This document shows, in pieces, positions 1 through 64,000 of a DNA stretch of 64,000 bases. Under the pieces are notes generated by a model. That model was not told the DNA's origin. It made no database searches and worked only from the letters and a program-made list of their open reading frames with translations. The stretch is from Leucobacter weissii (GTDB lineage Bacteria > Actinomycetota > Actinomycetes > Actinomycetales > Microbacteriaceae), in NCBI RefSeq assembly GCF_017565745.1, contig NZ_JAGDYM010000003.1:124001-188000 (forward strand), given 5' to 3'. The translations under genes and the position numbers were made by a program. Position 1 is the stretch's first letter; every line of letters starts with the position of its first letter.

Positions 1-389
1 GCGCCGAGCGTGCCCACGTAGCCGCCCGGCTGGCCGACCGCGATGCCGAAGATGAGCGCCGCGCCGAGGGCGCCGCCCACGATCTGCGCGATGATGTAGC
101 CCGCGGTGTCCTTCCAGGCGAACCGCCCGGCCGCGGCGAGGCCGAGCGTCACCGCGGGGTTGAAGTGTCCGCCCGAGATCGGTCCGAAGGCGTACGCGCC
201 GACCACCACAGTCAGGCCGAACGCGAGCGCCACGCCCAGGAAGCCGACGTTCACCGGGCTGCCCGGATCGCCGGGGAAGCCCGCGGCGAAGACCGCGGTG
301 CCGACCCCGCCGAAGACGAGGATGAAGGTGCCGACCGCCTCGGCGATGAGGCGCGCACCGGTGGTGGGGGTCTGCTGGGTTTCGGACAT
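1..389 (-). CDS. Aquaporin (MIP family), 5' part only
   Basis: This is the N-terminal 129 codons of a membrane channel that runs off the left edge of the window. It starts at the ATG at 389, with an AAAGGA ribosome site just upstream. The translation has a first membrane segment around residues 12-36 (LIAEAVGTFILVFGGVG). The first aquaporin signature is in GGHFNPAVTLG, with the NPA box at residues 77-79. MIP channels pass water or small neutral solutes across the cytoplasmic membrane. The second NPA box and the pore-selectivity residues lie outside the window, so water and glycerol channels cannot be separated. The gene is divergent from mtrA across a 443-base gap. Confidence 0.85.
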   Translation of the reverse strand, partial: MSETQQTPTTGARLIAEAVGTFILVFGGVGTAVFAAGFPGDPGSPVNVGFLGVALAFGLTVVVGAYAFGPISGGHFNPAVTLGLAAAGRFAWKDTAGYIIAQIVGGALGAALIFGIAVGQPGGYVGTLG

Positions 390-487
390 GAGCGGATCCT
401 TTCGTCTCACCGCGCGTATCGAACGGCTGTCTGAGGACAGGATATGTTCTTCCGCTCGCGGTGTCGCCACCCTGAACCGCGTGTTTC

Positions 488-650
488 GCCCGGTTTCACG
501 CCCGTCCTGCTCCTCACCCTCCCCGCGCCTCGCCCCCAATCCCGCCTCGTCCCGCTCCTCATCCCGCCCCGCCTCCACCCAGCCCCGACCGCCGCCCCCA
601 TCCCGCCTCGCCCCCGCCCCCATCCGCCCCGCCCGCCCCTTTCGCCCCGT
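488..650. repeat. C-rich pyrimidine tract next to palindrome copy 1
   Basis: The + strand is dominated by C and T with short CCCCGC/CCTC motifs and no credible gene. It lies in the gap between the divergent aquaporin and mtrA genes and leads directly into the palindrome at 655. The same arrangement recurs at the three other palindrome copies in the window. Confidence 0.7.
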
Positions 651-654
651 CGAT

Positions 655-703
655 TGGACCCGAAGTGCCCTTTGACACCCCGCGAAAGGGCACTTCGGGT
701 CCA
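655..703. repeat. 51-base palindrome family, copy 1
   Basis: A perfect inverted repeat: the left arm TGGACCCGAAGTGCCCTTT (655-673) is complementary to 685-703, with an 11-base loop at 674-684. Related copies lie at 5082, 15050 and 16347, all with 11-base loops. This copy lies between divergent genes, so a transcription-terminator role alone would not explain its position. Confidence 0.9.
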
Positions 704-770
704 CTCGCCGGGCGACCCCCGCCCGTTCCACCGCCCCGCCCGCCCCGGCGGACGACGGAATCCGCCGCGG

Positions 771-797
771 GTAACGAGCAAGTAACGAACAAGTAAC
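771..797 (+). promoter_or_regulatory. Candidate MtrA binding site: three GTAAC repeats
   Basis: GTAAC occurs three times at 771, 782 and 793, exactly 11 bases apart (GTAAC-N6-GTAAC-N6-GTAAC), about one helical turn each. MtrA homologues are known to bind direct repeats of GTAAC-like half sites. The array ends 23 bases before the -10 box of mtrA, a position suited to autoregulation. The repeats are seen directly; binding is inferred. Confidence 0.6.
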
Positions 798-820
798 GGG
801 CGGAGACCGGGGAACGGGGT

Positions 821-826
821 CATAAT
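821..826 (+). promoter_or_regulatory. -10 box of mtrA; transcript probably leaderless
   Basis: CATAAT ends 6 bases before the mtrA ATG, so transcription would begin at or next to the start codon. No convincing -35 hexamer is visible. The GTAAC repeats overlap that region, which fits activator-dependent expression. Confidence 0.5.
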
Positions 827-832
827 GGGAGC

Positions 833-1528
833 ATGAGCGCACGGATACTGGTCGTGGACGACGACAGGGCGTTGGCCGAGATGCTCGGTATGGTGCTGCA
901 GAGCGAGGGCTTCCTGGCCGAGCACTCCGCGGACGGCCTCGAGGCCGTCGAGAAGTTCCGCGAGATCCGTCCCGACCTGGTGCTCCTCGATCTCATGCTC
1001 CCCGGCCTCGACGGCATCGAGGTGTGCGCCCGGATCAGGAGCGAGTCCGGCACGCCCATCATCATGCTCACCGCGCGCACCGACACCGTCGACGTGGTGC
1101 GCGGTCTGGAGGCGGGCGCCGACGACTACGTCATGAAGCCGTTCAACCCGGCCGAGCTCATCGCGCGGGTTCGGGCCCGGCTGCGCGAGCCGCAGCAGGA
1201 GGCCGGTGAGACGCTGCGGGTGGGGGACCTCGAGATCGACGTCTCGGCGCACGAGGTGCGACGCGACGATCAGGCGATCTCGCTCACCCCGCTCGAGTTC
1301 GAGCTGCTCGTGATCCTCGCCCGCAAGCCGCAGCAGGTCTTCACCCGCGAGGTGCTGCTGGAGAAGGTGTGGGGATACCAGTACAAGGCCGACACCCGGC
1401 TCGTGAACGTGCACGTCCAGCGGCTGCGCGCCAAGATCGAGCGCGATCCGGACCACCCCGCGATCGTCACGACGGTGCGCGGGGTCGGTTACCGGGCGGG
1501 GAGCACCTCCGCGAGCGAAGCGGAATAG
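833..1528 (+). CDS. mtrA: Response regulator MtrA
   Basis: This 231-residue OmpR/PhoB-type regulator has a receiver domain (about 1-118) and a winged-helix DNA-binding domain (about 130-225). The phosphoacceptor is Asp53 in LLDLMLPG, with the acidic pair DD in VVDDDR and the conserved Lys102 in MKPF. MtrA is the cytoplasmic output of the MtrAB system that controls cell-wall hydrolases and cell-cycle genes in actinobacteria. Identification rests on sequence type and on the mtrB and lpqB genes that follow at once (10 bases to mtrB). There is no usable Shine-Dalgarno site before the ATG, in line with a leaderless transcript. Confidence 0.95.
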   Translation: MSARILVVDDDRALAEMLGMVLQSEGFLAEHSADGLEAVEKFREIRPDLVLLDLMLPGLDGIEVCARIRSESGTPIIMLTARTDTVDVVRGLEAGADDYVMKPFNPAELIARVRARLREPQQEAGETLRVGDLEIDVSAHEVRRDDQAISLTPLEFELLVILARKPQQVFTREVLLEKVWGYQYKADTRLVNVHVQRLRAKIERDPDHPAIVTTVRGVGYRAGSTSASEAE

Positions 1529-1538
1529 CCGCCCCGTC

Positions 1539-3239
1539 GTGGCCGATAGGGGAGGACGCTCGGCGCTGAGCCTGGCGCTGCGCCGTCTGCGGCTCCGCTG
1601 GTTCCGGTTGACCGATCCGCTGCTCGGCCCCGTCCGGGCGCGATGGCGGCGCTCGCTCCGGCTGCGGACGATGGCCGTGACCGGTCTCGTGACCGGGTTC
1701 ATGATCCTCGTCTCGGGGGCGTTCGTGCTCACCAGCGTCGGAGACGACCTGTACTCGTCGCGCCGGGATCAGGTGCTGCAGGACTCGGCGCGCGCCACGC
1801 TCGCCGCGCAGGGGCAGATCGACGCCTCCGACGCCACCGACCGGGCCGCGATGCTGGCGCTCTCGGCGTCGGTGCAGCGGGTGCTCCAGGACACCTCGTC
1901 GAGCCAGCTGATCTACGTGCGGCGGCAGGCGGGGCAGGATCCCGCGCCCGACGCGCTGGAGGACTTCACGACCTCGCCGTCGCTGGCCGAGACCGTCAGC
2001 CCGGAGCTCTCCGCCGCGGTGGTCCGGGGCGAGGCGCCCCAGCACTGGCAGGCGGTGACGCTCGTCGCCGACGACGGCAGCCAGAGCCCCGGCATCCTGG
2101 TGGCCTCGACCCTCACCCTGCCCGCGGGAGCGGGGATCTACGATCTCTTCATCGGCTACAGCCTCGCGGAGACGGAGCAGACGCTCGGCTTCATGTCGCG
2201 CACGCTCGGGATCACGGCGCTCTTCCTCATGCTGCTGATCGGCGTGCTCGTGTGGACCATCTCGAGGATCGTCTTCCGTCCCATCCGCGCCGCCGCGGAT
2301 GCCAGCCGACGGCTCGCCGCGGGCGAGAGCGACGCGCGCATGCCGCTGCAGAACGACGAGCACTTCGACGAGCTCTCCGAGAACTTCAACGACATGGCCG
2401 ACACGCTGCAGGCGCGCATCGACGAGCTCGACCATCTCTCCGAGATGCAGAAGCGCTTCGTCTCCGACGTCTCCCACGAACTGCGCACCCCGCTCACCAC
2501 GATCCGCCTCGCGAGCGAGGTGATCCGGAGTCAGGCGAAAAGCGACGACGCCGCGGGACTGCGCGCGGTCGAGGTCCTCGGCACGCAGATCGACCGCTTC
2601 GAGTCGCTGCTGGGGGATCTGCTCGAGATCTCGCGCTACGACGCCGGACGCGTCACCATCGAGACGGAGCCGACCAATCTGGTGTCGCTCACGGAGGAGG
2701 TGGTGGCCGGGCTGCGGCCGCTCTCCGAGAGCGACATCGAGGTGCGGGTGCTCGGCGGGTACTCCTCGGTCGACGTCGATCCGCGCCGCATCCGCCGCAT
2801 CGTGTCGAACCTGGTCGGTAACGCGATCGAGCACGGCGAGGGCCGGCCGATCGAGGTGACCGTCGACTCCAACGCCGGGGCGGTCGCGATCGGCGTGCGG
2901 GACTGGGGGGTGGGCATGGACGCTGCCGGGATCGCTCACGCGTTCGATCGATTCTGGCGCGGGGATCCCTCGCGCAAGCGCACGCTCGGCGGCACCGGCC
3001 TGGGCCTCGCGATCGCCCGCGAGGACGCGGCCGTGCACGGCGGCCTCATCGAGGTGTGGTCGAAGATCGGGGAGGGCTCGCACTTCAGGCTCACGCTGCC
3101 CTGGGGCGGCGGAGAATCGTTCGTCTCGCCGATCCCGCTCGTCCCCGGCGATGTCGATCCCGAGGGCGGTGCGGCCGGGACCGCCGCCGGATGGCTGAGG
3201 CGGACCGCGTCGCGCTGGTCGGGGGAGAGGAAGAGATGA
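1539..3239 (+). CDS. mtrB: Sensor histidine kinase MtrB
   Basis: This 566-residue membrane kinase starts at GTG 1539. Segments in order are an arginine-rich N-terminus, TM1 at about 45-67, an extracellular domain of about 150 residues, TM2 at about 218-241, HAMP, and a HisKA domain with the phosphorylated His313 in VSHELRTPL. An ATPase domain follows with the N box NLVGNAIEHG and the G boxes DWGVGM and GTGLGLAIA. It would phosphorylate MtrA in response to cell-envelope or division cues. Its stop overlaps the lpqB ATG (ATGA), so lpqB is probably translationally coupled. The start is uncertain because no strong ribosome site precedes the GTG. Confidence 0.93.
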   Translation: MADRGGRSALSLALRRLRLRWFRLTDPLLGPVRARWRRSLRLRTMAVTGLVTGFMILVSGAFVLTSVGDDLYSSRRDQVLQDSARATLAAQGQIDASDATDRAAMLALSASVQRVLQDTSSSQLIYVRRQAGQDPAPDALEDFTTSPSLAETVSPELSAAVVRGEAPQHWQAVTLVADDGSQSPGILVASTLTLPAGAGIYDLFIGYSLAETEQTLGFMSRTLGITALFLMLLIGVLVWTISRIVFRPIRAAADASRRLAAGESDARMPLQNDEHFDELSENFNDMADTLQARIDELDHLSEMQKRFVSDVSHELRTPLTTIRLASEVIRSQAKSDDAAGLRAVEVLGTQIDRFESLLGDLLEISRYDAGRVTIETEPTNLVSLTEEVVAGLRPLSESDIEVRVLGGYSSVDVDPRRIRRIVSNLVGNAIEHGEGRPIEVTVDSNAGAVAIGVRDWGVGMDAAGIAHAFDRFWRGDPSRKRTLGGTGLGLAIAREDAAVHGGLIEVWSKIGEGSHFRLTLPWGGGESFVSPIPLVPGDVDPEGGAAGTAAGWLRRTASRWSGERKR

Positions 3240-4924
3240 GCACGTCGAAGATCCGCCGCGGGCTGCGGGCCGCCGCCGCGGCACTGATCGCGCTGGGACT
3301 CGCCGCCTGCCAGTCGATCCCGGGCTCGGGACCGGTGCAGGAGGGGCTCGCCAACCTCGACCAGGCCGAGCAGCCCGTGCAGTTCAAGCCGGGCGGGCCG
3401 ATGCAGGGCGCCGGCCAGGACGAGATCGTGCGCGGATTCGTGCGGGCGGCGATGTCGAGCAGCGACGACTACGCGATCGCCCGCGAGTTCCTCACCCCCG
3501 GCTACGCCCCGACGTGGGATCCGACCTCCGGGGTGTTCGTGGACGAGGGCACCCAGACCTATCGCCCGGTCGGCGAGGACAACGGCGAGCTGTCGCTCAC
3601 CAGCATCGCGACCGTCGACGCCGACGGCGCGCTGACGCCGGTCAGCTCGGGCGCCGCCATCACCCTGCCGTTCGAGTTCGAGCAGATCGGCGGCGAGTGG
3701 CGCATCGCGTCCGCGCCGAACGGCATCATCCTCGACCGCAACAGCTTCTCGACCCTCTGGACGCCGCGTCAGCTCTACTTCCTCAGCGCCGACGACCGGC
3801 TCGTCCCCGAGACGCGCTGGTTCCTCAACCGGGCCACGCTCAGCACCCAGATCGTCGGCGAGCTGCTGGAGGGACCGGTCGAACCGGACACCGAGTTCCT
3901 CCGGACCGCCTTCCCGAGCGGCACCGCCCTCGTCTCCACGTCGGTGCCCATCAGCGCCGGTGTGGCTCAGATCGACCTCACGCCGGAGCTGCTGGGCGCG
4001 GACGCGGCGACGATGGAGCTCCTCGTGAGACAGCTCTCGGCCAGCCTCTCCTCCGTGCCCGGGCTGACGCGCTTCGAGCTCTCCGTGAACGGAACCGTCG
4101 TGGACGAGGCCGCCGTCGCGACCGAGACCGAGGCCCGCGGCTCGGAGAGCATGCTCACCACGGTGCTGCGGGACGGGGTGTTCGGCACGCTCGACTCGGA
4201 CGAGGTCGTGCCGCTGCCCGACATCGGCGAGAAGATCGCCGACCTCGATCCGACCGCCGTGACGCTCGACGACGAACGCCGCACCGCCGCGGTCGTCAGC
4301 GGCACAGGTCGCTCGCGCGCGGTCGGCTGGCTGTCGGAGAGCTCGTTCGTGGAGATCGACCTGCGGGCGCGGGCGCTGAAGCCGAGCCTCGACCCCTCGG
4401 GCTACGTCTGGAGCTACGCCGACTCGGACCCCGGGAGGATCCTGGTGTCGAAGCCGGGCGGGACCGCCTCGTTCCTCACCCTGCCGCGCGTGAGCGGGCG
4501 CGTCGCCGCCGCGACGGTGTCGCCCGGCGGGCACCGTCTGGCGCTGCTCATCGAGGACGGGGACGAGCGGAGCGCCGTGCAGACGGTGGGGATCGTGCGG
4601 GATGCCGAGGGGAATCCGGTCGACCTCGTCGAGGCGCTCGTGCCCGTGGCGTGGGTGGAGGGATCGCCGACCGACCTCGACTGGGTCGACGAGTTCCGCC
4701 TGGTGTCGCTCACCCGGATCGGCGAGAGCGGCAAGATCACGCTGGCCCCGCTCGGCCAGTTCGCGACCGACGCGGGCGCCGTGCCCGGCGCCGTCTCGGT
4801 GAGCGGAGGGGGCGGGCGGGCGCTGATGCGCGTGCTCGACGCGGACGGGTGGATGTTCGCCCCTCAGGGCGCGGGCTGGCAGCGACAGAGCGAGGGCGTC
4901 GAGCTGATCGCGCGGGTCGGCTGA
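3236..4924 (+). CDS. lpqB: Lipoprotein LpqB, MtrB partner
   Basis: This 562-residue lipoprotein has a signal peptide ending in the lipobox LGLAAC, with Cys25 as the lipidation site. A GerMN-type domain spans roughly residues 190-310, and a C-terminal half is of the beta-propeller-like LpqB type. In actinobacteria LpqB acts outside the membrane with MtrB and modulates MtrA phosphorylation. The ATG at 3236 overlaps the mtrB stop. An upstream in-frame extension was rejected because it would lie inside mtrB and bury the signal peptide. A GAGGAAGAG ribosome site sits directly before the ATG. Confidence 0.93.
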   Translation: MSTSKIRRGLRAAAAALIALGLAACQSIPGSGPVQEGLANLDQAEQPVQFKPGGPMQGAGQDEIVRGFVRAAMSSSDDYAIAREFLTPGYAPTWDPTSGVFVDEGTQTYRPVGEDNGELSLTSIATVDADGALTPVSSGAAITLPFEFEQIGGEWRIASAPNGIILDRNSFSTLWTPRQLYFLSADDRLVPETRWFLNRATLSTQIVGELLEGPVEPDTEFLRTAFPSGTALVSTSVPISAGVAQIDLTPELLGADAATMELLVRQLSASLSSVPGLTRFELSVNGTVVDEAAVATETEARGSESMLTTVLRDGVFGTLDSDEVVPLPDIGEKIADLDPTAVTLDDERRTAAVVSGTGRSRAVGWLSESSFVEIDLRARALKPSLDPSGYVWSYADSDPGRILVSKPGGTASFLTLPRVSGRVAAATVSPGGHRLALLIEDGDERSAVQTVGIVRDAEGNPVDLVEALVPVAWVEGSPTDLDWVDEFRLVSLTRIGESGKITLAPLGQFATDAGAVPGAVSVSGGGGRALMRVLDADGWMFAPQGAGWQRQSEGVELIARVG

Positions 4925-4940
4925 GGATCCCGGGACCCCT

Positions 4941-5010
4941 TCCTTTCCTTTCCTTTCCTTTCCTTTCCTTTCCTTTCCTTTCCTTTCCTTTCCTTTCCTT
5001 TCCTTTCCTT
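4941..5010. repeat. TCCTT microsatellite, 14 perfect units
   Basis: Fourteen uninterrupted TCCTT units are followed by degenerate CCGTTCCCTT units to 5030 and more pyrimidine sequence to about 5075. Slippage-prone repeats of this length are unusual in high-G+C genomes. It begins 16 bases after the lpqB stop and leads into palindrome copy 2. Confidence 0.95.
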
Positions 5011-5081
5011 CCGTTCCCTTCCGTTCCCTTCCCGCTTCTCTGCCCCTGCTTCTCCTTTCCCCTCCCCGCCTCATCTGCGCG

Positions 5082-5130
5082 TGGACCCGAAGTGCCCTTT
5101 CCGTTCCCGTGAAAGGGCACTTCGAGGCCA
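5082..5130. repeat. 51-base palindrome family, copy 2
   Basis: The left arm TGGACCCGAAGTGCCCTTT (5082-5100) is the same sequence as copy 1. The loop is 11 bases (5101-5111). The right arm at 5112-5130 has two mismatches near its outer end. It lies between co-directional lpqB and comF. Confidence 0.85.
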
Positions 5131-5204
5131 AAGCCGTAGATTCGCGGGGCCGGTCGCCCGGGCCCTCGATCTCGAGGTCCCCGGGGTCGCGTCCGCCGCT
5201 CATT

Positions 5205-5258
5205 CGCCCCTCACACTCCGCGCGATCTGGTGATCGACCACGAGTTATTCACAGATTC
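5205..5258 (+). promoter_or_regulatory. Shared upstream motif of comF (also before the DUF559 gene)
   Basis: CGCCCCTCACA, then exactly 29 bases, then TTATTCACAGATTC. The same two blocks with the same 29-base spacing occur at 15133-15186 before the DUF559 gene. TTATTCACA also fits the DnaA-box consensus TTATNCACA. The motif ends 45 bases before the comF ATG. Joint regulation of the two genes is an inference. Confidence 0.55.
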
Positions 5259-5303
5259 CCGGGTCGGGGATCCATCGTGCAAACGCTGCGACAGGATGGG
5301 CGC

Positions 5304-6140
5304 ATGACCGATCTCAAGACTCAGCCGACGGGCCTCCGCGAACTCGGGCGGCAGTTCGGCCTCGACCTGCTCGCTCTGCTCTGGCCGACCCGATGCGTCT
5401 CCTGCGGAGCGCCGGATCGGGATCTGTGCGATGCCTGCCGCGCGGATCTCCTCGCCCCGGATCGCCCGGTCCTCCGCCACGAGATGCGGGCTGCCGCGCC
5501 GGTGCCCGTACCCGTGCGCGTCGCCGGCGGCTACGGGGGTGTGCTGGGTGCCGTCCTGCGCGAGTACAAGTACGGTGGCCGCTCGGGGTTCGCGCGCCTG
5601 CTCGGTGCCAGGCTCCGCCCGCTGATCGAGGAGATCGGGCCCGTGCTCCTGGTGGCGGTGCCCTCCCGCCCGGCCCGCGTGCGCGAGCTCGGGTACCGCC
5701 ACGTCGAGCTCGTCGTGCGAGCCGCGCTCGCCGGCCTCGAGCGCCCGGCGCCCGAGCTGATGCCGCGCGCGCTCCGCACGCTCCCGGGGAGGGTCGCGCA
5801 GGCGGGTCTCGGCGCCGATGCCCGACGGGTCAATGCCGAACTGGTCGGTGTGCGACGGGGCGCACGTCCGTCGCTGCGCGGCAGGGATGTGGTGCTGGTG
5901 GACGACATCATCACGACCGGGGCGAGTGCCGCCGCCTGCGGGCGAGCGCTCGAGGCCGCGGGCGGGCGCCTCGTGGGGATCGCGGCGCTGTGCGGCGCGG
6001 TGCTGGCCGGGGATCGAGGCGGAAGCTCCGCGGTCGTCGGCGCGCCGATCGGAAACACAGGCGGTCCGGGTGGAGGCGACCGCGCTGAAACGGTAAAGTT
6101 CGGGCAAGGCGTGAAGGTCGGCATCGAAGTCACCCGCTGA
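5304..6140 (+). CDS. comF: ComF-family amidophosphoribosyltransferase-like protein
   Basis: This 278-residue protein has an N-terminal zinc-finger-like segment (PTRCVSCGAPDRDLCDACRAD) and a C-terminal phosphoribosyltransferase fold. The signature VVLVDDIITTGAS carries the ribose-phosphate-binding acidic pair. ComF is linked to processing of incoming single-stranded DNA during natural transformation and to DNA repair; its biochemical substrate is not settled. The ATG at 5304 was chosen over an in-frame ATG at 5109 because the latter lies inside palindrome copy 2. The C-terminus (KFGQGVKVGIEVTR) runs into the hpf promoter region, 18 bases before hpf. Confidence 0.88.
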   Translation: MTDLKTQPTGLRELGRQFGLDLLALLWPTRCVSCGAPDRDLCDACRADLLAPDRPVLRHEMRAAAPVPVPVRVAGGYGGVLGAVLREYKYGGRSGFARLLGARLRPLIEEIGPVLLVAVPSRPARVRELGYRHVELVVRAALAGLERPAPELMPRALRTLPGRVAQAGLGADARRVNAELVGVRRGARPSLRGRDVVLVDDIITTGASAAACGRALEAAGGRLVGIAALCGAVLAGDRGGSSAVVGAPIGNTGGPGGGDRAETVKFGQGVKVGIEVTR

Positions 6141-6158
6141 AACCTCAGGGAGGTCACC

Positions 6159-6791
6159 ATGGACGTCAGCATTCGCGGTCGCGGAGTAGATGTGACGGAT
6201 CGCTTCGAGAACTACGTGGACTCGAAGACGGAGAAGGTGGCTGGGCTGCTTCCGAAGGCGCAGTCGTTCGAGGTGAAGGTCTCCCGCCTGACGGACCGCA
6301 GCCCTCAGCACGGTGACCGCGTCGAGATCACCGTCGTCGGTCCCGGCCCGGTGATCCGTGCCGAATCCGAGGGCTCGGACAAGTACACGGCGTTCGACAT
6401 CGCCTACGGGCGGGTGCTCGAGCGCATCAGGCGGCTGAAGGATCGGCGCAAGGATCGTCGGCGCGGTGACCGCACCTCGCTCGCCGAGGCCGTGGCCGAC
6501 GATTTCGGCAGCGTGGATCTGACTCCCGCGCCGCTCGAGACCATCGAGGCCGTGGCCAACGGCGGCGCGCCGGCGTCGGACGCGGAGCAGACCGACGAGC
6601 AGTACAGCCCCGTCGTCATCCGCGCGAAGGAGTTCCCGGCCGAGCGCCTGACGGTTGAGGAGGCGGTGGATCAGATGGAGCTCGTGGGGCACGACTTCTT
6701 CCTCTTCGTGGAGACCGAGTCGGCGCGGCCCAGCGTGGTCTACCGCCGGCGCGGCTGGAACTACGGGGTGATCTCGCTCAACGAGCAGTGA
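6159..6791 (+). CDS. hpf: Ribosome hibernation promoting factor, long form
   Basis: The protein has 210 residues: an N-terminal S30AE domain (about 1-105, beginning MDVSIRGRGVDVTDRFENYV), a linker, and a C-terminal dimerisation domain (about 150-208, with GHDFFLFVETES). The long form joins two idle 70S ribosomes into a 100S dimer in stationary phase or stress. A clear AGGGAGG site precedes the ATG. Placement between comF and secA is the standard actinobacterial order. Its stop is followed within 11 bases by a G+C-rich tandem repeat. Confidence 0.95.
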   Translation: MDVSIRGRGVDVTDRFENYVDSKTEKVAGLLPKAQSFEVKVSRLTDRSPQHGDRVEITVVGPGPVIRAESEGSDKYTAFDIAYGRVLERIRRLKDRRKDRRRGDRTSLAEAVADDFGSVDLTPAPLETIEAVANGGAPASDAEQTDEQYSPVVIRAKEFPAERLTVEEAVDQMELVGHDFFLFVETESARPSVVYRRRGWNYGVISLNEQ

Positions 6792-6799
6792 GCGCCGCC

Positions 6800-6886
6800 G
6801 GGTGACCCGCCGGGTGCGCAGTGCGGGTGACCCGCCGGGTGCGCACTGCGGGTGACCCGCCGGGTGACCCAGCGGGTGCGCACCGC
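6800..6886. repeat. 25-base tandem repeat downstream of hpf
   Basis: Units GGGTGACCCGCCGGGTGCGC plus a 5-base tail occupy 6800-6824 and 6825-6849. A longer variant at 6850-6886 carries an internal GGGTGACCC duplication. Each unit contains short self-complementary stretches. It has no coding potential and no array-like spacers, so it is not a CRISPR. Confidence 0.85.
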
Positions 6887-6952
6887 GGAGCGGGCATCGC
6901 GGGCCGGGCGCCGCGGGTGGTGGTGCTCGGCCCGGGCTGGCAGACTGAGGGC

Positions 6953-7525
6953 ATGGCACTGCACCTCACCGACGTCCCCGAAGCCGATGCGCTCCTCTCG
7001 GAGGATCCGCTGGCACTGCTGGTCGGCATGCTGCTCGATCAGCAGGTCGCGATGGAGGTCGCCTTCCAGGGGCCGCTCAAGATCAAGCAGCGCCTCGGCG
7101 CCTTCGACGCGCAGGGGATCGCGGATGCGGATCCCGAGGCCTTCGCCGAACTCTTCACGCAGAGCCCGGCGGTGCACCGCTTCCCCGGTTCGATGGCGGG
7201 CCGCGTGCAGACGCTCGCGCGAGCGCTGGTCGACGACTGGGGCGGCGACGCCGCGGCGCTGTGGACCCGCGACGAGCCGAGCGGACCGGAGGTCCTGAAA
7301 CGACTGAAGGCGCTGCCCGGCTTCGGCGAGCAGAAGGCGAGGATCTTCCTGGCGCTGCTCGGCAAGCAGCGCGGATTCGCCGGCGAGGGGTGGCGCGAGG
7401 CCTCGGCGCCCTACGGCGAGGAGGGCGCTCACCGCAGTGTCGCGGACATCGTGTCGCCCGAGACCCTCGCCCTCGTGCGAGAGACCAAGCGGGCGGCCAA
7501 GGCGGCGGCGAAGAAGAGCCGGTGA
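6953..7525 (+). CDS. HhH-GPD-type base-excision-like protein
   Basis: This 190-residue protein is of the small actinobacterial HhH-GPD family. A helix-hairpin-helix element is visible around residues 118-140 (LKRLKALPGFGEQKARIFLALLG is the region; key residues LPGFGEQKA). It is followed by the expected catalytic segment. A Lys/Ala-rich tail ends the protein (RAAKAAAKKSR). Members resemble DNA glycosylases that remove damaged bases, but the substrate of this subgroup is not established. The ATG at 6953 follows GACTGAGGGC. An earlier in-frame ATG would place the tandem repeat inside the gene and was rejected. Confidence 0.8.
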   Translation: MALHLTDVPEADALLSEDPLALLVGMLLDQQVAMEVAFQGPLKIKQRLGAFDAQGIADADPEAFAELFTQSPAVHRFPGSMAGRVQTLARALVDDWGGDAAALWTRDEPSGPEVLKRLKALPGFGEQKARIFLALLGKQRGFAGEGWREASAPYGEEGAHRSVADIVSPETLALVRETKRAAKAAAKKSR

Positions 7526-7567
7526 GCGGGCCCGGCGACCCGCCCGTGGCCTCGCCCGGGTCGTCGC

Positions 7568-8320
7568 TCAGGCATCGGGCAGGCGCCCCGGGGCGAAGCG
7601 GAGGCGCCACCCCCAGAGCAGCACGAGGCGGAGCGCCTCGACCACGATGCCGACGCTCATCTTGGAACGTCCGGCGCGGCGCTCGACGAAGGTGATCGGA
7701 ACCTCCGCGATCCGGGCGCCGCGGCGCTCCAGCGCCCACGCCGTCTCGATCTGGAACCCGTACCCCTCCGCGACGATCTGCTCGAGGTCGAGTCGCGCGA
7801 TCCATCGCGTGTCGAGCACTCGGAAGCCGCTCGTGATGTCCCGCAGCCCCGACCGCAGGGCCAGCCGCGCCACCCCGGTGCCGGCGCGCGAGATCGCACG
7901 GCGGTGCCACGGCCAGCCGACGATCCGCCCGCCCGGCACCCAGCGCGCTCCGAGCACCAGTCCGGCTCCCGCGCGGGCGGCGGCGAGCAGCCGCGGCAGT
8001 TCCTCGGGCAGATGCGACCCGTCCGCGTCCATCTCGACCGCCCAGCGGTAGTCGCCGGCGATCGCCCGCTCGAAGCCGGCGAGGTAGGCGGTGCCCAGGC
8101 CGAGCTTCGCCGGCCGGTGCAGAACGGAGACGCGAGGATCGGCCGCGGCGAGCTCCTCTGCGACCTCGCCGGTCCCGTCAGGGCTGGCGTCGTCGACGAT
8201 CAGCACATCCGCGCCCGGCGCGCTCCGCCGCAACCGCTCGACGACCTCTGCCAGCGTCTTCCGCTCGTCGTAGGTGGGCAGGATCACGAGCGCCCGGCCC
8301 TGCTGGGGGTCATCTTGCAC
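7568..8320 (-). CDS. Polyprenol monophosphomannose synthase-type glycosyltransferase
   Basis: This GT2 transferase of about 250 residues has VILPTYDERKTL at the N-terminus, the nucleotide-sugar acidic motif VDDASPDGTG, and MDADGSHLPEELP with the DXD-like metal site. A dolichol-phosphate-mannose-synthase-type C-terminus includes ITSGFRVL and the characteristic VPITFVERRAGRSKMS. It would transfer mannose from GDP-mannose to polyprenyl phosphate for extracellular lipoglycan or protein mannosylation. No C-terminal apolipoprotein N-acyltransferase domain is fused here. The start is unclear: GTG at 8320 is used and GTG at 8329 is equally possible. The gene is divergent from secA. Confidence 0.85.
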   Translation of the reverse strand: MQDDPQQGRALVILPTYDERKTLAEVVERLRRSAPGADVLIVDDASPDGTGEVAEELAAADPRVSVLHRPAKLGLGTAYLAGFERAIAGDYRWAVEMDADGSHLPEELPRLLAAARAGAGLVLGARWVPGGRIVGWPWHRRAISRAGTGVARLALRSGLRDITSGFRVLDTRWIARLDLEQIVAEGYGFQIETAWALERRGARIAEVPITFVERRAGRSKMSVGIVVEALRLVLLWGWRLRFAPGRLPDA

Positions 8321-8523
8321 CCTCAGCACACTACCGTCCCGCGCCGCGAGGTCGCCCCCGCGGTGGGAACGACGTGTGAGTCTGCCCGGGCGGCGCCGAT
8401 CCTGCAGCATTCCCACAGCAGACTCGGTGGTGCCTTGCTAAGCTGAAGCGTTGTCACAAGTTGGCAACGGCGGTGAGGCGTGCACGATGCGCGCAAGCCG
8501 CCCCACCGCACAGGAGAGACGAC

Positions 8524-11310
<2,787 letters not shown>

Positions 11311-11388
11311 CCGCAGCGCAGGCGGTGACCCGGCGTGCCGCCGGCATCGACCGAGCGCGCCCATCGTTTGCCGAATGAGGAGACAGGA

Positions 11389-12360
11389 ATGGCAGAAGAG
11401 AAACTGACGAAGCAGCAGCGCCGCGACCAGGCGCGCGAGCAGGCGCGGGTGGCCCGCGAGGCCGAGAAGAAGCGGGAGAAGCGCAATCGGGTGCTGCTGC
11501 AGGGCGGTGTGGTGCTCGGCGTTCTGGCCATCCTCGCCGTCGTCGGTCTGGTGCTCATGCAGACCCTCAAGCCGGCCGGTCCCGGGCCGGAGAACATGGT
11601 CTCGGGCGGTGTGACGTTCGGCACGGACCTGAAGGTCGAGCCGACCCCGGCGCTCGCCGAGGGCGAGGAGCGCCAGCCGCGCGACGTGGACTGGTCGCAG
11701 CTGCCGATCGACGTGACGATCTACGTGGACTACATGTGCCCGGCGTGCGGCGCGTTCGAGCAGCAGTACGGCGAGGTGTTCCAGAACTACATCGGCAGCG
11801 GCGACATCACGCTCACGGTCTACCCGATCAACTTCCTCGATGCGGCGTCGAAATACTCGACGCGAGCGGCGAACCTGGTGAGCTGCGTGGTCGAGCAGCA
11901 GCCGGACTACGCGTTCACGCTGCACAATCAGCTGCTGAGCGCCGAGGTGCAGCCGACCGAGAGCAGCACGGGGCTGACCGACGAGCAGCTCATCGAGCAG
12001 GCCGAGGTCGCGGGGGCGACGGCGACGGACGAGCTGCGCCAGTGCGTGAAGGATCAGCGCTTCGGCGGATTCATCTCGGCGAACTACAAGCAGGTCAGCG
12101 AGAACGGCGTGCTGAGCCTCGCCGAGGGCGAGCGGATGCTGATGCCGCGGAGCTCGACCGAGCTGCAGCCCGAGGGCGAGCCGCAGCGCCTCGTCAGCAC
12201 CCCCACCGTGACGGTGAACGGGAAGCAGTGGGATGCCACTCGCGACGGCGACCTCGAGCAGTACATCCTGAAGGTCCGGGACGATATCGAGGGCAACGGC
12301 GGCAGCTCCGAGGAGACGCCGGCGGAGACCGAGGAGGACACTGCGGCCGAAACCGACTAG
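11389..12360 (+). CDS. Membrane-anchored DsbA-like thiol oxidoreductase
   Basis: The protein has 323 residues. A highly charged cytoplasmic N-terminus (about 1-33) is followed by one membrane segment (about 35-58) and an extracellular thioredoxin-fold domain with the active site CPAC (Cys117, Cys120, in YVDYMCPACGAFEQQYG). The tail is acidic. Proteins of this architecture form or shuffle disulfides in exported proteins, which fits its place behind secA. GAGGAGACAGGA precedes the ATG; an upstream in-frame ATG lacks such a site. A hairpin terminator follows. Confidence 0.88.
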   Translation: MAEEKLTKQQRRDQAREQARVAREAEKKREKRNRVLLQGGVVLGVLAILAVVGLVLMQTLKPAGPGPENMVSGGVTFGTDLKVEPTPALAEGEERQPRDVDWSQLPIDVTIYVDYMCPACGAFEQQYGEVFQNYIGSGDITLTVYPINFLDAASKYSTRAANLVSCVVEQQPDYAFTLHNQLLSAEVQPTESSTGLTDEQLIEQAEVAGATATDELRQCVKDQRFGGFISANYKQVSENGVLSLAEGERMLMPRSSTELQPEGEPQRLVSTPTVTVNGKQWDATRDGDLEQYILKVRDDIEGNGGSSEETPAETEEDTAAETD

Positions 12361-12364
12361 TCTC

Positions 12365-12400
12365 GACGGGCGACCGGCGCACGAGGGCCGGTCGTCCCTC
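12365..12400 (+). terminator. Hairpin terminator between the DsbA-like gene and tRNA-Thr
   Basis: GACGGGCGACCGGC (12365-12378) pairs with GCCGGTCGTCCCTC (12387-12400) with two weak positions and an 8-base loop. It starts 4 bases after the stop codon. There is no U-run, as is common in high-G+C actinobacteria. Confidence 0.55.
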
Positions 12401-12476
12401 GCCGCCTTAGCTCATCTGGTAGAGCAGCGCCCTTGTAAAGCGCAGGTGATCGGTTCGAGTCCGATAGGCGGCTCCA
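12401..12476 (+). tRNA. tRNA-Thr (anticodon TGT)
   Basis: A full cloverleaf can be drawn: acceptor GCCGCCT paired with AGGCGGC, D arm GCTC/GAGC, anticodon loop CTTGTAA with anticodon TGT, and T loop in GGTTCGAGTCC. The CCA end is encoded at 12474-12476. The T-loop shows no duplicated copy nearby. Confidence 0.95.
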
Positions 12477-12481
12477 CCGGC

Positions 12482-12952
12482 TCACCGCGCGCGGAGAGCG
12501 TGCTGGAGATGGATCCCGACGTGGCCGATCCCGGCGACGATCGCCGAGACGATGAGCGGCAGCAGCAGACCGTAGACGCCCAGCAGCAGGCATCCGAGCA
12601 TCGGCAGCAGAGCCAGCGGGACCGGGATGCCGAGAAGCGGACGGTAGAAGTCGGCGTTGCGTCGCGGTCCGGCGAAGTACCGGATCCATGCCGCCTCGTA
12701 GAGCAGCATCGCGGCGATCGCCGCCACGAGCCACCACGACCAGGGCGTCCAGGCGCGCAGTCCGGTGTCGGAGAAGAGCACGAGCGATGCCGTGAGCAGC
12801 ACTTGGCCGGTGCGCTCGATGACGCGCAGGACACGGTTCTCGCCGGAGGGATCGTAGTCGCTCGCGACCCCGAAGCGCGCCCACAGCAGATTCGGCACGA
12901 GCGCCGCGAGCAGGAACGCCGTGCCCACGAACGAGAAACCGAACTCTCCCAC
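12482..12952 (-). CDS. Small integral membrane protein, function unknown
   Basis: This 156-residue protein has four to five predicted membrane segments (for example TAFLLAALVPNLLWARFG, WSWWLVAAIAAMLLYEAAWI and LLGVYGLLLPLIVSAIVAGI). The sequence YEAAWIRYFAGPRR between segments is typical of a family of uncharacterised membrane proteins. The start is GTG at 12952. It ends 5 bases from the tRNA-Thr CCA, so the two transcripts converge. No function can be assigned. Confidence 0.7.
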   Translation of the reverse strand: MGEFGFSFVGTAFLLAALVPNLLWARFGVASDYDPSGENRVLRVIERTGQVLLTASLVLFSDTGLRAWTPWSWWLVAAIAAMLLYEAAWIRYFAGPRRNADFYRPLLGIPVPLALLPMLGCLLLGVYGLLLPLIVSAIVAGIGHVGIHLQHALRAR

Positions 12953-13043
12953 GGTTCGATTCTCCCACGATCATCGGCTGCGGCCCGTCCGACGCGGTCG
13001 CTGTCCCCGCGCCGCGCCGCGTCGCGTCGTCTAAGGTTGTCTG

Positions 13044-14000
13044 GTGACCCCGAAATATGCGCCCCCCGTGTGGGCCGCCCTGCTGGGCAGCGGTTTCGCG
13101 GGGATGCTCGTCGCCGTGCAGTCCCGTGTGAACGGCGGGCTGAGCCAGGAACTCGGCGACGGCTATCTCACGGCCGCGGTCTCCTTCTCCTCGGGACTGG
13201 CGATCCTCGTGCTCATCGTGATCCTCTCCCGCGACGCCAAGGACGGGTTCCGCAGGCTGCGTGCCGAGCTGGGCTCGCGCCGCCTGCCCTGGTGGGCGCT
13301 GACCGGCGGCGCGTGCGGCGCCTTCTTCGTGCTCGGCCAGGGGCTGGTCGCGTCGGTCATCGGCCTCGCGCTGTTCACGGTGGGCATCGTCGCCGGGCAG
13401 GTGTTCGGCGGACTGGTCATGGACCGTCTCGGGCTCGGCCCGGGCGGGAGGGTCGATCCCACGCCGCAGCGCGTCATCGGCACGGTGCTCGCCATCGTCG
13501 CGGTGGCGCTGTCGGTGCTGAGCGACTTCGGCGGAGGCGACGAGGGCCATGGGTCTCAGCTGTGGCTCATGCTGCTGCCTCTGATCTCCGGCGCGCTGGT
13601 CGCCTGGCAGTCGGCGGTCAACGGGCTGGTGCGCGCCGCGGCGCAGAGCGCGGTCACCTCCACCTTCGTCAACTTCGTCGTCGGCACGGCGATCCTGGTC
13701 GTCGCTGCGTCCGTGTCGGTCGCCGTGGGCGGCTGGCCCGAGACCTGGCCGAGCGATCCGCTGCTCTACATCGGCGGCGCGACCGGCGTGATCTTCATCG
13801 GCATCGCGGCGATGCTGGTGCGCGCCGCCGGGGTGCTGCTGCTCAGCATGTCGAATGTCGCCGGGCAACTCCTCGCCGCCGTCGCGTTCGAGGCCGCACT
13901 GCCCCTGGCGGACGGACTCACTCCGTGGCTGCTGGCGGGGGCCGCCATCGCGCTGCTGGCGGTGACGATCGCGGCGCTCCCGTCGCGGCGGAGGGGGTAA
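13044..14000 (+). CDS. DMT-superfamily transporter, YdcZ/DUF606 type
   Basis: The 318-residue membrane protein is built from two similar halves of about five membrane segments each. Each half carries the family motif (AVQSRVNGGLS near residue 30 and AWQSAVNGLVRAA near residue 193). DUF606/YdcZ proteins belong to the drug/metabolite transporter superfamily; substrates are unknown. The start is GTG at 13044. TAAGGT at 13032-13037 ends 6 bases before it, suggesting a leaderless mRNA. Confidence 0.82.
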   Translation: MTPKYAPPVWAALLGSGFAGMLVAVQSRVNGGLSQELGDGYLTAAVSFSSGLAILVLIVILSRDAKDGFRRLRAELGSRRLPWWALTGGACGAFFVLGQGLVASVIGLALFTVGIVAGQVFGGLVMDRLGLGPGGRVDPTPQRVIGTVLAIVAVALSVLSDFGGGDEGHGSQLWLMLLPLISGALVAWQSAVNGLVRAAAQSAVTSTFVNFVVGTAILVVAASVSVAVGGWPETWPSDPLLYIGGATGVIFIGIAAMLVRAAGVLLLSMSNVAGQLLAAVAFEAALPLADGLTPWLLAGAAIALLAVTIAALPSRRRG

Positions 14001-14033
14001 CGGCTCCGACCGGGATCCCGGGCGCGTGTTCCG

Positions 14034-14450
14034 CTACTTCTCGGGCGGATCCTCGTCGAAGGAGAGCGCGAGCGAGTTCATGCAGTAGCGGTCGCCGGTC
14101 GGGGTGCCGAAACCGTCCGGGAACACGTGGCCCAGGTGCGATCCGCAGCGCGCGCAGCGCACCTCCGTGCGCTGCATGCCGAGGGTCGTGTCCTCGAGCA
14201 GCTCCACGGCGTCGGGGCGCACGCTCTCGTAGAAGCTCGGCCAGCCGCAGTGGGATTCGAACTTGGTGCCGCTGCGGAAGAGCTCGTTGCCGCAAGCCCG
14301 GCAGCGGTAGAGGCCGTCGCCCCACTCGTCGAGGAGCTCGCCGGTGCCGGGGCGCTCGGTCGCGGCCTCGCGGAGGATCGCATACTCCTCGGGGCTCAGT
14401 CGCTCGCGCCACTCGTTGTCGCCGAGTCGGAACTCGTAGCCGTCGCTCAT
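14034..14450 (-). CDS. msrB: Peptide methionine-R-sulfoxide reductase MsrB
   Basis: This 138-residue enzyme reduces the R form of methionine sulfoxide in proteins. Zinc cysteines are present in YRCRACG and VRCARCGSHLGHVF, the substrate pocket motif is CGWPSF, and the catalytic Cys is in DRYCMNS. The ATG at 14450 is preceded by GGTGAG. Longer in-frame readings extend into low-complexity sequence and were rejected. It faces away from a long pyrimidine tract. Confidence 0.93.
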   Translation of the reverse strand: MSDGYEFRLGDNEWRERLSPEEYAILREAATERPGTGELLDEWGDGLYRCRACGNELFRSGTKFESHCGWPSFYESVRPDAVELLEDTTLGMQRTEVRCARCGSHLGHVFPDGFGTPTGDRYCMNSLALSFDEDPPEK

Positions 14451-14489
14451 CTCACCAACGATACCGCGTTCGGGGTCGCGCTCCCACCC

Positions 14490-15045
14490 CTTGCGCACCT
14501 TCCCGTCTCGTGCATGCCGCTCGTCTCGTGCGTTTGCTCGCCTCGTGTATCTTGCCCGTCTCGTGCGTCTCGTGCGTCTTGTCCGCCTCCTGCGTTTGTT
14601 CGTCTCTCGTGCGTCTTGTCCGCCTTGCCGCGACCGGGCGCTCCCGCGCTCCCGCGCTCCCGCGCTCCCGCGCTTTCTCCTCACTCCTCACTCCTCACTC
14701 CTTTCTTCTCACTCCTTTCTTCTCATTCCTTTCTCCTTCCCTTCCCCTCTCCCTCCTTACCCTCTTCTCCTTCTTCCTCCCCTCCTCCCCTCCCCTCCTC
14801 TCCTTTCCTTCTGCTCTTCCGTTCCTTTTCTCTCTCCTTTCTTCTTTTTTAACTTTCCCCTCCCCATCCTTTACTTTCTTCTTCCCTCTCCCCTTCTCCC
14901 CTTCTTCCCTCCCTAATCCTCTCTCCTCTCTCCTCTCTCCTCTCTCCCCTCTCCTCTCTCCTCTCTCCTCTCTCCTCTCTCCTCTCTTCCCGCTCCCCGT
15001 TCTTCTCCTCCTTCTCCTTCCTCTCCGTGCCCGGAACCCCACCGC
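14490..15045. repeat. 550-base pyrimidine tract with nested short repeats
   Basis: On the + strand this starts with repeats of GTCTCGTGCGT-like units, then CTCCCGCG repeats near 14640, then CTCCTCA repeats. From about 14680 to 15030 it is almost pure C and T, with a CTCTC/CTCCT ladder at 14920-14990. There is no credible gene on either strand. It reads into palindrome copy 3. Long polypyrimidine-polypurine tracts can form triplex (H-) DNA. Confidence 0.85.
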
Positions 15046-15049
15046 GTGT

Positions 15050-15096
15050 GGTCGCATGTTGCCCTTTCCCGTCCTCTCAAAGGGCAGTTTGCGTCC
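15050..15096. repeat. 51-base palindrome family, copy 3 (diverged)
   Basis: The inner arms TTGCCCTTT and AAAGGGCAG are kept with the same 11-base loop (15068-15078). The outer arms have four mismatched pairs and differ from the other copies. It lies between divergent msrB and the DUF559 gene. Confidence 0.65.
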
Positions 15097-15132
15097 GATC
15101 GCGGCTCGAAAGCGGCGGAACTGCCCGGCACT

Positions 15133-15186
15133 CGCCCCTCACAGCTCAGCGCTAGTGATCCGTGCGTCCGACTTATCCGCAGATTC
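15133..15186 (+). promoter_or_regulatory. Shared upstream motif of the DUF559 gene (also before comF)
   Basis: CGCCCCTCACA, 29 bases, then TTATCCGCAGATTC. Both blocks match the comF upstream region at 5205-5258 with identical spacing. It ends 45 bases before the start codon, the same distance as at comF. Confidence 0.55.
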
Positions 15187-15231
15187 TGTTTCGAGCGCGA
15201 GGCGCGGGTGGGGGAGGACCATGCTTGAAGC

Positions 15232-16236
15232 ATGCCCAGACCCCGCGAACCCGTCCCGCACGCACTGCGCGGAATGCCGTTCCGCTATGCGGAGGGCTTG
15301 CAGGCCGGCTTGGGCGTGAAGGCGCTGCGACACGAACGCTTCGACCGGCCCTTCCGGGGAGTGCGCCGCCCCGTGGCTCGTGTCGAGCAGGGCCCGCACT
15401 CGTCCTACGCCTCCTATGCCGATGCGGTGCGGCGATCCGCGGAGTCGTTCGCGGTGCTCCTTCGGCGTGGCGAGGCGTTCAGCCATGAGACGGCCCTGAT
15501 CCTGCTCGGTTGCCCGCTTCGCCCCCTGGTCGAGCGTTCCGCAGGAGGGGATGCGGCTCCGCAGCCGGTTCATGTGACGGCACCCTGGCCTGCGCGTGCG
15601 CGGCGCGCGGCCGGGGTACGCGGCCATGTGTCACGCAGGGATTTCGAGCCGCGGGGCTCTCCTGCGGGGCTTCCCGTCGTTCCCGCGGAACTCGCGCTGC
15701 GCCAGGCCGCGGCCTCGCTGAACGTCGTGGAACTCGTCGTTGCGCTCGATCATCTCATGCTGGGTTCCGGGGCGAGGACCCCGCTTCTTCCGGTCGAGCC
15801 GCCGCGTGCCGCCGCGGGCGGGCTGCCGGGATCGAGGCGGCTCAGGAGGGCGCTGCAGTTCGCGCGCACGGGTTCGGAATCCCGGATGGAGACCCTCTTG
15901 AGGCTCCTGCTCGAGGCACACGGCCTGGCCGAGCGCTTCGACTTGCAGGTCGAGCTGTTCGACGGGGAGGGGAGGATCGGCCGCTTCGATCTGGCGTGCC
16001 GGGAGGCGAAGCTCGTCGTCGAGTACGACGGCGAACAGCATCGAAGCTCCCGCGCCCAGTACCTGAAGGACGTGCGGCGGCTGGATCGAGTGCGGGAGCG
16101 CGGCTACCGGGTCCTCCGTGTTCACGCCGAGGATCTGTTCCTCCGCCCCCTTGAGACGGTGCGACGCGTGGCGGAGGCGCTGGGGGTCCGAACGCCGGAT
16201 GCGCCCCTGCGCCCCGAGCTGCTGCCCGCCCCCTGA
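15232..16236 (+). CDS. DUF559 / Vsr-like endonuclease-domain protein
   Basis: In this 334-residue protein the C-terminal third (about 215-330) has the restriction-endonuclease-like DUF559 pattern: ESRMETLLRLLLEAHGL, then GRFDLACREAKLVVEYDGEQH with the candidate catalytic Asp/Glu residues, and a YRVLRVHAEDL strand. The N-terminal part resembles the DNA-binding or antitoxin-like region often fused to DUF559 in actinobacteria, but no firm motif is visible. Its role is unknown; DNA repair, uptake or defence are possible. The ATG at 15232 sits in a small palindrome (CATGCTT-G-AAGCATG, 15220-15234). The GGGGAGG site is better spaced for an out-of-frame ATG at 15221, so translation initiation here deserves care. 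Confidence 0.75.
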   Translation: MPRPREPVPHALRGMPFRYAEGLQAGLGVKALRHERFDRPFRGVRRPVARVEQGPHSSYASYADAVRRSAESFAVLLRRGEAFSHETALILLGCPLRPLVERSAGGDAAPQPVHVTAPWPARARRAAGVRGHVSRRDFEPRGSPAGLPVVPAELALRQAAASLNVVELVVALDHLMLGSGARTPLLPVEPPRAAAGGLPGSRRLRRALQFARTGSESRMETLLRLLLEAHGLAERFDLQVELFDGEGRIGRFDLACREAKLVVEYDGEQHRSSRAQYLKDVRRLDRVRERGYRVLRVHAEDLFLRPLETVRRVAEALGVRTPDAPLRPELLPAP

Positions 16237-16346
16237 ACCAGAGGCGTGTCCGCCCCCTGCACCGGAGAGCTGCTCGCGACGCCTGTCATCAACGCGCCTG
16301 CCGCTTCCACTCGCTCTCCTCGCTCTCCTCTCTCCGGCTCCGTCGA

Positions 16347-16397
16347 GTGGACCCGAAGTGCCCTTTCCCGGCAGACGAAAGGGCACTTCGGGTCCAC
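16347..16397. repeat. 51-base palindrome family, copy 4 (full-length, perfect)
   Basis: GTGGACCCGAAGTGCCCTTT (16347-16366), 11-base loop (16367-16377) and a fully complementary 20-base right arm (16378-16397). It lies between the convergent DUF559 and nitroreductase genes and is followed by a purine tract. Read on the other strand, the order tract-then-palindrome is the same as in copies 1-3. Confidence 0.95.
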
Positions 16398-16700
16398 GGG
16401 CGGGGAGAGCGCGGGCGCCCGGGGGGGGGGGGAGGGGAACGGGCGCGGAGGGGCGAGAGGGAAGGGCGAAGGAGAGGGGGAGGGGCGAGAGGGAAGGGAA
16501 GGGGCGCGCGAGAGGGGACGTTCAGGGGAGAGGGAAGGGCAAGGGAGAGGGAAGGAGAGGGCGCGCGCGAGAAGGGGAAAGGTGCGCGACGAGAGGGAAG
16601 GGAAGGGGCGCGCGCGAGGACAAGGCCGAGAGAGGAGCGGGGGAGGATGCGCGAGTCGGGATGGGCGCGAGTCGGGATGGGCGCGCGCGAGGATCTTCAG
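16398..16700. repeat. G/A-rich purine tract after palindrome copy 4
   Basis: About 300 bases are dominated by G and A (GGGAGAGGG and GGGGCGCGCGAGA motifs, including a run of 12 G near 16425). It fills the gap between convergent genes. No supportable gene was found on either strand. Confidence 0.8.
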
Positions 16701-16711
16701 AGAGCGGCGGG

Positions 16712-17278
16712 TCAGGGGGTGGAAAGATGCCGGGCGAGGTCGAGGGGCTTGCGGGGCTTCGGCTTGCGGCTGCGCTCCGGGATCCCTCCGACGTACAGCC
16801 AGCCGAGCAGATACTCGTGCTTGTCGAGCCGGTGGGCCCGCCGCGCCGCCTTCGAGCGCGCCGGTGAGCCGGTGCGCCAGATCACGCCCCATCCCGCTTC
16901 GTCCAGCAGCAGGCTCAGGAGGTGCGCCGCCCCGGAGGCGACGGCCTCCTGCTCCCACACCGGCACCTTCTTGCTCGGGCGCGGGCTCACGACGATCGCC
17001 AGCACCAGCGGCGCCCGGGTGGCCTTGGCGATGCCCTTCTCCCGGCTCATGCCGCCGGCCTTGGCGAGCGCCCGGCCGAGCCGTCGCCGCTCGTCGCCGC
17101 GCCACTCGATGATGCGCCACGGGCGCAGCCCGCTGTGATCCGCCACGCTCGCGAGCGCCGACACGAGGCCTTCGAGCTCGGAGCGCTCGGGGGCGTCCTC
17201 GGTGACCCTGGAGTGGGATCGCCGGGCTCGCACGGCCCGCAGGGCTCCGGGAGTGCTCGGGTCCGTGGGATCGGTCAT
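16712..17278 (-). CDS. Nitroreductase-family protein
   Basis: This 188-residue FMN-dependent nitroreductase-like protein begins with a disordered stretch. RARRSHSRVTEDAPE supplies the family's phosphate-binding Arg pair, followed by the LRPWRIIEWRGDERR segment, a central region with VVSPRPSKKVPVWEQEAV, and an EYLLGWLYVGG core strand. Such enzymes reduce nitro compounds or quinones with NAD(P)H; the substrate is unknown. The ATG at 17278 has AAAGGA upstream. It is divergent from the heme-uptake locus. Confidence 0.85.
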   Translation of the reverse strand: MTDPTDPSTPGALRAVRARRSHSRVTEDAPERSELEGLVSALASVADHSGLRPWRIIEWRGDERRRLGRALAKAGGMSREKGIAKATRAPLVLAIVVSPRPSKKVPVWEQEAVASGAAHLLSLLLDEAGWGVIWRTGSPARSKAARRAHRLDKHEYLLGWLYVGGIPERSRKPKPRKPLDLARHLSTP

Positions 17279-17426
17279 GGTGTCGTGTCCTTTCGCGTGC
17301 CCTTCAGTGTAATTCAGCGGTGCGCGGGGTGTGTTCGAGCGCTGTGCGGGGCGCCTCGGCGGAGGGCGCGAGGGCCGCGGAGACTTGCGCGATCAGCTGA
17401 AGTTCACGAGAATGATAGGAAGTAAA

Positions 17427-17445
17427 TGAGGTGAGTCTGGCCTAA
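17427..17445 (+). promoter_or_regulatory. Candidate DtxR/IdeR iron box
   Basis: TGAGGTGAGTCTGGCCTAA matches the DtxR/IdeR consensus TWAGGTWAGSCTWACCTWA at 14 of 19 positions by eye. It lies 80 bases before the ATG of an HtaA-type gene. A DtxR-family regulator with all metal ligands is encoded in the window at 37255. Confidence 0.6.
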
Positions 17446-17524
17446 ACTACCTCGGATGAAAACCGATCTGCCGGGACCGCCCCGCAGTTCCCCTGGAAAC
17501 AACGAACAAGGAGTGCTCTCGTAT

Positions 17525-19198
17525 ATGACTGCACAGAAGAGTGCGCGGAGGACGTCTTCGGCGTGGCTCGCGACCATCACCGCCGCCCTGCTCGCCGTGA
17601 GCGGCGCGGCGATCGCGCCGACCGCGGCGCTGGCCGATGAGCCGTCCACGATCCGGACCGCCACCGACGGCTCGGCGAGCTGGGGTCTCTCGACCTATCT
17701 GAATTCGGCCAACCCGGGCCGCCCGAACCCGTCGCCGGCGAACTACACGGCGCCTGCCGCGTTCGATGCGACCAGTCGTATCAGCACGTGGGCAGCGGGC
17801 TCCGGAACGCTGACGCCCGACGGGAACGCGAAGCTCTCGTTCGAGGGGAAGAGCGTCAACCACGCCACAACCGGCGGCGGCTGGCTGACCTTCGAAGACC
17901 TCGAGGTCGAACTCGACGCGAACGGCAACGGCGTGGTCTCGGCCTCCGTGGCCTACGGCACCTCGGTTCCCCCCTCGGTCTTCGACCCGGCCCAGGCGCC
18001 GACGCGGGGACCGGCGCGGGTCGACGTCGTCCAGCTCCAGGGCAACGAGGTCGCCCCGGTGCTGGCCGAGGGGTCGGCCAGTTGGACCGGGCTGGCGGGT
18101 CTGTGGCACGAGGACTTCCTGGCGTTCCTCGCCGGTGACTCCAGCGCGGATCCGGCCGTTGCGGCCTGGACCTACGCCACCACGGTCACCAACACCGGAG
18201 CCGATGACCGCAAGCCGAGTCCGTTCTCGTTCGAGCTCGACACCACCTCTCCCCAGCTGACCGCGTCGGTGGTCGACGCCACGAGCGACGGGCTCAGCGT
18301 CAAGGCGGATCTCGCTGACGTCATCTCCGACACCGGAGCCTACGTCTCCGTGATCGAGGCGGGTACGGTCGACGAGCTCTCGCTCACCAACCACGGCCTG
18401 CAGGTCGACTACATCACGCCGAACCGCTTCACGGATCGGGCCGCGACCTCCACGCTGGTCGTCGCGAAGGCGAAGCTGGACCGCACCAAGCAGTACGAGG
18501 TCGTGAGCTGGAAGGCGCATGCCCTGCCGAGCGCCAACACCTTGTACGGCGTGCGCACGCTCGACGTCTCCGAGGCGCAGTGGGATGCCGTCTTCGCCGA
18601 GCCCGTCGCGGCCGCCACCACGACCGCGGTGAAGCTCTCGAAGTCGTCCGCCAAGTACAACGCGGCGAACAGCGCGACGGTGACGGTCGCCGCGACCGGC
18701 TCGGCCGAACAGCCGACCGGTGCTGTGCGCCTGCGGGTGGCGGGGCAGAGCTACCAGGCGAACCTGTCGAACGGCAAGGCCACCATCCGCCTGAACGCGG
18801 CGGTGCGGGCCGGGTCGCACAAGGCGACGGTCGCCTACACCAGCAACGCCGCGCGCTTCGCGAACTCCTCGGGCTCCGCGACGCTGCGCGTGACGAAGGC
18901 CACGCCGAAGGTCTCCGCGAAGCTGGTGAAGTCGAAGGTGAAGACGAAGCAGAACGCGCGCGTCCGCGTCACCGCGACCATCCCCGGCTCGTTGAAGGCG
19001 AAGGCCGCGAAGTACACCGTGCAGGTGTTCGACGGGAAGAAGCGGATCAAGACGCAGAAGCTCAGCAGCGCGGGCAAGGCCACGGTGAAGCTGCCGAAGC
19101 TGAAGCGGGGCACGCACAAGATCAAGGTCAAGCTCGTCTCGACCGCGAACACCGTCGCGAAGACCAGCGCAACGCGCACGCTGCGAGTCGTCAGGTAG
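17525..19198 (+). CDS. Secreted HtaA-like heme-binding protein with Ig-like C-terminus
   Basis: This 557-residue protein has a signal peptide ending near ALADEPS (about residue 38). A divergent HtaA-like domain spans about 45-230 (it opens with SASWGLSTYL). The rest consists of Ser/Ala/Lys-rich immunoglobulin-like repeats (for example TTTAVKLSKSSAKY and KATPKVSAKLVKSKVK). There is no C-terminal membrane anchor or sortase motif, so it is probably secreted or wall-associated through its basic repeats. HtaA domains bind heme at the cell surface in related actinobacteria. The ATG at 17525 has AAGGAG 11 bases upstream; an in-frame ATG at 17456 would add a non-signal N-terminus. Confidence 0.75.
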   Translation: MTAQKSARRTSSAWLATITAALLAVSGAAIAPTAALADEPSTIRTATDGSASWGLSTYLNSANPGRPNPSPANYTAPAAFDATSRISTWAAGSGTLTPDGNAKLSFEGKSVNHATTGGGWLTFEDLEVELDANGNGVVSASVAYGTSVPPSVFDPAQAPTRGPARVDVVQLQGNEVAPVLAEGSASWTGLAGLWHEDFLAFLAGDSSADPAVAAWTYATTVTNTGADDRKPSPFSFELDTTSPQLTASVVDATSDGLSVKADLADVISDTGAYVSVIEAGTVDELSLTNHGLQVDYITPNRFTDRAATSTLVVAKAKLDRTKQYEVVSWKAHALPSANTLYGVRTLDVSEAQWDAVFAEPVAAATTTAVKLSKSSAKYNAANSATVTVAATGSAEQPTGAVRLRVAGQSYQANLSNGKATIRLNAAVRAGSHKATVAYTSNAARFANSSGSATLRVTKATPKVSAKLVKSKVKTKQNARVRVTATIPGSLKAKAAKYTVQVFDGKKRIKTQKLSSAGKATVKLPKLKRGTHKIKVKLVSTANTVAKTSATRTLRVVR

Positions 19199-19228
19199 TG
19201 ACGACGAGCGGGTGATTCCGCGAGCACC

Positions 19229-19266
19229 GAGGCGGGCGGTCGGCCGGAAGGCCCTCCGCCCGTCTC
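19229..19266 (+). terminator. Hairpin terminator after the first HtaA-like gene
   Basis: GAGGCGGGCGG-TCGGCC pairs with GGCC-CTCCGCCCGTCTC around a GGAA loop. It begins 30 bases after the stop codon. Confidence 0.6.
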
Positions 19267-19345
19267 GCGCGCTCCGCGCCTGCGCAAGCGCTGTGATGAC
19301 TTGCATCGGCGCGGAATCTCAGAAAAACTGGTGATGAATCAAGAG

Positions 19346-19364
19346 TAAGGCCGACCTCACCATG
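19346..19364 (+). promoter_or_regulatory. Weak candidate iron box before htaA
   Basis: TAAGGCCGACCTCACCATG keeps the TWAGG and ACC half-sites but only about 11 of 19 consensus positions. It is supported mainly by position, 56 bases before the second HtaA gene. Confidence 0.35.
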
Positions 19365-19419
19365 GCCTGACGATGGGCCGGAAGTGCGGCCCGGGAGAGT
19401 TCGGGGAGAGTGACCCGTG

Positions 19420-21813
19420 ATGGGCGTACGCAGGAGACCGCGGAGGATCCTCGCGACGCTGCTCTCGGCGTCGCTGGTCCTGAGCGGAGTGCTGCTCTCT
19501 GGGCCGCTCGCGCACGCCGAAGAGGCGGACTCCGCAGACGCGACGGGCGTCGCCGAGGCGCCGCTCGAGTCTGCGACCACCGGAAGCGGCGCGTCGGAGC
19601 CGCAGCGGGGGGCCGACGAGGCCGCATCCGGTCAGCGGGCCGGATCCGTGGACGTGGAAGAAGCCGAGAGCCCGGCCGATCCGAGCGCGGACGAGGCGGC
19701 GGCTCCCGCTGCTCCGCCGGAGTCGGGCGCCCCGCGGCAGGACGCGGGCGCGCCGGGCACGGCGCTCGCTCGGGCGGAGACCGCCGCGACGTTCGGCATC
19801 TCGGTGAGTCCGACGACCGGCGTCGAGCCGGGCGCCTCCCTCACCGTTACGGGCGCGTTCCCCGAGCGCTCCACTGCGGGCGGCGTGGAGGGCGACACCT
19901 CCGTGCTGCTGCTGTGGTGCGCGGATCCCGGCGACGAGCGCCCCGCGGCCGACCAGTGCGACAGCACGGTGCAGCAGACGCTGAGCCACGCCCCGGTCGA
20001 CGACCGGCCCGCGACCGGCACCGTCGCGGACGGCGTGTGGAGCTTCGAGGTCTCGCTGACCCCGCCGACCTCGTTCGGCTCCCGGGACTGCCTCTCCGAG
20101 AGCAGCGAAGCGCGATGCGGCGTGTTCGTGCGCCTCTCCGACGCCTTCCAGGGCGAGGGATCGGGGCAGTTCGATCAGTTCGCGCCCGTGGCCTTCGCCA
20201 CGGCGCCACCCGCCGAGCCCGGGAGCCCGACCACCGTCGGCAGCTTCGACTGGGGGGTCCGCGAGTCGTTCCGCGCCTACGTGAAAGGTCCCATCGCGAA
20301 CGGGAAGATCACCGTCACGAAGCCCGCGACCGAGACCGGCGCGGGATACCGGTTCCCGCAGACCAAGAACACCTGGGATTCCGCCAGCCGGACGGGGTCC
20401 GTCTCCTACGCGGGGAAGGTGAACTTCTGGGGGCACTCCGGGGCGCTCGATCTCGACCTCGCGAACCCCACCGTGAACGTGAAGAGCGCGTCGTCGGCGG
20501 AGCTGCGGGTGCCGTACGGAACCAGGACCATGACCATCGCCACGATCGACCTGAGGGCGCAGGGCGCCGACCGAAAGGTCAACGCGGACGGTTCGATCCG
20601 CTACACGGGCGCGGTGGTGCGCCTCACCCAGGAGGGCGCGGAGACCTACTTCCAGGGGTATGTGGGGCAGGACTACGAGCTCGACCGGCTCGCCTTCACG
20701 ATCGGCGCCGACTCTGCCAGCGCGAAGCCCGTCGAGGTGCCCCCCGTCAAGAAGCCGAAGTCCCCCTCGAAATCGAAGGCCGAGCGGCCGGTCGCGACCG
20801 AGGGCTCCGGCTCCGGGCGCGCCGCAGGCTCGCTGATCTGGGGGGTCTCCTCGGAGTTCGCCGCCTACGCCACGGGAAGCATCGCGAAGGGATCCGTCGA
20901 GACCAGCGGCGTCGGCCGCAGCGGCGGCGCCTTCGTTTTTCCTCAGGCGACGGGGGGCAACTGGAATTTCCGGACCGAGACCGGCACGGTGCGCTACTCG
21001 GGCGTGGTGACCTTCTCCGGACACCGCGGCCTGATGAGCGAGAGCTTCGCCAACCCGGTGATCGCGGTCGACAGCGCGAGCTCGGGGACCATCACCGCGG
21101 GCGGCCGCACCTTCACGCTCGACCTCGCGGCGGCCTCCAAGACCACCGGGCCGGGCGGCGCTGTCACGTGGAGCGACGTACCGGTGCGCGGCAGCATCAG
21201 CGGTGGCGGATCCGGCGGCGGCGGAACGGTGGGCGTCGACCCCCTCACCTTCACCGTCGGCGCGGAGAGCGCCGTCAGCTACGGCAGAACCGCGGTCGGC
21301 AAGGCCGCGATGCTCAAGCGGATCCCGGCGCCCTCGCCGCCGTCGTTCACCGGGGTCACCGTGCTCACCGCCGCCGACAAGCTGCGGGCCGGCGGGCGCA
21401 TCGAGATCGAGGCCGCCGGCTTCGAGCCGAACGACGAGGGCGTGCTCGTCGTGCTCTACTCGCAGCCGGTCCTCCTCGACGACGAGGCCAGCGCCGACGA
21501 GAACGGCGTCGTCCGCTGGACCGGCACGCTCCCGGAGGACGCCATCGGCACCCACACGATCACCCTGCAGGGCAGCGTCAACGCCGGCGCCGTCATCGAG
21601 ATCCTGGAGCCCGAGGGAGAGCGGAGAGCAGCGGCCGTGAGCGCCGAGCCGAGCATCGCGATCGACTCCGATCAGCTCCGCACCGCCGGCCCGACCCTGC
21701 AGCTCGCAAGCGGCCCGGCGCTCTGGGAGTGGTGGACCGCGGCGGGGGCGCTCGTCCTCATCGCGGCCTGCACCAGCCTCCTCGTCGTCCGGCAGCGGCG
21801 AGAGCAGTCCTGA
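19420..21813 (+). CDS. htaA: HtaA-type cell-surface heme receptor, two HtaA domains
   Basis: The 797-residue protein has a signal peptide (SLVLSGVLLSGPLAHAEEA) and an acidic Ala/Pro-rich region, then an Ig-like segment (about 125-265) with paired cysteines. Two HtaA domains follow, at about 273-440 (WGVRESFRAYVKGPIANG and the GHSGALDL core) and about 470-615 (WGVSSEFAAYATGSIAKG and GHRGLM). A further Ig-like region leads to a C-terminal membrane segment (AAGALVLIAACTSLLVV) and a basic tail. HtaA domains capture heme through conserved Tyr and His residues and pass it to the HmuT lipoprotein. GTG at 19417 is an alternative start. A GGGGAGAG site fits either. Confidence 0.88.
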   Translation: MGVRRRPRRILATLLSASLVLSGVLLSGPLAHAEEADSADATGVAEAPLESATTGSGASEPQRGADEAASGQRAGSVDVEEAESPADPSADEAAAPAAPPESGAPRQDAGAPGTALARAETAATFGISVSPTTGVEPGASLTVTGAFPERSTAGGVEGDTSVLLLWCADPGDERPAADQCDSTVQQTLSHAPVDDRPATGTVADGVWSFEVSLTPPTSFGSRDCLSESSEARCGVFVRLSDAFQGEGSGQFDQFAPVAFATAPPAEPGSPTTVGSFDWGVRESFRAYVKGPIANGKITVTKPATETGAGYRFPQTKNTWDSASRTGSVSYAGKVNFWGHSGALDLDLANPTVNVKSASSAELRVPYGTRTMTIATIDLRAQGADRKVNADGSIRYTGAVVRLTQEGAETYFQGYVGQDYELDRLAFTIGADSASAKPVEVPPVKKPKSPSKSKAERPVATEGSGSGRAAGSLIWGVSSEFAAYATGSIAKGSVETSGVGRSGGAFVFPQATGGNWNFRTETGTVRYSGVVTFSGHRGLMSESFANPVIAVDSASSGTITAGGRTFTLDLAAASKTTGPGGAVTWSDVPVRGSISGGGSGGGGTVGVDPLTFTVGAESAVSYGRTAVGKAAMLKRIPAPSPPSFTGVTVLTAADKLRAGGRIEIEAAGFEPNDEGVLVVLYSQPVLLDDEASADENGVVRWTGTLPEDAIGTHTITLQGSVNAGAVIEILEPEGERRAAAVSAEPSIAIDSDQLRTAGPTLQLASGPALWEWWTAAGALVLIAACTSLLVVRQRREQS

Positions 21814-21857
21814 GTGCGACCCGACACCCGCCGACCCGGTCCGCAAGGAGGCCCGTT

Positions 21858-22733
21858 GTGACGTTCCCCATCCGCCGCCGCGCCGCGGTGAGCCTCGGCG
21901 CCCTCGCGACCGCGGCCGCGCTGCTCGTCCCGTCCGCCGCCGCGGCCGCGCTCCCGGGCGGCTCCTCGACGCTGCCCGCCGAGAACGGCGCCGCCTGCGT
22001 CGTCTCCGGCGGCACGCTCACCTGGGGGATCAAGGAGAGCTTCCGGTCCTACATCTCGGGCAGCATCGCGAACGGCTCCTGGGAGACGGACGACGGCGCC
22101 GACTACGAGACGCCGAACTTCCTGTGGAGCGATCCCAGCGGAGAGCTCGATCCCGAGACCGGTATCGGAACGGTCTCGTTCACCGGATCGGTGCACTTCA
22201 CCGGGCACGACGGCGTGCTCGACCTCACCCTGGCGAACCCGACGATCGAGTTCGAGGGCGAGGGGGCCGCCGCGCTGCTGCTCGACGCGCGCAGCACCGA
22301 TGTCGCGGGCGAGCTCGCGGTCGACGCCGAGCAGGAATGGGTCGGCGAAGTGGAGGTCTCGGGATCTTCGGCGCCGCAGAACGGCGCCCTCGAGCTGCAA
22401 GCGCTGCCGGTCGCACTGACCAACAGCGGGGCGAAGGCCTTCGCCGGCTTCTACGACGCGGGGGAGTCGCTGGACCCCCTCACGCTCGAGCTGAGCTTCG
22501 ACGGCTGCGGCGACGCGGCTACGACAGCCGAGCCGACGACGGAGTCCCCCTCGGATCCCGCCGCGGAGGATCCGACCGCCGTCGAGCCGGCGGCCGCGCA
22601 GGTGCCGTGGCTGCCGATCATCGTGGGCGGCGCCGCCCTGCTCGTGATCGGCCTCACGCTCGGGCTGCTGATCGGCGGCCGCGGGAAGCGCGGCGCGGAG
22701 AAGAGCCAGGAGAAACCGATCCGCGAGCGCTGA
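21858..22733 (+). CDS. HtaA-domain membrane-anchored heme-binding protein
   Basis: This 291-residue protein starts at GTG 21858 with a good AAGGAGG site. It has a signal peptide (AALLVPSAAAAA), one HtaA domain (about 55-220; LTWGIKESFRSYISGSIANG, GHDGVLDLTLANP and the closing AFAGFYDAGESLDPL) and an acidic Pro/Thr spacer. A C-terminal membrane segment (LPIIVGGAALLVIGLTLG) precedes a basic tail. Cysteines at the beginning and end of the domain could form a disulfide. It lies 44 bases behind htaA, so they probably form one operon, like HtaB/HtaC partners in other actinobacteria. Confidence 0.88.
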   Translation: MTFPIRRRAAVSLGALATAAALLVPSAAAAALPGGSSTLPAENGAACVVSGGTLTWGIKESFRSYISGSIANGSWETDDGADYETPNFLWSDPSGELDPETGIGTVSFTGSVHFTGHDGVLDLTLANPTIEFEGEGAAALLLDARSTDVAGELAVDAEQEWVGEVEVSGSSAPQNGALELQALPVALTNSGAKAFAGFYDAGESLDPLTLELSFDGCGDAATTAEPTTESPSDPAAEDPTAVEPAAAQVPWLPIIVGGAALLVIGLTLGLLIGGRGKRGAEKSQEKPIRER

Positions 22734-22799
22734 GCGCGCACGGTCGCGGCCGACCGCCGCGCCCCGAGCCCGATGCTCCGGCCGCGTGCGCCGGGCACC

Positions 22800-23618
22800 T
22801 CAGCCCCGCACCGGCAGGACGATGCGCGCGCCCGTCCGCGGGTGCGGGATCACCTCCACCTCGGTGCCGTAGACCTCGCCGATGAGCTCGGCCGTCAGCA
22901 CCCGCTCCGGAGCGTCGCACGCCACGAGCCGCCCGGCCCGCAGCAGGGCGATGCGGTCGGCGTACGCTCCGGCGAGGTTGAGGTCGTGCAGCACCACGAG
23001 CACGGCGTCGCCGGCCCTGGCCCGCTCGCGGGCCAGGGAGAGCACGGCCTCCTGGTGACCCAGGTCGAGAGCCGCGGTGGGCTCGTCGAGCATGAGCACA
23101 CCGGTGCGGCCGGCGATCACGCGCGCGAACGCGACGCGCGCCCGCTCGCCGCCCGAGAGCGACGGCACGCGCCGGCTGCCGAGCCGGGCGATGTCGGCCG
23201 CGTCGAGGGAGGCGGAGATCGCCTCGTTGTCCTCGTCCTCGAGCGGAGTGCGGCGCCACGGCGCGCGTCCCATCTCGACGACCTGGTGCACCGTGAACGG
23301 GAAGAGCAGCTGGTTGTCCTGCAGGAGCACCCCCCGCCTGCGCGAGAGGTCGGCCAGCGACCACTCCGAGATCTCGCGCCCCGCGAAGGTCACGGTGCCG
23401 CGATCCGGGGGAGTATCGCCGGAGAAGAGGCTGAGGAGCGTCGACTTGCCCGCGCCGTTCGGCCCGAGCAGCGCGAGCACCTCGCCCGCGCGCAGCTCGA
23501 GCGACACGGCGTCGAGCAGGGCGCGGCCCCCGCGATCCAGCCCGACGTCCTCGGCCGCGCACACGATCTCTCCCGCCGCAGCGCGGCTCGGCAATGCTGC
23601 GTGCCGCGCCACGGTCAC
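22800..23618 (-). CDS. hmuV: Heme ABC transporter ATP-binding protein
   Basis: This 272-residue ABC ATPase has Walker A GPNGAGKST, a Q-loop in LLQDNQLLFPF, the signature LSGGERARVAFARV, Walker B VLMLDEPTAALD and the switch His in VVLHDLNLAG. It is of the FecE/HmuV type that powers import of heme or iron-siderophores. The GTG start at 23618 overlaps the stop of the permease gene (GTGA), so the two are translationally coupled. Assignment to heme rests on the neighbouring HtaA proteins. Confidence 0.9.
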   Translation of the reverse strand: MTVARHAALPSRAAAGEIVCAAEDVGLDRGGRALLDAVSLELRAGEVLALLGPNGAGKSTLLSLFSGDTPPDRGTVTFAGREISEWSLADLSRRRGVLLQDNQLLFPFTVHQVVEMGRAPWRRTPLEDEDNEAISASLDAADIARLGSRRVPSLSGGERARVAFARVIAGRTGVLMLDEPTAALDLGHQEAVLSLARERARAGDAVLVVLHDLNLAGAYADRIALLRAGRLVACDAPERVLTAELIGEVYGTEVEVIPHPRTGARIVLPVRG

Positions 23619-24697
23619 CCCCACCCTCCGGCGCGCTTCCGGGTGCGGCGCAGCAGCCAGAAGAAGAACGGCCCGCCCACCAGCGCCGTGAGCATGCCGA
23701 TCGGCATGTCGGCGTTCGGGACGATCGTGCGCGCGGCCAGGTCCGCGAGCGTGAGCAGGAGGGCGCCGCCCAGCGCCGACGCGGTGACGAGGGGCAGATG
23801 CGCGGGGCCGAGGATCATCCGCATCAGGTGCGGGATCACGAGGCCGACGAAGGCGATGATGCCCGCGAACGCGACGGCGGCGCCGGTGAGCAGGGCGACG
23901 ATGAAGATCATGCCGATCCGGAGCGCCTCGACGTCGACGCCGAGGTGCCTCGCGTTGCGCTCGCCCAGCGAGAGCAGGTCGAGCTTGCGCGCGGACAGAT
24001 AGGCGGCGATGAGGCCGACGGCGACGACCGGTGCGACGATCGCCACCTGGGTCCATCGGCTGCCCGCCAGGCTGCCCAGCTGCCAGAACACGATCTGCTC
24101 CCGGGACTGGGTGTCGCCGATGAAGGTCAGGAAGGCGATGGCGGCTCCGGCGATCGCGTTGACGGCGATGCCGGTGAGGACCAGGGTGACCACCTCGGTG
24201 CGCCCGTCCGCGCGGCTCATCGCGTAGACGAGCAGCGTCGCGCCGAGGCCCGCGGCGAAGGCGAGCACGGCCGTGGTCCACTCGCCGAACACGGTCAGGC
24301 CGAACACGATCGCGAGGCCGGCGCCGACCGCGGCGCCCGATGAGATGCCGATCACGCCGGGCTCGGCGAGGGGGTTGCCGAAGATCGCCTGCATGAGCAG
24401 TCCGGCCACGGCGAGGCCGGCTCCCACCAGGACGGCCATGGCGACGCGGGGGAAGCGGATCGCCCAGAGCGTGGCGTCCCCCGTCGGGTGGCTCGGCAGG
24501 GGCAGCCAGTCGATCCCGATGCGGTGGAGCAGGGATCCGAGCACCTCCTGCGGTGCCACGCCCAGCTGCCCGGTGCCGGCCGAGACGATCACGGAGACGA
24601 CGAGCGCCAGCGCGAGCGCGGCGATGAGCGCGGTCTGCAGGGCGGCTTGGCGCAGTGCCGTGCGCTGCGCCGCGGCGGCGGGGGTGGAAGGGGTCAT
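23615..24697 (-). CDS. hmuU: Heme ABC transporter permease
   Basis: The 360-residue FecCD-family permease has about ten membrane segments. It contains the FecCD hallmark NPLAEPGVIGISSGAAVGAG and the coupling-helix region SLGERNARHLGVDV, and ends with TLADLAARTIVPNADMPIGM. Two such subunits would form the heme channel with HmuV. The ATG at 24697 gives a 30-residue cytoplasmic lead before the first helix; longer in-frame readings begin inside the shared promoter region. The gap to hmuT is 113 bases. Confidence 0.9.
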   Translation of the reverse strand: MTPSTPAAAAQRTALRQAALQTALIAALALALVVSVIVSAGTGQLGVAPQEVLGSLLHRIGIDWLPLPSHPTGDATLWAIRFPRVAMAVLVGAGLAVAGLLMQAIFGNPLAEPGVIGISSGAAVGAGLAIVFGLTVFGEWTTAVLAFAAGLGATLLVYAMSRADGRTEVVTLVLTGIAVNAIAGAAIAFLTFIGDTQSREQIVFWQLGSLAGSRWTQVAIVAPVVAVGLIAAYLSARKLDLLSLGERNARHLGVDVEALRIGMIFIVALLTGAAVAFAGIIAFVGLVIPHLMRMILGPAHLPLVTASALGGALLLTLADLAARTIVPNADMPIGMLTALVGGPFFFWLLRRTRKRAGGWG

Positions 24698-24791
24698 GGC
24701 GCCTCTGGCAGCGTTCGGAAGCGCGCGCAGCCGGGGATGCCTCCGGGGCGCGCACCGGGCCCGTGCGGACCCGCAGATCATCTTATCTTGG

Positions 24792-24810
24792 TTGGGTTAG
24801 GCTTGGCGGG
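24792..24810. promoter_or_regulatory. Iron box overlapping the hmuT -10 region
   Basis: TTGGGTTAGGCTTGGCGGG matches the DtxR/IdeR consensus at about 13 of 19 positions, with a perfect GGTTAGGCT core. TAGGCT (24798-24803) doubles as a -10 box ending 7 bases before the hmuT ATG. A bound repressor would directly block hmuT. The same gap serves the divergent hmuUV genes. Confidence 0.6.
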
Positions 24811-25923
24811 ATGAGCACTTGGAGACGAAGCACTCTCGCGCTGGCACTGGCGGCGCTGCTGGGGGCAGGCCTGGCCGCCTGCACCGCGGGCGGCCACGGC
24901 GACGCGCCCGGCTCCGTCGAGACCCTCGATCTGCCGCCGCTCGCCGAGCTCACGCCCCTCGCGGATCCGACGGCCTACGAGGGCCCGACCACGGCGGTGA
25001 TCGGCGGGCCGAGCATCCCTCCGCTCGAGGATCCGCCCGCGGCGGAGCTCCCGGCGACGGTCGTGTCGAAGGACGGTTCCGGCGACACGGAGATCACCGT
25101 CACCGACGTGTCGCGCGTGGTGCCGCTGTCCCTCAGCGGATCCGTCGGCGAACTGGTCCACACCTTCGGGCTCGCGGAGAGCATCGTCGGGCGCGACGTC
25201 TCGACGAACTTCCCGGGTGCCGAGGACATCCCGGTCGTCACACGGGACGGGCACTCGATCGACGCGGAGGGCGTGCTCGCGCTCGACCCCTCCCTCATCA
25301 TCACCGACGGCAGCGTCGGCCCCACGGATGTGGTGCTGCAGCTGCGGGACGCGGGCATCCCCGTGGTGACGGTCGATCGGGCGGTCGACCCCGAGAGCAG
25401 CTACGTCGCCGCGCAGCAGGTCGCCGACGCGCTCGGCATCCCCGACGCCGCACCGGGGGTGATCGAGACGCTCAAGGGCGCCATCGCCGACAAGGAGGCC
25501 GAGATCGCGGGGCTGCTCCCCGAGGACCGGTCGAAGCTGCCCCGCGTCGCGTTCCTGTACGTCAGGGGAACGGCCGGCATCTTCTACCTGTTCGGCGAGG
25601 GCAGCGGGGTGGACAGCCTCATCCGCTCGATCGGCGCGATCGACGTGGCGGAGGAGATCGGCTGGGAGGGCGAGAAGCCGATGACCGAGGAGGCGCTGAT
25701 CGCGATGGATCCCGACGTCATCCTGGTGATGACCAAGGGGCTCGAGAGCGCCGGAGGGGTCGACGGGCTGCTCCAGGCGCAGCCGAGCATCGCCCTGACC
25801 GCCGCCGGGGAGCACCGCCGGATCGTCGACGTCGACGACTCGCTGCTGTTCGCGGGAGGCACCCGCATCCCCGACGTGATCGACGGCCTCGCACGTGCGG
25901 TGTATGCTCCCGACTCGCTCTGA
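24811..25923 (+). CDS. hmuT: Heme-binding lipoprotein, ABC transporter substrate-binding protein
   Basis: This 370-residue lipoprotein has the lipobox LGAGLAAC (Cys24). A class III periplasmic-binding domain begins near residue 105 (RVVPLSLSGSVGELVHTFGL) and continues through RDVSTNFPGAEDIPVV and IITDGSVGPTDVV, with the usual long linking helix and the DPDVILVMTKGLES segment. It would receive heme from HtaA proteins and deliver it to HmuUV. It is transcribed away from hmuUV, which is less common than a single hmuTUV operon. The transcript is probably leaderless. A hairpin element overlaps its stop codon. Confidence 0.9.
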   Translation: MSTWRRSTLALALAALLGAGLAACTAGGHGDAPGSVETLDLPPLAELTPLADPTAYEGPTTAVIGGPSIPPLEDPPAAELPATVVSKDGSGDTEITVTDVSRVVPLSLSGSVGELVHTFGLAESIVGRDVSTNFPGAEDIPVVTRDGHSIDAEGVLALDPSLIITDGSVGPTDVVLQLRDAGIPVVTVDRAVDPESSYVAAQQVADALGIPDAAPGVIETLKGAIADKEAEIAGLLPEDRSKLPRVAFLYVRGTAGIFYLFGEGSGVDSLIRSIGAIDVAEEIGWEGEKPMTEEALIAMDPDVILVMTKGLESAGGVDGLLQAQPSIALTAAGEHRRIVDVDDSLLFAGGTRIPDVIDGLARAVYAPDSL

Positions 25924-25973
25924 GCGACGCGACGCGTCGCGCCGTCGGGAGCCGGCCGCGACTCGCGGCCGGC
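25908..25973 (-). repeat. Possible third copy of the two-hairpin structured element
   Basis: On the - strand a strong hairpin (GCCGGCCGCG-AGT-CGCGGCCGGC, 25951-25973) is followed by a nested hairpin at 25908-25950. The inner stem is GCGACGC-GTC-GCGTCGC, then TCAGAGCG, closed by TCCCGAC/GTCGGGA. The layout and the TYNGAGCG motif resemble the copies at 40650 and 53120. The nested hairpin includes the hmuT stop codon. It could equally be an ordinary hmuT terminator. Confidence 0.4.
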
Positions 25974-26111
25974 CGAAGCGCGCAGCGCCGAGGAGGACTC
26001 GCTCAGGGCAACCACAGGACTCGCGGAGCACCGAGTGTATTCTTATGGATCAGCATGCGGCTCTTCGCGTGTGTGGGGCGATCGACGCCGGAGGTGCGGG
26101 AGGAGCGGGGC

Positions 26112-26732
26112 TTGGCTCGGAAACACGGTGACGACGCGACCGCGCGTGCTCGCGCCGAGGCGACGGAGGATCGCTTCGATCGCGTCCCGCGGAGCGGCCG
26201 CGCTGGAGCACACCGGCTGGTCGCCAGGCGGCGCCGCTTCTGGTGGTACGCGGTGGCGGTCGTGCTCGGGGTGGTCCTGCTCGGCGGCGCCGGCATCTTC
26301 GCGCTGCACAGCTTCGGCTCCGGCGCCACGGGGATGCTCGAGGGCGGGAACGGCAGCGGGTCCGGCGTTCAGCGGACCGAGCCGGAGCTCGATCCCGAGG
26401 CCTCGGTCGCCATCCTGAACGGCACGAAGGTGTCGGATCTGGAGAACGCCGTGGGGCGGCAGATCACCGACAACGAGTGGGGCGAGATCGCGTTCGCGGG
26501 CATCGCGGCGAGCGACGACGTCGAGATCTCCGCGGTGTTCTACTCCGCCGCCGAGGACGAGGCCGCCGCGCTCGGGCTCTCGGCCGAGCTCGGCGGGATG
26601 TCGCCCGTCAGGAGCAGCGACTACGACGAGTACGGCGTGCGGCTGGTGGTGCTCCTCGGGGCGGACTACGCGGGGCCGGGCAGGGACGAGGTCGACGAGG
26701 GCGAGGCCGCGCCCGCGGATGCCCAGGGGTGA
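26112..26732 (+). CDS. LytR C-terminal-domain membrane protein
   Basis: This protein of about 206 residues has an arginine-rich cytoplasmic start, one membrane segment (YAVAVVLGVVLLGGAGIFAL, about 43-62), a Gly/Ser spacer and a LytR_C domain (about 98-190, ASVAILNGTKVSDLENAVG). The domain is found alone or attached to LytR-CpsA-Psr cell-wall ligases; no catalytic LCP domain is present. TTG at 26112 is preferred because GGGAGGAG lies just before it. ATG at 26055 is in frame but has no ribosome site. It is upstream of groEL and separated by the CIRCE sites. Confidence 0.75.
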   Translation: MARKHGDDATARARAEATEDRFDRVPRSGRAGAHRLVARRRRFWWYAVAVVLGVVLLGGAGIFALHSFGSGATGMLEGGNGSGSGVQRTEPELDPEASVAILNGTKVSDLENAVGRQITDNEWGEIAFAGIAASDDVEISAVFYSAAEDEAAALGLSAELGGMSPVRSSDYDEYGVRLVVLLGADYAGPGRDEVDEGEAAPADAQG

Positions 26733-26775
26733 GCCGGGCGTTCGCTGAACGCGAGCACAGACCCGCGGCGCTCTG

Positions 26776-26802
26776 CTTGCACTCCCCGGGCGTGAGTGCC
26801 AA
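26776..26802 (+). promoter_or_regulatory. CIRCE-like operator, upstream copy
   Basis: CTTGCACTC-N9-GAGTGCCAA, 7 of 9 arm positions paired with the canonical 9-base spacer. It lies 7 bases upstream of the second CIRCE copy, forming a tandem HrcA operator. Confidence 0.6.
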
Positions 26803-26809
26803 GATTGAT

Positions 26810-26836
26810 TTAGCAGTCGGTACACCTGAGTGCTAA
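26810..26836 (+). promoter_or_regulatory. CIRCE operator of groEL
   Basis: TTAGCAGTC-N9-GAGTGCTAA differs from the CIRCE consensus at a single position. HrcA binding here would repress groEL outside heat shock. It lies 60 bases before the groEL ATG. Confidence 0.9.
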
Positions 26837-28516
<1,680 letters not shown>

Positions 28517-28576
28517 GTCCTGCCCGCCCGGCCTTGCCGGGCGCTCGGTCTCCGGGCCTACGGGTCCGAACCTTGG

Positions 28577-28612
28577 AGCGGGGTCGCACCTTCGGGTGCG
28601 GCCCCGCTTTCG
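28577..28612 (+). terminator. groEL terminator
   Basis: AGCGGGGTCGCACC pairs with GGTGCGGCCCCGCT (one G-T pair) around a TTCG tetraloop and is followed by TT. It lies 61 bases after the stop codon. Confidence 0.85.
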
Positions 28613-28644
28613 CGTGTGTCACGCTCCTCGTGTCCGTCACGCTT

Positions 28645-28731
28645 CTCACGAGAGGGATGCTGCCTTACGAGAGGGACGTTGCTCGCGTGGGAAACGCCGT
28701 CCCTTTCGTAAGGCAGCATCCCTTTCGTGAG
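28645..28731. repeat. 34-base inverted repeat between groEL and the histidine kinase gene
   Basis: The left arm (28645-28678) and right arm (28698-28731) pair over 34 positions with only two mismatches, both in GAGAGGG versus CCCTTTC. Both mismatches are G-T, so an RNA from the + strand would still pair fully by wobble. The loop is 19 bases. It lies between convergent transcripts and could terminate either. Confidence 0.9.
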
Positions 28732-28752
28732 GCACTCCGAAGCATCGGTCGT

Positions 28753-28790
28753 GCGGAGCTGCATTCAGTCCGCGGAGCTGCACTCAGTCC
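28753..28790. repeat. Two tandem 19-base units over the kinase stop codon
   Basis: GCGGAGCTGCATTCAGTCC (28753-28771) is followed directly by GCGGAGCTGCACTCAGTCC (28772-28790). One base differs. The second unit contains the stop codon of the histidine kinase gene on the - strand. Confidence 0.9.
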
Positions 28791-30301
28791 GCGGCGAGAT
28801 ACTCGGCCGGCGCGAGCGGCAATTCGACGCGGAAGGTGGCGCCCCCGCCGGGGGTCTCGTGCGCGCTCACCCTGCCGTCGTGGGCGCGCACGATCGACTG
28901 CACGATCGAGAGCCCCAGCCCGGAGCCGCCGGTCTCGCGGTTGCGCGAGTTGTCGGCCCGCCAGAAGCGGTCGAAGATCTTCGACCGGAACTGCTCCGGG
29001 ATCCCCTCGCCGTGGTCGATGATCTCGAAGCGGGCGAGGCCCTCGGCCGCGTCCGACGAGACGACGATCTCCAGCGGCGTGCCCGCCGGGCTGTAGCGGA
29101 GCGCGTTGCCGATGAGGTTGGTCATCACCTGGCGCACCTTGTGCTCGTCGCCGACGACGACGGGGGAGGCCGGATCCTCGGCCACCCGCACCTCGCGGTC
29201 GGGATCCTGCGCGACCGTGTCGAGCGCGGCATCCGCCGCGAGCTGGTTCAGCGGCAGAGGCGTGCGCTCGAGCGGCCGGCGCTCGTCGAGGCGCGCGAGC
29301 GACAGCAGATCCTCGACCAGCGAGGTCATGCGGATCGCCTCCTTCTCGATGCGGCCCATCGCCAGCGACACCTGCTCGTCGTCCTGCAGCGCGCCCATCC
29401 GGTAGAGCTCCGCATACCCTCGCACGGAGACGAGCGGGGTGCGCAGCTCGTGCCCGGCATCGCCGATGAAGCGGCGCATCTGCTCGAGCGCGCGCACGCG
29501 TTCGTCGAAGGAGGCGTCGATGTGGTCGAGCATCACGTTGAGCGATTCGCCGAGGTGCCCGACCTCGGTGTTCGGCCCCGAGATCATGATGCGCTTCGAG
29601 AAGTCGCCGCGGGAGATCTCGAGCGCGGTGCGCTCCACCTCGGCCAACGGGACGAAGGTGTTCGTGACGAGGATCCGGGTCAGCGCCGCGCCGAGCAGCA
29701 GCACCGCGAGGCTGAAGCCGGCGAAGACCAGGGTGAAGCGCGCCATCAGGCTGTTGGTCTCGGCCGTCGACGACGCGATGAGGAGGATGCCCCCGGGCGC
29801 GCCGCCCGCTCCGGACACCACGGGGATCGCCACCGCCCGCCACTCCACGCCGTCCGAGGCGGTGAGCGCGAAGGGGGCGTTGGAGTTGTGCCGCGCCCAT
29901 TCCGGCGTGAGCTCGGGCACCTCGGGCAGCGGAGCCGCGTTCTGATCGCCGCGATCGTTGTCGTGCAGCACCGCCCCCGTCAGATCGAGCACCGCCACGT
30001 AGTAGCGCTTCGGCGCGTTCTGCACGTCGGCGGCGGTCAGGCCGTTCGTGTCCGCCTCCGGCCCCAGCGCATCGGCCGGATTGGAGAAGAGCTGCCGCAA
30101 CTCGGCGTCCTGCACCCCGATCAGCTGCGGCCTCAGGAACGCCTGCGTGCCGACGCCCGCGACGATCAGCCCGAGCGAGAGGATGAACACCGTCACCCCG
30201 GTGATCTTGGTGCGCAGCGAGACATCGGCCCAGCGATCCGCGAGCTTCTGCTTCGGCGCGGGCGCCTCGGTCTGGTCGCTCACGTCGGCCGGGTCAGCCA
30301 T
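28784..30301 (-). CDS. Sensor histidine kinase (TrcS/TcrY-like)
   Basis: The 505-residue protein has TM1 at about 33-52, an extracellular domain, TM2 at about 190-210, HAMP, and a HisKA domain with His284 in GDAGHELRTPL. The ATPase domain carries NLIGNALRYSP, DHGEGIP and GSGLGLSIV. It would phosphorylate the response regulator encoded 3 bases upstream in the same operon. The signal is unknown. The stop codon falls in a tandem 19-base repeat, and a large inverted repeat follows. Confidence 0.92.
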   Translation of the reverse strand: MADPADVSDQTEAPAPKQKLADRWADVSLRTKITGVTVFILSLGLIVAGVGTQAFLRPQLIGVQDAELRQLFSNPADALGPEADTNGLTAADVQNAPKRYYVAVLDLTGAVLHDNDRGDQNAAPLPEVPELTPEWARHNSNAPFALTASDGVEWRAVAIPVVSGAGGAPGGILLIASSTAETNSLMARFTLVFAGFSLAVLLLGAALTRILVTNTFVPLAEVERTALEISRGDFSKRIMISGPNTEVGHLGESLNVMLDHIDASFDERVRALEQMRRFIGDAGHELRTPLVSVRGYAELYRMGALQDDEQVSLAMGRIEKEAIRMTSLVEDLLSLARLDERRPLERTPLPLNQLAADAALDTVAQDPDREVRVAEDPASPVVVGDEHKVRQVMTNLIGNALRYSPAGTPLEIVVSSDAAEGLARFEIIDHGEGIPEQFRSKIFDRFWRADNSRNRETGGSGLGLSIVQSIVRAHDGRVSAHETPGGGATFRVELPLAPAEYLAAD

Positions 30302-30304
30302 GGG

Positions 30305-31006
30305 CTACTTCGCGTCTGTCTTGAGCATGTAGCCGAAACCGCGCTTGGTCTGGATCAGCGACTCCTCGGTCAGCGGATCGAGCTTGCGGCGCAGATATGA
30401 GATGTAGGACTCGACGATGCCCGCGTCGCCGTTGAAGTCGTACTCCCACACGTGGTCGAGGATCTGGGACTTCGAGAGCACGCGGTTCGCGTTCTGCATG
30501 AGGTAGCGGAGCAGCTTGAACTCGGTCGGGCTCAGCTCGACCTGCGCGTCGGAGACGGTCACCTCGTGCGTGTCCTGGTCGAGCACGATGGGGCCCACCG
30601 CGATCACGGCGTCCTCGTTCTCCTGCGTGGTGCGGCGGAGGATCGCCTTGATCCTGGCGATGATCTCGTCGAGGCTGAACGGCTTCGTGACGTAGTCGTC
30701 GCCGCCGACGGTGAGGCCCTGCACCTTGTCCTCGACGTCGTCCTTCGCGGTGAGGAAGAGGATCGGGGCCGTGTAGCCGGCCGAGCGCAGGCGCTTGGTC
30801 ACGCTGAAGCCGTTCATGTCGGGCAGCATGACGTCGAGGATGATGAGATCCGGCTCCTCCTCGAGGACGGCGGAGATGGTCTGAGCGCCGTTGGACACGG
30901 CGCGCACGCCGAATCCGGCGAAGCGCAGGCTGGTGCTGAGCAGTTCGCGGATGCTCGGCTCGTCGTCGACGATGAGAATACGGGGACCCTTGGGCTGCGT
31001 GTTCAT
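30305..31006 (-). CDS. OmpR-family response regulator (TrcR-like)
   Basis: This 233-residue regulator has a receiver domain with acidic pair VDDE, phosphoacceptor Asp58 in IILDVMLPDMNG and Lys in TKPFSL. A winged-helix domain (about 135-230, SPTEFKLLRYLMQNANRVLS and RTKRGFGYML-like end TKRGFGYML) completes it. It forms a pair with the downstream kinase. The minus-strand -10-like GATACT ends 6 bases before the ATG, so the mRNA is probably leaderless. Targets are unknown. Confidence 0.92.
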   Translation of the reverse strand: MNTQPKGPRILIVDDEPSIRELLSTSLRFAGFGVRAVSNGAQTISAVLEEEPDLIILDVMLPDMNGFSVTKRLRSAGYTAPILFLTAKDDVEDKVQGLTVGGDDYVTKPFSLDEIIARIKAILRRTTQENEDAVIAVGPIVLDQDTHEVTVSDAQVELSPTEFKLLRYLMQNANRVLSKSQILDHVWEYDFNGDAGIVESYISYLRRKLDPLTEESLIQTKRGFGYMLKTDAK

Positions 31007-31058
31007 GCAACCAGTATCTGACCGTTTGCTATGAGTTGGCTGGAAGCCTGATGACTGG

Positions 31059-32774
31059 TCAGAGCTGGTCGGCGTCGAGGATCGTGTAGCTGTAGCCCTG
31101 CTCGGCCAGGAACCGCTGCCGGTTCTGCGCGAAGTCCTGATCCACGGTGTCGCGGGTCACGAGGGTGTAGAAGGAGGCGGAGGCTCCGCCCGCCTTCGGC
31201 CGCAGGAGCCGGCCGAGGCGCTGCGCCTCCTCCTGCCTGGAGCCGAAGGAGCCGGAGATCTGGATCGCCACCGAGGCGTCCGGGAGATCCACGGAGAAGT
31301 TCGCCACCTTCGACACGACCAGCAGGGGCTCCTCGCCGTCGCGGAAGGCCTGGAAGAGGCGCTCGCGCTCGTCGACCGGGGTCTGGCCGGTGATGAGCGG
31401 TGCGTTCAGCGCCTCCGCCATGGACTCGAGCTGGTCGATGTACTGGCCGATCACGAGCACGCTCTCGCCGGGATGCCGCTCGACGATGCGCCGGGCGAGG
31501 GTCTGCTTGGTGGAGGCGCTGGAGGCGAGGCGGTAGCGATCCTGGTCCGAGGCGATCGAGTACTCGTAGCGCTCGCTCTCCGGCAGATCCACCCGCACCT
31601 CGAAGCAGGCCGCGGGGGCGATGAAGCCCTGCGCCTCGATGTCCTTCCAGGGCGCGTCGTAGCGCTTGGGCCCGATCAGGCTGAACACGTCGCCCTCCCG
31701 GCCGTCCTCGCGCACGAGGGTGGCGGTCAGGCCGATCCTGCGCCTGGCCTGCAGATCCGCCGTGAGCTTGAACACCGGCGCCGGCAGCAGGTGCACCTCG
31801 TCGTAGACGATGAGGCCCCAGTCCTGTGCGCTGAGCAGCGAGAGGTGCGCGTACTCGCCCTTCCGCCGGCTGGTCAGGATCTGGTAGGTGGCGATCGTGA
31901 CCGGCCGGATCTCCTTGCTCTGCCCGGAGTACTCGCCGATCTCGTCCTCGCTCAGCGTGGTGCGCCGCAGGAGCTCGTTCCTCCACTGCCGCGCGGAGAC
32001 CGTGTTCGTCACGAGGATCAGCGTCTTCGCCCCCACCGCGGCCATCGCGCCGGCGCCCACGAGCGTCTTGCCCGCGCCGCACGGGAGCACCACCACGCCG
32101 GAGCCGCCGGTCTCGAACGCGTCGACGGCGCGGCGCTGGTAGTCCCGCAGCTGCCAGCCGCTCTCGTCGAGTTCGATGTCGTAGGGCTCGCCCGGCGTGT
32201 AGCCCGCGAGGTCCTCGGCGGGCCAGCCGCGCGCCACCAGCTCCTGCTTGAGCTGCCCGCGCGCCCACGGCAGCACCTCGATGCGCTGCTCGTCGAGCCG
32301 GCCGCCGAGCAGCGGGGCGACCTTCTTGGCGGCGGACACCTCTCGGAGGATCGCCGGATCCTCGGAGCGGAGCACGAGGCGGCTCGGACCGGTGGGCGGT
32401 GCCTCCGAGCCCGCGGGCTGGCTCGAGGCGTCAGGCGCGCGATGCGATGCGTCGCTCCGAGGATCCGGGTCCGCGCGCTCGATGGTGAGACGGCCGTACC
32501 GGCGCATCGTCTCCGCGATCTCGCCGGACACCTGCGTCGGGACGGGGAACTTGGCGTGCCGGTCCAGCGTCGCCACGATCTCGTCCGCCGTGTGCCCCGC
32601 CGCGCGGGCGTTCCACAGCCCGAGCCGCGTGATCCGGTAGGTGTGGATGTGCTCCGGCGCGCGCTCGAGCTCCGCGAAGACGGCGAGCTCGTGGCGCGCA
32701 TCCTCCGCATCCGGATGCGCTACCTCGAGCAGCACGGTGTGATCGCTCTGCACGATGAGAGGCCCGAGAGTCAT
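31059..32774 (-). CDS. XPB-type DNA repair helicase
   Basis: This 571-residue SF2 helicase has an N-terminal damage-recognition-like domain, then a Ser/Pro/Ala-rich linker around residues 100-130. The first RecA domain carries Walker A PCGAGKT and the DEVH box (VYDEVHLLPAP). The RED-type motif REDGREGD follows, and motif VI is QRLGRLLRPK. Bacterial XPB proteins unwind DNA 3' to 5' and act in repair, but their place in bacterial nucleotide-excision repair is unclear. The ATG at 32774 leads 37 bases from the next gene, which encodes its usual partner. The linker DNA holds a short hairpin that is probably coincidental. Confidence 0.93.
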   Translation of the reverse strand: MTLGPLIVQSDHTVLLEVAHPDAEDARHELAVFAELERAPEHIHTYRITRLGLWNARAAGHTADEIVATLDRHAKFPVPTQVSGEIAETMRRYGRLTIERADPDPRSDASHRAPDASSQPAGSEAPPTGPSRLVLRSEDPAILREVSAAKKVAPLLGGRLDEQRIEVLPWARGQLKQELVARGWPAEDLAGYTPGEPYDIELDESGWQLRDYQRRAVDAFETGGSGVVVLPCGAGKTLVGAGAMAAVGAKTLILVTNTVSARQWRNELLRRTTLSEDEIGEYSGQSKEIRPVTIATYQILTSRRKGEYAHLSLLSAQDWGLIVYDEVHLLPAPVFKLTADLQARRRIGLTATLVREDGREGDVFSLIGPKRYDAPWKDIEAQGFIAPAACFEVRVDLPESERYEYSIASDQDRYRLASSASTKQTLARRIVERHPGESVLVIGQYIDQLESMAEALNAPLITGQTPVDERERLFQAFRDGEEPLLVVSKVANFSVDLPDASVAIQISGSFGSRQEEAQRLGRLLRPKAGGASASFYTLVTRDTVDQDFAQNRQRFLAEQGYSYTILDADQL

Positions 32775-32811
32775 AGCTCTCCAGTCTACGCGAGTCGAGA
32801 CCTCGCGAACG

Positions 32812-34536
32812 CTACGCGGCCTCGACCGCCACGATCGCGCTGAGGGGCAGGGTGCGCTGCACGCCTGCCTGCTGGTCCGTCGCGCGCAGGCGGCTGCCGG
32901 TGAGCGCGACGGGCAGCAGGAGGAAGGTCCGCTCGTCCGGCCCGGCCGACGCCGTCACGCGGACCGGGCTGCGATCCCGGATCGCCAGCTCGAGCCGTCG
33001 AGAGAGGTCGCCGGTCCCCTCGGCGGCGGCGAGCAGGCGCTCGATCAGCGCGTCGATCTCCGGACTGGGAGCGCGGCCGTGCGTGCCGTCGTCGGCGCTC
33101 TCCGCCGCGGCGCCGGCATCCACCGCCTCCGCGGTCGCTGCGATGCGGACGATGGGATCCGCCGCGGGCGGATGCCCGAAGCGGTGATCCTGCGCGGCCT
33201 GCAGGGTGCCCGCGAGCTGCTTCCGAGCGAGGTCGCCGAGCAGATAGTCCAGCGGCTGCGGGATCCCGGTGAGCGACAGCCGCTCGAGCCTGGCGCGCAG
33301 CGCGTCGACCCGCTCGCCCGCGCGCAGCGATCTGGTGAGCGAGGGCGCGCTCAAGCGCAGCGTCATGGCCACCCCGAGCTGCTCGGTGTCGGCGATCGTG
33401 TGGAGCCAGCGCTCGTCCGCGGGCGCGAGCGGCCCCGGCACGATGATGCTGAGGTCCGGCTGCAGATAGAGCCCCGTCGCCGGATCCGGGAAGTCGCGCG
33501 AGGCGATCCTCAGCGCCCCCTCGACGTCTCCGGCGAGCAGGGGCGTCGCCGGGGGAGCGAGCACCCCGCCGACGGCGATGCCGAGCAGTTCCGCCGCGTC
33601 CGCCCACGCCTCGGCCCGTCGGAGCGAGGCCTCCGGGAGCAGCGGGAACTCCTCGGGCAGCAGGTCGCGGACGACCGCACCGAGATCGATGCCTCCGAGA
33701 CCGAGTGGCGGCTCGGCGGAGCCGTGACCCGCCGGACGTCGCTCGGCGGCCAGAAGACCGAGCGTGCGGGAGAGCTCGGGAGGAAGCTCGTCGAGGAGCG
33801 CTGCGGCGAGGGCCGACCAGCGTTCCGGATGCGGCAGATCCAGCCAGCCGGCCGCAGCTGCGGTGGTGCCGAGATAGTCCGCGGACTGGTAGCCGGGGAA
33901 CGGGGCGACCAGTCCGAGCGCGCGGAGCAGATCCACCAGGAGGCCGACCGGAGCGGCTTCGTCGTGGATGCTCTGGGCGAGGTCGCGGCCGGCGCTCACC
34001 GTCAGGGCGCCCCGGCGGCTGAGCCTCGCCGAACGGGAGGAGAGGGCGCGCAGCAGCCCGGACGCCTGCCCCACCGCGGTCAGCGCGGCGCCGAACCACG
34101 AGGCGTCCTGCGGGCGCCCCTCGGGCTCGTGGCCGTCGCGGTCGATTCCGCGGCCCCGCTCCCGGCGCAGTGCGCTCAGATCCGAGTCGGACAGGATCTC
34201 CGACACCTCGGGAAGCGCGACGGGCTCGTCGCGGCCGGTGTCGAGGCCGACCAGGCCCAGGCGTCTGACGCGGGAGAGCGCCGCGGGGTCCGCCGCGGCG
34301 GGGCCGGACGCCTCTCCGGGGGGACCCTCCTGCACGAGCAGCAGCGCCTCGAGACCCGACCGATCCGTGGTGCGCACGGCTGCGGCCACCGAGTCGCCGC
34401 GGAGCAGCTCGATCGCCAGCGCGAGCGGATCCCGTATCTCCTGCGGCGCCTGGACGTCGCGCGCGGCGAGCAGCTCGCCGAGTTCGGCGCGATCCATCGC
34501 CGCGATCGACGCCGCCAGGGCGAGTGCTCCGTTCAC
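32812..34536 (-). CDS. Helicase-associated (XPB partner) protein
   Basis: This 574-residue protein belongs to the family annotated as helicase C-terminal/XPB-Ssl2-like that sits beside bacterial XPB genes. Sequence marks include DRAELGELLAARDVQAP at the N-terminus, the central LVAPFPGYQSADYLGTT segment, FPDPATGLYLQPDLSIIVPGPL, and a WYL-like C-terminal region. There is no Walker motif, so it is not itself an ATPase. It may assist XPB in DNA binding. The strand and tight spacing agree with co-transcription with XPB. Confidence 0.8.
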   Translation of the reverse strand: MNGALALAASIAAMDRAELGELLAARDVQAPQEIRDPLALAIELLRGDSVAAAVRTTDRSGLEALLLVQEGPPGEASGPAAADPAALSRVRRLGLVGLDTGRDEPVALPEVSEILSDSDLSALRRERGRGIDRDGHEPEGRPQDASWFGAALTAVGQASGLLRALSSRSARLSRRGALTVSAGRDLAQSIHDEAAPVGLLVDLLRALGLVAPFPGYQSADYLGTTAAAAGWLDLPHPERWSALAAALLDELPPELSRTLGLLAAERRPAGHGSAEPPLGLGGIDLGAVVRDLLPEEFPLLPEASLRRAEAWADAAELLGIAVGGVLAPPATPLLAGDVEGALRIASRDFPDPATGLYLQPDLSIIVPGPLAPADERWLHTIADTEQLGVAMTLRLSAPSLTRSLRAGERVDALRARLERLSLTGIPQPLDYLLGDLARKQLAGTLQAAQDHRFGHPPAADPIVRIAATAEAVDAGAAAESADDGTHGRAPSPEIDALIERLLAAAEGTGDLSRRLELAIRDRSPVRVTASAGPDERTFLLLPVALTGSRLRATDQQAGVQRTLPLSAIVAVEAA

Positions 34537-34551
34537 CGAACCGCCCGCCCG

Positions 34552-34815
34552 CTATTCGCGCTCGCTTCGGCGGCCCCCGCGTCGGCTGAAGCTGATGATG
34601 AGCAGCACGATGAGCAGTACGAAGCCGATCGGCAGGCCGTAGAAGGCGATCCAGGTCACGATCGCCCACAACCCCGAGGCGAGGGCCTCCCTGCCCGCGG
34701 CGAGCCCCACGATCAGCGTGGTGAGGTAGGAGATCACCGCGAGCGCGATGATCGAGATGGAGGCGTAGGCCAGGACTCGCTCGAAGGTCGAGAACTTGGG
34801 GGCGTCGGATGGCAT
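34552..34815 (-). CDS. Small two-helix membrane protein, function unknown
   Basis: The protein has 87 residues, with membrane segments at about 14-36 and 47-72 and a basic Arg-rich tail (SFSRRGGRRSERE). The - strand TAAAAT ends 7 bases before the ATG at 34815 and there is no ribosome site, so it is probably leaderless; an ATG at 34824 would sit too close to that box. Its stop is 15 bases from the helicase-associated gene. No function can be assigned. Confidence 0.65.
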   Translation of the reverse strand: MPSDAPKFSTFERVLAYASISIIALAVISYLTTLIVGLAAGREALASGLWAIVTWIAFYGLPIGFVLLIVLLIISFSRRGGRRSERE

Positions 34816-34908
34816 CCCGCCCATTTTACACCGTTGCTGCCGGGCCTGGGATCTGCGCGTGCGGCGAAGCGATAGACTGGCGGAACGGGCGACAGGAGGG
34901 CGCAGGGA

Positions 34909-35286
34909 ATGCCGAGCGGCAAGGTCAGGTTCTACAACGAAGACAAGGGCTTCGGGTTCATCCACGGGGATGACGGGCAGGAAGTGTTCCTGCACGCCTC
35001 CGTGCTGCCCCAGGGGGCCGAGGTGCGTCAGGGAACCCGGCTCGAGTACGGCGTGGCGGAGGGCAAGCGCGGTCCCCAGGCGCTCTCGGTCCGCGTGATC
35101 GAGACGCCCCGGGCCGTCAAGCGGGACCGGAAGTCCGCCGACGAGATGGCGGTCATCGTCGAGGATCTCGTCGGGCTGCTCGACGGCCTGGGCGAGCGTC
35201 TGAAGCAGGGCCACTTCCCGGAGCGGGCGCAGTCGCGCCAGGTCGCGACGATGCTGCGCAGGGTCGCCGATGACTTCGACGTCTGA
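34909..35286 (+). CDS. Cold-shock-domain protein with C-terminal extension
   Basis: The protein has 125 residues. The N-terminal 65 form a cold-shock domain with both RNA-binding motifs (KGFGFI and VFLHAS). The remaining 60 form a charged helical extension (DEMAVIVEDLVGLLDGLGERL) not found in short Csp proteins. It probably binds single-stranded nucleic acid. TAGACT at 34873-34878 is a good -10 and GACAGGAGGG is the ribosome site. The stop overlaps the next gene by 17 bases. Confidence 0.9.
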   Translation: MPSGKVRFYNEDKGFGFIHGDDGQEVFLHASVLPQGAEVRQGTRLEYGVAEGKRGPQALSVRVIETPRAVKRDRKSADEMAVIVEDLVGLLDGLGERLKQGHFPERAQSRQVATMLRRVADDFDV

Positions 35287-35914
35287 CGCGCCCGCGGTCG
35301 AGGCCGGCGAGGCGATCCCGGAACCGGATCCGGCGCTGCTGGGCGCGCGGGATCAGGCCCGTGCCGCCCTGGCCGAGGTGACCGCCCCGGAGACGATCGG
35401 CGGCGACGAGGGTCACGAGGTGAACGAGGCCCGCGTGCTGACGCTGTTCTTCGAGTGCCGGCTGCCCGGGTACCCCGGTTGGCGCTGGGCCGCGACTGTG
35501 GCGCGCGTCGACGAGGATGCGCCGATCACCGTGCTCGAGGTGGAGCTGCTGCCGGGCGCGGGCGCCGTCGTCGCGCCGGAGTGGGTGCCCTGGTCGGTTC
35601 GACTGTCGCAGTACCGGGAGGCGCAGGCGAAGCAGGCGGCCGAGGAGGCCGTCGCGGCCGAGGAGGCGGCGGCCGAGCTGGCCGACGAGGACGAGGTCGA
35701 TCCGGAGGACGATCTGCTCGAGAACGACTTCAGCGACTTCGACGACGAGATCGACGGGGTCGATATCGACGACGACGACGATGATGATGACGACGACACT
35801 GCCGACGACGACGTCGATGAGGACGGCTTCGCCGATATCGACGAGCACGACCTGAACGACGACGATGACGACGACCTCCTGGAGGAGGACGGGGAGTCGT
35901 CCGAGGAGGAGTGA
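35270..35914 (+). CDS. DUF3027-family acidic protein
   Basis: The 214-residue protein has a folded N-terminal region of about 120 residues (ALLGARDQARAALAEVT, CRLPGYPGWRWAATVARVDE and PEWVPWSVRLSQYREAQ), typical of DUF3027. A long Asp/Glu tail follows, with runs of up to ten Asp encoded by GAC/GAT repeats around 35766-35800. It overlaps the cold-shock gene by 17 bases, so translation is likely coupled. The function of the family is not known; the pairing with a cold-shock protein is common in actinobacteria. Confidence 0.85.
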   Translation: MTSTSDAPAVEAGEAIPEPDPALLGARDQARAALAEVTAPETIGGDEGHEVNEARVLTLFFECRLPGYPGWRWAATVARVDEDAPITVLEVELLPGAGAVVAPEWVPWSVRLSQYREAQAKQAAEEAVAAEEAAAELADEDEVDPEDDLLENDFSDFDDEIDGVDIDDDDDDDDDDTADDDVDEDGFADIDEHDLNDDDDDDLLEEDGESSEEE

Positions 35915-35939
35915 TCCGGGGTCCGGCGGACCCCGGTCA

Positions 35940-37956
<2,017 letters not shown>

Positions 37957-38008
37957 GCTCGGCCCGCACGACCGCTCGGCGACGAGCCGACGTCGGCGGA
38001 GCCGATAA

Positions 38009-39376
<1,368 letters not shown>

Positions 39377-39404
39377 GGGGCTGTGGACCGTCGTCGCGGC
39401 GAGA

Positions 39405-39429
39405 AACTCTCAATTCAGACTTGAGAGTT
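39405..39429. promoter_or_regulatory. Inverted repeat AACTCT-N13-AGAGTT
   Basis: AACTCTCAA and TTGAGAGTT form a 9-base perfect stem around TTCAGAC, downstream of gdhA and 185 bases before the NlpC/P60 start. The outer AACTCT-N13-AGAGTT pattern recurs with the same spacing at 63662-63686. It may be a terminator stem or an operator. Confidence 0.5.
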
Positions 39430-39515
39430 CTGCTCGATATCGAACTATTCGATTCTCCTTCGAGCGCGGAATCATGCGGATCTCCGGGCATGCGCGGAAT
39501 TGCGTCGAGACCGGT

Positions 39516-39544
39516 GTGACAATTCCGTGATCTTCGGTTAGGCT
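39516..39544 (+). promoter_or_regulatory. Promoter of the NlpC/P60 gene
   Basis: GTGACA (-35), a 17-base spacer, then TAGGCT (-10). Transcription would start near 39551 and give a leader of about 63 bases. In the leader GTCTCACC-TCG-GGTGGGGCGAAGAC forms a hairpin at 39571-39595. Confidence 0.6.
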
Positions 39545-39613
39545 GGTCACGGTTTTTGGCTCGGAGGGCCGTCTCACCTCGGGTGGGGCGAAGACGTAAG
39601 GCATGAGGTACTC

Positions 39614-40369
39614 GTGATTCAGCATCCCGGCACAGCTCGGACCACCGGAACTGAGGTCGTTCGGCCCGCGGCGCGCTCGTCGAAGAGGACTGCGATCCGC
39701 CGCGTCGCCCGCATGGCGGCAGCGGGTGCGGTGAGCTTCGGCATGGTCGGCGTGTTCGCGCTCCCCGCCTACGCGACCCCCGAGACGGAGGGACTGCCCG
39801 ATGGCTTCGCCCGGGGCGTTCCGCAGACGCTGCTCACCACCCAGGCCGAGGAGCTCGAGCTGCACTCGGACGTCGCCCCCGTCGAGGTCGACGAGGTGAT
39901 CGCCGAGCGCGAGCAGGAGGCTGAGGAGGCCGCGGAACTCGAGGCCGAGGCCGAGGCCGCAGCTCAGGAGGCCGACGAGGCCGGCGACACCGCCGCCGAC
40001 GAGAGCGGCACTGCAGAGCCCGGCGAGGACATCCCCGCCGGAAAGGGAGCGCAGGGCATCGTCGATGCCGCGCGCGCCCAGCTGGGAGTGTTCCAGGACT
40101 GCACCGCGCTGGTGGAGAAGTCGCTGCGCGCCGTCGGGATCCCCGCCGGCGACCTCGGCACCCAGGTGCACGAGTACACCGCACTCGGCGGGACGGTCGT
40201 CACCAGCGGATCCTACGCACCCGGAGACATCCTGATCTGGGCCGGTCGTCACGTGGCCGTCTACATCGGCAACGGCCAGGCCGTTCACGGAGGCTTCGGC
40301 GGAAACCAGACGGTGATCGCCAGCGCGTTCATCGACGGCCAGCCCTCCGCGGTCGTCCGCTTCGGCTGA
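39614..40369 (+). CDS. Secreted NlpC/P60 peptidoglycan hydrolase
   Basis: The 251-residue protein has a long basic signal peptide (cleavage likely after ALPAYA, about residue 54). An Ala/Glu-rich coiled linker (about 90-140) leads to a compact C-terminal NlpC/P60-like domain. The catalytic triad candidates are Cys163 (FQDCTALV), His213 (GRHVAVYIGN) and His225 (AVHGGFGG). Such enzymes cut peptide cross-bridges during cell separation. The start is GTG at 39614 after GAGGT. The domain is close to the minimum length for the family. Confidence 0.85.
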   Translation: MIQHPGTARTTGTEVVRPAARSSKRTAIRRVARMAAAGAVSFGMVGVFALPAYATPETEGLPDGFARGVPQTLLTTQAEELELHSDVAPVEVDEVIAEREQEAEEAAELEAEAEAAAQEADEAGDTAADESGTAEPGEDIPAGKGAQGIVDAARAQLGVFQDCTALVEKSLRAVGIPAGDLGTQVHEYTALGGTVVTSGSYAPGDILIWAGRHVAVYIGNGQAVHGGFGGNQTVIASAFIDGQPSAVVRFG

Positions 40370-40387
40370 ACCGATTCGTCCCGAGTG

Positions 40388-40415
40388 AAGGCGTCGCCTG
40401 CGGCGGCGCCTTTCT
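40388..40415 (+). terminator. Terminator of the NlpC/P60 gene
   Basis: AAGGCGTCGCC-TGC-GGCGGCGCCTT forms an 11-base stem with one mismatch, followed by TCTC. It starts 18 bases after the stop codon. Confidence 0.85.
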
Positions 40416-40445
40416 CATGCGCGGTTCGCTAGAATCCTTGTGTCC

Positions 40446-40518
40446 GCCCTGGTAGCTCAGTGGATAGAGCACTTCTCTCCTAAAGAAGGTGTCGGAGGTT
40501 CGATTCCTCTCCAGGGCA
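40446..40518 (+). tRNA. tRNA-Arg (anticodon CCT)
   Basis: The acceptor GCCCTGG pairs with CCAGGGC. The D arm is GCTC/GAGC, the anticodon stem is CTTCT/AGAAG with loop CTCCTAA, and the T arm GGAGG/CCTCT encloses TTCGATT. CCA is not encoded (ACA follows). Its last 22 bases and 11 more downstream are duplicated at 40717-40749, a pattern typical of an integration site. Confidence 0.95.
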
Positions 40519-40749
40519 CAAGCTGTTGAGCCGAGCGGAAAGCAAGCTTGCTTGCTCGACCGGGGCGGTTGAAGTCTGTCGAATGGTGCGCAGCACCATG
40601 AATACTCGTTTCGCTCGTGCCCTGTCGAGGCGATTCGATGAACCTTGAACGTGGCTTGCGAGCAAGCCACGCGCCGTGACCGCGCAACGCGATGCGTTGC
40701 TTTGAGCGGTCGGGCGGGTTCGATTCCTCTCCAGGGCACAAGCTGTTGA
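40497..40749 (+). repeat. 33-base direct repeats flanking a structured insert at tRNA-Arg
   Basis: A 33-base sequence beginning GGTTCGATTCCTCTCCAGGG is present at 40497-40529 (within and just past the tRNA) and again at 40717-40749, identical in both. Between them lie 187 bases of hairpin-rich DNA. This looks like duplicated target or attachment-site DNA left by an integration at the tRNA 3' end. Confidence 0.9.
40530..40716 (+). repeat. Structured multi-hairpin element, copy A
   Basis: The hairpins in order are AGCAAGC-TT-GCTTGCT (near 40541), TGGTGC-GCA-GCACCA (near 40583), CGTGGCTTG-CGAG-CAAGCCACG (40650-40671) and a nested hairpin (40676-40712). The nested one has inner stem GCAACGC-GAT-GCGTTGC, bulge TTTGA, and outer pairing GACCGC/GCGGTC. 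The last two hairpins match copy B at 53120-53182 with compensatory changes. There is no protein-coding potential. The stretch 40614-40645 also resembles an inverted, diverged copy of the tRNA 3' end. Confidence 0.75.
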
Positions 40750-40806
40750 CTCAAAGAATCCCTGGTCAGATGCCATTTATGACCCATGTTTTCTTTCGCA
40801 TCAAGG

Positions 40807-41171
40807 TCATGAAGATGTCGGCGTAGGGCAAACATGGGGCAAACCGTTGCTCGACGCGAGGCGGATCGAGGCTTGCCACAGCTCGAGCGTCACCTGCTGT
40901 GCAGCCGCCTCCGTCTTCTCCGGCATCGCAGACGACATCATGCTGACCGTCGCGAATGTCGCCACCAGTCCCGCCGACAGAGCCCCACCGACACCGCCGC
41001 AGCACCGTCGGCCGGCACGGGGTGCGGCGTGTCGGCCCCGTGCTCGGTGAGACGGGAGAGATCCAGCCCGCAGTTCTGGCACAGGGACGCTGGATCACCC
41101 TCGGTGAGAAGGTTCACGTACGCGCAGAACGGACACCGGGCCAGAGAAGAGGAGGGAGGGGGAGTCGTCAT
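40807..41171 (-). pseudogene. Zinc-ribbon membrane protein, frameshifted
   Basis: From ATG 41171 the reading gives a zinc ribbon (CPFCAYVNLL...CQNCGLDLSRL) and a Pro/Ala linker, then runs to a stop at 40938. In another frame from about 41020 the sequence continues GGVGGALSAGLVATFATVSM, a membrane segment, to a stop at 40807. Zinc ribbon plus one membrane helix is a common small-protein layout, so one gene with a single frameshift is likely. It lies just inside the region downstream of the tRNA-Arg duplication. A sequencing error cannot be excluded. Confidence 0.45.
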
Positions 41172-41535
41172 GCCTCACGATCGAGTGCCGGGCGCACAGC
41201 GGGGAAGAACGAGAGAGCTCGACCGCTACCAATTTCACGGCCTCCACTCCAGCACTCAGCCATCCCAACCGACACCGCCCCTGCGTCGCACTTCGGTCTC
41301 TCAGTTCCGCCGGCTTCCCGCCGCCACTATGTTCTCCAGCTCCATTCCATTTCGCTGGAGTTTCTCCTTGCACCACTGGCATTCGGGGTTTCCCGCGTCC
41401 CGCGTTCCGTGACACCAACGTGGTCTGAAGTTCATGTCTCATTCACGGTGGTCCCTGGCCTTCCGCATGGACTCGCGTTATCATTTGGCTCACTGGTAAT
41501 TATCAGGCTAGGGCTAGTGCTTAGGAGCTAGGCAA
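41172..41535. other. Gene-free transition into low-G+C island
   Basis: No reading frame here has credible composition on either strand. G+C falls steadily towards 41500. TTATCATTTGGCTCACTGGTAATTATCAGG near 41480 contains AT-rich promoter-like sequence; TAGGAGCTAGG just before 41536 is the ribosome site of the next gene. Confidence 0.5.
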
Positions 41536-41943
41536 ATGAAGATTCAGCCCGCCACGTTGTACGGAGCCCTTGCCCTTTTTGTTCTCGGCAGCGCCACTGG
41601 GTGCAGTGCGAGCGTAGAGGCGCAAACGGATGAGCCTACTGCGTCTGCTCAAGTAGAGTTCGCGACGCATCCGCCTCAGATTGCTAGACCGGATATGGCA
41701 AACAACGGAACTCTCCTTGTCGAAGATCTCTGCGTGTATCTCAAGGATGAATCGGGAAAGAAGGTGCTCCCGATCTTCGAAGTAGACGCTGTGCGCTGGA
41801 GTGGAGATTCTCTGGTTTACGAGGGCGTTAGCTACCGCGACGGCGACAAGATCCGGCTTACAGGAAGTTATTCAGAGAAGCTGCCGCGGGATGCAACCGT
41901 GCCACCCCAGTGCGAACAGCCCGGCCGTTTCGTCATCGCCTAG
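41536..41943 (+). CDS. Small secreted lipoprotein, function unknown
   Basis: This 135-residue protein has a lipoprotein signal (ALFVLGSATGC, lipid Cys23). The mature part is polar, with two cysteines (DLCVYLKDE and PPQCEQPG) that could pair. It has no recognised domain. Codon use is unlike the neighbours, with many A/T-ending codons, indicating acquisition. It is 68 bases before the protease gene and in the same direction, so the two may act together outside the membrane. Confidence 0.7.
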   Translation: MKIQPATLYGALALFVLGSATGCSASVEAQTDEPTASAQVEFATHPPQIARPDMANNGTLLVEDLCVYLKDESGKKVLPIFEVDAVRWSGDSLVYEGVSYRDGDKIRLTGSYSEKLPRDATVPPQCEQPGRFVIA

Positions 41944-42011
41944 GCACAAAGGACTGGAGAGATCCATCGTGAAAAAAGAAGACTTCTATAGGCTTTATCG
42001 CAGTACTGGCG

Positions 42012-43316
42012 ATGATCACACTTCCTTATGCGGGAGGACCAGCCTACAGTGAGGAACCTAAGCCTTGGCAAGGCACGTCTTTCACCATCGGAAACACCGT
42101 TCCCAAGCTATCAAAGTTGACGGTTAAGGGAATAGGGAAGCTCCACATTCCTAAACTAGAGGAACTTGAAGAGTCAGACCGGTCCGACATAGTTGCACTT
42201 GCGGGAAAAGCAGGTCTTTCTTCAGAGGAGTATGTCCCTATTGCCAAGCGACACGAGGCTTTCTCGAGCGTGATCGACTATATCTGGGATGAGTTCCCAG
42301 AAAAATACGTCACTTCAGCATGGCCGGACAAGCAATCCCCGCCCACGGTGACGCTCACCGGATCCCCAAACGACGAGATCATTTCCAAACTGCAGCAATT
42401 GCCCTTTGACGTCGAGGTGCGCTTTGGAGCTCGGCTGAGCTTTGAAGAACTCGAATCACTGTCCGGAAAAGCTGTCGAAGCAGTAGTGAAAACCGCAGGA
42501 ACGGCGGTCGAGGCAAACTCAATAATCGGAGATGACGCACAGAGCATCATCGTCACGTACGCCGCAAAGGATGCAAGCGAGGACAATGGTGCTGAACGCT
42601 TGATGCTTGAGGAACGAGCCCTTGGGAGAAATCTAGACGTTCTGAGCATGGACGAGCTTCCCACAACAATTAGCTTCGTGTCAGATCCTTACACGATTGA
42701 GCGAGTGCAGCCGGAAGTTGATGTGTGGGGAGGTCAAATACTTACGAAGCTTGTAAATGGAGGCGTGCATTGCACTACGGGATTCTCGGCAGTGCGGAAC
42801 GGGGTGAGGGGCATCGTTACGGCAAATCACTGTAGGCCTAACACTATTTACTACCGGGGGCTGTCAGGAGTCATTTCCTTCGTTGCACGCGGAGAGACCG
42901 ATAGTAACGGACAGTATGACTTGAAGTTCTACCGCACCAACAGTGGACACACTACAAGCGCAAGGTTCCGGGCAGACTCAGGAGATGACATTCGAACGGT
43001 TGTGGGTACATCCAACCCGGCCGTAGACGACCCGGTATGCAATTACGGGCGAGCCACGAAGAAGAAGGACTGCTCGTGGGTTCAAGTTATCAATCGATGC
43101 TTCGTCTACGACGGTGAAAGAACCTATTGCGGTATTGCCGTGACTTTTGACTACATCACCAAGGGTGGAAACAGTGGTGGACCTTGGTTCCGAAACAACA
43201 CCGCCAAGGGGATCCACGCGGGCAGAGTGAAGTATGGCATCTTCCCTGAACGAAGCATGTTTACCCGGATTGGCGCGGTTAGCAGTCGGCTCGATTCCAC
43301 CGTGCTAAAAGGATAA
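42012..43316 (+). CDS. Trypsin-like (S1) serine protease with long propeptide
   Basis: The open frame has 434 residues. The C-terminal third is a chymotrypsin-fold protease with triad His273 (TANHC), Asp303 (QYDLKFYR) and Ser388 (GGNSGGPW), plus two Cys pairs. About 230 residues before it may be a propeptide. The open frame continues upstream to 41973 as KKKTSIGFIAVLAMITLP, an excellent signal peptide. The only start nearby (GTG 41969, after GGAGAG) is out of frame by one base in an A6 run. Either this is a frameshift, slippage restores the frame, or translation begins at ATG 42012 without a proper signal. G+C is near 50 percent in places, clearly foreign. Confidence 0.8.
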   Translation: MITLPYAGGPAYSEEPKPWQGTSFTIGNTVPKLSKLTVKGIGKLHIPKLEELEESDRSDIVALAGKAGLSSEEYVPIAKRHEAFSSVIDYIWDEFPEKYVTSAWPDKQSPPTVTLTGSPNDEIISKLQQLPFDVEVRFGARLSFEELESLSGKAVEAVVKTAGTAVEANSIIGDDAQSIIVTYAAKDASEDNGAERLMLEERALGRNLDVLSMDELPTTISFVSDPYTIERVQPEVDVWGGQILTKLVNGGVHCTTGFSAVRNGVRGIVTANHCRPNTIYYRGLSGVISFVARGETDSNGQYDLKFYRTNSGHTTSARFRADSGDDIRTVVGTSNPAVDDPVCNYGRATKKKDCSWVQVINRCFVYDGERTYCGIAVTFDYITKGGNSGGPWFRNNTAKGIHAGRVKYGIFPERSMFTRIGAVSSRLDSTVLKG

Positions 43317-43622
43317 CGAACTGATTGCACGGGTTTCGACCTTTGACCTTGGACGTGCTGAATCCAACTTATGGCTGGAGGGAGTGTGATCCATAGATTA
43401 AATGACGAGACCCGGCGGCGGCCCCTTCTGATCTTTCATGTGCGAAGCATTCATTGGGCTGCACCCCGAGACCCATAATGCTCTGACCAGGGACAAGAGC
43501 GGTCACGAGGACGCGGATTCGGGGCGCCGAAGTAGGAGCGGCTGTTATGAGAGGACCTCAATGATGTATTTGATCTCGCGCGTGAGCTCGACGCCTACCG
43601 CTCCGACTACTGCCACGTCGGC
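43317..43622. other. Gene-free junction after the protease
   Basis: No supportable gene was found. Composition returns from low to high G+C between about 43390 and 43520, marking a boundary between the low-G+C block and other mobile-element remnants. Confidence 0.5.
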
Positions 43623-43967
43623 CTACGCGATGCCATGTGTAGCATCAGTTCGAAGCGAGGCTCCGGCAGTCGCGCGGCCTCGCCCATCCGGCTGCGCCAG
43701 CTGACGGAGGCGACCCGGCGGCGACGATACTGCGTGCCGCCTGCCGGACGCGCGCAGCACGCTCCGGTGCCGCAGGTACCAGGCGGTCCGTATGGCAGCC
43801 GTCGCCGCCTCCGCCAAGCTCGGGCCCGCATGGGCCCAGGCCTCCGGACTGGCGCCCACAAGTACGGACCAGATCAGCACGAGCAGGGCGGTCGTCGGGG
43901 CGCGTTGCCTGCGCGCAAGGCACCGAGCTACGGGGTCCGAGAGTACGTCGAGGGTTAGCTGCTCCAC
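43623..43967 (-). CDS. Possible small membrane protein in mobile remnant
   Basis: From GTG 43967 the frame reads EQLTLDVLSDPVARCLARRQ followed by a hydrophobic stretch (TTALLVLIWSVLVGASPEAWAHAG) and a basic C-terminus. Codon choice is acceptable for a high-G+C gene up to about 43740, after which another frame looks more natural. This suggests decay. No homology is recognised. It could be a chance frame. Confidence 0.3.
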   Translation of the reverse strand: MEQLTLDVLSDPVARCLARRQRAPTTALLVLIWSVLVGASPEAWAHAGPSLAEAATAAIRTAWYLRHRSVLRASGRRHAVSSPPGRLRQLAQPDGRGRATAGASLRTDATHGIA

Positions 43968-44045
43968 GTATGGAGTAGTGTCCGGAGAAATTGGCTCGTG
44001 CACGCCAGCCGCACAAGATCGTCCCGAGCCGGGGGACGACGCGCG

Positions 44046-44645
44046 GTGCTGACGGTGGCGCTGATCGGCGCGAACCGGAACGCCTGGGGCTACCTGCTGG
44101 AGACGGTCGCTGACGAGCACACTCTCGATCGGGCCGAGGGCAAGGCGGCGTACTACATGGCTGGAGGCACCCCGCCAGGTGTCTGGGTCGGGACCGGTCT
44201 CACGGATCTCGGCCTCCCCGAGGGAGCCGACGTCGCAGAGGGGCACCTGGTCGCACTGTTCGGTGAGGGGGTGCATCCGATCACCGGGGCGACGCTCGGA
44301 CGGAGATTCAACACGCCCACCCCGCTCGAGGAACGCATCAGGGCACGCATCCAGGCCGCGGCCGCGGATCCGGTGAACCGTGATCTGAGCCGTGAGGAGT
44401 TCCAGCAACTCGGAGACCGGATCCGTCAGGAAGAGACTGAGAATCCGGTGCCGCAGTCGGTGGCGGGGTTCGAGTTCGTCTTCTCGCCGCCGAAGAGCGT
44501 GTCGGCGTGGTGGGTGCTCGCGGATCCGCAGCACAAACACAGGATCCGTGCCGCGCATCTGATCCGCAGCATCAGGAGCACTCCCATCGGCGATGCGTCA
44601 GCTCGTGCGTCACACGCCCCCCGGGTCGAGCGCGGAGGCTCTTGA
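44046..44645 (+). pseudogene. MobF-type relaxase (TrwC/TraA) N-terminal fragment
   Basis: The GTG at 44046 opens with LTVALIGANRNAWGYLLETVADEHTLDR, a close fit in type to relaxase starts (key residues YLLETV, DRAEGKAAYYMAGGTPPGVW). It continues to the SPPKSVSAWWVLADPQ motif. Then the match ends and about 35 unrelated residues run to a stop. Full relaxases have roughly 900 residues or more and need a downstream His triad, which is missing. This is therefore a remnant of a conjugative plasmid or integrative element, broken near 44540. Confidence 0.8.
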
Positions 44646-44676
44646 CACTCGAGCGAGTTCCGCGAAGAGTGGATCC

Positions 44677-44922
44677 ATGCCCGAGAAGAAGACCGAGATC
44701 ATCGGCGGCTACACGATCAAGTACCATGCGAACGGCGCCACCCGCTGGTCCAAGGGGAAGATCCTCGACGGCGAACCCGAGGGCTACTGGGAATGGTATC
44801 GGGTCGACGGCACGCTGAAGCGCTCGGGACATTTCGAGGCGGGCGAGCCGGTCGGCGAGTGGATCACCTACGACCGGGACGGTGAGCCCTACAAGACCAC
44901 GCAGCGGGGCCGCCGCCCGTAG
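44677..44922 (+). CDS. YwqK/MORN-like repeat protein
   Basis: The 81-residue protein is built from MORN-like units: IKYHANGATRWSKGKILDGE, then EGYWEWYRVDGTLKRSGHFE, then PVGEWITYDRDGEPYKT. Such repeats are found in YwqK-type proteins described as antitoxin components in polymorphic toxin systems. No toxin gene is adjacent. The ribosome site is weak. It may belong to the chromosome or to the mobile region. Confidence 0.7.
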   Translation: MPEKKTEIIGGYTIKYHANGATRWSKGKILDGEPEGYWEWYRVDGTLKRSGHFEAGEPVGEWITYDRDGEPYKTTQRGRRP

Positions 44923-44937
44923 GGCGCTCGATCATCG

Positions 44938-45010
44938 ACGCGGTGGCAGGGATCGAACCTGCTGCCCTACCGGTTTGCAGCCGGTGGCCGGGCCTCCCCG
45001 GATCACCGCG
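44938..45010 (-). tRNA. tRNA-Cys-like sequence (anticodon GCA), atypical
   Basis: On the - strand a cloverleaf can be drawn: acceptor CGCGGTG/CACCGCG (7 perfect pairs), D stem CCGG/CCGG, anticodon stem ACCGG/CCGGT with loop CTGCAAA (anticodon GCA), and T stem GCAGG/CCTGC with loop TTCGATC. Odd features are C1-G72 instead of G1-C72, a short D loop of GGAGGC without the usual A14, and no encoded CCA. It may be a divergent tRNA carried by the mobile region or a decaying one. Confidence 0.5.
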
Positions 45011-45105
45011 ATGCCCCCAACGTACGCGCCGAGCCTGCGGCGGGCCAGGATGTTACCCGCGGTGACGTCGGTCGGGTGGGCGGATGCCGGTGCGACCGCA
45101 CCGCG

Positions 45106-45561
45106 CTACGACTTCTGGACGGGCGGGCCGAGCCACAGCAGCACGAGGAACACGACGGCGACCAGCGCGACCAGCAGCAGCACCGCGGTTCGCGGCCGAC
45201 GCAGCACCCACGCCTGCACGGCTTCCGGGAACCCTTCGGGATTCTCTCCACCGGGCCTGAGACGCCAACGGCCCTCGAGCAGCCGCCTCCGCGCGAGGAC
45301 GATCTCGAATGGCACCGTCGCGAACGGGATGACCGCGAGAAGAAGCCCGATCGCTCCGACGGGCCATCTCCACCGCTGATTCACCCACACGAACACGGTG
45401 ACGACGCAGTAGGCCAGGAACACGAACCCGTGAAGGCCGCCGGCGAGAGGAACCGCTGAATCGGTCACATCGGCGGCCCGGAGAACGAGCGCCGTGATCA
45501 GACCGGCCCAGGTGACGGCCTCTGCCGTGGCGAAGGAGCGAAACAGCGCTTTGGGGGTCAC
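45106..45561 (-). CDS. DUF3817-family membrane protein
   Basis: This protein of about 151 residues starts TPKALFRSFATAEAVTWAGL, the usual DUF3817 opening. Membrane segments include ITALVLRAADV, GGLHGFVFLAYCVVTVFVWV, WPVGAIGLLLAVIPFATVPF and a C-terminal anchor after a basic loop (TAVLLLVALVAVVFLVLLWL). Its function is unknown. GTG at 45561 gives the family-typical start; ATG at 45612 would add 17 polar residues. It is divergent from the metal transporter operon. Confidence 0.8.
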   Translation of the reverse strand: MTPKALFRSFATAEAVTWAGLITALVLRAADVTDSAVPLAGGLHGFVFLAYCVVTVFVWVNQRWRWPVGAIGLLLAVIPFATVPFEIVLARRRLLEGRWRLRPGGENPEGFPEAVQAWVLRRPRTAVLLLVALVAVVFLVLLWLGPPVQKS

Positions 45562-45647
45562 GGTGATCGACTCTATCGAAGCGCCGGTCGAAGAATCTGG
45601 GTCGCGACGCACGCGCGCTCAGCATGGCGAGTACGATCGTCAGTGGT

Positions 45648-45676
45648 TTGCAACTACGTCTAGACGAACATATAAT
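45648..45676 (+). promoter_or_regulatory. Strong promoter with palindromic operator before the metal ABC operon
   Basis: TTGCAA, a 17-base spacer, then a perfect TATAAT. The spacer holds the palindrome CGTCTAGACG (45657-45666), an ideal place for a repressor. A 5' leader hairpin CTCGCCGC-AGCG-GCGGCGAG follows at about 45693-45712. The regulator is unknown; Mn- or Zn-responsive control is inferred from the operon. Confidence 0.75.
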
Positions 45677-45735
45677 ATTCATGTGTTGAAACTCTCGCCG
45701 CAGCGGCGGCGAGGCGAGGAAGGCAGGAGAATCGC

Positions 45736-46695
45736 ATGGGGATCGGCAGACGCGCGGTCGCGATCGGGCTCGCCCTGCTCGCCGCGTGCTCCCTCGCGGG
45801 CTGCGCGGCGGAGACGGGCGAGGTCGGCGGGACGGCGGGGAACGGCGACGCACCTCTCGCGATCTACGCGACGACCGGCTACCTCGCGGATGCCGCGGCC
45901 AACCTCGCCCCGGAGGCCGAGATCACCACGATGGTGGGTCCCGGCGGAGATCCGCACACCTATCAGCCCTCGACGAAGGACATCGAGGCGATGCTCGACG
46001 CCGACGTCGTGCTGTGGAACGGGCTCCACCTCGAGGCGCAGATGATCGACCAGCTCGAGAGCCTCGGAGACGCGCAGCTCGCGGTCGGGGACCGGCTGCC
46101 CGAGGATCTCCTGCTCGACTGGCCGGAGACCGACGACCAGGGCAACCCCCTGCACGATCCGCACATCTGGAACAGTCCCGAGGCCTGGTCGCTCGCGGTC
46201 GGCATGATCGCCGACAAGCTCGCCGAGATCGACCCGGCCGGCGAAGGGGAGTACCGCGAGAACGCCGACGCCTATCAGGACGGCATCGCGGAAGCGGCCG
46301 CCGACGCCACGGCGGTGCTCGAGAGCATACCCGCGCCGCGGATCCTCATCACCGGGCACGACGCGTTCAACTACTTCGGCGCGACCTTCGGCCTCGACGT
46401 CCACGCGACCGACTTCGTCTCCACCGAGGCGGCGCTCAGCGCCGAGGAGCTCTCCGATCTCGCCGGGTTGATCGCCGACAACCGGGTGCCGGTGATCTTC
46501 CAGGACAACCAGGCGAATCCGCAGGCCATCACCAGCCTGAAGGAGGCCGTCCGCTCCCTGGGCTGGCAGGTCGAGATCTCCGATGAGGAGCTCTACGCGG
46601 ACTCGCTCGGCGCCGAACCCGGCGTCGACACCTACCTGGGCGTCTTCGAGCACAACGCTCGAGTCGTCGCAGCAGCGCTCGGAGCCGCGCGATGA
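45736..46695 (+). CDS. Metal-binding lipoprotein of a Mn/Zn ABC transporter
   Basis: The 319-residue cluster A-I binding protein has lipobox CSLAGC. Likely metal ligands are the His residues in GDPHTYQPS and HDPHIWN, Glu in STEAALSAEE and Asp in FQDNQANPQ. There is no His-rich loop of the kind seen in ZnuA, which favours manganese (or iron) over zinc. AGGCAGGAGA lies before the ATG. The stop overlaps the ATPase gene (ATGA). Confidence 0.9.
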   Translation: MGIGRRAVAIGLALLAACSLAGCAAETGEVGGTAGNGDAPLAIYATTGYLADAAANLAPEAEITTMVGPGGDPHTYQPSTKDIEAMLDADVVLWNGLHLEAQMIDQLESLGDAQLAVGDRLPEDLLLDWPETDDQGNPLHDPHIWNSPEAWSLAVGMIADKLAEIDPAGEGEYRENADAYQDGIAEAAADATAVLESIPAPRILITGHDAFNYFGATFGLDVHATDFVSTEAALSAEELSDLAGLIADNRVPVIFQDNQANPQAITSLKEAVRSLGWQVEISDEELYADSLGAEPGVDTYLGVFEHNARVVAAALGAAR

Positions 46696-47483
46696 CGGTT
46701 CCTCCCCTCGTGTCGGCGGCGGATCCGGGTGCGTCGGATCCGCCGCCGCACGCCTGCCGCACGCGGAACCTCTCGGTCGCGTATCGTTCCGAACCCGTCC
46801 TGCGCAGCGTCGACTTCGCGGTCCCCGAGGGCGTGGTGATGGGCATCGTCGGCCCGAACGGTGCCGGCAAGTCGACGCTGATCAAAGCGATGCTGGGGCT
46901 GGTGAAGCCCCTCGCGGGCGCGAGCGAGTTCTTCGGGCAGCCGCTCCCGAGCGTGCGACGGCGCGTCGGGTACATGCCCCAGTCGACGAGCGTCGACTGG
47001 GATTTCCCGACCACGGTGCTCGACGTCGTCACGATGGGGACCTACGGCTCCCTGGGCTGGATCCGCCGCCCCGGCCGAGCGGAGCGCGCTCGCGCCCTCG
47101 CCGCACTCGAGCAGACCGGGATCCCGGATCTCGCCCGGCGGCAGATCGGCGAACTCTCGGGCGGGCAACGGCAGCGCGTCTTCCTCGCCCGCGCGCTCGT
47201 GCAGGCGCCGGATCTCTACTTCATGGACGAGCCCTTCCAGGGGATCGACGCGAGGAGCCAGCAGGCCATCGTCACCGTGCTGCACGAGCTCCGGGCGCAG
47301 GGCAGGACGGTGGTCCTCGTGCACCACGACCTCGCGACGGTGCGGGAGTACTGCGACCACGTCACCCTGCTCAACCGCCGCATCGTGGCCTCCGGCCCCG
47401 TGGACGAGGCGTTCACCCCCGACCGCATCCGCGCCGCCTACGAGGTCACCGCGGACGACGACTTCCTCCCGTTCGTCGCGTGA
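46692..47483 (+). CDS. Metal ABC transporter ATP-binding protein
   Basis: This 263-residue ATPase has Walker A GPNGAGKST, the Q-loop in GYMPQSTSVDWDFPTTV, the signature LSGGQRQRVFLARAL, Walker B LYFMDEPFQGID and the switch His in LVHHDLATV. The VDWDFP segment is typical of the manganese-transport branch. It overlaps the preceding binding-protein gene by 4 bases. Confidence 0.92.
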   Translation: MTVPPLVSAADPGASDPPPHACRTRNLSVAYRSEPVLRSVDFAVPEGVVMGIVGPNGAGKSTLIKAMLGLVKPLAGASEFFGQPLPSVRRRVGYMPQSTSVDWDFPTTVLDVVTMGTYGSLGWIRRPGRAERARALAALEQTGIPDLARRQIGELSGGQRQRVFLARALVQAPDLYFMDEPFQGIDARSQQAIVTVLHELRAQGRTVVLVHHDLATVREYCDHVTLLNRRIVASGPVDEAFTPDRIRAAYEVTADDDFLPFVA

Positions 47484-47526
47484 GCCCGGTCCATGCCCAG
47501 GAGCAGAGATTGAGCGCCGACGCCCG

Positions 47527-48483
47527 ATGAACCCCATCGACTTCCTCGACAACCACACCTACCGCATGGTGCTCTTCGGCACGACCGTCATCGGGCTCGT
47601 CGCCGGCGCGCTGGGCAGCTTCGCCTATCTGCGCAAGCAGTCCCTCATCAGCGACGTCATCTCCCACGCCGCCCTGCCCGGCACCCTGCTCGCGTTCCTC
47701 GCGGCCGCGGTGGTCCTCGGCACGGACGGAAGGAACATGATCGGTCTGATCATCGGCGCGGTCCTGATCGGCACGCTCGCGGTCTTCTTCGCGAACGGGG
47801 TGGCGCGTGCGTCGAAGATCCGCATCGACACCGCCATGGCCGTCTCCCTGACGATCTTCTTCGGCGCCGGCATGCTGCTGATGCGCGTCATCACGAACGG
47901 ATCCTTCCCGGGCAAGGGAGGGATACAGGACTACCTCTTCGGCAACGCCTCGGTCATCACGGTCGCCGACCTCACCACCAGCATCGTCGTCGGGGCGCTC
48001 GCGCTCCTGATCATGCTCGTGTTCTGGAAGGAGTTCGCGCTGCGCACCTTCGACCCGGACCACTCCACGGTCCTCGGCTTCCGGGCGCGCACGATCGACA
48101 CCCTCATGTTCACGACCATCGTGATCGCCACGGTGATCGGGGTGAAGGCCGTCGGGCTGGTGCTGATGGTCGCGTTCGTCGTCACCCCGCCCGCCGCGGC
48201 CCGCCAGTGGGTGCGGACGCTCCCCGGCATGGTGCTCCTCTCCGCGGCGTTCGGCGCGCTCGGCAGCGGCATCGGAGCCTATCTCTCGATCGCGCTCGGA
48301 CGGGTGCCCACGGGACCGCTGATCGTCCTCACGCTCTTCGCGATCTTCCTCGTCTCGCTGCTGTGCTCGCCGCGGCGCAGCATCATCACGCGGCTCGTCT
48401 CCCGGAGCCGGGCGCGGGCCGCGCTCAGGCGCGAGCTCATCGGAGGCGGCGGCGGGCACGGCGGGGAGGAGGGCGCCCGATGA
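47527..48483 (+). CDS. Metal ABC transporter permease 1
   Basis: This 318-residue ABC-3 family permease has about eight to nine membrane segments. It contains YLRKQSLISDVISHAALPGTLLAFL-type sequence (key ISHAALPG) and GVKAVGLVLMVAFVVTPPAAARQW, both family hallmarks. Two permease genes in a row suggest a heterodimeric channel. Its stop overlaps the ATG of the second permease. Confidence 0.92.
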   Translation: MNPIDFLDNHTYRMVLFGTTVIGLVAGALGSFAYLRKQSLISDVISHAALPGTLLAFLAAAVVLGTDGRNMIGLIIGAVLIGTLAVFFANGVARASKIRIDTAMAVSLTIFFGAGMLLMRVITNGSFPGKGGIQDYLFGNASVITVADLTTSIVVGALALLIMLVFWKEFALRTFDPDHSTVLGFRARTIDTLMFTTIVIATVIGVKAVGLVLMVAFVVTPPAAARQWVRTLPGMVLLSAAFGALGSGIGAYLSIALGRVPTGPLIVLTLFAIFLVSLLCSPRRSIITRLVSRSRARAALRRELIGGGGGHGGEEGAR

Positions 48484-49412
48484 GCTTCGTCCTCGGCACC
48501 ACGCTCCTCGCGGTCGTCACCGCGCTCGCCTGCGCGATCCCGGGCGCCTTCGTCGTGCTGCGCCGCAACTCGATGCTGGTCGACGCGATCAGCCACGCCG
48601 TGCTGCCCGGGATCGTCGTCGGCTACTTCTTCACGCGCGATCTCGACTCCCCGGTGCTGATCCTCGGCGCGGCGCTCGCGGGTCTGCTCGTGGTCCTGGG
48701 CAGCGAATGGCTCTCCCGCACCGGCCTGCTCACCGGGGATGCGCCGCAGGGCCTCGTGTTCCCGGCGCTGTTCAGCGTCGGCGTGATCCTGGTGACCCTG
48801 AACTTCGCGAACGTGCACCTCGACACCCACGCCGTGCTGGTCGGGGATCTCAATCTCGCCGCGTTCGAGCAGCTCGTGGTCGACGGGGTCGCCCTGGGCC
48901 CCGCCTACCTGTACCTCATGCTGGGCGTGCTCGTCCTGAACCTCGCGTTCCTCGCGCTGTTCTATCCGAAGCTGAAGATCACGACGTTCGACGCCCGGTT
49001 CGCCGCGACGGCCGGGCTGCGCGTCGGGCTGCTGAACACCGCCTTCATGTTCCTCGTCTCGCTGACGGTCACCGCAGCGTTCCATGCGGCGGGCGCGATC
49101 CTCGTGATCGCGCTCGTCGTCGTGCCGGGCGCGACCGCCTATCTGCTCAGCAGGCGGCTTCCCGTGATGATCGCGCTCACCGCCGGAATCGCGGCCGCGG
49201 GCGCGGTCGCGGGATTCTGGATCGCCTACGCGCTCGACGCCGCCACCTCCGCCGGCATGGCCGTGTTCTACGGCGCGCTGTTCGTCATCGTGTTCGTCTG
49301 CGTGCGGATCGCCCGGGCGAGACTGCTGAGACGCGGGAACGGCCCGGGCCTCGGAGCAGCGGCCGAGGCCGCCGATCCGAGGCCCGAGCCGTCCGCCCGG
49401 GCCGAGCGGTGA
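48480..49412 (+). CDS. Metal ABC transporter permease 2
   Basis: The 310-residue ABC-3 permease contains FVVLRRNSMLVDAISHAVLP and a GAILVIALVVVPGATAYLLS core, with a charged C-terminal tail. It is coupled to permease 1 by an ATGA overlap; an upstream in-frame extension lies within permease 1 and was rejected. It is the last gene of the operon, and its stop abuts the stop of the convergent gene. Confidence 0.92.
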   Translation: MSFVLGTTLLAVVTALACAIPGAFVVLRRNSMLVDAISHAVLPGIVVGYFFTRDLDSPVLILGAALAGLLVVLGSEWLSRTGLLTGDAPQGLVFPALFSVGVILVTLNFANVHLDTHAVLVGDLNLAAFEQLVVDGVALGPAYLYLMLGVLVLNLAFLALFYPKLKITTFDARFAATAGLRVGLLNTAFMFLVSLTVTAAFHAAGAILVIALVVVPGATAYLLSRRLPVMIALTAGIAAAGAVAGFWIAYALDAATSAGMAVFYGALFVIVFVCVRIARARLLRRGNGPGLGAAAEAADPRPEPSARAER

Positions 49413-49991
49413 TCAGCGCTTGCGGATGATCTTGCCCTTGCCGCCCTCGCTCACGTTGCCCTCGATCTTGGCGCCGCGGTAGAGGGTGAGGTTGCCGCTG
49501 CTCCGCTCGGTGACGTTGCCGTCGACCTTGGCGCGGTACACGCGCAGGTGGCCGGAGCCGCCCTCGCGGACGTTGCCGTCGACCTCGGCGCCCTTGCGGA
49601 TGATCAGGGATCCCTTCCCCTTCTCCGTGGCGTTGCCGTCGACGTCGCCCCAGATCTCGAGGCTGCCGCTGCCGTTCTCCGTGGCGTTGCCGTCGACGTC
49701 GCCGTAGATCTTCACGCTGCCCGAGCCGCTCTCGGTGATGTTGCCGTCGACGTCGCCGCCTCGCTTGACGATGACGGAGCCCTTGCCGACCTGGCGGACG
49801 TTGCCGTCGACCTCGCCGTAGACGACCACGTTGCCGTTCCGCACGGTGAGATTGCCGTCGATCGTCTGGCCGGCGCGCACCGTGTAGTTGCCGGTGCGGT
49901 TCACGTTGTCATCTGCGAACGCCGTGGTGGGGACCGCGGTGGCGATGAGCGCCGCCGCTGCGGCTCCGGCGAGAATACTGCGGGTCTTCAT
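49413..49991 (-). CDS. Secreted beta-solenoid repeat protein (VDGN repeats)
   Basis: The 192-residue protein has a signal peptide (ILAGAAAAALIATAVPTTAFA). Then nearly the whole mature chain is repeats of about 18-20 residues ending in VDGN: GSVKIYGDVDGN, GSLEIWGDVDGN, GSLIIRKGAEVDGN, HLRVYRAKVDGN and NLTLYRGAKIEGN. Regular short strands with a terminal Asp-Gly-Asn turn suggest a right-handed beta-helix, as in bactofilins and polymer-forming proteins, but here exported. The ATG at 49991 has GAAGGAG upstream. The role is unknown; a surface polymer is possible. Confidence 0.75.
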   Translation of the reverse strand: MKTRSILAGAAAAALIATAVPTTAFADDNVNRTGNYTVRAGQTIDGNLTVRNGNVVVYGEVDGNVRQVGKGSVIVKRGGDVDGNITESGSGSVKIYGDVDGNATENGSGSLEIWGDVDGNATEKGKGSLIIRKGAEVDGNVREGGSGHLRVYRAKVDGNVTERSSGNLTLYRGAKIEGNVSEGGKGKIIRKR

Positions 49992-50087
49992 GTTCTGCTC
50001 CTTCGGTTGCAGGTCCTTCGATTTCCTGGGCATCTGCAAAGCTAATGACTCAAGATGAGCGCCGTGTAGGAGAAAAATGAGAGTCCC

Positions 50088-50603
50088 TTAAGAGACCGGG
50101 CGGGTCAGCAGTTGCACCCGCTCGGCGAGATAGGACTCCAGGGTCGGCGCGCTCTCGAGCGGAGCCCCGGCGCGCCAGCGCACACGGAGCTCGCCGCCCG
50201 AGCGGCCGAGCGGCGAGACCGCTTCCGGCGGCGGCGGAGAGGCGAGATCGAGCGGCATCGCATCGAAGTTGACGGCGGTGCCCGCAGCGTAGCCGCCGCG
50301 CAGGGCGGCCCCCGCGATCTCGCGGCGCTCCTCCTGGGAGACGGACTGGTAGCCCGCCCGTCCGCGCTCCGCGGCCCGCGTGATCCGTCCGACCGCGTAC
50401 AGCCCGCGCTCGGTGCCGAGCAGCAGCACCCCCAGCCGCCACACCTCCCCGAGGGGGCGCAGCACCGCCGGCCGTCGCAGCACGAGCAGACGGCGGCCCT
50501 CCGGCACCCAGTCCGCCAGCGCCTCCGGTGGGATGCCCGCATCGCGCAGCCGGCTCCGGGCCTCCGCGCAGGCGCGCCCGGCCCGAGCCTCGACCTCGTC
50601 CAT
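50088..50603 (-). CDS. Uncharacterised 171-residue protein
   Basis: The ATG at 50603 begins MDEVEARAGRACAEARSRLR. The middle contains RRLLVLRRPAVLRPLGEVWRLGVLLLG and LYAVGRITRAAERGRAGYQSVS, a pattern seen in actinobacterial proteins of unknown role. There are no signal peptide, membrane segment or catalytic motif that can be named. It is divergent from the CYTH gene, with about 70 bases between starts. Confidence 0.7.
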   Translation of the reverse strand: MDEVEARAGRACAEARSRLRDAGIPPEALADWVPEGRRLLVLRRPAVLRPLGEVWRLGVLLLGTERGLYAVGRITRAAERGRAGYQSVSQEERREIAGAALRGGYAAGTAVNFDAMPLDLASPPPPEAVSPLGRSGGELRVRWRAGAPLESAPTLESYLAERVQLLTRPVS

Positions 50604-50637
50604 GAGCGACAGTGTAGGCCCCGGCGCCCCGCGGTCG

Positions 50638-50667
50638 TTGCCACCTCGACCGTGCGACCCCTATGCT
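50638..50667 (+). promoter_or_regulatory. Promoter of the CYTH gene; leaderless
   Basis: TTGCCA (-35), an 18-base spacer and TATGCT (-10). The -10 ends 7 bases before ATG 50675, which favours that start over ATG 50663, which lies inside the -10. Confidence 0.65.
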
Positions 50668-50674
50668 GAACGCG

Positions 50675-51289
50675 ATGAGCCACAGCGACGCCACCGAGTC
50701 CTTCGAGATCGAGCGCAAGTACGAGGTGGGGTCGACGGAGGAGCTGCCCTCCGCCGCGGCGTTCGAAGCGCTCGGCATGGTCCTCGGCGCGCAGGAGCGG
50801 TACGAGCTGGAGGCCGGATACTTCGACACCCCGGAGCTGTCGCTCGGCCGGCTGCGGGTCGCCGTGCGGCGGCGGCGCGGCGGAAAGGACGAGGGCTGGC
50901 ATCTCAAGGAGAAGGGCGACGGCGGCGCGCGCGAACTGCTCTGGCCGTATTCCGAGCAGCCGCCTGCCGGTCTGCGCGCCGAGATCGCCGAGCGCATCGG
51001 GGCGCAGGGGTTCGAGCGACTGCGCAGGATCGCGCTGCTGCACACCGAGCGGACGGTCGCGCGCGTCGGGGGCGACTCCGGCGCCGAGCTCGTCGAGCTC
51101 GCCGATGACCGGGTCCGCGCGACCAACGAGCTCAGCGGGCGCCGACAGTCCTGGCGGGAGTGGGAGGCCGAGGTGATGCCCGGCGCGGATCCTGCGATCC
51201 TCGACCGCATCGAGCCGCTGCTCGCCGCGGCCGGGGCGGCGCGGGTGCGCGGCACCTCGAAGATCCAGCGCACGATGGCCGTCCGCTGA
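50675..51289 (+). CDS. CYTH-domain protein
   Basis: This 204-residue protein has the CYTH signature EIERKYEV near the N-terminus and paired basic and acidic strands (RLRVAVRRRRGG, WHLKEKG, WREWEAEVMPG). They line the tunnel that binds triphosphate in triphosphatases and class IV adenylate cyclases. The late KIQRTM motif is the usual closing basic strand. A stand-alone CYTH protein is most often an inorganic triphosphatase or thiamine-triphosphatase-like enzyme; the substrate is not determined here. Confidence 0.85.
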   Translation: MSHSDATESFEIERKYEVGSTEELPSAAAFEALGMVLGAQERYELEAGYFDTPELSLGRLRVAVRRRRGGKDEGWHLKEKGDGGARELLWPYSEQPPAGLRAEIAERIGAQGFERLRRIALLHTERTVARVGGDSGAELVELADDRVRATNELSGRRQSWREWEAEVMPGADPAILDRIEPLLAAAGAARVRGTSKIQRTMAVR

Positions 51290-51422
51290 CGCGGGAGTCC
51301 CCGGACGTCCGCATCCGGAACGCCGCTGCCCGGGTCGGCGGCCGCTCGGCCGCGGGCTCGTGCCCGGGGATCTCCTGGGATCCGCCCATGCCCCGGCCGG
51401 GTTCCCGGGATAGGCTGGGGGC

Positions 51423-51620
51423 ATGAACGCGAAGACCCGAGGGGGTCGCACCCCCGAGCCGTCGCCCGAGGCGCGGAGGAAGCAGGTGCTCCTGGGCCTC
51501 GCGATCGGCGCGGTCGTCGGGGTGGGGCTCAGCCTGCTCACGCAGTTCTGGCTCTGGCTGCCGGCCGGGCTGGCCGTCGGGCTCGCGACCGGCGCCATCA
51601 CGAAGCCGCCGACGAAATAG
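51423..51620 (+). CDS. Small membrane protein, two helices
   Basis: This 65-residue protein has a basic N-terminus and two closely spaced hydrophobic segments (VLLGLAIGAVVGVGLSLL and WLWLPAGLAVGLATGAI). TAGGCT at 51411-51416 ends 6 bases before the ATG, so the message is probably leaderless. Function is unknown. Confidence 0.6.
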   Translation: MNAKTRGGRTPEPSPEARRKQVLLGLAIGAVVGVGLSLLTQFWLWLPAGLAVGLATGAITKPPTK

Positions 51621-51663
51621 GCGCCGAAGCCCAGCCGACGACGAACCGAGAGTGATAGGGATC

Positions 51664-53094
51664 ATGGAACCCACCGTTTTTGAGAAGAACCGACCGGCGG
51701 ACGCGATCATCGACGCGTCGCTCGCCGAGACGAGGCTCTCCTGCTTCTGGATCGAGGATGTCGCGGAGCGCGCCGCCCGCTATCCGAGACTGGGCGGTGA
51801 CCTCAACGCCGACTACGCGGTGGTGGGCGGCGGCTACGCCGGGCTCTGGACCGCGATCAAGCTCAAGACCGAGCACCCCGAGCGACGGGTCGTGCTGCTC
51901 GAGGCCAAGCGCGTGGGCTGGGCGGCGTCGGGCCGCAACGGCGGCTTCTGCGAGGCGAGCATCACCCACGGCGAACCGAACGCCGAGGCCCGCTGGCCCG
52001 ACGAGGTCGACGCGCTTGCGCGCCTCGGGCACGAGAACCTCGACGCGATCGAGCGCTTCGTGACCGAGCACGAGCTCGACGTCGACTTCGAGCGCACCGG
52101 GCAGCTGTCGGTCGCCAACGAGCCCTACCAGCTCGACGAGTTCGAGGGGATCGACGCGGCCGACGAGGATCACGTCGTGCTCGACGCCGATGCCGTCCGG
52201 GCGCGGATCGACTCGCCGACCTTCCTCGGCGGGGTGTTCTCGCCGCGCGAGAACGCCAATGTGCATCCCGCGAAGCTCGCGGCCGAGCTGGCCCGGCACG
52301 CGGCCGAGATCGGCGTCGAACTCCACGAGGAGACCAGGATCACCCGCCTGGCCGGCCGGCCGGACGAGGCGATCGAGCTCGAGACCGCCGAGGGGATCCT
52401 CGTGCGCGCCGACAAGGTCGCCCTGTGCACCAACGTGTTCCCCTCGCTGCTGAAGCGGTACGCCTTCCACACCGTGCCCGTCTACGACTACGTGCTGCTG
52501 ACCGAACCGCTGAGCGACGAGCGGCTCGCCTCGATCGGCTGGTCGGGGCGGGAGGGCCTGGCCGACGGCGCCAACCAGTTCCACTACTCGCGGCTCACCA
52601 AGGACAACCGGATCCTCTGGGGCGGTTACGACGCCGTCTATTTCCCGGGCGGACGGATCAAGCGCGAATACGAGGATCGACCGGAGAGCCACCGCAAGCT
52701 CGCGAGCCACTTCTTCACCACCTTCCCGCAGCTGGCCGGCGTGAAGTTCACGCACCGCTGGGCGGGAGTGATCGACACCTCGACGAGATTCTGCGCCTTC
52801 TGGGGGCAGGCGCACGGCGGACGCGTGCAGTACGTGGCCGGGTTCACCGGTCTCGGGGTGGGGGCGACCCACTTCGCCGCCGACGTCATCGTCGACCGTC
52901 TCGAGGGGCGCACCACGGAGCGCACCGAGCTCGAGATGGTGCGGGACGTCCCACTGCCGTTCCCGCCCGAGCCGCTGGCCTCGATCGGCATCAACCTCAC
53001 CCGCTGGTCGCTCGACCAGGCCGACCACAACAACGGCAGGCGCAACGTGCTGCTGAAGACGCTCGATGCCGTGGGATTGGGGTTCGACTCATGA
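51664..53094 (+). CDS. FAD-dependent amine/amino-acid oxidoreductase (DAO family)
   Basis: In this 476-residue protein the FAD-binding dinucleotide motif is in YAVVGGGYAGLWTAIKL, followed by ASGRNGGFCEASI near the flavin. The substrate domain and GFTGLGVGATHFAAD close the FAD site. It resembles gamma-glutamylputrescine oxidase and related DAO enzymes. The ATG at 51664 gives a 40-residue lead before the Rossmann fold; GTG at 51652 is possible. Its end (GLGFDS, stop TGA) lies in a 16-base sequence repeated 107 bases on, where a structured element has been inserted between it and the cupin gene. Confidence 0.85.
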   Translation: MEPTVFEKNRPADAIIDASLAETRLSCFWIEDVAERAARYPRLGGDLNADYAVVGGGYAGLWTAIKLKTEHPERRVVLLEAKRVGWAASGRNGGFCEASITHGEPNAEARWPDEVDALARLGHENLDAIERFVTEHELDVDFERTGQLSVANEPYQLDEFEGIDAADEDHVVLDADAVRARIDSPTFLGGVFSPRENANVHPAKLAAELARHAAEIGVELHEETRITRLAGRPDEAIELETAEGILVRADKVALCTNVFPSLLKRYAFHTVPVYDYVLLTEPLSDERLASIGWSGREGLADGANQFHYSRLTKDNRILWGGYDAVYFPGGRIKREYEDRPESHRKLASHFFTTFPQLAGVKFTHRWAGVIDTSTRFCAFWGQAHGGRVQYVAGFTGLGVGATHFAADVIVDRLEGRTTERTELEMVRDVPLPFPPEPLASIGINLTRWSLDQADHNNGRRNVLLKTLDAVGLGFDS

Positions 53095-53201
53095 TGCTCT
53101 CCGTCGACCGCGATGTTCTCGTGGCCCGTCACCGGGCCACGCGCCGCGGCCGCGCAACGCGCTGCGTTGCTCCGAGCGGCCGGGCGGGGTTCGACTCATG
53201 A
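53079..53201 (+). repeat. Structured two-hairpin element, copy B, with 16-base direct repeats
   Basis: GGGGTTCGACTCATGA is present at 53079-53094 and again at 53186-53201, with 91 bases between. The insert contains hairpin CGTGGCCCG-TCAC-CGGGCCACG (53120-53141) and a nested hairpin (53146-53182) with inner stem GCAACGC-GCT-GCGTTGC, bulge TCCGA and outer GGCCGC/GCGGCC. These match copy A at 40650-40712 with compensatory changes. Removing one repeat and the insert restores a perfect ATGA stop/start overlap between the two genes. Confidence 0.85.
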
Positions 53202-53557
53202 CCGAACTGCTGCCCGGGGGACAGAACGGCGTCGTGCACGGCCGCGGCGCGATCGTGCCGCTGGAGCCCGTGCCCGCCGCGGAGATCGACCACGGCTCCC
53301 CCCGGCAGGGGGCGATCGACCTCGGCGCGATCGGCGGAGCCGAGGTCGGCATCTGGGAGCTCCGCGACGGCGCCGTGGTCGACACCGAGATCGACGAACT
53401 GTTCGTCGTCATCTCCGGCGGGGCCACGGTCGAACTGCTCGACGAGGGCCGCAGCGTCGACGTGAAGACCGGCGATGTGATGCGCCTCACCGCGGGCACC
53501 CGCACGCGCTGGACCGTGGAGGACCACATCCGCAAGGTCTACCTCGCCGCGGAGTAG
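53198..53557 (+). CDS. Cupin-domain protein
   Basis: This 119-residue single cupin has the motif region WELRDGAVVDTEIDELFVVIS, with an Asp-Glu pair in place of some cupin His ligands, followed by GDVMRLTAGTRTRWTVEDHI. It resembles small cupins paired with DAO-type oxidases, so it probably works in the same amine or amino-acid breakdown pathway. The ATG at 53198 lies in the right-hand 16-base repeat. Before insertion of the structured element it would have overlapped the oxidoreductase stop. Confidence 0.82.
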   Translation: MTELLPGGQNGVVHGRGAIVPLEPVPAAEIDHGSPRQGAIDLGAIGGAEVGIWELRDGAVVDTEIDELFVVISGGATVELLDEGRSVDVKTGDVMRLTAGTRTRWTVEDHIRKVYLAAE

Positions 53558-53698
53558 CCGCCGTCTCCCGCCCGGCCGTGCCGCCGGGGCATGGCCCGCG
53601 ACGGCGAGGATTGTCGGGACATGCCCTAGAGTCGTATTCGGCGTGCACGCCGGGGGCCGCCCGCGCGAGTGCCGCGGAGGAGTTCAGAGGAGAACCGC

Positions 53699-55060
53699 AT
53701 GACCACGACCTGGAGCTGGAAGCGGCACGGCGACGGCCGGAGCGTCCGACCGGACGCGATCGTCCTGCCCGAGGAGCGCCTCAGCTGGCCCAAGACCATC
53801 GGCTTCGGCGCGCAGCACGTCGTCGCGATGTTCGGCGCGACCTTCCTGGTGCCGCTCATCACGGGCTTCAGCCCCACGGCCACGCTGTTCTTCTCCGGTC
53901 TCGGCACCCTGCTCTTCCTCGTGCTCACCGGCAATCGGCTGCCCAGCTATCTCGGCTCCTCCTTCGCGTTCATCGCGCCGGTGCTCGCCGCGACCGCCGG
54001 CGGCGGGGATCTCGCCCGCGCATCGTTCGGCATCCTCGCGATCGGCGTGCTCCTGGCGATCGTCGGCCTGATCGTGCACCGTTTCGGCACCGGCTGGATC
54101 AACGCGCTCATGCCGCCCGTCGTGATGGGAGCGATCGTCGCGCTCATCGGCTTCAACCTCGCGCCCGCCGTCCGCAACAACTGGACCGGCGATCCGGCGA
54201 GCAACCCGGGCGTCGACCAGGGGCTCTCCTCCGCGGTGGCGCTGGTCACGCTCGCGGCGATCCTGCTCATCACGGTGCTGTTCCGCGGGCTCATCGGTCG
54301 TCTCTCCATCGTGCTCGGCATGGTGGTCGGCTACGTCGTCGCCGCGCTCCTGGGCCTGGTCGGCTTCGATGCGGTCGCGGATGCCGCCTGGTTCGGGCTG
54401 CCCGACTTCCACCTGCCCGGCAACCCGTTCGCCGATCCCTCCCTCTGGGGCATCCTGCCCGCGTTCCTGCCCGTCGTGCTGGTGCTCGTGGCGGAGAACG
54501 TCGGGCACATCAAGAGCGTGGGGCTCATGGTGAAGCGCGATCTCGACCCGGTCACCGGGCGCGCCCTGCTCGCCGACGGTCTGGCGACCACGCTCGCCGG
54601 CTTCGGCGGAGGATCCGGCACCACGACCTACGGCGAGAACATCGGCGTCATGGCCGCCACCCGCGTCTACTCCACCGCCGCCTACTGGGTGGCCGGCGTC
54701 ATCGCGATCCTGCTCGGCTTCTCGCCGAAGGTCGGCGCGATCATCTTCTCGGTGCCGCCCGGCGTGCTCGGCGGCGTGACGGTGGCGCTCTACGGGCTCA
54801 TCGCCCTCATCGGCGTGAAGATCTGGATCGACAACGGCGTCGACTTCTCGAAGCCCATCAACCAGTTCCCGGCCGCGGTGGCCCTCATCGTCGGCATCGC
54901 CGACTTCACGATCGAGCTCGGCACCGTCGTGTTCAACGGCATCGCGCTCGGCACGATCGCCGCGGTCGCCGTCTACCACCTGATGGCGCTGGTCTCGAGG
55001 GTCCGCGGCACGCACGAGGTGGCCACCCCCATCCCCGCGGAGGCCGAGCCGCCGAAGTGA
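53699..55060 (+). CDS. NCS2 uracil/xanthine permease
   Basis: The 453-residue transporter has about 12-14 membrane segments. It includes the NCS2 substrate-site motifs: VLVLVAENVGHIKSVG with its central Glu, GSGTTTYGENIGVMAATR, and SVPPGVLGGVTVALYG. It most closely resembles UraA/PyrP-type uracil:proton symporters; xanthine or uric acid are alternatives. The ATG at 53699 has CAGAGGAGA upstream. It is followed by about 130 bases of short repeats (two ATTCCGCG units near 55120). Confidence 0.9.
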   Translation: MTTTWSWKRHGDGRSVRPDAIVLPEERLSWPKTIGFGAQHVVAMFGATFLVPLITGFSPTATLFFSGLGTLLFLVLTGNRLPSYLGSSFAFIAPVLAATAGGGDLARASFGILAIGVLLAIVGLIVHRFGTGWINALMPPVVMGAIVALIGFNLAPAVRNNWTGDPASNPGVDQGLSSAVALVTLAAILLITVLFRGLIGRLSIVLGMVVGYVVAALLGLVGFDAVADAAWFGLPDFHLPGNPFADPSLWGILPAFLPVVLVLVAENVGHIKSVGLMVKRDLDPVTGRALLADGLATTLAGFGGGSGTTTYGENIGVMAATRVYSTAAYWVAGVIAILLGFSPKVGAIIFSVPPGVLGGVTVALYGLIALIGVKIWIDNGVDFSKPINQFPAAVALIVGIADFTIELGTVVFNGIALGTIAAVAVYHLMALVSRVRGTHEVATPIPAEAEPPK

Positions 55061-55193
55061 GATCCCGGTGAGCGATCCGCTGGGATCCTGCTGAGCGCCG
55101 CAGCGAAACACCGCGCGGATTCCGCGATATTCCGCGGTCCTTCCGTAGTGTGGCGGTGTGTGGAGTGTTGATCGACGCCGGAAGCAGGGCGCT

Positions 55194-58100
55194 ATGAGCG
55201 AAACGGAGGCCTCGACGGCCGATTCCGCCGCGCCCGCGACCGAGGGGGCCCTGGCGCCGAAGCCCCGGCCCGACGGCTCCGGAACCCCCGAGGCGGCGAC
55301 CGGCGCCGTGGTCGCGGTCGACTCCTTCGCCGCCGAGCACGAGACCTGGCGCGCGGAGCTGGCCGCGATCGGCGGGCGCAGCCCGCTCACCCACTTCGAG
55401 GACCATCCGGCGAACCGCATCGATCTCTCGCACGCGCACCCGGCCGGGCTCCCGCAGTTCATCACGGGCCAGAAGATCCTGCTCTCGGCACTCATCCGCG
55501 ACGACCTCGCCCTGCGCCAAGCGCGTCAGGCCGCGGCGCGCGTCACGGACAAGGCCATCGAGATGCGCACCGTGCGCGGCCTCGAGACCGTGCACCTCGG
55601 CGTCGGCATCGCGAAGTGGACCTTCGAGGGCGAGGACTTCTGCGCCCCCGTGCTGCTGCGGCCCCTGGCGATCCGCCGGTACGGGCGGGATTTCGAGCTG
55701 AAGCTCAAGAAGCATCCCAGCGTCAACCCCGAGCTCCTGGCGACGCTGCGCGAGCAGTTCGGCATCGCCGTCAACGCCGCCTCGCTGCTCGAGCTCTCGC
55801 AGTCCGAAGGGGTGTTCAAGCCCCAGCCGGTGATCGACCGCCTGCGGCAGATGGTGGTCGGCGTGCCCGGCTTCGTGGTGGAGCCCCGGCTCGTGGCCTC
55901 CTCGTTCTCCGGCGTCTCCCGGCGGATGGCGGCGGACGCCCGCACGCTGGACTCCCCGATCCTCGCGGCGATCTGCGGCAGCGAGGTGGCCGCCGCCCAG
56001 CTCGACCGCGCCTACCGCCCGGTCACGGCTCCCGCGCCCGACGAGCGCTCGCCCGAGACGGACCATCGCCTGTACGACGCCGATGCCGAGCAGGACGACG
56101 TGCTCGCCCAGATCGAGGCCGGGCACTCCATCGTCGTCCGCACCCTGCCCGGAGCGGGCGGCACCCAGACTGCGGTCAACGCGATCGGCGCGCTCGCGCG
56201 AGCGGATCGGCGCGTGCTCGTCGTCTCGCCGCGGCGCGCCACCCTCGACGGCGTGGCCCACCGGCTGAACCGCGTCGGCCTGAACGGACTGGCCGTCACC
56301 CCCCGCCTGCTGCGACGCAACCTCGTGGAGGCCATCGGCCGCAACGAGACCGCGGCCGCCGAGTCGATGCGCGAGGTCGACGAGGCGCTCCTGCGGCTCC
56401 GCGGCGTGCTGACCGACTACCGGACCGCGCTGAACGAGAAGGATCCCCGCTTCGGGGTGTCGCCGCTGCAGGCCCTGCGCGAGCTCACCGGCCTGGCGCT
56501 GCTCCCGAACCCGCCCCGCACGGCCGTGCGGCTCGACGATCAGGCGCTCGGCCAGTTGACGCTCGATCGCAGCAGCATCGCCGAGGACATCACCGAGGCG
56601 GCCAGGCTCGGCCAGTTCCAGTACGGTCCCGAGGATTCGCCCTGGTACGGCGTGAGCTTCAACACCACCGAGGCCGCGCGATCCGCCTACGCGCTCGCCG
56701 TCGACCTCGCCGAGTCGCAGCTGCCGCGGCTGATCTCGATGGCCAACGAGACCATCGAGCAGACCACGCTGCGCCCCTACGAGACGATCGCCGAGCTGGG
56801 CGTCTACCTGCGGCTCCTGCTCGGCATCCGCGAGACCCTCGACCGCTTCACGCCCGAGGTCTACGACCGCTCCCTGACCGAGGTCATCGCGGCGCACGCG
56901 CCGCGCGGCGGCGAGGAGATGTCGAGCGGAAACCGCAAGCGGCTGCGCAAGCTCGCCCGGGAGTACGTGCGCCCCGGCGTCCACGTGGGCGACATGTACG
57001 CGCGGCTGGTGCAGATCCAGCAGCAGCGGCTGCTCTGGCAGCGCTACTCCACGGTGACCGGGGCGCGCCCGCAGGTGACGCTCGGCATCGCCGACGTGGC
57101 TACCGCGTTCCAGGCCGCCTACCAGGATCTGGACGAGCTCGACCGGATCCTCGGGCACGAGCACGAGTCCCAGAAGCTCCGCTCGCTGCCGCTCGCGACC
57201 CTCGCGAGGCGGAGCATCGACCTCGCCCGGGAGAGCGAGGTGCTGCACAACATCCAGGAGCGCACGGCGATCGTCGAGCGGCTGCGCGCCGCGCATCTCG
57301 AGCCGCTCCTGGACGATCTCTCGGCGCGCCACGTGCCCGCGGAGTCGGTGGCCGCCGAACTCGAGCAGGCGTGGTGGCAGTCGGCGCTCGAACGCATGCT
57401 GCAGACCAATCAGTCGCTGCTCAGCGCCAACACCGGCGTCGTGGAGCGCCTCGAAGCCGATTTCCGTCTCGTCGACGACGCGCACGCCGGCGCCGGCGGA
57501 TCCCAGCTCGCGGCGAAGCTCGCGGATGCCTGGCGCGTGACGGTGTCGGACGTGCGGCAGGAGGCCGTCGCCCTGCGCGACATCCTGCGGAGCGGCGGCG
57601 TCTCGCTGCGGCGTCTCGCGGAGGACGCCCCGACGCTGCTCGGCGTGCTCGCCCCCGTGTGGGTCATGTCGCCCTACGAGGTGGCGCAGCTGCCGGACGC
57701 CATGCGCTTCGACACCGCGATCCTCCTCGACGCCGGAGCCACGACGCTCGCCGAGAACCTGGGCGCCATCCGCCGCTCGCGGCAGGTGGTCGCCTTCGGC
57801 GACGCCGTGACGCAGACGCCCGCGCCCTTCGAGATCGCGGTGCGCGCCCCCGGCGCCGAACCGCCCCACCACAGCGACCGCGAGGTGCTCCACGCCCGTT
57901 CCGCGTTCGCCCAGCTGGGGCAGGTGCTGCCGGAGCTGGCGCTCACCCGCAGCTATCGCGCCGGCGGCGAGGATCTCACCCATCTGGTGAACACCCGCTT
58001 CTACGGCGGGGAGATCGTGTCGCTGCCGTGGGCCGGCACCTTCCTCGGCCACTCGAGCATCAAGCTCGAGATCGTCCCGAACGGGCAGGGCCTGCCGGAC

Positions 58101-58970
58101 CCCCACACGGGCGCGGTGGAGAGCACCGACGCCGAGGTCGAGCGGGTGGTGCAGCTCGTCCTCGAGCACGCGAGCGAGCGCCCGCGCGAGTCGCTCATGG
58201 TCATCACCGCCAGCGAGCGCCACGCCGTGCGCACCTACCAGTCGGTGCTGCAGGCCTTCTCGAAGTTCCCCCAGTACCGGGAGTTCCTGCTGGGCGAGCG
58301 CGCCGAGCCGTTCGCGGTGCTCACGCTCGAGCAGGCGATGGCCCAGAGCCGGGACCGGGTGATCTTCTCCATCGGCTACGGCCGCACCCCGCACGGGCGT
58401 GTGCTCTCGAACTTCGGCACGCTCGGGCGGCCCGGCGGGGAGCGGCTGATCGCGACCGCGATGACCCGCGCCCGCCGCGCCATGACCATCGTCAGCTGCT
58501 TCCGCCCGGCCGATCTCGATACCGCGAGGATCAAGCACGGCATGGTCGAGCTGGCCGAGCTGCTGGCGCTCGAGCATCCGGCACCAGAGCCGGACTCGCT
58601 TCCGGCCGAGCGTGACCCGATGCTCGGCGAGCTCGCCGACCGGCTCGAGCGCATGGGTCTCACGGTCGCCCTCGACTACCGGGGGGTCATCCCGCTGGCG
58701 GCGTCGCTCGGCACCCGCGCCATCGCGGTCGACCTCGACCTCGGCGGCACGGGGCAGAGCCTGCGCGAGGCGCTGCGCCTGCGGCCCTCGGTGCTGCGCC
58801 GGCTCGGCTGGCACTACCATCGCGTGCACAGCTTCGACCTCTTCGCGGATCCGGAGCGCGTGGCCCTGCGGGTCGCGGGCATCCTCGGCTACTCGGCTGA
58901 CGATCCGGACGACGCTGCGGCCGCCGACGCTGTCGACACCGCGGTGCAGCCGACCGGCACGCTCTTCTGA
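55194..58970 (+). CDS. Large helicase-like protein with degenerate Walker A and nuclease-like C-terminus
   Basis: The protein has 1258 residues. The central part resembles SF1 helicase-like ATPases of actinobacteria. However, the P-loop reads LPGAGGTQT (residues 318-326), with Thr/Gln where the catalytic Lys-Thr should be, and the Walker B-like strand reads DTAILLDAGAT with Ala after Asp. Later helicase motifs (QLGQVLPELALTRSYRAGGEDL, VLTLEQAMAQSRDRVIFSIGYG, TAMTRARRAMTIV) are recognisable. The last 110 residues (MLGELADRLERMGLTVALDY to HSFDLFADPERVALRVAGIL) fit the REase MTES_1575 fold. GTG at 55158 is an alternative, possibly leaderless, start. A role in DNA repair or defence is inferred only. 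Confidence 0.75.
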   Translation: MSETEASTADSAAPATEGALAPKPRPDGSGTPEAATGAVVAVDSFAAEHETWRAELAAIGGRSPLTHFEDHPANRIDLSHAHPAGLPQFITGQKILLSALIRDDLALRQARQAAARVTDKAIEMRTVRGLETVHLGVGIAKWTFEGEDFCAPVLLRPLAIRRYGRDFELKLKKHPSVNPELLATLREQFGIAVNAASLLELSQSEGVFKPQPVIDRLRQMVVGVPGFVVEPRLVASSFSGVSRRMAADARTLDSPILAAICGSEVAAAQLDRAYRPVTAPAPDERSPETDHRLYDADAEQDDVLAQIEAGHSIVVRTLPGAGGTQTAVNAIGALARADRRVLVVSPRRATLDGVAHRLNRVGLNGLAVTPRLLRRNLVEAIGRNETAAAESMREVDEALLRLRGVLTDYRTALNEKDPRFGVSPLQALRELTGLALLPNPPRTAVRLDDQALGQLTLDRSSIAEDITEAARLGQFQYGPEDSPWYGVSFNTTEAARSAYALAVDLAESQLPRLISMANETIEQTTLRPYETIAELGVYLRLLLGIRETLDRFTPEVYDRSLTEVIAAHAPRGGEEMSSGNRKRLRKLAREYVRPGVHVGDMYARLVQIQQQRLLWQRYSTVTGARPQVTLGIADVATAFQAAYQDLDELDRILGHEHESQKLRSLPLATLARRSIDLARESEVLHNIQERTAIVERLRAAHLEPLLDDLSARHVPAESVAAELEQAWWQSALERMLQTNQSLLSANTGVVERLEADFRLVDDAHAGAGGSQLAAKLADAWRVTVSDVRQEAVALRDILRSGGVSLRRLAEDAPTLLGVLAPVWVMSPYEVAQLPDAMRFDTAILLDAGATTLAENLGAIRRSRQVVAFGDAVTQTPAPFEIAVRAPGAEPPHHSDREVLHARSAFAQLGQVLPELALTRSYRAGGEDLTHLVNTRFYGGEIVSLPWAGTFLGHSSIKLEIVPNGQGLPDPHTGAVESTDAEVERVVQLVLEHASERPRESLMVITASERHAVRTYQSVLQAFSKFPQYREFLLGERAEPFAVLTLEQAMAQSRDRVIFSIGYGRTPHGRVLSNFGTLGRPGGERLIATAMTRARRAMTIVSCFRPADLDTARIKHGMVELAELLALEHPAPEPDSLPAERDPMLGELADRLERMGLTVALDYRGVIPLAASLGTRAIAVDLDLGGTGQSLREALRLRPSVLRRLGWHYHRVHSFDLFADPERVALRVAGILGYSADDPDDAAAADAVDTAVQPTGTLF

Positions 58971-58980
58971 CCTGACGATG

Positions 58981-59046
58981 CTCGCGATGGGTCACTCGTG
59001 GTCGTTTTCCCCCGGGCATAAGGGCCGCAAATGACCCATTGCGCGA
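58981..59046. repeat. Palindrome ATGGGTCA/TGACCCAT with flanking arms
   Basis: CTCGCG-ATGGGTCA (58981-58994) faces TGACCCAT-TGCGCGAG (59032-59046 region) with a 37-base interior. The right arm contains the ATG of the small gene at 59031. It follows the helicase-like gene by 10 bases and may be its terminator. Confidence 0.65.
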
Positions 59047-59237
59047 GGATCGAGGATGATCCGGGGGAGTCGGGGCGCACTCGGAGCGGGGCAGAGGATC
59101 GGCGTCGGCCGCGCCGCGCGACGCTGCCCCCGCCCGCGGGGTCGGATCCCGAGCCGCACGACCCGCCCGAGGAGCCGCGCGGGGAGGCGGAGAACGACGC
59201 CCGCCTGCGCCAGGACCGCCCGCCCCACTGGGGCTGA
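59031..59237 (+). CDS. Small acidic hydrophilic protein
   Basis: This 68-residue protein is charged and Pro-rich, ending RLRQDRPPHWG, an ending shared by many small actinobacterial proteins of unknown function. The start codon falls in the right arm of the 58981 palindrome and has no ribosome site, so the true N-terminus may have been replaced or lies elsewhere. Function is unknown. Confidence 0.5.
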   Translation: MTHCARIEDDPGESGRTRSGAEDRRRPRRATLPPPAGSDPEPHDPPEEPRGEAENDARLRQDRPPHWG

Positions 59238-59239
59238 GC

Positions 59240-59300
59240 GCCTGCCCCCGGTCGTTGAGCCTGCCCCGGTCGCTGAGCCTGTCGAAGCGCCCGGGCGGGG
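59240..59300. repeat. GGTCG(C/T)TGAGCCTG direct repeats
   Basis: GGTCGTTGAGCCTG and GGTCGCTGAGCCTG occur in tandem (near 59252 and 59269). They are followed by TCGAAGCGCCCGGGCGGGG, which resembles the right end of structured copy B (CGAGCGGCCGGGCGGGG). It is probably part of a dispersed intergenic repeat family. Confidence 0.6.
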
Positions 59301-59306
59301 TGTGAA

Positions 59307-59454
59307 GGTGCGCGGGTTGCCGGGCGCGGGGGTGCGCGGGGGATCTCATCCCTCCGGAGCGTCTTCGTCGTGCGGTCGGCAAGCGTACCGCACTCCGAAG
59401 CCGCTCATGTGACAAGATCCCCCGCGCACCCCCGCGCCCGGCAGCCCGCGCACC
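59307..59454. repeat. 148-base cruciform-type inverted repeat, 40-base arms
   Basis: The left arm (59307-59346) and right arm (59415-59454) are complementary at 39 of 40 positions. The 68-base interior holds a second hairpin (CTTCGTCGTGCGGT with ACCGCACTCCGAAG, about 59362-59401). It sits 12 bases beyond the stop of the ELWxxDG-repeat gene and between convergent genes. Roles as bidirectional terminator or miniature element are both possible. Confidence 0.9.
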
Positions 59455-59466
59455 CCCTCGCCCGGG

Positions 59467-61461
59467 TCAGCGCACCCGCTTCGTCTTCGAACGCGTGGTG
59501 TGGGCGAGATAGTTCTTCTTTGTCGCTGTCGCTCGCACCGAAATCTTCTTTCCGCGGTGCGCGGCCTTGACGACGAAGCTGCGCTTGTCGGCTCGCTTGA
59601 TCTTCTTGCCGTTCGCGTACCACTGGTAGCGGATCTTGCTCGGTCGCGGGGTGAGATTCGGCTTGCTCGCGGTAAGCGTGCGCCCGACCTTCACCGTACC
59701 GATGATCGACGGACTCGAGAGCGTTGAGAACGTCCGCAGCACGCGCTTCGCCTTCGTGCGGAACACGACATCCGGCGCACCCACGCTGCGCACTCGCACC
59801 TCGAGCACGAGCTTCTTACCGGCGTCCGCGGGTGACAGTGCGATCGAGCGGGCTGTGCCGCTCTCTTTCCCGCTCTTCAACCAACGGTAGCTCACCGACC
59901 CGCGACTCCACCTGCCGGGGTGCGCCTTCACGGAGCGGCTGAATGCGCTGCTCACCGCCACGGTGCCGACGATGCGCGGCGACTTCAGTCGCTTGATGCT
60001 CGCCGGCTTGGTGCTCGTGTCGTAGAACTGGGCGGTGCCCTTAAGACCAGCCGCGGTCGAGCTCGGGGCGATGTAGAGGATCCGGCTGCCTGCGGCTCCG
60101 ATGAACAGCGGGGCTCGGACCGACGAGCGTGCCGCGACCTGAAAGGTGGATGCCGCCGTCCCCTGCGAACGCCAGAGCCGGTAGCCCTTGCCGTGCACAA
60201 ACATGCCACTGCTGTAGTCGCCGCGGGTCATGAAGTGCAGCCGACCGTTGACTACGACAATAGGCAGGTCCTGGGCGACGGCTCCGTTGAGGAGCGAGCC
60301 TTGTGATTCTGAATGGAAGCGCGCGGTGCCCTTCGCCGTGCCGTTGCTCACCCAGAGAGATTTCTCTTGACTCGCCTTTCCCCGACCCTCCGAATCCCCG
60401 AGGTAGAAGGCGAGCCTGCTTCCGAAGGCGGTGAGGTGGCTGATCCGAGAGGAAGCCGTGCCTGGGGTGAGATCCTTCACGAGCGACACCTTCGTACCGA
60501 CCGCAGTGTAGAGCTCATGCCCGTGCTTCGCTGTTGTGGCGGTGAAATACAGGGTGTTGCCGACCGCCTGGAACGAGCTGTTGATGAAGGCGCTCGTGAG
60601 TGGCGCATTGGTGAAATTCGTGAGCATGCGGGTACCCGTGGCCGTGCCGTCGCTCGTCCAGAGCTGACTGAGCGGGCTCGTCGCAGTGCGACCGGTGAAG
60701 TAGACGCGGTTGCCCACCGCCGTGATGCTGTGCGGGTCTACTCCTTGAGCCGTGCCCGGGATCGCGTCGGCAACGCGAACGGTACCGGCGGCGCTGCCGT
60801 CGCTGCGCCAGAGTTCGAAGTCGTTGCCCGTCTCGCTCGCGGAGAAGTATGCGTGCGAGCCGGCCGTAGTGAGACCGGAGATCCGATTGATCGCTCGAAC
60901 CTGCTGGTACTGGGCGGAGGCATCGGCAACGCGGTAGAGGCGATGCGTGTCGACGGTACCCGAGGAATGGTGCACGAAGAGCGTTGAACCGGCGGCGGCG
61001 AGCGAACTCGGCGCATGCCCGCCGGTGTTGATGAGCGTCAGTCCCGAGGTGCCGCTGGTGCGGTAGAGCTTCCCGTTCGCCCGAACGTAGAGCCAGGCGT
61101 CTGTTGCGGCGATCTGCACGGTCTCGCTTGCGGAGAAGGAACTGCCGCTCCCGGGCGTCAGATCCTGCACCAGCGCCGTGCCGGCCGCGGTGCCGTTGCT
61201 GCGCCAGAGTTCCAGCCCTCGTGCCCCGTCGTCGGCGATGAAGTAGAGCTGACCCTTCAGAGTGGCGCTTTGCTGGAGCACGCGAGTGAAGGTCGTCCCC
61301 GGTGCGAGCGCCTGCGCATTTTGCGCTCCGGTCTGCTCCGCAGGCTCTTCTGCGTAGGCTGGGGCGACCCCGAGACTCGCCGTGAGCAGCAGGGCGGTGG
61401 CCACTGCGATACTTCCGAGTCTTGAGTTTCGGACGATCTCTGCGACACGACTGAACGACAT
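59467..61461 (-). CDS. Secreted ELWxxDG-repeat protein with Ig-like C-terminus
   Basis: The 664-residue protein has a signal peptide (ALLLTASLGVAPAYAEE). It has about six ELWRSNGTAAGT-like repeats of a beta-propeller type (for example GLELWRSNGTAAGTALVQDL, NDFELWRSDGSAAGTVRV, SQLWTSDGTATGT, KSLWVSNGTAKGT). Two Ig-like units follow, with the pattern GTVKVGRTLTA...RYQWYANGKKI, and a very basic C-terminus (TTRSKTKRVR). No membrane anchor is present, so attachment to the wall by charge is likely. An adhesion or surface role is inferred. The ATG at 61461 has AAAGGAGC upstream. Confidence 0.85.
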   Translation of the reverse strand: MSFSRVAEIVRNSRLGSIAVATALLLTASLGVAPAYAEEPAEQTGAQNAQALAPGTTFTRVLQQSATLKGQLYFIADDGARGLELWRSNGTAAGTALVQDLTPGSGSSFSASETVQIAATDAWLYVRANGKLYRTSGTSGLTLINTGGHAPSSLAAAGSTLFVHHSSGTVDTHRLYRVADASAQYQQVRAINRISGLTTAGSHAYFSASETGNDFELWRSDGSAAGTVRVADAIPGTAQGVDPHSITAVGNRVYFTGRTATSPLSQLWTSDGTATGTRMLTNFTNAPLTSAFINSSFQAVGNTLYFTATTAKHGHELYTAVGTKVSLVKDLTPGTASSRISHLTAFGSRLAFYLGDSEGRGKASQEKSLWVSNGTAKGTARFHSESQGSLLNGAVAQDLPIVVVNGRLHFMTRGDYSSGMFVHGKGYRLWRSQGTAASTFQVAARSSVRAPLFIGAAGSRILYIAPSSTAAGLKGTAQFYDTSTKPASIKRLKSPRIVGTVAVSSAFSRSVKAHPGRWSRGSVSYRWLKSGKESGTARSIALSPADAGKKLVLEVRVRSVGAPDVVFRTKAKRVLRTFSTLSSPSIIGTVKVGRTLTASKPNLTPRPSKIRYQWYANGKKIKRADKRSFVVKAAHRGKKISVRATATKKNYLAHTTRSKTKRVR

Positions 61462-61555
61462 GATGCTCCTTTACGAACGCGCCCCACGAGCCCCGCATGA
61501 ATGCGGTCAGGTTCCCTACCGACCAGGGGGAAGTTTAGTAGCTCGACTGGGTAGC

Positions 61556-61584
61556 CCGACAGACCTTTTCATGCCATGTAGAAT
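61556..61584 (+). promoter_or_regulatory. Promoter of typA
   Basis: CCGACA (-35, four matches to TTGACA), a 17-base spacer and TAGAAT (-10). Transcription would begin about 32 bases before the ATG. Confidence 0.5.
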
Positions 61585-61622
61585 CGAACGCTGCCTGTTT
61601 TCCACTCGTTAGGAACCACCCT

Positions 61623-63530
<1,908 letters not shown>

Positions 63531-63660
63531 GCCGCGCCGGGCCGATACCCGCCGCGATCGTGCTCGGCGTGTCGCCGTTTCTCGGCGGCGGCCGGGTGAA
63601 CAGAGGGTAATCATTTCCTTGCCGGAAGGAGTTTTTGCCGACACGGGATCGACACCCAGA

Positions 63661-63687
63661 TAACTCTCAGGCTAAGCTACAGAGTTA
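63661..63687 (+). promoter_or_regulatory. Inverted repeat TAACTCT-N13-AGAGTTA at a start codon
   Basis: Seven-base arms (63661-63667, 63681-63687) end on the A of the ATG of the next gene. TAAGCT in the spacer (63673-63678) could be a -10, so a bound protein would block initiation. AACTCT-N13-AGAGTT also occurs at 39405-39429. Confidence 0.5.
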
Positions 63688-64000
63688 TGGATGAGACCGG
63701 GGGTAAGATCTTGCGCGCGCCGAAGGGCGCGTGGCGTCGTTCACTGACCGCTGCCGCAGCGATCGCGCTGCTCGCGTCCGCGCTCACCGTGCCGCTGCAC
63801 GGGGGAGCCTCGCAGGCCACCGAGCAGGGATCCGAGGATCCGGGCGCCGGCTCCGAGGCGCTCTCGGGCGGAGGCGAATTCGCGCCGGGCGAGCAGCCCA
63901 CCCTCCTGGGCGTCGCGCAGCCGGACCGCACGATCGAGCTCACGGTGGACGGGGAGCCCGACTTCGAGTACCAGTGGCTGCGGGACGGCGAGGAGATCGC
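63687..64000 (+). CDS. Secreted Ig-like surface protein, 5' end only
   Basis: The gene runs off the right edge. The 104 visible codons give a basic N-terminus (KILRAPKGAWRRSL), a signal peptide (TAAAAIALLASALTVPLHGGASQA), an acidic Gly/Ser region, and the start of an Ig-like unit (PDRTIELTVDGEPDFEYQWL, then RDGEEI). That unit shares the YQWxxxGxxI pattern with the C-terminal repeats of the ELWxxDG protein at 59467. No further assignment is possible from this fragment. Confidence 0.75.
   Translation, partial: MDETGGKILRAPKGAWRRSLTAAAAIALLASALTVPLHGGASQATEQGSEDPGAGSEALSGGGEFAPGEQPTLLGVAQPDRTIELTVDGEPDFEYQWLRDGEEI

Follow-up and report, generated by a model that had tools for sequence, protein, structure and literature searches.

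Folded non-coding repeats between duplicated gene ends in Leucobacter, a candidate non-autonomous mobile element

Introduction

Two short sequences in the genome of Leucobacter weissii can be folded into the same pair of hairpins, one just downstream of a tRNA gene and the other between two protein genes. What is this element, which strand of it folds, and how did it come to lie at these gene ends? Both sequences, copy A (40650-40716) and copy B (53120-53185), are within the window, the whole stretch of 64,000 nucleotides that was analysed, and both are members of a larger family. A first-pass annotation made from the letters alone reported compensatory base changes between the two copies and proposed that the fold, as RNA or as single-stranded DNA, is under selection.

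Results

Copies A and B share a fold and lie between direct repeats

The base changes between the copies are as the first-pass annotation claimed: two compensated pairs in stem 1, one compensated pair in the outer part of hairpin 2 (GACCGC/GCGGTC in A, GGCCGC/GCGGCC in B), and an inner stem, GCAACGC/GCGTTGC, that is identical in both. The one-sided bulge, TTTGA in A and TCCGA in B, is also present. However, the bases that follow it are GCGG, and the GAGCGG given in that annotation counts the GA twice. We found that positions 40640-40725 as RNA fold with an energy of -48.9 kcal/mol (z -4.94; 0 of 200 shuffles matched it) into the expected stems with the 5-nt bulge, closed by a helix of GAACC (40640-40644) with GGTTC (40717-40721). 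The core pattern of hairpin 2, with up to 3 mismatches, occurs in the window in A and B only (0.00 in shuffles).

Beyond what had been noted before, both copies are flanked by direct repeats of their target, which gives them the appearance of a mobile element (Table 1). Copy A has 33 bp of the tRNA-Arg end on both sides and copy B has 16 bp of a protein-gene end, GGGGTTCGACTCATGA, on both sides. Without the repeat, A is 187 bp long and B is 91 bp long.

Table 1. Features at copies A and B, with positions in the window.
Feature	Position	Strand	Basis
tRNA-Arg (anticodon cct), host gene of A	40446..40519	+	ARAGORN, Rfam RF00005
A, first direct repeat (DR1), tRNA T-arm to just beyond tRNA 3' end, 33 bp	40497..40529	+	exact repeat
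A, imperfect inverted copy of target start (GTGCCCTG..GAACC), pairs with DR2	40617..40644	+	complementary-strand fold, z -6.13
A, hairpin 1, stem 1 CGTGGCTTG/CAAGCCACG	40650..40671	+	sequence, fold
A, hairpin 2 arm: CGCC/GGCG, TGACCGC/GCGGTCG, 5-nt bulge TTTGA (40701-40705), inner stem GCAACGC/GCGTTGC	40672..40716	+	folds, covariation, match to model R1
A, second direct repeat (DR2), 33 bp, identical to DR1	40717..40749	+	exact repeat
FAD-dependent oxidoreductase gene, last codons and stop within B DR1	51652..53094	+	ORF list, PF01266
B, DR1 GGGGTTCGACTCATGA, 16 bp	53079..53094	+	exact repeat; site unoccupied in relatives
B, short inverted complement of target start (GTCGACC)	53103..53109	+	minimum-energy DNA fold; centroid pairs GTCG only
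B, hairpin 1, stem 1 CGTGGCCCG/CGGGCCACG	53120..53141	+	sequence
B, hairpin 2 arm, bulge TCCGA (53171-53175); final G doubles as first base of DR2	53142..53186	+	sequence, pattern, model R1, DNA fold
B, DR2, 16 bp, identical to DR1; contains ATGA of next gene's start	53186..53201	+	exact repeat
Cupin gene; in many relatives its start overlaps the upstream stop at the unoccupied site	53198..53557	+	PF05899; related sites

That the first-pass annotation recognised no named family agrees with our searches. Rfam release 15 at the gathering cut-off returned only tRNAs in the window and in 6 further copy-bearing loci, and a search of the A region (40521-40760) at the low threshold of E up to 10 returned no match. 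No description of this repeat family was found in the portions of the literature consulted, and the portion of PMC3733652 consulted has 0 occurrences of "leucobacter" and of "actinobacteria".

A fragment of a TrwC-type relaxase (PF08751, 43998-44642) lies about 3.2 kb downstream of A and is perhaps the remnant of a conjugative element.

The fold is conserved among copies from related genomes

Since A and B alone are little proof of selection, the case for it was built on larger sets of copies from related genomes, judged against shuffled and slid controls rather than with R-scape. A BLAST search with A alone gave 19 places, and 17 of them make up the smallest set; left out were L006, a near twin of L005, and L031, which has no core. 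In this set 7 of 18 pairs had changed on both sides, with 27 double-changed cells compared with a shuffled mean of 7.0 (0 of 500 shuffles), and 94.8% of cells were paired, compared with 29-47% when the partner was slid by 1-3 columns. A set of 34 copies, partly chosen by a pattern that fixes the inner stem, gave both-side changes in 9 of 18 pairs and 63 double-changed cells against 24.2 in shuffles. In a set of 75 copies, in which copies more than 90% alike had been reduced, the figures were 14 of 18 pairs, 187 double-changed cells against 67.2 (0 of 500) and 89.3% paired against 28-46% in slid versions. This last percentage is somewhat flattered, because many of the 104 copies behind the set came from loci first found by the hairpin 2 covariance model R1, which rewards pairing; for this reason the count was repeated on the 17 BLAST-only copies, with the same result. 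The number of further pair types did not exceed that of shuffles in any of the three sets. Together these data show that the fold is conserved and under selection, as the first-pass annotation had proposed from two copies. Neither of the two outcomes that the annotation had named as refuting its claim, a larger alignment lacking covarying pairs or a hit to a known family, was seen.

The 104 copies were obtained from 225 profile hits, of which 155 scored at least 14, by merging identical stretches, and many of their loci came from among the R1 matches listed. Omitted before the profile step were 31 loci from pattern scans that were by eye chance matches or the Curtobacterium repeat described below, including the Leucobacter locus L063, which has no clear outer stem.

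The inner stem occurs among the copies as GCAACGC, GAAACGC, GCAAAGC, GCGACGC, GCAAGGC or GTAACGC, each with its own complement. In the outer helix, columns 4, 6 and 7 lack a pair in many of the 75 copies (30, 19 and 42, respectively). The bulge is 5 nt long in 72 of the 75, 4 nt in L183 and L194 and 6 nt in L209, and it usually ends in a purine followed by A. Hairpin 1, upstream of hairpin 2, varies in sequence; 60 of the 75 windows taken there fold below -10 kcal/mol, with a median z of -2.6 against a two-base-block shuffle, and its stem was found by rule in 53.

Direct repeats start at a nearly fixed distance from hairpin 2

A direct repeat scoring at least 16 was found in 74 of the 104 copies, compared with 21 of 1560 cross-locus comparisons between unlike targets, and the repeats of 72 copies were above the 99th percentile of this null. 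No clear repeat was found in 30 copies. The repeat alignments are 16-95 bp long, where the length is that of the best local alignment and is shortened wherever the repeat reaches the 22 nt beside hairpin 2. In 67 of the 74 the repeat starts 0-3 nt into the downstream stretch, so that the position of the right junction hardly varies with respect to hairpin 2.

The hosts of these copies are varied. Genes for tRNAs, as identified by ARAGORN, host 30 of the 74 repeat-bearing copies (Gly 9, Thr 8, Ser 4, Arg 3, Val 3, Leu 2, Met 1). The remaining 44 include copies at the ends of protein genes such as htpX and fabG, names that are our own reading of the translated ends, and some at tRNA-like tails where ARAGORN saw no tRNA body in the piece.

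The second repeat stops short of hairpin 1 in 46 of the 74 copies, extends into hairpin 1 or hairpin 2 in 22, and is not classifiable in 6. A pure repeat of the target is clear in L036 (62 bp) and L073 (59 bp), where it ends ahead of the inverted arm. Some of the 22 are tandem arrays and others are a full unit with a truncated unit, often ending inside a hairpin. For these a single target duplication is insufficient; re-insertion at an occupied site, rolling synthesis of more than one unit, or later loss of a hairpin could account for them. A distant repeat or a gene-bearing copy was sought in 16 longer loci and none was found. Separately, L261 (genome G003) and L262 (G054) hold tandem arrays of units of about 86 bp with both hairpin 1 and hairpin 2.

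Occupied and unoccupied sites

The gene upstream of B is present in 54 of 54 Leucobacter genomes. We fetched 30 of these loci and found a profile match at the locus of this genome only. In all 29 loci from other species the junction motif is uninterrupted. The stop of one gene and the start of the next overlap (ATGA or GTGA) in 18 of these loci, and 17 have GGTTCGA; an example is GGGGTTCGACTCATGAGCGAACTGCTGCC, the sequence of L271 and L279. In at least 5 of the 29 (L280, L282, L284, L286, L289) other sequence lies downstream. Because the same 16 bp stand on each side of the element, both genes at the B site keep their ends. These results show that B is an insertion with target duplication.

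At the tRNA-Arg site the profile matched 2 of 30 loci, that of this genome and L140 (one unit and a partial second), and by eye L146 retains a partial unit. Downstream of htpX the profile matched L298, L300, L315 and L320 among 30 loci. By eye, L305 holds a decayed copy, L321 holds a left arm and hairpin 1 without hairpin 2, and the other 23 loci hold no element (L307 was unreadable). Copies in several species at htpX have similar left arms, and it looks as though these copies were partly inherited with homogenisation rather than newly inserted.

In genome G049 (L147) a different tandem repeat, with four units of about 65 bp shown, is at the 3' end of the tRNA-Arg gene that hosts A. In L026 (genome G017) and L081 the sequence upstream of an element at a tRNA-Arg-like end resembles by eye the C-terminal part of a tyrosine integrase. 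About 40 kb separate the tRNA-Arg of G017 from its element, which would fit integration of a prophage or an integrative and conjugative element (ICE) into the first repeat. The idea that the element belongs to a prophage with its integrase at the same tRNA was dropped on account of this separation and of the copies at protein genes.

The left arm of many copies is complementary to their own target

We found that many copies carry, immediately left of hairpin 1, an inverted and imperfect version of their own target's start. It is interrupted by a bulge that is often 5 nt long (CCTGA, TCTGA, TTCGA and CCCGA are examples), pyrimidine-rich and of the same type as the bulge of hairpin 2. Against a null of unlike loci, complementarity to the target was above the 95th percentile in 44 of 104 copies and above the 99th in 26, and the other 60 were at or under the 95th. 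Element and target together form a three-way junction made of the target helix, the bulge, a 6-bp helix, hairpin 1 and the bulged hairpin 2. Among nine of the better copies, chosen by hand and folded as RNA of the strand read, most gave the junction clearly, L058 and L174 less so, and L043 in a variant register. Copy A forms the three-way junction as DNA on the complementary strand (z -6.13). The arm of B is short, and the centroid structure retains part of it only.

Copy B has a hairpin 1 of the CGTGGC type, as A has, and a target, GGTTCGACTC, that agrees by eye with the tRNA sequence GGTTCGATTC at 9 of 10 bases. It thus looks like a tRNA-Arg-type element, of the kind of A, that landed off target.

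Stem mismatches lean to the complementary strand

The first-pass annotation had left open whether the fold acts as RNA or as single-stranded DNA. We counted mismatches in the stems of the strand read and found 14 A.C and 2 G.T in hairpin 2 and 4 and 3, respectively, in hairpin 1. The total of 18 against 5 gives p 0.011, for 23 mismatches in a comparison that was chosen after the table had been seen and that ignores relatedness; L183, L194 and L209 were left out since their bulge length shifts the register. An A.C on the strand read is a G.T on the other strand, and the strand whose fold is selected should tolerate G.T more than A.C. The excess of A.C thus weakly suggests that the folded strand is the complementary one, antisense to the host gene. 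We take this bias as favouring folded single-stranded DNA, the alternative being an antisense RNA. The sparse evidence on this point therefore leans to the complementary strand, probably as DNA.

Distribution of the element

Model R1 has matches in 31 of 54 Leucobacter genomes, with 19 in this genome and 21 in the richest. The exact core pattern in a species collection gave 48 stretches: 18 from Leucobacter, 5 from the metagenome-assembled genome (MAG) LEU1, 1 from a Microbacteriaceae MAG, 2 from Curtobacterium and 22 from other taxa, the last of which look by eye like chance matches. A broader model, R2, was run on 398 genomes drawn from the family and matched 12 of them at E up to 0.01, 3 from Leucobacter and 9 others. 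Among the matches read outside Leucobacter, one at a tRNA-Gly (L331, genome g35) has the whole architecture including the repeated tRNA end, one (L328, g77) is an array of three units of 114 bp, and one (L231, g61) has the hairpin in reverse orientation adjoining a repeated tRNA end, as has L232 (g53), a locus from outside the R2 matches. Three (L329, L330, L332) look like coding sequence, and those in genus g46 are a Curtobacterium-like repeat.

This Curtobacterium-like repeat, seen in L056 and L083 (Curtobacterium) and in L225, L226, L228 and L235 (g46), is dispersed near gene ends and has a like inner stem with a 3' bulge of 5-6 nt. L056, L225, L226 and L228 have a second long hairpin upstream. 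No direct repeat was seen at these six loci.

Searches by blastn with the A region found no match in phages or plasmids, and those with the L058 unit found none in plasmids. In viral contigs one core pattern hit 6 contigs, none with a clear repeat alongside, and two variant patterns hit 0. Within the reach of these searches we reject the possibility that the element is phage or plasmid cargo.

Two further kinds of repeat were seen. In this genome a pair of hairpin 1 and hairpin 2 was seen by eye inside miniature inverted-repeat transposable element (MITE)-like units at L005 (about 1350-1640, contig C26) and L006 (about 1405-1670, contig C19), whose terminal inverted repeats are AGGGCATGTCTCG and AGGGCACGTTGAATAGGTCCG; here another transposon may have brought the pair with it. 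Downstream of the element in L043 a further repeated hairpin (AAAACGCGAAGCGTTTTCGACCGGAG) is present in two copies.

Searches for a helper enzyme

A Y1 transposase (Y1_Tnp, PF01797) was detected in 0 of 54 Leucobacter genomes, and the same search was positive in 5 of 14 control genomes. Reverse transcriptase (RVT_1, PF00078) was detected in 8 of 54 genomes, and this genome and the copy-rich G000, G046 and G064 gave no match, for a model that divergent reverse transcriptases could escape. The IS91-type Y2 transposase (Y2_Tnp, PF04986) was detected in 1 of 54 (G066), which is the only sign that this search works (0 of 14 controls), and not in this genome. With no matches, RAYT/Y1, IS91/Y2 and RVT_1 enzymes were rejected as present-day helpers in this genome.

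Discussion

Our data favour, at a probability of roughly 55%, the reading that A and B are a non-autonomous mobile element that acts as a folded strand in recombination supplied in trans. Such an element would insert close to the 3' end of its host, a tRNA or protein gene, with the tail of the gene copied on each side and the gene left whole. Its active form would be one folded DNA strand, probably the complement of the strand read. A recombinase or endonuclease supplied in trans may recognise the two bulged arms and cut at the foot of hairpin 2 and at the start of the target, where pairing with the target would pick or steady the site. The repeat might then arise as a long staggered break is copied or repaired. 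This reading draws on the covarying fold, the near-fixed junction, the repeats, the unoccupied B site, the target arm, the strand bias of the mismatches and a patchy distribution (31 of 54 genomes, at most 21 matches each). Against it stand the lack of an enzyme match and of any distant repeat or gene-bearing copy in the 16 longer loci, the further pair types that stay within the shuffles, the 30 of 104 copies without a clear repeat and the 22 of 74 with run-on repeats, as well as the 60 of 104 without a significant target arm, the shortness of the arm of B and the similarity of the htpX arms across species.

Other readings divide the same evidence differently. We hold only tentatively that the element is a guide-directed single-stranded-DNA element, in which the target-complementary arm and the target strand complete a three-way junction with two alike bulged recombinase sites; pairing would set the insertion point and the long staggered break would duplicate the gene tail. 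If so, this would be a gene-less element that homes to the 3' ends of genes and occasionally retargets among them. A special case of the mobile-element reading, which we regard as unlikely, is that a site-specific tyrosine recombinase acting on hairpins uses these as its folded attachment sites, as in the logic of integron attC sites, with small cassettes at T-arm-like sites. Two arms with one-sided 5-nt bulges around a junction, the bias to folding of one strand and the T-arm targets, which are typical of tyrosine integrases, all fit this, but the core boxes of attC are not in the expected place and no cassette gene was seen. It is quite improbable that the element is a SINE-like retroelement whose RNA ends in hairpin 2 and is reverse transcribed by target priming from a nick at the target start. 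The near-fixed 3' junction, repeats of 16-95 bp and variable 5' part are what this would give, as is a repeat that ends where a terminator-like hairpin ends in L036 and L073. However, the copy-rich G000, G046 and G064 have no RVT_1 match (8 of 54 genomes do overall), the stem mismatches speak for the antisense strand of the target gene, and in 22 of 74 copies the repeat enters the element itself.

The two readings that do without mobility account for less of these data. Hairpins downstream of genes might have been duplicated and homogenised by replication slippage and gene conversion, and the tandem arrays, the partial second units ending inside hairpins and the like left arms at one site across species would then be expected. 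We give this little credence, since the junction of hairpin 2 with the target is near-constant at many unrelated targets and B is a clean gain at a site that is unoccupied in 29 other species. A cis-acting RNA serving the transcript of the host gene, as terminator, stabiliser of the 3' untranslated region or attenuator, seems to us very unlikely: the position after gene ends and the strong RNA folds agree with it, but the mismatch bias opposes the sense strand, many orthologous sites are without the element and the repeats would be left unexplained.

If the mobile element is moved by an enzyme that reads hairpins, it offers dozens of natural pairs of target and arm for studying the choice of site. 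It also makes the T-arms of tRNAs a landing place for something besides phages and ICEs. Like phages and ICEs that integrate into tRNA genes and leave blocks of identity at attL and attR, the element is at the T-arm, repeats the 3' end of the tRNA and preserves the gene. Unlike them, the A and B inserts are non-coding, below 0.2 kb and without an integrase inside, and the family is also found at protein-gene ends of unrelated sequence.

Comparison with small elements shows similar partial likenesses. MITEs are small, non-coding and mobile in trans, as this element would be, but they have terminal inverted repeats and duplications of 2-9 bp; here the outer inverted arm, in copies that have one, follows the target and is not alike at unlike targets, no terminal inverted repeats are shared and the direct repeats are 16-95 bp. 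IS200/IS605 elements move by peel-and-paste transposition and are not known to duplicate their target. They too have bulged hairpins near their ends and short sequences that pair with the cleavage or target site, whereas the element studied here has direct repeats in 74 of 104 copies, longer pairing that varies from site to site and no match to a Y1 gene. REP and REPIN sequences, linked to RAYT, a Y1 HUH enzyme, are likewise small, dispersed, non-coding hairpins with mismatches or bulges that are thought to be mobilised in trans; the Leucobacter element differs in its target repeats, its target-complementary arm and its near-fixed junction at a hairpin with a 5-nt bulge. According to the portion of PMC3733652 consulted, REPs have a GTAG or CGTC tag at the hairpin foot, and neither of our alignments of hairpin 2 with its feet (A1 and A2) shows such a tag conserved. 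The element fails a tested defining feature of REP, IS200/IS605, IS91 and MITE elements.

Integron attC sites are folded single strands with extrahelical bases between short helices, which the Leucobacter element would resemble. These sites carry core boxes, whereas the Leucobacter element has none where they would be expected, has no cassette open reading frame that we saw and stands alone at gene ends. Non-LTR retroelements and SINEs resemble it in their conserved stem-loop at the 3' junction, in a 5' part that varies and in target duplications that are long and of variable length; it differs from them in being bacterial and in the lack of an RVT_1 match in G000, G046 and G064. None of the known kinds compared has all four of a fold that covaries, an arm complementary to the target, a bulged hairpin at an almost constant junction, and long repeats of the target that spare the gene. 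We rate the element as a new kind by its architecture.
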